A stretch of 9,933 bases of DNA from Gemmatimonadaceae bacterium. GTDB taxonomy: Bacteria > Gemmatimonadota > Gemmatimonadetes > Gemmatimonadales > Gemmatimonadaceae. Each line of letters starts with the position of its first letter. The stretch's first letter is position 1. Shown here one piece after another: positions 1 through 9,933 of the stretch. The notes under the pieces were generated by a model. It saw nothing but the letters and a program-made list of their open reading frames with translations. It made no database searches and was not told where the DNA came from. The translations under genes and the position numbers were made by a program. The stretch covers positions 1 through 9,933 of the forward strand of contig JANWKK010000136.1 of the NCBI GenBank assembly GCA_025451425.1. Reading direction: 5' to 3'.

Positions 1-1
1 A

Positions 2-616
2 GTGGTTCTTACTTTGCGCAACCTTGATATTCCCGTGACGTTCATTCGGGGCAAAGGCGAGCGCGAGGTGCTCGCGCTGCGAGCGGGTGGCGTCGCCGGT
101 CGCTTCCCGGAGAGCATGCGGGAGTCGATGCAATGGAACGCCGACCAGCTCGACGACGAGTCGGCGCTGGTCATGGCCGGTTGGCCGGCCATGACCAGCG
201 TTCATGTCAACACGTTAGGCGCAGTGCTCTTTTGTCATGCGACGCCTCGCAACGACACCGAGATCTTCCTGCGGACGACCCCCGAGGAGGCGCTCATTCC
301 TGCGTTCGCATCGGCTGACGCCGACGTCGTCGTCTGCGGTCACACGCACATGCAGTTCGACCGAATGATCGGATCGACGCGTGTCGTGAATGCTGGAAGC
401 GTCGGGATGTCGTTCCAGGGACCCGGTGCATACTGGCTGCTGCTCATCGACTCGGAGATCGAGCTTCGCCGGACGGACTACGATCTCAAACAAGCCGCGG
501 ATCGGATCCGCGCAACCAGCTATCCACAGGCTGCCGAGTTCGCGGAGCGAAACGTTCTGCGCCCGCCGTCCGAGGCGGAGACGATTGCCTCCTTTTCACA
601 GTACGCGCTGCGCTGA
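2..616 (+). CDS. metallophosphoesterase family protein, 5' end missing
   Basis: Predicted calcineurin-like phosphodiesterase or phosphatase of the small YfcE/Metallophos_2 type, probably cytosolic, with an unknown substrate. Visible family features are FCHAT around residue 79, the metal-binding GHTH at 113-116, and the VNAGSVGM stretch at 129-136 that follows it in this family. The N-terminal DxH and GD metal motifs are absent, so the gene must begin left of the window; the GTG at base 2 is only the first in-frame codon. Odd point: the motif normally read as GN(G/H/C)(D/E) appears here as R-G-K-G-E (residues 16-20), so the metal-ligand Asn is Lys (codon AAA at 53-55). A 16-bp perfect hairpin sits in the coding sequence at 165-200. 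It is probably the first visible gene of an operon, since the next gene starts 21 bases after its stop. The family is clear; whether the enzyme is active is not. Confidence 0.88.
   Translation: MVLTLRNLDIPVTFIRGKGEREVLALRAGGVAGRFPESMRESMQWNADQLDDESALVMAGWPAMTSVHVNTLGAVLFCHATPRNDTEIFLRTTPEEALIPAFASADADVVVCGHTHMQFDRMIGSTRVVNAGSVGMSFQGPGAYWLLLIDSEIELRRTDYDLKQAADRIRATSYPQAAEFAERNVLRPPSEAETIASFSQYALR
165..200. repeat. perfect 16-bp inverted repeat, TTGG loop, inside the phosphoesterase gene
   Basis: The left arm CGCTGGTCATGGCCGG (165-180) and the right arm CCGGCCATGACCAGCG (185-200) are exact reverse complements around a TTGG loop (181-184); two further G-T wobble pairs can form at the base. The reading frame runs straight through and encodes ALVMAG/WPAMTS. 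A perfect 16-bp stem with a 4-base loop is very unlikely by chance in 10 kb. It could be a quasi-palindrome corrected by template switching, a palindromic element, or an mRNA structure. No T-run follows, so an ordinary terminator is unlikely. Confidence 0.9.
213..220 (-). repeat. first of seven copies of the octamer GCCTAACG
   Basis: Here the octamer is on the minus strand (CGTTAGGC on plus). The other exact copies, all on the plus strand, are at 2941-2948, 3237-3244, 4101-4108, 5490-5497, 9397-9404 and 9779-9786. Near copies are CCTAACG at 1479-1485 and CGTTAGG at 2025-2031. About 0.3 copies would be expected on both strands in a random sequence of this length. Four copies (213, 3237, 4101, 5490) read CG-TTA-GGC in the same coding phase, giving Leu-Gly through a TTA codon in a GC-rich gene. 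That suggests a constraint on the DNA and not on the protein. Confidence 0.8.
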
Positions 617-637
617 CCCACCGACAACGACTGACTC

Positions 638-922
638 ATGGCGAGTGGTGTAGCATTCTCGTATCGGAGCGCCCGATCGCCGGCGATCACGTCCGCGATC
701 GATCTCCCGACGCCCGGAACGAACGAAGGACGCGATTACGTTCACCTCACGAAGCCGGGCGCGCCGAACGTGTTGATCGTGCTCGATGCGCCAAGACGCG
801 TGCGGCTCACAGCGGGCCTCCATCGTGAGGTGCGTCGCATCGCACCGCGGCTCGACGACCCTGACGCCTTTCTGCGCGCGGTCGAAGAGCATCGTGCTGC
901 CCTCGCAGCACGCTCGGCATGA
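638..922 (+). CDS. hypothetical protein, 94 residues
   Basis: I do not recognise this family. The protein has no signal peptide, membrane segment or Cys cluster. Its middle (about residues 33-65) could form beta strands (YVHLTKPG, NVLIVLDAP), and the C-terminal 35 residues look helical and rich in Arg, Ala and Glu. Third codon positions are mostly G or C, as in the neighbouring genes, which supports real coding; the opposite-strand frame across it looks like a shadow. It starts 21 bases after the phosphoesterase stop and its TGA (920-922) directly abuts the ATG of the next gene, so the three are probably co-transcribed and the last two translationally coupled. No clear Shine-Dalgarno precedes the ATG, so the exact start is uncertain. 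Confidence 0.68.
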   Translation: MASGVAFSYRSARSPAITSAIDLPTPGTNEGRDYVHLTKPGAPNVLIVLDAPRRVRLTAGLHREVRRIAPRLDDPDAFLRAVEEHRAALAARSA

Positions 923-1459
923 ATGGACTCACGTGACGCGGCGCGGCTGATCGCGCCCGCCGTGCAGATCGGCGAGCAGTGGGCAGATCTTGGCGCGGGA
1001 ACGGGAACGTTCACCGTCGCGCTGGCGCGCCTCGTCGGTCCGACGGGCGGTGTGTACGCCGTGGAGCGAGAGCAGTCCGCTGTAGATCAACTCAGCGACG
1101 CCGCACGCGCGCGTGATCCGGAGCGCGCACACATCGTCGTGTTGCACTCGGATTTCACCGGCCCGCTCGAGCTACCTCCGCTCGACGGCGCGCTTCTCGC
1201 CAATGCGCTGCATTTCGTCGACGGTGGCGAGCAGGCGCGCATGTTGCGACGCATCGCCGACCGGCTCGTACGCACCGGTGCTCTCGTTATTGTCGAGTAC
1301 GACAATCGGCCGCCGAGCCGTTGGGTGCCGTTCCCGGTCTCGTTGGCGCGACTGGCGGATCTGGCGCGGCTCGCGCAGCTCGGCGCGCCGGAACAAATTG
1401 GCCGGCGACGATCCGTGTTCGGTGGAAGCATGTACGCGGCACGCGTGTCGCTGCGTTAG
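923..1459 (+). CDS. class I SAM-dependent methyltransferase
   Basis: Transfers a methyl group from S-adenosylmethionine to an unknown acceptor, probably in the cytosol. The Rossmann-type core is visible: the SAM-binding glycine loop ADLGAGTGTF at residues 21-30, the acidic end of strand 2 in VYAVERE (44-50), an Asp at 77 after strand 3, and the LLANALHFVD segment (91-100) typical of the UbiE/ArsM-like Methyltransf_11/25/31 group. Strand 5 is ALVIVEYD (120-127). At 178 residues it is short but complete for a stand-alone domain. The ATG follows the TGA of the upstream gene with no gap, and no Shine-Dalgarno is evident, so translational coupling is likely. The substrate cannot be told from sequence. 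Confidence 0.85.
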   Translation: MDSRDAARLIAPAVQIGEQWADLGAGTGTFTVALARLVGPTGGVYAVEREQSAVDQLSDAARARDPERAHIVVLHSDFTGPLELPPLDGALLANALHFVDGGEQARMLRRIADRLVRTGALVIVEYDNRPPSRWVPFPVSLARLADLARLAQLGAPEQIGRRRSVFGGSMYAARVSLR

Positions 1460-1485
1460 TTTGGAGTGTCGCCACGAACCTAACG

Positions 1486-1983
1486 ATGCGCCTCACCTTC
1501 ACGCTCGCCAGTCCCCGGGACGCGCCCGTGCTCGCCGCGTTGCGCGGTGCGTCGGCTCGCGAGTTGACGAAGCGGTTTGGCGAGGGGCATTGGTCGAGAG
1601 AGCCATCGGAGCGTGGCGTCGTGGCGGATCTCCGGAACGCGCACGTCTGGATCGCACGACGTGGCTCCGCGGTTATTGCTACGTTCCGCCTTGCGACGAA
1701 AAAGCCCTGGGCGATCGACAGGTCATACTTCAGCGAGTGCAAGCGACCGATCTATCTCACCAACATGGCGGTGCGTCCTGATTATCAGCGTCGAGGCATC
1801 GGGCGATTGTGCCTCGAGCACGCAGTGAAACGCGTGCGTGAGTGGCCGGCGGACTCGATCCGGCTCGACTCATATCAGGGAGACGCTGGCGCGGGCGAAT
1901 TCTACGCGAAGTGTGGGTTTCGTGAGGTTGGGCGGGTCGTGTATCGACTCACGCCACTGATCTATTACGAGATGCTGATATGA
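1486..1983 (+). CDS. GNAT family N-acetyltransferase
   Basis: Uses acetyl-CoA to acetylate an amine on an unknown small molecule or protein. GNAT motif A is plain: LTNMAVRPDYQRRGIGRLCL (residues 91-110), with the Q/R-x-x-G-x-G/A pyrophosphate-binding turn at 101-106. Motif B follows as EFYAKCGFREVGR (138-150), with the usual Tyr and the CGF turn. The frame is open further upstream to 1321, but I place the start at ATG 1486 because this gives a normal 165-residue GNAT domain and avoids overlap with the methyltransferase, which stops 26 bases earlier. A CCTAACG motif (1479-1485) directly abuts the ATG where a ribosome binding site might be expected. It is the last gene of the left-hand operon. 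Confidence 0.88.
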   Translation: MRLTFTLASPRDAPVLAALRGASARELTKRFGEGHWSREPSERGVVADLRNAHVWIARRGSAVIATFRLATKKPWAIDRSYFSECKRPIYLTNMAVRPDYQRRGIGRLCLEHAVKRVREWPADSIRLDSYQGDAGAGEFYAKCGFREVGRVVYRLTPLIYYEMLI

Positions 1984-2189
1984 GGCCAATCGGGTCGACA
2001 TCATCGAGTCACCGCCGCAACTTTCGTTAGGAGTTGCTCATTCGATGCCAGCGTCTCATAGTGCCGGTTGCTGTCGGAACCTCGGAAATAGCCCTAAAGT
2101 CCAACTTTGCTTTCGGGCCGGGGCCCGCCAGCATTCTCCGCTCCGATTGCGACGAGTTCCGTGGCAGGAACACCGGCATCTCCCCGAAT
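1984..2189 (+). other. leader or intergenic region before the GspE/PilB-like gene
   Basis: This 206-base stretch is free of stops in the frame of the following gene back to a TTG at 2034, but its translation resembles nothing in the ATPase family and I treat it as untranslated. It holds CGTTAGG (2025-2031), an AGGAG (2029-2033) that touches the TTG with no spacing but lies 11 bases before an out-of-frame ATG (2045), and a GC-rich inverted repeat CGGGCC-GG-GGCCCG (2114-2127). GTCCAACTTTGC (2099-2110) resembles GTCCAATTTTGC in the glucanase leader (4009-4020). I see no confident promoter. Confidence 0.4.
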
Positions 2190-3056
2190 ATGAGCAACAA
2201 CTCAATCCAACTCGGCGATCTTCGCGCTCTCGGCGTGAGTCGCCGGCCGCAAGCGGCGGAGCTCTCCGCCCCATCACAACAGCAAAATCGTAGCGTTTTC
2301 CTTCGTTCGCTGGGCGTCGAGCCGGGACGGCTGGGACTCGATCACCTCGGTATGAGCGACAGTACTCGAACCCTTCTGATGGATGCGCTGGCTCGTCCTC
2401 AGGGAGTCGTGCTCGCCGTCGGCCCGCCCTGTTCGGGGCGAACGACGACCATCTATGCGGCAGTCGAACACATGCGACACTGCCGCGAGATCATGCCCAC
2501 TCCCGAACAGCTTGCCGGAGAGCTTTTCGTTCCTGAGATTCGCGACACCGGGACGGCCGAGTTGGCGATGAGAGGTGCTCTCGCCGGATGCCTCGTCGTT
2601 TCGACGATGCGCGCATATGACGGGGCGAGAGCGATCCTTCGCCTGATCTCGTTGGGCGTGCCGCCCGGCTTTTTGGCGGCAAAGGTGCAGGCCATCGTCG
2701 GGCAGCGTCTGGTTCGCATGGTCTGTGCGTCCTGTCGCGAAGAAACCGCCGTCAGAAATGCGTCGCTCGACTCGTCGTTGCCGTTGAGCGAATGGAGGGG
2801 AAGGGGCGGCGATTGCGAGCGGTGCGGCGGCAGCGGTTATCGAGGCTGGACGGGCATCTTCGAGGTCGTGGCCATGGATGACTCGCTCCGGAAGGAACTG
2901 GCGCACTATGTGGTTGGAATTACGCGGCAACTATCGCTCAGCCTAACGCGAGCCAGCTTGTATCAGGATGGCCTGCGTCTGGTGCGCGCCGGGGTGACGA
3001 CGGTCGACGAAGTCCTTCGCGTCACCGCTCTCGATCGTCGCGACGTCGCGAATTAG
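2190..3056 (+). CDS. degenerate GspE/PilB-like secretion ATPase domain protein
   Basis: A relative of the hexameric ATPases that power type II secretion and type IV pili, at 288 residues instead of about 500-570, with no N-terminal N1/N2 domains. Residues 49-95 match the family (LDHLGM lead-in, RPQGVVLAVG, TTTIYAA), but the Walker A is GPPCSGRTT (78-86) with Arg84 in place of the essential Lys. About 30 residues that normally hold the Asp box and most of Walker B are missing between TIYAA and VPEIRD (114-119), and the His-box STLHTND is STMRAYD (138-144). By contrast the zinc tetracysteine (Cys 179, 182, 209, 212) and the C-terminal QDGLRLVRAGVTTVDEVLRVT (259-279) are well kept. I choose ATG 2190; a TTG at 2034 would add 52 residues unlike the family. 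No pilus or secretion genes lie nearby. It is probably a non-hydrolysing paralogue, or a decaying gene. Confidence 0.8.
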   Translation: MSNNSIQLGDLRALGVSRRPQAAELSAPSQQQNRSVFLRSLGVEPGRLGLDHLGMSDSTRTLLMDALARPQGVVLAVGPPCSGRTTTIYAAVEHMRHCREIMPTPEQLAGELFVPEIRDTGTAELAMRGALAGCLVVSTMRAYDGARAILRLISLGVPPGFLAAKVQAIVGQRLVRMVCASCREETAVRNASLDSSLPLSEWRGRGGDCERCGGSGYRGWTGIFEVVAMDDSLRKELAHYVVGITRQLSLSLTRASLYQDGLRLVRAGVTTVDEVLRVTALDRRDVAN

Positions 3057-3083
3057 TTCGGGGTCGGGCTCGGTAACGAGAGA

Positions 3084-3941
3084 CTAGCGCTTGTACACGC
3101 GCACGTAATCCACGAGCATCGCTTGCGGGAACGTCGTCGACCCGTCGGGGTCGCCCGGCCACGCACCACCGACGGCGACGTTCAGCAAGATGAAGAATGG
3201 ATGATCGAACACCCACGTCGTACCCGATGGAATGCTGCCTAACGACGTGCTGAAGTACGGCTTGTCGTCGACGAGCCAGGTGATGCCGCTCTGGTCCCAC
3301 TCGACCGCGTACACGTGGAAGTCGTCGGCGAACGCACCGGTGGCGAGATTGTACGGTCCGCCGATGCCGCTCGCGCCCGAATAGCCGGGCCCGTGCATTG
3401 TCCCGTGCACAATGCTCGGCTCCTTGCCGATGTTCTCCATGATGTCGATCTCGCCGCTCTTCGGCCAACCGACGGTGTTGATGTTGTCGCCAAGCATCCA
3501 GAACGCGGGCCAGAGTCCCTGCCCGCGGGGAATCCGAATGCGCGCCTCGAAGCGACCATACGCCTGCGAGAAGAGACCCGCTGTCTTGATGCGCGCCGAC
3601 GTGTAGCGACAGCTCCCGTACCAGCAGCTGTCATTGGTGGTCGATGGTTCAGCAAGCGCCGTGATCACCAGATGCCCGTTGCCGTCGAGCGCGATGTTCT
3701 CGGTGCGCGTCGTGTAGAACTCGCGCTCCTGATTGCCCCAACCACTGCCGCCGTTGTCGGCGACCCATTTGCTGCGATCGAACGACGCACCCGCCGGCCC
3801 GTCGAACTCGTCGCTCCAGACGAGCGTCCAAGACTGCGTGGTGACAGGCGGCGTCGTCACGCCTGACGAGTTCGACGTCGCTGCCGATGCGCACGCGGCG
3901 ACGAACAGGAGTAGCATCGATCGGGCGTCTATCCGTCTCAT
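3084..3941 (-). CDS. GH16 family beta-glucanase (laminarinase-like) lipoprotein
   Basis: Predicted retaining endo-beta-1,3- or 1,3-1,4-glucanase, exported and lipid-anchored. The N-terminus MRRIDARSMLLLFVAAC is a lipoprotein signal with lipobox VAAC (Cys17), followed by a Ser/Thr-rich linker (about 18-36). The GH16 domain runs from about residue 38 (WTLVWSDEFDG) to the end (VDYVRVYKR). GLWPAFWML (142-150) and the catalytic GEIDIMEN (nucleophile Glu164, assisting Asp166, acid/base Glu169) are intact, as is the substrate-face segment LNVAVGGAWPG. At 285 residues it is full length for a single-domain enzyme; no carbohydrate-binding module is present. A GTG at 3962 is possible, but ATG 3941 gives the better signal peptide. 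It converges on the ATPase-like gene with a 27-base gap and lies 87 bases behind the histidine kinase, with its own likely promoter. The exact glucan cannot be told. Confidence 0.93.
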   Translation of the reverse strand: MRRIDARSMLLLFVAACASAATSNSSGVTTPPVTTQSWTLVWSDEFDGPAGASFDRSKWVADNGGSGWGNQEREFYTTRTENIALDGNGHLVITALAEPSTTNDSCWYGSCRYTSARIKTAGLFSQAYGRFEARIRIPRGQGLWPAFWMLGDNINTVGWPKSGEIDIMENIGKEPSIVHGTMHGPGYSGASGIGGPYNLATGAFADDFHVYAVEWDQSGITWLVDDKPYFSTSLGSIPSGTTWVFDHPFFILLNVAVGGAWPGDPDGSTTFPQAMLVDYVRVYKR

Positions 3942-3983
3942 GTTCCCGAAGGTTTGGTGCACTCGAATGCCGAGCGTGTGTTT

Positions 3984-4014
3984 ACATTAGCACCGACCTT
4001 ACCCTTCGGTCCAA
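3984..4014 (-). promoter_or_regulatory. possible promoter of the GH16 gene with a shared leader motif
   Basis: On the minus strand TTGGAC (4014-4009) could be a -35 and TGC-TAATGT (3992-3984) an extended -10, with a rather long 19-base spacer. Transcription would start near 3977, leaving a leader of about 35 bases before the ATG. The -10 lies in the 12-mer GGTCGGTGCTAA (3999-3988), which recurs in the response-regulator leader. The match is moderate and has no experimental support. Confidence 0.35.
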
Positions 4015-4028
4015 TTTTGCGGTGGCGA

Positions 4029-5960
4029 TCACCGGACGCGGGCGCGGACCGAGCTCGGTTCCGAAGGCAGGTTCGCACCGACGCCCGGCAGCGGCGGCTC
4101 GCCTAACGAAGATGCCTTGCGGCCGTTCAGGGTCGGAGCGGACACCGGGAGTGTCACGGTGAAGATCGCGCCTCCGCCAGCGACGTTCGTCGCGTGGACG
4201 CGTCCGTGATGGCGCTCCACGATCGATCGGACGATCGCAAGGCCCATCCCCAGGCCTTGTGTCTTCGTCGTGAAAAACGGCTCGAACAGGTGCGGTTGGG
4301 CGTCGGATGGAATGCCGAGTCCACTATCGCGAATCGCGATCTCCGCCACGCCCTTCCCGAGTGTTGCGCTGACGCTCACGGTGCGTTGGCGGCGCGACCC
4401 CGATGCCGCGTCCAGTGCGTTGAGAGTGAGATTGAGGACGACCTGTTGAAGCTGCACCGGATCCCCGATCACGGTGAGCTGAGATGGAGCAACAACCAGA
4501 TCCAGCACCGTGTGCCGCAGCGCCGCGTCGTGTTGGAGAAGGTGTACGGCCTGCCGGCAGATGTCATTTAGATCGACCATCGTCGTCGCCGGCGGCTCCT
4601 TGCGGAGCAGCAGCCGGATCTGATTGATGACCTCCGCCGCGCGATCACAGTCGCCGACGATGTTGCGGAAACTTTCCGCTGCCTCCTCGAGATCACGCGT
4701 GCCCGGCGTGAGAAGCATCGATCCCGCCTCGGCGTTCGCCCGAATGGCCGTAAGGGGCTGACGCAGCTCGTGCGATATCGAGGCGGCGAGCTCGGCGACC
4801 GCCGCCACTCGGCCCATGTGCGCAAGCTCGCGCCGCGTCTCGTCCGCGGCAGCGACTTCGTTCGCCATGTGATTGAAGCTTTCGGCGAGCCGTGCGATCT
4901 CGGCGATATCCGCCGCCGGCACGCGGACGTCGTAGCGGCCCCGCGCGATCGACTCCGCGGCATCAGCGACGGCGACGATCGGCTTGGCGACGCGTCGACC
5001 GATCAAGAGTGCGGCGCCCATCCCGGCCAGCATCAACAGGGTGCCGACAATCATCAGTCGCCGGAGCGCCGTGCGCGGCGCCGATAGGACGTCGTCTAGT
5101 CGCGACTGCATCAGAATCTGCAGCGGCGTTCCCGCGATAGGTGCGGTCGCGGTAAGAACTTCCTCATCAGCATGGCGGTCTGTGAGCTGCTCGTCGCCGC
5201 GACGAGGCGGGGTCACCGGAGCTCCGCCGATGGTTGCCCAAACCGTTCCGTCGGCATTGCGGAAATACGTCGTCACACCGTCGCCCGCGAGCGCGCCTGC
5301 GCTGCGATCGGCCTGCGTGTTGCTCGCGATCCGACGCTCGTGGGCAATGTAGCCGATGACCCCGTGGCGTCCTTTGACCGACACCACAAGCCAGAAGTAC
5401 ACGCGCCCATTCGACACATAGAGTGGGCTCAGCCCCATCGAGTCCGGAACGGCCACCGCCGCAACAGCCTGGCGCATGATGGCGCGTGCGCCTAACGCCA
5501 AGCTGCTCACCGGGGGCGCGGCGGTGACCGACTGGCCCGGGCCAACACTGGTGACGCGCTGCCCTTTCGCATCCCATAACTCCACGACCAACCCCGAGTC
5601 AGTTGGCATAACGAGACGGGAAAGTACCTGCCGTGCGCCTGCGAGACTCTTCTCCGTGTCGGGCGAGCGATTGCCCACGTTCTCGCGAGCGTTGCGATCG
5701 TCCAACGCCTCGATGAGCGCGCGACTCCTCGAGGCGGTGACGTACCGAATGCGGTTCTGCTTGAGCCCTCCGTCGGCTATGGCGGCGAGCTCGTGAGTCG
5801 ATCGTGCCAGTCGCTCCTTCGTTCCGGAAATCGCCGAGCGCGTCATCATGTCGTATGCTGCGACGAGCACCATAACGAGGCACAGCGCGATCACGGCTCC
5901 GGTGAGAAGCGTGAACTTCCCCGCGAGCGATGTCGGCTTCCGTGCTGCAGCGCTCGACAT
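4029..5960 (-). CDS. membrane-bound sensor histidine kinase, HAMP plus FixL/NtrB-like kinase core
   Basis: Inner-membrane sensor that autophosphorylates on His and passes the phosphate to a response regulator. In order: TM1 about 16-37; an extracytoplasmic region of about 260 residues, possibly Cache-like though not diagnosable by eye; TM2 about 302-321; a HAMP domain about 322-374; HisKA with SISHELRQPLTAIRANAEAG and His397; then a HATPase with N box (VVLNLTLNALDA, Asn514), G1 DSGLGIP (545-551), F box FEPFFTTK (559-566) and G2 GLGMGLAI (569-576). All catalytic motifs are intact. Length is 643 residues, with a Pro/Ser-rich tail after the last strand. ATG 5960 is chosen because it overlaps the upstream regulator stop as TGATG, a translational-coupling arrangement; a TTG two codons earlier is possible. 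The regulator encoded just before it is the obvious partner. The signal sensed is unknown. Confidence 0.93.
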   Translation of the reverse strand: MSSAAARKPTSLAGKFTLLTGAVIALCLVMVLVAAYDMMTRSAISGTKERLARSTHELAAIADGGLKQNRIRYVTASRSRALIEALDDRNARENVGNRSPDTEKSLAGARQVLSRLVMPTDSGLVVELWDAKGQRVTSVGPGQSVTAAPPVSSLALGARAIMRQAVAAVAVPDSMGLSPLYVSNGRVYFWLVVSVKGRHGVIGYIAHERRIASNTQADRSAGALAGDGVTTYFRNADGTVWATIGGAPVTPPRRGDEQLTDRHADEEVLTATAPIAGTPLQILMQSRLDDVLSAPRTALRRLMIVGTLLMLAGMGAALLIGRRVAKPIVAVADAAESIARGRYDVRVPAADIAEIARLAESFNHMANEVAAADETRRELAHMGRVAAVAELAASISHELRQPLTAIRANAEAGSMLLTPGTRDLEEAAESFRNIVGDCDRAAEVINQIRLLLRKEPPATTMVDLNDICRQAVHLLQHDAALRHTVLDLVVAPSQLTVIGDPVQLQQVVLNLTLNALDAASGSRRQRTVSVSATLGKGVAEIAIRDSGLGIPSDAQPHLFEPFFTTKTQGLGMGLAIVRSIVERHHGRVHATNVAGGGAIFTVTLPVSAPTLNGRKASSLGEPPLPGVGANLPSEPSSVRARVR

Positions 5961-6418
5961 CAGCAATCCCGGCCTGCAACGGCGGCCGTGGAGTACGCCG
6001 AGACATCAGCGTGCTCGTTGGAATTGTCCGACTGCTGGCTGGAGAAGTATGGGTCGATCAGCTCGAGGAGCGCCGCGGCCGTGAATGGCTTCCGCAGCCA
6101 GCCTCGCGCGCCACGGGCCCGTGCGCGCTGCAGAGTGGCCGGATCATCGTAAGCGCTGATGAAAATGGTCGGCGGAACGATGGCGTCCCGAGCCGCGAGA
6201 CGGTCGAACAACTCGAACCCCGTGGACGTTCCGAGCTGAACGTCGATCAGGAGACAACGTGGCGGTGACTGCACTTGCTCCAGGTACTCGTCCGCCGTTC
6301 CGAAGGTCTCGGCGCAGATGCCGAGGACGCGCAGCAAACGAACTAGCGATCGCCTGATCGACTCGTCATCGTCGACGATACCGACCCATTCTTCAGAGGC
6401 GATCGGCCTTAGAGGCAT
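5960..6418 (-). CDS. single-domain response regulator (FixJ-type receiver without output domain)
   Basis: A receiver domain of 152 residues. The acidic pocket is VDDDE (Asp16-18), the phospho-acceptor is Asp59 in CLLIDVQLG, the switch Ser is Ser88 in FISAYDD, and the conserved Lys is Lys110 in LRKPF, so phosphotransfer should work. The sequence is closest in style to FixJ/NodW receivers, which normally carry a LuxR-type helix-turn-helix. Here a Ser/Asn/Ala-rich tail of about 25 residues (127-152) follows, with no DNA-binding domain. The stop overlaps the kinase start (TGATG), so the two form an operon. The frame extends to a TTG at 6466, but the likely promoter motif at 6482-6496 would put that TTG almost on the transcript start, so ATG 6418 is preferred. 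No good Shine-Dalgarno is visible. The output must come from a partner elsewhere, or phosphate is relayed onward. Confidence 0.9.
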   Translation of the reverse strand: MPLRPIASEEWVGIVDDDESIRRSLVRLLRVLGICAETFGTADEYLEQVQSPPRCLLIDVQLGTSTGFELFDRLAARDAIVPPTIFISAYDDPATLQRARARGARGWLRKPFTAAALLELIDPYFSSQQSDNSNEHADVSAYSTAAVAGRDC

Positions 6419-6481
6419 CAGTTCGGTCCGGCAAGTCTGGTGTGTCGAAGACTCATGGTGGCACAAATTGACTGTTTTCTC

Positions 6482-6496
6482 ACCTTAGCACCGACC
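6482..6496 (-). promoter_or_regulatory. leader motif shared with the GH16 gene, possible extended -10 of the regulator/kinase operon
   Basis: On the minus strand GGTCGGTGCTAA (6496-6485) is followed by GGT, giving TGC-TAAGGT as a possible extended -10 (TAAGGT at 6487-6482). The same 12-mer, then TGT, lies before the GH16 gene. No convincing -35 is seen at 16-19 bases, so an operator is as likely as a promoter core. Confidence 0.35.
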
Positions 6497-6565
6497 CTCA
6501 CGAGCCACATTGGACTTTCGACCAACGAGTCTCGAGAACGGTCCCCTCCGCTTGGCGTCCCCCTC

Positions 6566-6579
6566 GGCTCGATCGAGCC
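6566..6579. repeat. 14-bp perfect palindrome in the divergent intergenic region
   Basis: GGCTCGATCGAGCC is its own reverse complement and lies between the divergent response regulator (start 6418) and acylase (start 6670), 26 bases before the proposed acylase -35. That is a fitting place for an operator. About 0.6 such palindromes are expected by chance in 10 kb, and another (GATCGCCGGCGATC, 675-688) lies in a coding region, so the evidence is positional only. Confidence 0.35.
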
Positions 6580-6604
6580 CATCACGCTCCCCGCGCCCCT
6601 TGGG

Positions 6605-6633
6605 ATGACAAACCGAGTGCGGCAGGATATGCT
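6605..6633 (+). promoter_or_regulatory. possible sigma-70-type promoter of the acylase gene
   Basis: ATGACA (6605-6610, five of six to TTGACA) and TATGCT (6628-6633, four of six to TATAAT) are 17 bases apart, about 36 bases before the ATG at 6670. Spacing and position are good and the sequence match is fair. No strong Shine-Dalgarno is seen before the ATG. Confidence 0.4.
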
Positions 6634-6669
6634 CGTTACCGTAGCCGTCATCCCCCGACTCCTCGAGCA

Positions 6670-8937
6670 ATGAAGATCATTTCTTTTGTCATCGCGGCCA
6701 CGCTTCTCTCGCCAGCGCCACTCCGGTCCCAGAATCCGGATCAGGCCCGCTGGGAGCACGAAGCGCAGAACGTCACGATCACGCGCGACGACTGGGGCAT
6801 TCCGCACATCCGAGGCAAGAGCGACGCGGACGCGGTGTTCGGCCTCGTCTACGCACAGGCGGAGGACGACTTCAACCGCGTCGAGACAAACTTCATCAAC
6901 GCGATGGGACGCCTCGCCGAGGCCGAAGGAGAGTCGGAGATCTACCGCGATCTGCGGATGAAGCTATTCATCAGCCCGGACACCCTGAAAGCGCAGTACG
7001 CCGCGAGCCCGGACTGGCTCAAGAAGCTGATGGACGCATGGGCAGACGGTTTGAACTTCTATCTCGCCAAGCATCCCAACGTGAAGCCGCGCGTCATTGC
7101 GCACTTCGAGCCGTGGATGGCGCTGAGCTTCAGCGAGGGGAGCATTGGCGGCGACATCGAGCGCGTGAATCTGAATCAGCTCGCGGCGTTCTACGGCAAC
7201 CAGCCGCGCGAGGACAGAGGATCGCGACTCTTGGACGCGAGTACCGTCGGGAGCGCGCGTACTGCGCGCGCGACTCCAAGTAAGTGGCGCCGCGAGCGCG
7301 AGCGAGCAGGCGCCATGCCTAGCGAGCCAGGCGGATCGAATGGCATTGCGATCGCTCCGTCGAATACGGTTGGGCATCACTCGCTGCTTCTGATCAATCC
7401 GCACACGTCGTTCTTCTTCCGCGCCGAAGTACAGATGCACAGCGATGAAGGACTCAACGCCTACGGCGCGGTGACGTGGGGGCAGTTTTTCGTCTATCAG
7501 GGATTCAACGACCGCATTGGTTGGATGCATACCTCGAGCGGTGTCGACGCCATCGACGAATATCTCGAGACGATCGTGAAAAAGGGTGATCAGCCGTTTT
7601 ACAAGTACGGCAACGAGGAGCGGCCGGTCACCGTGAGCACGATCACCGTTCCCTACAAGACGGCGACCGGAATGGCGACAAAGCCGTTCACCGTTTACCG
7701 CACGCATCACGGGCCAATCATTCGCGAGCAGAATGGCAAGTGGGTCGCGATTCGTCTGATGAACGAGCCGCTGAAGGCGCTCACCCAATCGTATTCGCGA
7801 ACGAAGGCGCGAGATTACAAGTCGTTCAAGCAGATCATGGATCTGCATACGAACTCGTCGAACAACACGATCTACGCCGATGCCGACGGCAACATCGCCT
7901 ACTTTCACGGGAATTTCATTCCTCGCCGCGATGCACGATTTGATTGGAATAAACCTGTCGACGGAAGCGACACCGCGACCGAGTGGCATGGCCTTCTCTC
8001 GGTCGACCAGACGCCGCATCTGCTGAATCCGGCGAGTGGCTGGCTTTATAACTCCAATAACTGGCCGTGGTCGGCCGCGGGGCCGTCGAGCCCCAAACGC
8101 ACAGACTATCCCGCATACGTCGAGACGGGCCGCGAAGAATCGGCCCGCGGATACCATGCGATTCGCGTGCTCTCGAATCGAAAGGACTTCACGATCGAGC
8201 GCCTCCGCGCCGCAGCGTACGACAGTTATCTCCCCGCATTCGAGAAGCTCATCCCGTCGTTGCTTGCGGCGTACGATCAACTACCGGCGACCGACCCACT
8301 CAAGCCGAAGCTCACCGATCAAATCGCGGCGTTGCGAACGTGGGATCTTCGTTGGGCGGTGAATTCCGTGCCGACGTCGCTCGCCGTGTTCTGGGCCGAA
8401 GAGCTCACGCGGCGCGTCGGCGCGGAGGCGCGCCGTGCCGGGATCTCGTCCGACGATTACATCGTCGACCGGGCGACAGCGGCGGATCGCGTTCATGCGC
8501 TCTCCGCCGCCTCGGACAAGCTCGCCGCTGATTTCGGCTCATGGAAGACGCCGTGGGGGAACATCAATCGCTTCCAGCGCCTACCGGGTGACATCGTTCA
8601 GCCATTCAACGATGCGGAGCCGAGCATTCCCGTTGGCTTCACCTCGTCGCGGTGGGGCTCGCTCGCGTCGTTCGGCGCGCGCCCGTATCCGGGAACGAAG
8701 AAGTGGTACGGCACGAGCGGCAACAGCTTCGTGGCGGTCATCGAATTTGGAGACAGCATTCGGGCGATCGCCGTGACCGCCGGTGGCGAGAGTGGCCATC
8801 CGGCGTCCAAGCATTTCAACGACGAGGCCGAGCGATACGCGACCGGTAATCTGCGGACAGTGTACTTCTACCCCTCGCAGCTAGCGGGACATACCGAGCG
8901 GACGTATTCTCCCGGCTCAGAAGCCGGGGAGCGTTGA
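6670..8937 (+). CDS. penicillin acylase family Ntn hydrolase, exported
   Basis: Predicted periplasmic amidase of the penicillin/AHL acylase (S45) family, made as one precursor and cut by itself into alpha and beta chains. The N-terminus (residues 1-20) is a Sec signal. The alpha part carries VTITRDDWGIPHIRG (35-49) and VYAQAEDDFNR (60-70), typical of the family. The beta chain should begin at Ser223 in PGG-SNGIAIAPSNT, the N-terminal nucleophile. LLLINPHTSFFFR (239-251), NSSNNTIYADADGNIAYFHGNF (395-416) and NNWPWS (463-468) are the usual beta-chain signatures; residues near 463-464 probably help form the oxyanion site. Length is 755 residues, normal for the family. Odd point: residues about 181-220, the linker removed during maturation, are Arg/Ala-rich and encoded by hairpin-prone DNA. 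The substrate (beta-lactam, N-acyl homoserine lactone, acyl peptide or other amide) cannot be told. Transcription is divergent from the two-component genes. Confidence 0.93.
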   Translation: MKIISFVIAATLLSPAPLRSQNPDQARWEHEAQNVTITRDDWGIPHIRGKSDADAVFGLVYAQAEDDFNRVETNFINAMGRLAEAEGESEIYRDLRMKLFISPDTLKAQYAASPDWLKKLMDAWADGLNFYLAKHPNVKPRVIAHFEPWMALSFSEGSIGGDIERVNLNQLAAFYGNQPREDRGSRLLDASTVGSARTARATPSKWRRERERAGAMPSEPGGSNGIAIAPSNTVGHHSLLLINPHTSFFFRAEVQMHSDEGLNAYGAVTWGQFFVYQGFNDRIGWMHTSSGVDAIDEYLETIVKKGDQPFYKYGNEERPVTVSTITVPYKTATGMATKPFTVYRTHHGPIIREQNGKWVAIRLMNEPLKALTQSYSRTKARDYKSFKQIMDLHTNSSNNTIYADADGNIAYFHGNFIPRRDARFDWNKPVDGSDTATEWHGLLSVDQTPHLLNPASGWLYNSNNWPWSAAGPSSPKRTDYPAYVETGREESARGYHAIRVLSNRKDFTIERLRAAAYDSYLPAFEKLIPSLLAAYDQLPATDPLKPKLTDQIAALRTWDLRWAVNSVPTSLAVFWAEELTRRVGAEARRAGISSDDYIVDRATAADRVHALSAASDKLAADFGSWKTPWGNINRFQRLPGDIVQPFNDAEPSIPVGFTSSRWGSLASFGARPYPGTKKWYGTSGNSFVAVIEFGDSIRAIAVTAGGESGHPASKHFNDEAERYATGNLRTVYFYPSQLAGHTERTYSPGSEAGER
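7213..7335 (+). repeat. hairpin-rich segment encoding the acylase maturation linker
   Basis: Just before the catalytic Ser codon (7336-7338) lies a stretch full of short repeats. A stem pairs GGAG-CGCGCG (7250-7259) with CGCGCG-A-CTCC (7267-7277, one bulged A). Two GGCGCC copies (7286-7291, 7309-7314) flank a GCGAGCG-rich run. AGCGAGCAGGCG (7301-7312) and AGCGAGCCAGGCG (7321-7333) form an imperfect direct repeat. It encodes an Arg/Ala/Ser-rich linker. An inserted palindromic element, or repeat drift in a tolerant site, would explain it. Confidence 0.5.
8909..8931 (+). terminator. stem-loop at the 3' end of the acylase gene
   Basis: CCCGGCT (8911-8917) pairs with AGCCGGG (8922-8928) around a CAGA loop; CT/AG pairs extend it past one bulged G. 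It overlaps the last codons of the acylase. No T-run follows, so it is a weak terminator candidate. It may instead slow or attenuate read-through into the membrane-protein gene, or protect the mRNA end. Confidence 0.3.
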
Positions 8938-8947
8938 GCGTCCACTC

Positions 8948-8952
8948 AGGAG
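8948..8952 (+). promoter_or_regulatory. Shine-Dalgarno of the membrane-protein gene
   Basis: AGGAG lies 6 bases before ATG 8959. It is the clearest ribosome binding site in the window and fixes that start. Confidence 0.75.
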
Positions 8953-8958
8953 ATTCGC

Positions 8959-9402
8959 ATGCCCATCGACGCGGGAACGCAGAGTCAACCGACACGGCTT
9001 CGCGTGGTCCTCGCGATCGCCACGGGATTTCTGGCTGAGGCGTTCACCGCCGCGGTCGTGGGTGCCGTGATCGGCGTCCATCACCTGATGGCGCGAGGGC
9101 AGTCGCCCGAAGCGCAGCGCGACTTCAACTTTCGCGCGGCATACATCACCGGCCCGCTGTTCGGCATAATCTTCACGTACGTTATGGCGAGTTGGGTGGT
9201 GCGCCGAGCAAAAGGGCGCTACATGGCGCACGCGATGCTCGTCGCGGTGGGAGCGGTCGTGGCGCACATACTCACCGCGATGGGCGCGCCCGGCGGATAC
9301 GGTTTGATTCCCGCCGTCGCCGATGTGCTGAAGCTCGTTGCCGGCGCAACCGCTGCGTTCGTGGCTGAACGCCAGCGAGCGAGCCACGCTGTCGCTGCCT
9401 AA
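8959..9402 (+). CDS. small integral membrane protein, function unknown
   Basis: I do not recognise the family. The 147-residue protein has four likely membrane helices, at about residues 15-42 (Ala/Val/Gly-rich), 60-81, 89-108 and 114-136, with polar ends. RRAKGRY (82-88) after helix 2 suggests a cytosolic loop by the positive-inside rule. No metal-binding motif, transporter signature or catalytic residue stands out. The start is fixed by AGGAG six bases before the ATG. It begins 21 bases after the acylase stop, so the two may be co-transcribed despite the stem-loop between them. Its stop TAA lies inside a GCCTAACG octamer (9397-9404) and within the probable N-terminal region of the next gene's frame. 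Confidence 0.8.
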   Translation: MPIDAGTQSQPTRLRVVLAIATGFLAEAFTAAVVGAVIGVHHLMARGQSPEAQRDFNFRAAYITGPLFGIIFTYVMASWVVRRAKGRYMAHAMLVAVGAVVAHILTAMGAPGGYGLIPAVADVLKLVAGATAAFVAERQRASHAVAA

Positions 9403-9933
9403 CGCATACTCTCAGCGCTGGTTCTCGACGGTTCTCGGCCGCATCGTCGCTGGGATCGTCGAGCGCGAGGTGTCGTTCCTGCGCCGGCAGTTACCAGCGC
9501 CACCGGCGCGACTGCTCGACCTCTGCTGCGGGCCGGGCCGGCATGCGGCACCATTGAGCGAGGCGGGGTATCGCATCGTCGGTCTGGACCTCGACGCGGC
9601 CGCGCTCGCTCGCGCATTACAAGGGGCGCCAGGCGCAACGTTCGTTCGGGCCGACATGCGGCTTATGCCACTGGCCGCCGGCAGCGTCGAGGCAGCGATC
9701 TGCATGTGGCAGAGCTTCGGTCACTTCGATGCCACGGGGAACGAGACGGTGCTCTCCGAGCTGGCGCGCGTGCTCGTGCCTAACGGCGTGCTCGTGATGG
9801 ATCTCTATCATCGCGACGCGATCCGTGAGGGTGAGCGAATCATCGAGCGGGACGGCGAGCGTGTGCACGAGTCGCGGCGGATGCGTGGTGACGGCTTACT
9901 CGTGCAGCTACGCTACGATTCGAGCGGCGACGA
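9395..9933 (+). CDS. class I SAM-dependent methyltransferase, 3' end missing
   Basis: The frame is open from the end of the membrane-protein gene to the window edge (179 residues here). The SAM-binding motif is LLDLCCGPGRH (residues 40-50 counted from 9395). It is followed by IVGLDLD ending in the acidic residue of strand 2, a RADMRLMPL segment after strand 3, AAICMWQSFGHF for strand 4 and VLVMDLYH for strand 5, all as in Methyltransf_11/25 enzymes. The start is a problem. AYSQRWFSTVL...EREVSFLRRQLP before motif I looks like genuine protein, yet it has no in-frame ATG, GTG or TTG close to its beginning. Options are a CTG at 9395 (giving MPNAYSQRWF and an 8-base overlap with the upstream gene), a TTG at 9338 (65-base overlap) or a GTG at 9470 that would drop this segment. 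The product is certainly a methyltransferase; its substrate is unknown. Confidence 0.82.
   Translation, partial: MPNAYSQRWFSTVLGRIVAGIVEREVSFLRRQLPAPPARLLDLCCGPGRHAAPLSEAGYRIVGLDLDAAALARALQGAPGATFVRADMRLMPLAAGSVEAAICMWQSFGHFDATGNETVLSELARVLVPNGVLVMDLYHRDAIREGERIIERDGERVHESRRMRGDGLLVQLRYDSSGD

Follow-up and report, generated by a model that had tools for sequence, protein, structure and literature searches.

An over-represented octamer as a genome-wide signal word, and possible DNA uptake tag, in some Gemmatimonadota

The window analysed here, a stretch of 9,933 nt taken as a whole and placed in the Gemmatimonadota by its relatives, carries phosphoesterase, GNAT, T2SSE-like, GH16, histidine kinase and methyltransferase genes. 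The octamer GCCTAACG, whose core is CCTAAC, recurs through it as follows, together with two seven-base copies:

213..220, minus strand: GCCTAACG; the phosphoesterase gene reads ACG TTA GGC (T-L-G)
1479..1485, plus strand: seven-base copy CCTAACG, abutting the ATG (1486) of the GNAT gene
2025..2031, minus strand: seven-base copy (CGTTAGG on the plus strand), followed by AG and then by TTG at 2034, the start of the T2SSE-like gene according to the ORF list
2941..2948, plus strand: GCCTAACG; the T2SSE-like gene reads AGC CTA ACG (S-L-T)
3237..3244, plus strand: GCCTAACG, antisense to the GH16 gene, which reads TCG TTA GGC (S-L-G)
4101..4108, plus strand: GCCTAACG, antisense to the histidine kinase gene, which reads TCG TTA GGC (S-L-G)
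5490..5497, plus strand: GCCTAACG, antisense to the histidine kinase gene, which reads GCG TTA GGC (A-L-G)
9397..9404, plus strand: GCCTAACG, including the TAA stop of the ORF at 8959-9402 (GCC TAA CG)
9778..9785, plus strand: GCCTAACG; the methyltransferase gene reads GTG CCT AAC GGC (V-P-N-G)

A preliminary description of this DNA had listed the same seven exact copies and both near copies, and all are present, the last exact copy beginning at 9778 and not at 9779. The strong excess that it claimed was borne out, with an expectation somewhat below its figure of about 0.3. In 200 dinucleotide shuffles the mean was 0.18 copies and the maximum 2, and none of the 200 reached seven; under an order-2 Markov model GCCTAACG was the most over-represented of the window's 8-mers with at least four copies (7 vs 0.16). 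The forced TTA leucine codon described for four copies is seen as xCG-TTA-GGC in the phosphoesterase, GH16 and (twice) histidine kinase coding sequences, and the copies placed at gene boundaries are indeed at the GNAT start and in a stop codon. The plus-strand bias fared less well. Six of the seven copies do lie on the plus strand, but this is not beyond chance (p = 0.125; 7/9 with the near copies, p = 0.18), and five related loci use both strands (6/4, 4/7, 3/2, 4/3 and 2/1).

The octamer is abundant in whole genomes. Five relatives hold 2,065 to 3,749 copies each and a genome resembling Gemmatirosa kalamazoonensis KBS708T (G153) holds 4,469, these being the six richest genomes first met. Among 179 genomes of the family, 26 are loaded, with 223 copies or more, and the other 153 have no more than 70. 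Presence is patchy and nearly all-or-none among relatives, with turnover between genera, relationships being judged by ComEC. In samples of the KBS708-like genome the density is 0.53 to 0.85 copies per kb. All four of its replicons carry the word, at a higher density on the two large plasmids than on the chromosome. A 21-kb phage-like element matches the chromosome in density; a search for its viral relatives, in which free phages could be inspected for GCCTAACG, returned just one weak 45% match. Spacing is roughly random (CV 0.90 to 1.01).

The word is also strict. In loaded genomes exact copies reach 8.6 to 21.5 times the composition expectation and one-mismatch forms 0.94 to 1.01 times, most single-mismatch forms being unenriched; in three octamer-poor genomes the values are 0 to 0.24 and 0.57 to 0.68. 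On the G153 chromosome three one-step neighbours fall under a Markov expectation that is inflated by the octamer itself (GCGTAACG, 8 vs 35; GCCTTACG, 1 vs 15; GCCTAGCG, 1 vs 30), and the commonest neighbours are undepleted (GCCTGACG, 109 vs 99 expected; GCCCAACG, 111 vs 35; GCCGAACG, 245 vs 294). The preliminary description had suggested a look for extended conserved flanks. No such consensus surrounds GCCTAACG; there is a mild preference for C/T at position -1 and, in G001, for A after the word, and codon bias may explain both.

Polarity, which had also been claimed, did not appear in the G153 and G236 samples. On these two long sampled contigs (origin not mapped), the best two-arc split gave 56.9% favoured orientation for the G153 chromosome against a random mean of 56.5% (p = 0.40), and 61.7% for G236 (p = 0.36). 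In G153 we found no significant association between orientation and local GC skew (chromosome rho -0.09, p = 0.59; plasmids p = 0.81), and a weak trend is possible in G236 (rho -0.40, p = 0.07) and G001 (rho -0.47, p = 0.14). Forward and reverse totals of whole genomes are nearly equal, with some uneven drafts (G101, 388/318; G173, 453/381). Because a polar word would give equal totals too if the two replication arms were balanced, our rejection of polarity rests on the two-arc split. A reading of the octamer as KOPS loses its support together with polarity. Inside genes, one orientation prevails in four of five sets (CGTTAGGC versus GCCTAACG: 234/123, 126/95, 86/26 and 39/19), the exception being G001 (48/55).

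The octamer holds a stop codon in one frame of each strand, and it captures rare codons and stops. In the KBS708-like chromosome sample, 211/287 TTA codons lie inside GCCTAACG, as do 20/53 TAA and 28/123 TAG stops. TTA, TAA and TAG usage in loaded genomes is not simply readable as translational selection. Density in G153 is lowest in the lowest quartile of gene GC3 (0.40 per kb; 0.57, 0.58 and 0.49 in the others), and inside genes no significant bias toward gene ends was found. Aligned sites lie in ordinary coding genes without an octamer- or cassette-sized insertion. Where alignments reached 75% identity or more, 7/17 sites were kept compared with 29/164 flanking windows (p = 0.048), a small and borderline test. 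Its signal is weaker than that of a first count over six locus pairs (7/11 sites identical, or 7/9 from the other side, vs 3905/19973 windows) because shared sites were counted once and only local flanks were used. Over all ordered pairs, distant ones included, 18/148 sites and 63/882 flanks were kept. Given copy numbers in the thousands in single genomes, an excess of about 50 times over the Markov expectation, a nearly all-or-none distribution among relatives and a cost in codon choice, the suggestion that GCCTAACG is a genome-wide signal word of a Gemmatimonadota lineage is strongly supported.

We propose that part of the Gemmatimonadota uses GCCTAACG as a genome-wide self tag, in the manner of a DNA uptake sequence, and we give this proposal an even chance of being right. 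It starts from the over-representation, the absence of polarity, the spread over four replicons, the capture of rare codons and stops, the alignments free of octamer-sized insertions, the turnover and the presence of ComEC, DprA and PilT genes. A putative type IV pilus-associated receptor, which we infer, would bind GCCTAACG on free DNA. Pilus retraction would then draw in the tagged DNA, which would pass through ComEC and be recombined by DprA and RecA. Under this inferred uptake bias tagged fragments would enter more often, and a molecular drive could pile up the tag at whatever positions the protein can accommodate, for the most part xCG-TTA-GGC, P-N codons and stop codons.

The uptake option had been among those raised in the preliminary description, and it appears to survive most of the tests that we ran, failing the neisserial test of inverted pairs. 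The excerpt of PMC2346458 gives the number of uptake sequences as hundreds to thousands, with no general orientation bias observed and with one orientation prevailing inside genes. GCCTAACG is likewise a short word in hundreds to thousands of copies genome-wide, with no general orientation bias in the G153 and G236 samples, in genomes that encode PilT, ComEC and DprA. As had been suggested, we searched for competence genes. Among 30 genomes, ComEC was found in 28, DprA in 27 and PilT over the cut-off in 29. These genes are equally present in octamer-poor genomes (for example G044, G145 and G226), and they therefore do not explain the difference between loaded and unloaded genomes.

To our knowledge, uptake-sequence systems are known only from Neisseriaceae and Pasteurellaceae. 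On sequence and gene content, GCCTAACG resembles the DUS of Neisseriaceae in its thousands of copies without polarity, inside and between genes, in its stop in a reading frame, in its preferred orientation within genes (4/5 sets here) and in the accompanying type IV pilus, ComEC and DprA genes. In the excerpt of PMC3630211, a stop in one frame is described for seven of eight neisserial DUS dialects, and close facing pairs are described as numerous in DUS-bearing Neisseriaceae genomes. Unlike DUS, GCCTAACG is unrelated in sequence and phylum, shows no dialects in the genomes sampled and lacks an excess of close facing pairs: over nine loaded genomes, pairs with a spacer of 0-24 were rarer than chance (23 found vs 87 expected). 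A terminator role through facing pairs is unsupported. With the USS of Pasteurellaceae the octamer shares a short non-palindromic core, a similar order of copy number and a steep fall of the excess with mismatches, a drop noted for uptake sequences in the excerpt of PMC1939737. It differs from USS in having no significant gene-terminus bias inside genes and no extended flanking consensus beyond the mild C/T preference.

Further observations count against the uptake reading. The model does not require a rich phage-like element or plasmids richer than the chromosome, and the three octamer-poor genomes sampled have no substitute genome-wide word of similar strength, no dialect switch being seen. 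In the literature searched, of partial coverage, we found neither GCCTAACG nor CGTTAGGC as a whole word, no 'DNA uptake sequence' for Gemmatimonas and no overrepresented octamer for Gemmatimonad; titles and abstract openings in that partial set held no report of natural transformation of Gemmatimonad bacteria. Matches to 7-mers there came from papers on cancer and on integron recombination sites. We also entertain, tentatively, a self-versus-foreign system of its own kind, in which GCCTAACG would mark 'own' DNA for a putative uptake receptor or a DNA-sparing nuclease. Such a system might have been gained or lost as a whole on several occasions in the class while retaining the same word, and the resident phage-like element might have adopted the word to pass as self.

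If the known tag systems had a counterpart in this soil phylum, from which few isolates exist, several questions could be put: do such tags arise more than once in evolution, how is codon usage bent by drive, and by what means do abundant soil bacteria restrict recombination to kin? The loaded genome G153 resembles the cultured type strain KBS708, and the tag proposal is thus directly testable.

It is conceivable, though we think it doubtful, that GCCTAACG is the binding word of an abundant chromosome-organising or DNA-protecting protein and is kept by selection for density, as an orientation-free equivalent of HIP1 or of the sites of nucleoid proteins. Dense, roughly random and non-polar placement would suit such a protein, as would the fact that chromosome, both megaplasmids and phage-like element all carry the word, and the failure of competence genes to separate loaded from unloaded genomes. 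Like GCCTAACG, HIP1 of cyanobacteria occurs genome-wide at very high density within a bacterial clade and has an unclear role. However, the strictness of the octamer, with most single-mismatch forms unenriched, is unusual for packing proteins, and 70 or fewer copies in 153/179 family members would be odd for a basic function.

We regard as improbable that GCCTAACG is a Chi-like recombination signal regulating a helicase-nuclease, another option that had been raised. Like Chi of E. coli and KOPS it is a non-palindromic, genome-wide octamer; it occurs in thousands of copies and the phage-like element also carries it. Unlike them it shows no polarity on two arcs, and its association with GC skew is not significant, apart from the possible weak trend in G236 and G001. 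RecC was found in 5/30 genomes, three of these octamer-poor, and in neither G153 nor G001-G005. A search for the RecBCD or AddAB systems that the preliminary description had named gave nothing convincing in G153, where PF12705 matched only weakly, to a frame of 430 residues. The excess of GCCTAACG is also higher than that of E. coli Chi (1008 vs 151 expected, 6.7-fold, in the excerpt of PMC1939737).

A functionless word, generated by a site-specific bias in mutation or repair, is decidedly improbable. Such a bias would make sense of the word's build-up at synonymous positions and in mobile DNA, and it agrees with the low counts of GCGTAACG, GCCTTACG and GCCTAGCG, measured against their inflated expectation. 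The undepleted commonest neighbours on the G153 chromosome and the retention of sites somewhat above flanks between near relatives (p = 0.048) argue against it, and no process reading eight bases in such a way is known to us.

Still less probable is that the word owes its excess to the action of a methyltransferase or an evasion system. The patchy distribution fits mobile systems, and HIP1, a word of still higher excess, contains a methyltransferase site according to the excerpt of PMC1939737. HIP1 is palindromic, whereas GCCTAACG is not and lies outside the published N6-methyladenine motifs of KBS708, whose PacBio methylome lists only RGATCY, ATGCAC and CCAGN7TCA (PMC3974934). Long-read data, which the preliminary description had proposed as a check, thus give no support for adenine methylation in KBS708; that methylome covers adenine, with cytosine methylation unreported.

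It is hardly credible that the copies represent attC core sites of integrons, dispersed over the genome. The attC core consensus is RYYYAAC, which GCCTAAC fits, so that 7/8 bases of the octamer match. IntI is over the cut-off in 12/30 genomes, G153 among them, but it does not track the octamer, being over the cut-off in octamer-poor G044, G145, G226 and G247 and not in octamer-rich G001-G005 (drafts, with partial matches in G002 and G003). Some changes that RYYYAAC allows are enriched (position 1 to A in G236 and G001, position 4 to C in G153), whereas those to T at positions 2 and 3 are not clearly so. In loaded genomes the excess is mostly in ordinary genes, and neither the aligned sites nor the IntI search of 30 genomes placed GCCTAACG at cassette boundaries near an integron integrase; we therefore reject attC as the general cause. 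The few copies in several octamer-poor relatives do form same-strand arrays with a cassette-like spacing of about 0.3 to 2 kb (the array in G220 was counted).

The octamer GCCTAACG occurs seven times in the window against a shuffle mean of 0.18, a count that none of 200 shuffles reached, and no other 8-mer of the window with at least four copies ranks above it. The preliminary description located these copies correctly except for the last, which starts at 9778, one base away from the position it gave. Its claim of a strand bias within the window did not hold up: six of seven copies share a strand (p = 0.125), or seven of nine when the seven-base copies are included (p = 0.18). The codon phases that it reported were as described, with four copies read as xCG-TTA-GGC and one holding a stop codon; the other two are read as S-L-T and P-N. 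Within window 2025-2036, a seven-base copy continues into AGGAG, immediately adjoining a TTG at 2034. AGGAG is too near this TTG to be its ribosome site; the real start may be further on. In the best stretch of this T2SSE-like ATPase gene (2034-3056), only the C-terminal portion of the Pfam profile is matched (216-370 of 370), and thus the product may be a shortened PilB/GspE relative.

The word is abundant in some relatives. Among the best 80 of 596 loci, the closest relative of the window acylase, with 78% at locus L001, comes from a Gemmatimonas sp. MAG. In four of the same 80 (L001, L011, L026 and L035), GCCTAACG is the top 8-mer, and L002 carries it three times; each of the remaining 75 holds three copies or fewer, with three only in L009. 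Strands are mixed in the five word-bearing loci (6/4, 4/7, 3/2, 4/3 and 2/1). The genomes behind them carry 2,940, 2,065, 3,749, 2,895 and 2,745 copies, compared with 219 to 271 for a reversed control pattern, and their forward and reverse totals are near equal. In a class sample of 246 genomes, 14 have more than 200 copies, two have 172 and 181, and the others have 69 or fewer. In a family set of 179 genomes, 26 have 223 to 4,469 copies and 153 have 70 or fewer; thus, the state of the word is nearly all-or-none. Five loaded genomes of the class sample (G101, G185, G214, G234 and G243) are absent from the family list.

One loaded genome, G153, has contigs of 5,311,527, 1,106,233, 1,040,503 and 20,952 bases. 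The published replicons of G. kalamazoonensis KBS708T are 5,312, 1,106, 1,041 and 21 kb (PMC3974934), and from the agreement of all four we infer that G153 is this cultured strain. GCCTAACG is absent from the published adenine-methylation motifs of KBS708T (PMC3974934). Copies per kb number 0.53 in the chromosome sample (436 in 820 kb), 0.72 and 0.65 in the large plasmids (158 and 144, with 220 kb sampled from each), and 0.85 in the small element (17 copies in 20 kb). Judged by where its octamers lie, this 21-kb phage-like element (L081, G153 C1) is repetitive with a 14,997-base period. Of the 17 copies, 12 are therefore distinct, and a single unit may measure about 15 kb. Six of its proteins were scanned, and PHROGs matches were obtained for an integrase and a primase. 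Genome G044, a single contig of 4,636,964 bases that we take to be Gemmatimonas aurantiaca T-27, has only 17 copies.

Exact copies exceed the order-2 Markov expectation in all four sets below.

Exact copies (observed vs expected), followed by the TTA codons, TAA stops and TAG stops that lie within the word
G153 chromosome: 436 vs 8.6; TTA 211/287; TAA 20/53; TAG 28/123
G153 plasmids: 319 vs 5.9; TTA 120/154; TAA 23/37; TAG 24/76
Genome G236: 141 vs 3.2; TTA 86/186; TAA 3/49; TAG 15/116
Genome G001: 114 vs 2.4; TTA 40/78; TAA 0/20; TAG 4/44

The clearest excesses of single changes were, for the G153 chromosome, position 8 to A (57 vs 1.6 expected) and position 4 to C (111 vs 35); for G236, position 1 to A (36 vs 2.0); and for G001, position 3 to A (16 vs 2.0). 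We take CCTAAC as the core of the word. With genes called by our own simple gene caller, between 69 and 90% of copies lie inside genes, compared with a coding share of 88 to 93%. In three sets (G153 chromosome, G153 plasmids and G236), but not in G001, an increased fraction of copies falls outside genes or spans a gene boundary. Inside genes, no 5'/3' trend was significant (p = 0.997, 0.91, 0.08 and 0.59). Spacing is near random (CV 0.90 to 1.01). In nine octamer-rich genomes, facing pairs with a spacer of 0-24 were found 23 times against 87 expected, as if close facing pairs were avoided.

Equal strand totals cannot alone exclude polarity because two replication arms would cancel. The best two-arc split placed 56.9% of copies in the favoured orientation in the G153 chromosome sample (null mean 56.5%, p = 0.40) and 61.7% in G236 (60.5%, p = 0.36). 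Strand ratios among G153 samples vary slightly above chance (p = 0.038), and this variation tracks gene direction (rho -0.56), not GC skew (rho -0.09, p = 0.59).

In copy number and mismatch profile, in showing no polarity, in the constraint from stop codons and in the orientation favoured within genes (four of five sets), the word resembles DNA uptake tags. It lacks the facing pairs of neisserial tags. On this comparison we give about even chances that the word works like an uptake sequence, and we stop short of assigning it to that class. In soil bacteria including Gemmatimonadetes, ComEC with neighbouring recombination genes has been linked to stronger recombination (PMC7305173); this makes the uptake idea plausible, without being a test of it. 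In searches over 30 genomes, mostly drafts that possibly miss genes, ComEC was found in 28, DprA in 27 and PilT over cut-off in 29. RecC was found in five (G098, G163, G044, G145 and G247), PDDEXK_1 over cut-off in 14, with mostly weak matches, and an integron integrase over cut-off in 12.

Aligned word sites differ by substitutions and in few cases by 1-3-base gaps; none showed an octamer-sized insertion. Between the window and L001, 0/2 aligned window sites and 0/4 aligned L001 sites are kept. In a small test on near relatives, 7/17 sites were kept compared with 29/164 flanks (p = 0.048), and distant pairs (60 to 70% identity) kept 4/95. Loaded genomes form two groups on a ComEC tree of 28 rows. 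Unloaded genomes inside the main group are G044 and G145, plus G226 and G021, whose placement there is weakly supported; the smaller includes the weakly loaded G089 and G199 and the unloaded G009. On this single-gene tree, such a mix requires repeated loss or repeated gain.

Other repeats were also seen. In several octamer-poor Gemmatimonadota, such as L100 (G220 C5), GCCTAACG stands in same-strand arrays at a spacing of about 0.3 to 2 kb, which look like large integron cassette arrays. Short tandem arrays were found as follows.

L136:16240-16332, L138:12300-12394 and L131:15053-15129, G153 chromosome samples: facing inverted arrays of 11-base GGACTGAAGAA and 8-base AGGGCAGG units
L009:20916-21349, Acidobacteria MAG: like array of 7-base AGTCCTG/AGTGCTG
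L027:4443-4571, another Gemmatimonadota MAG: like array

The facing arrays in G153 could form long hairpins. The seed octamers have 71 and 138 copies in 41 samples (12 and 8 contexts inspected).
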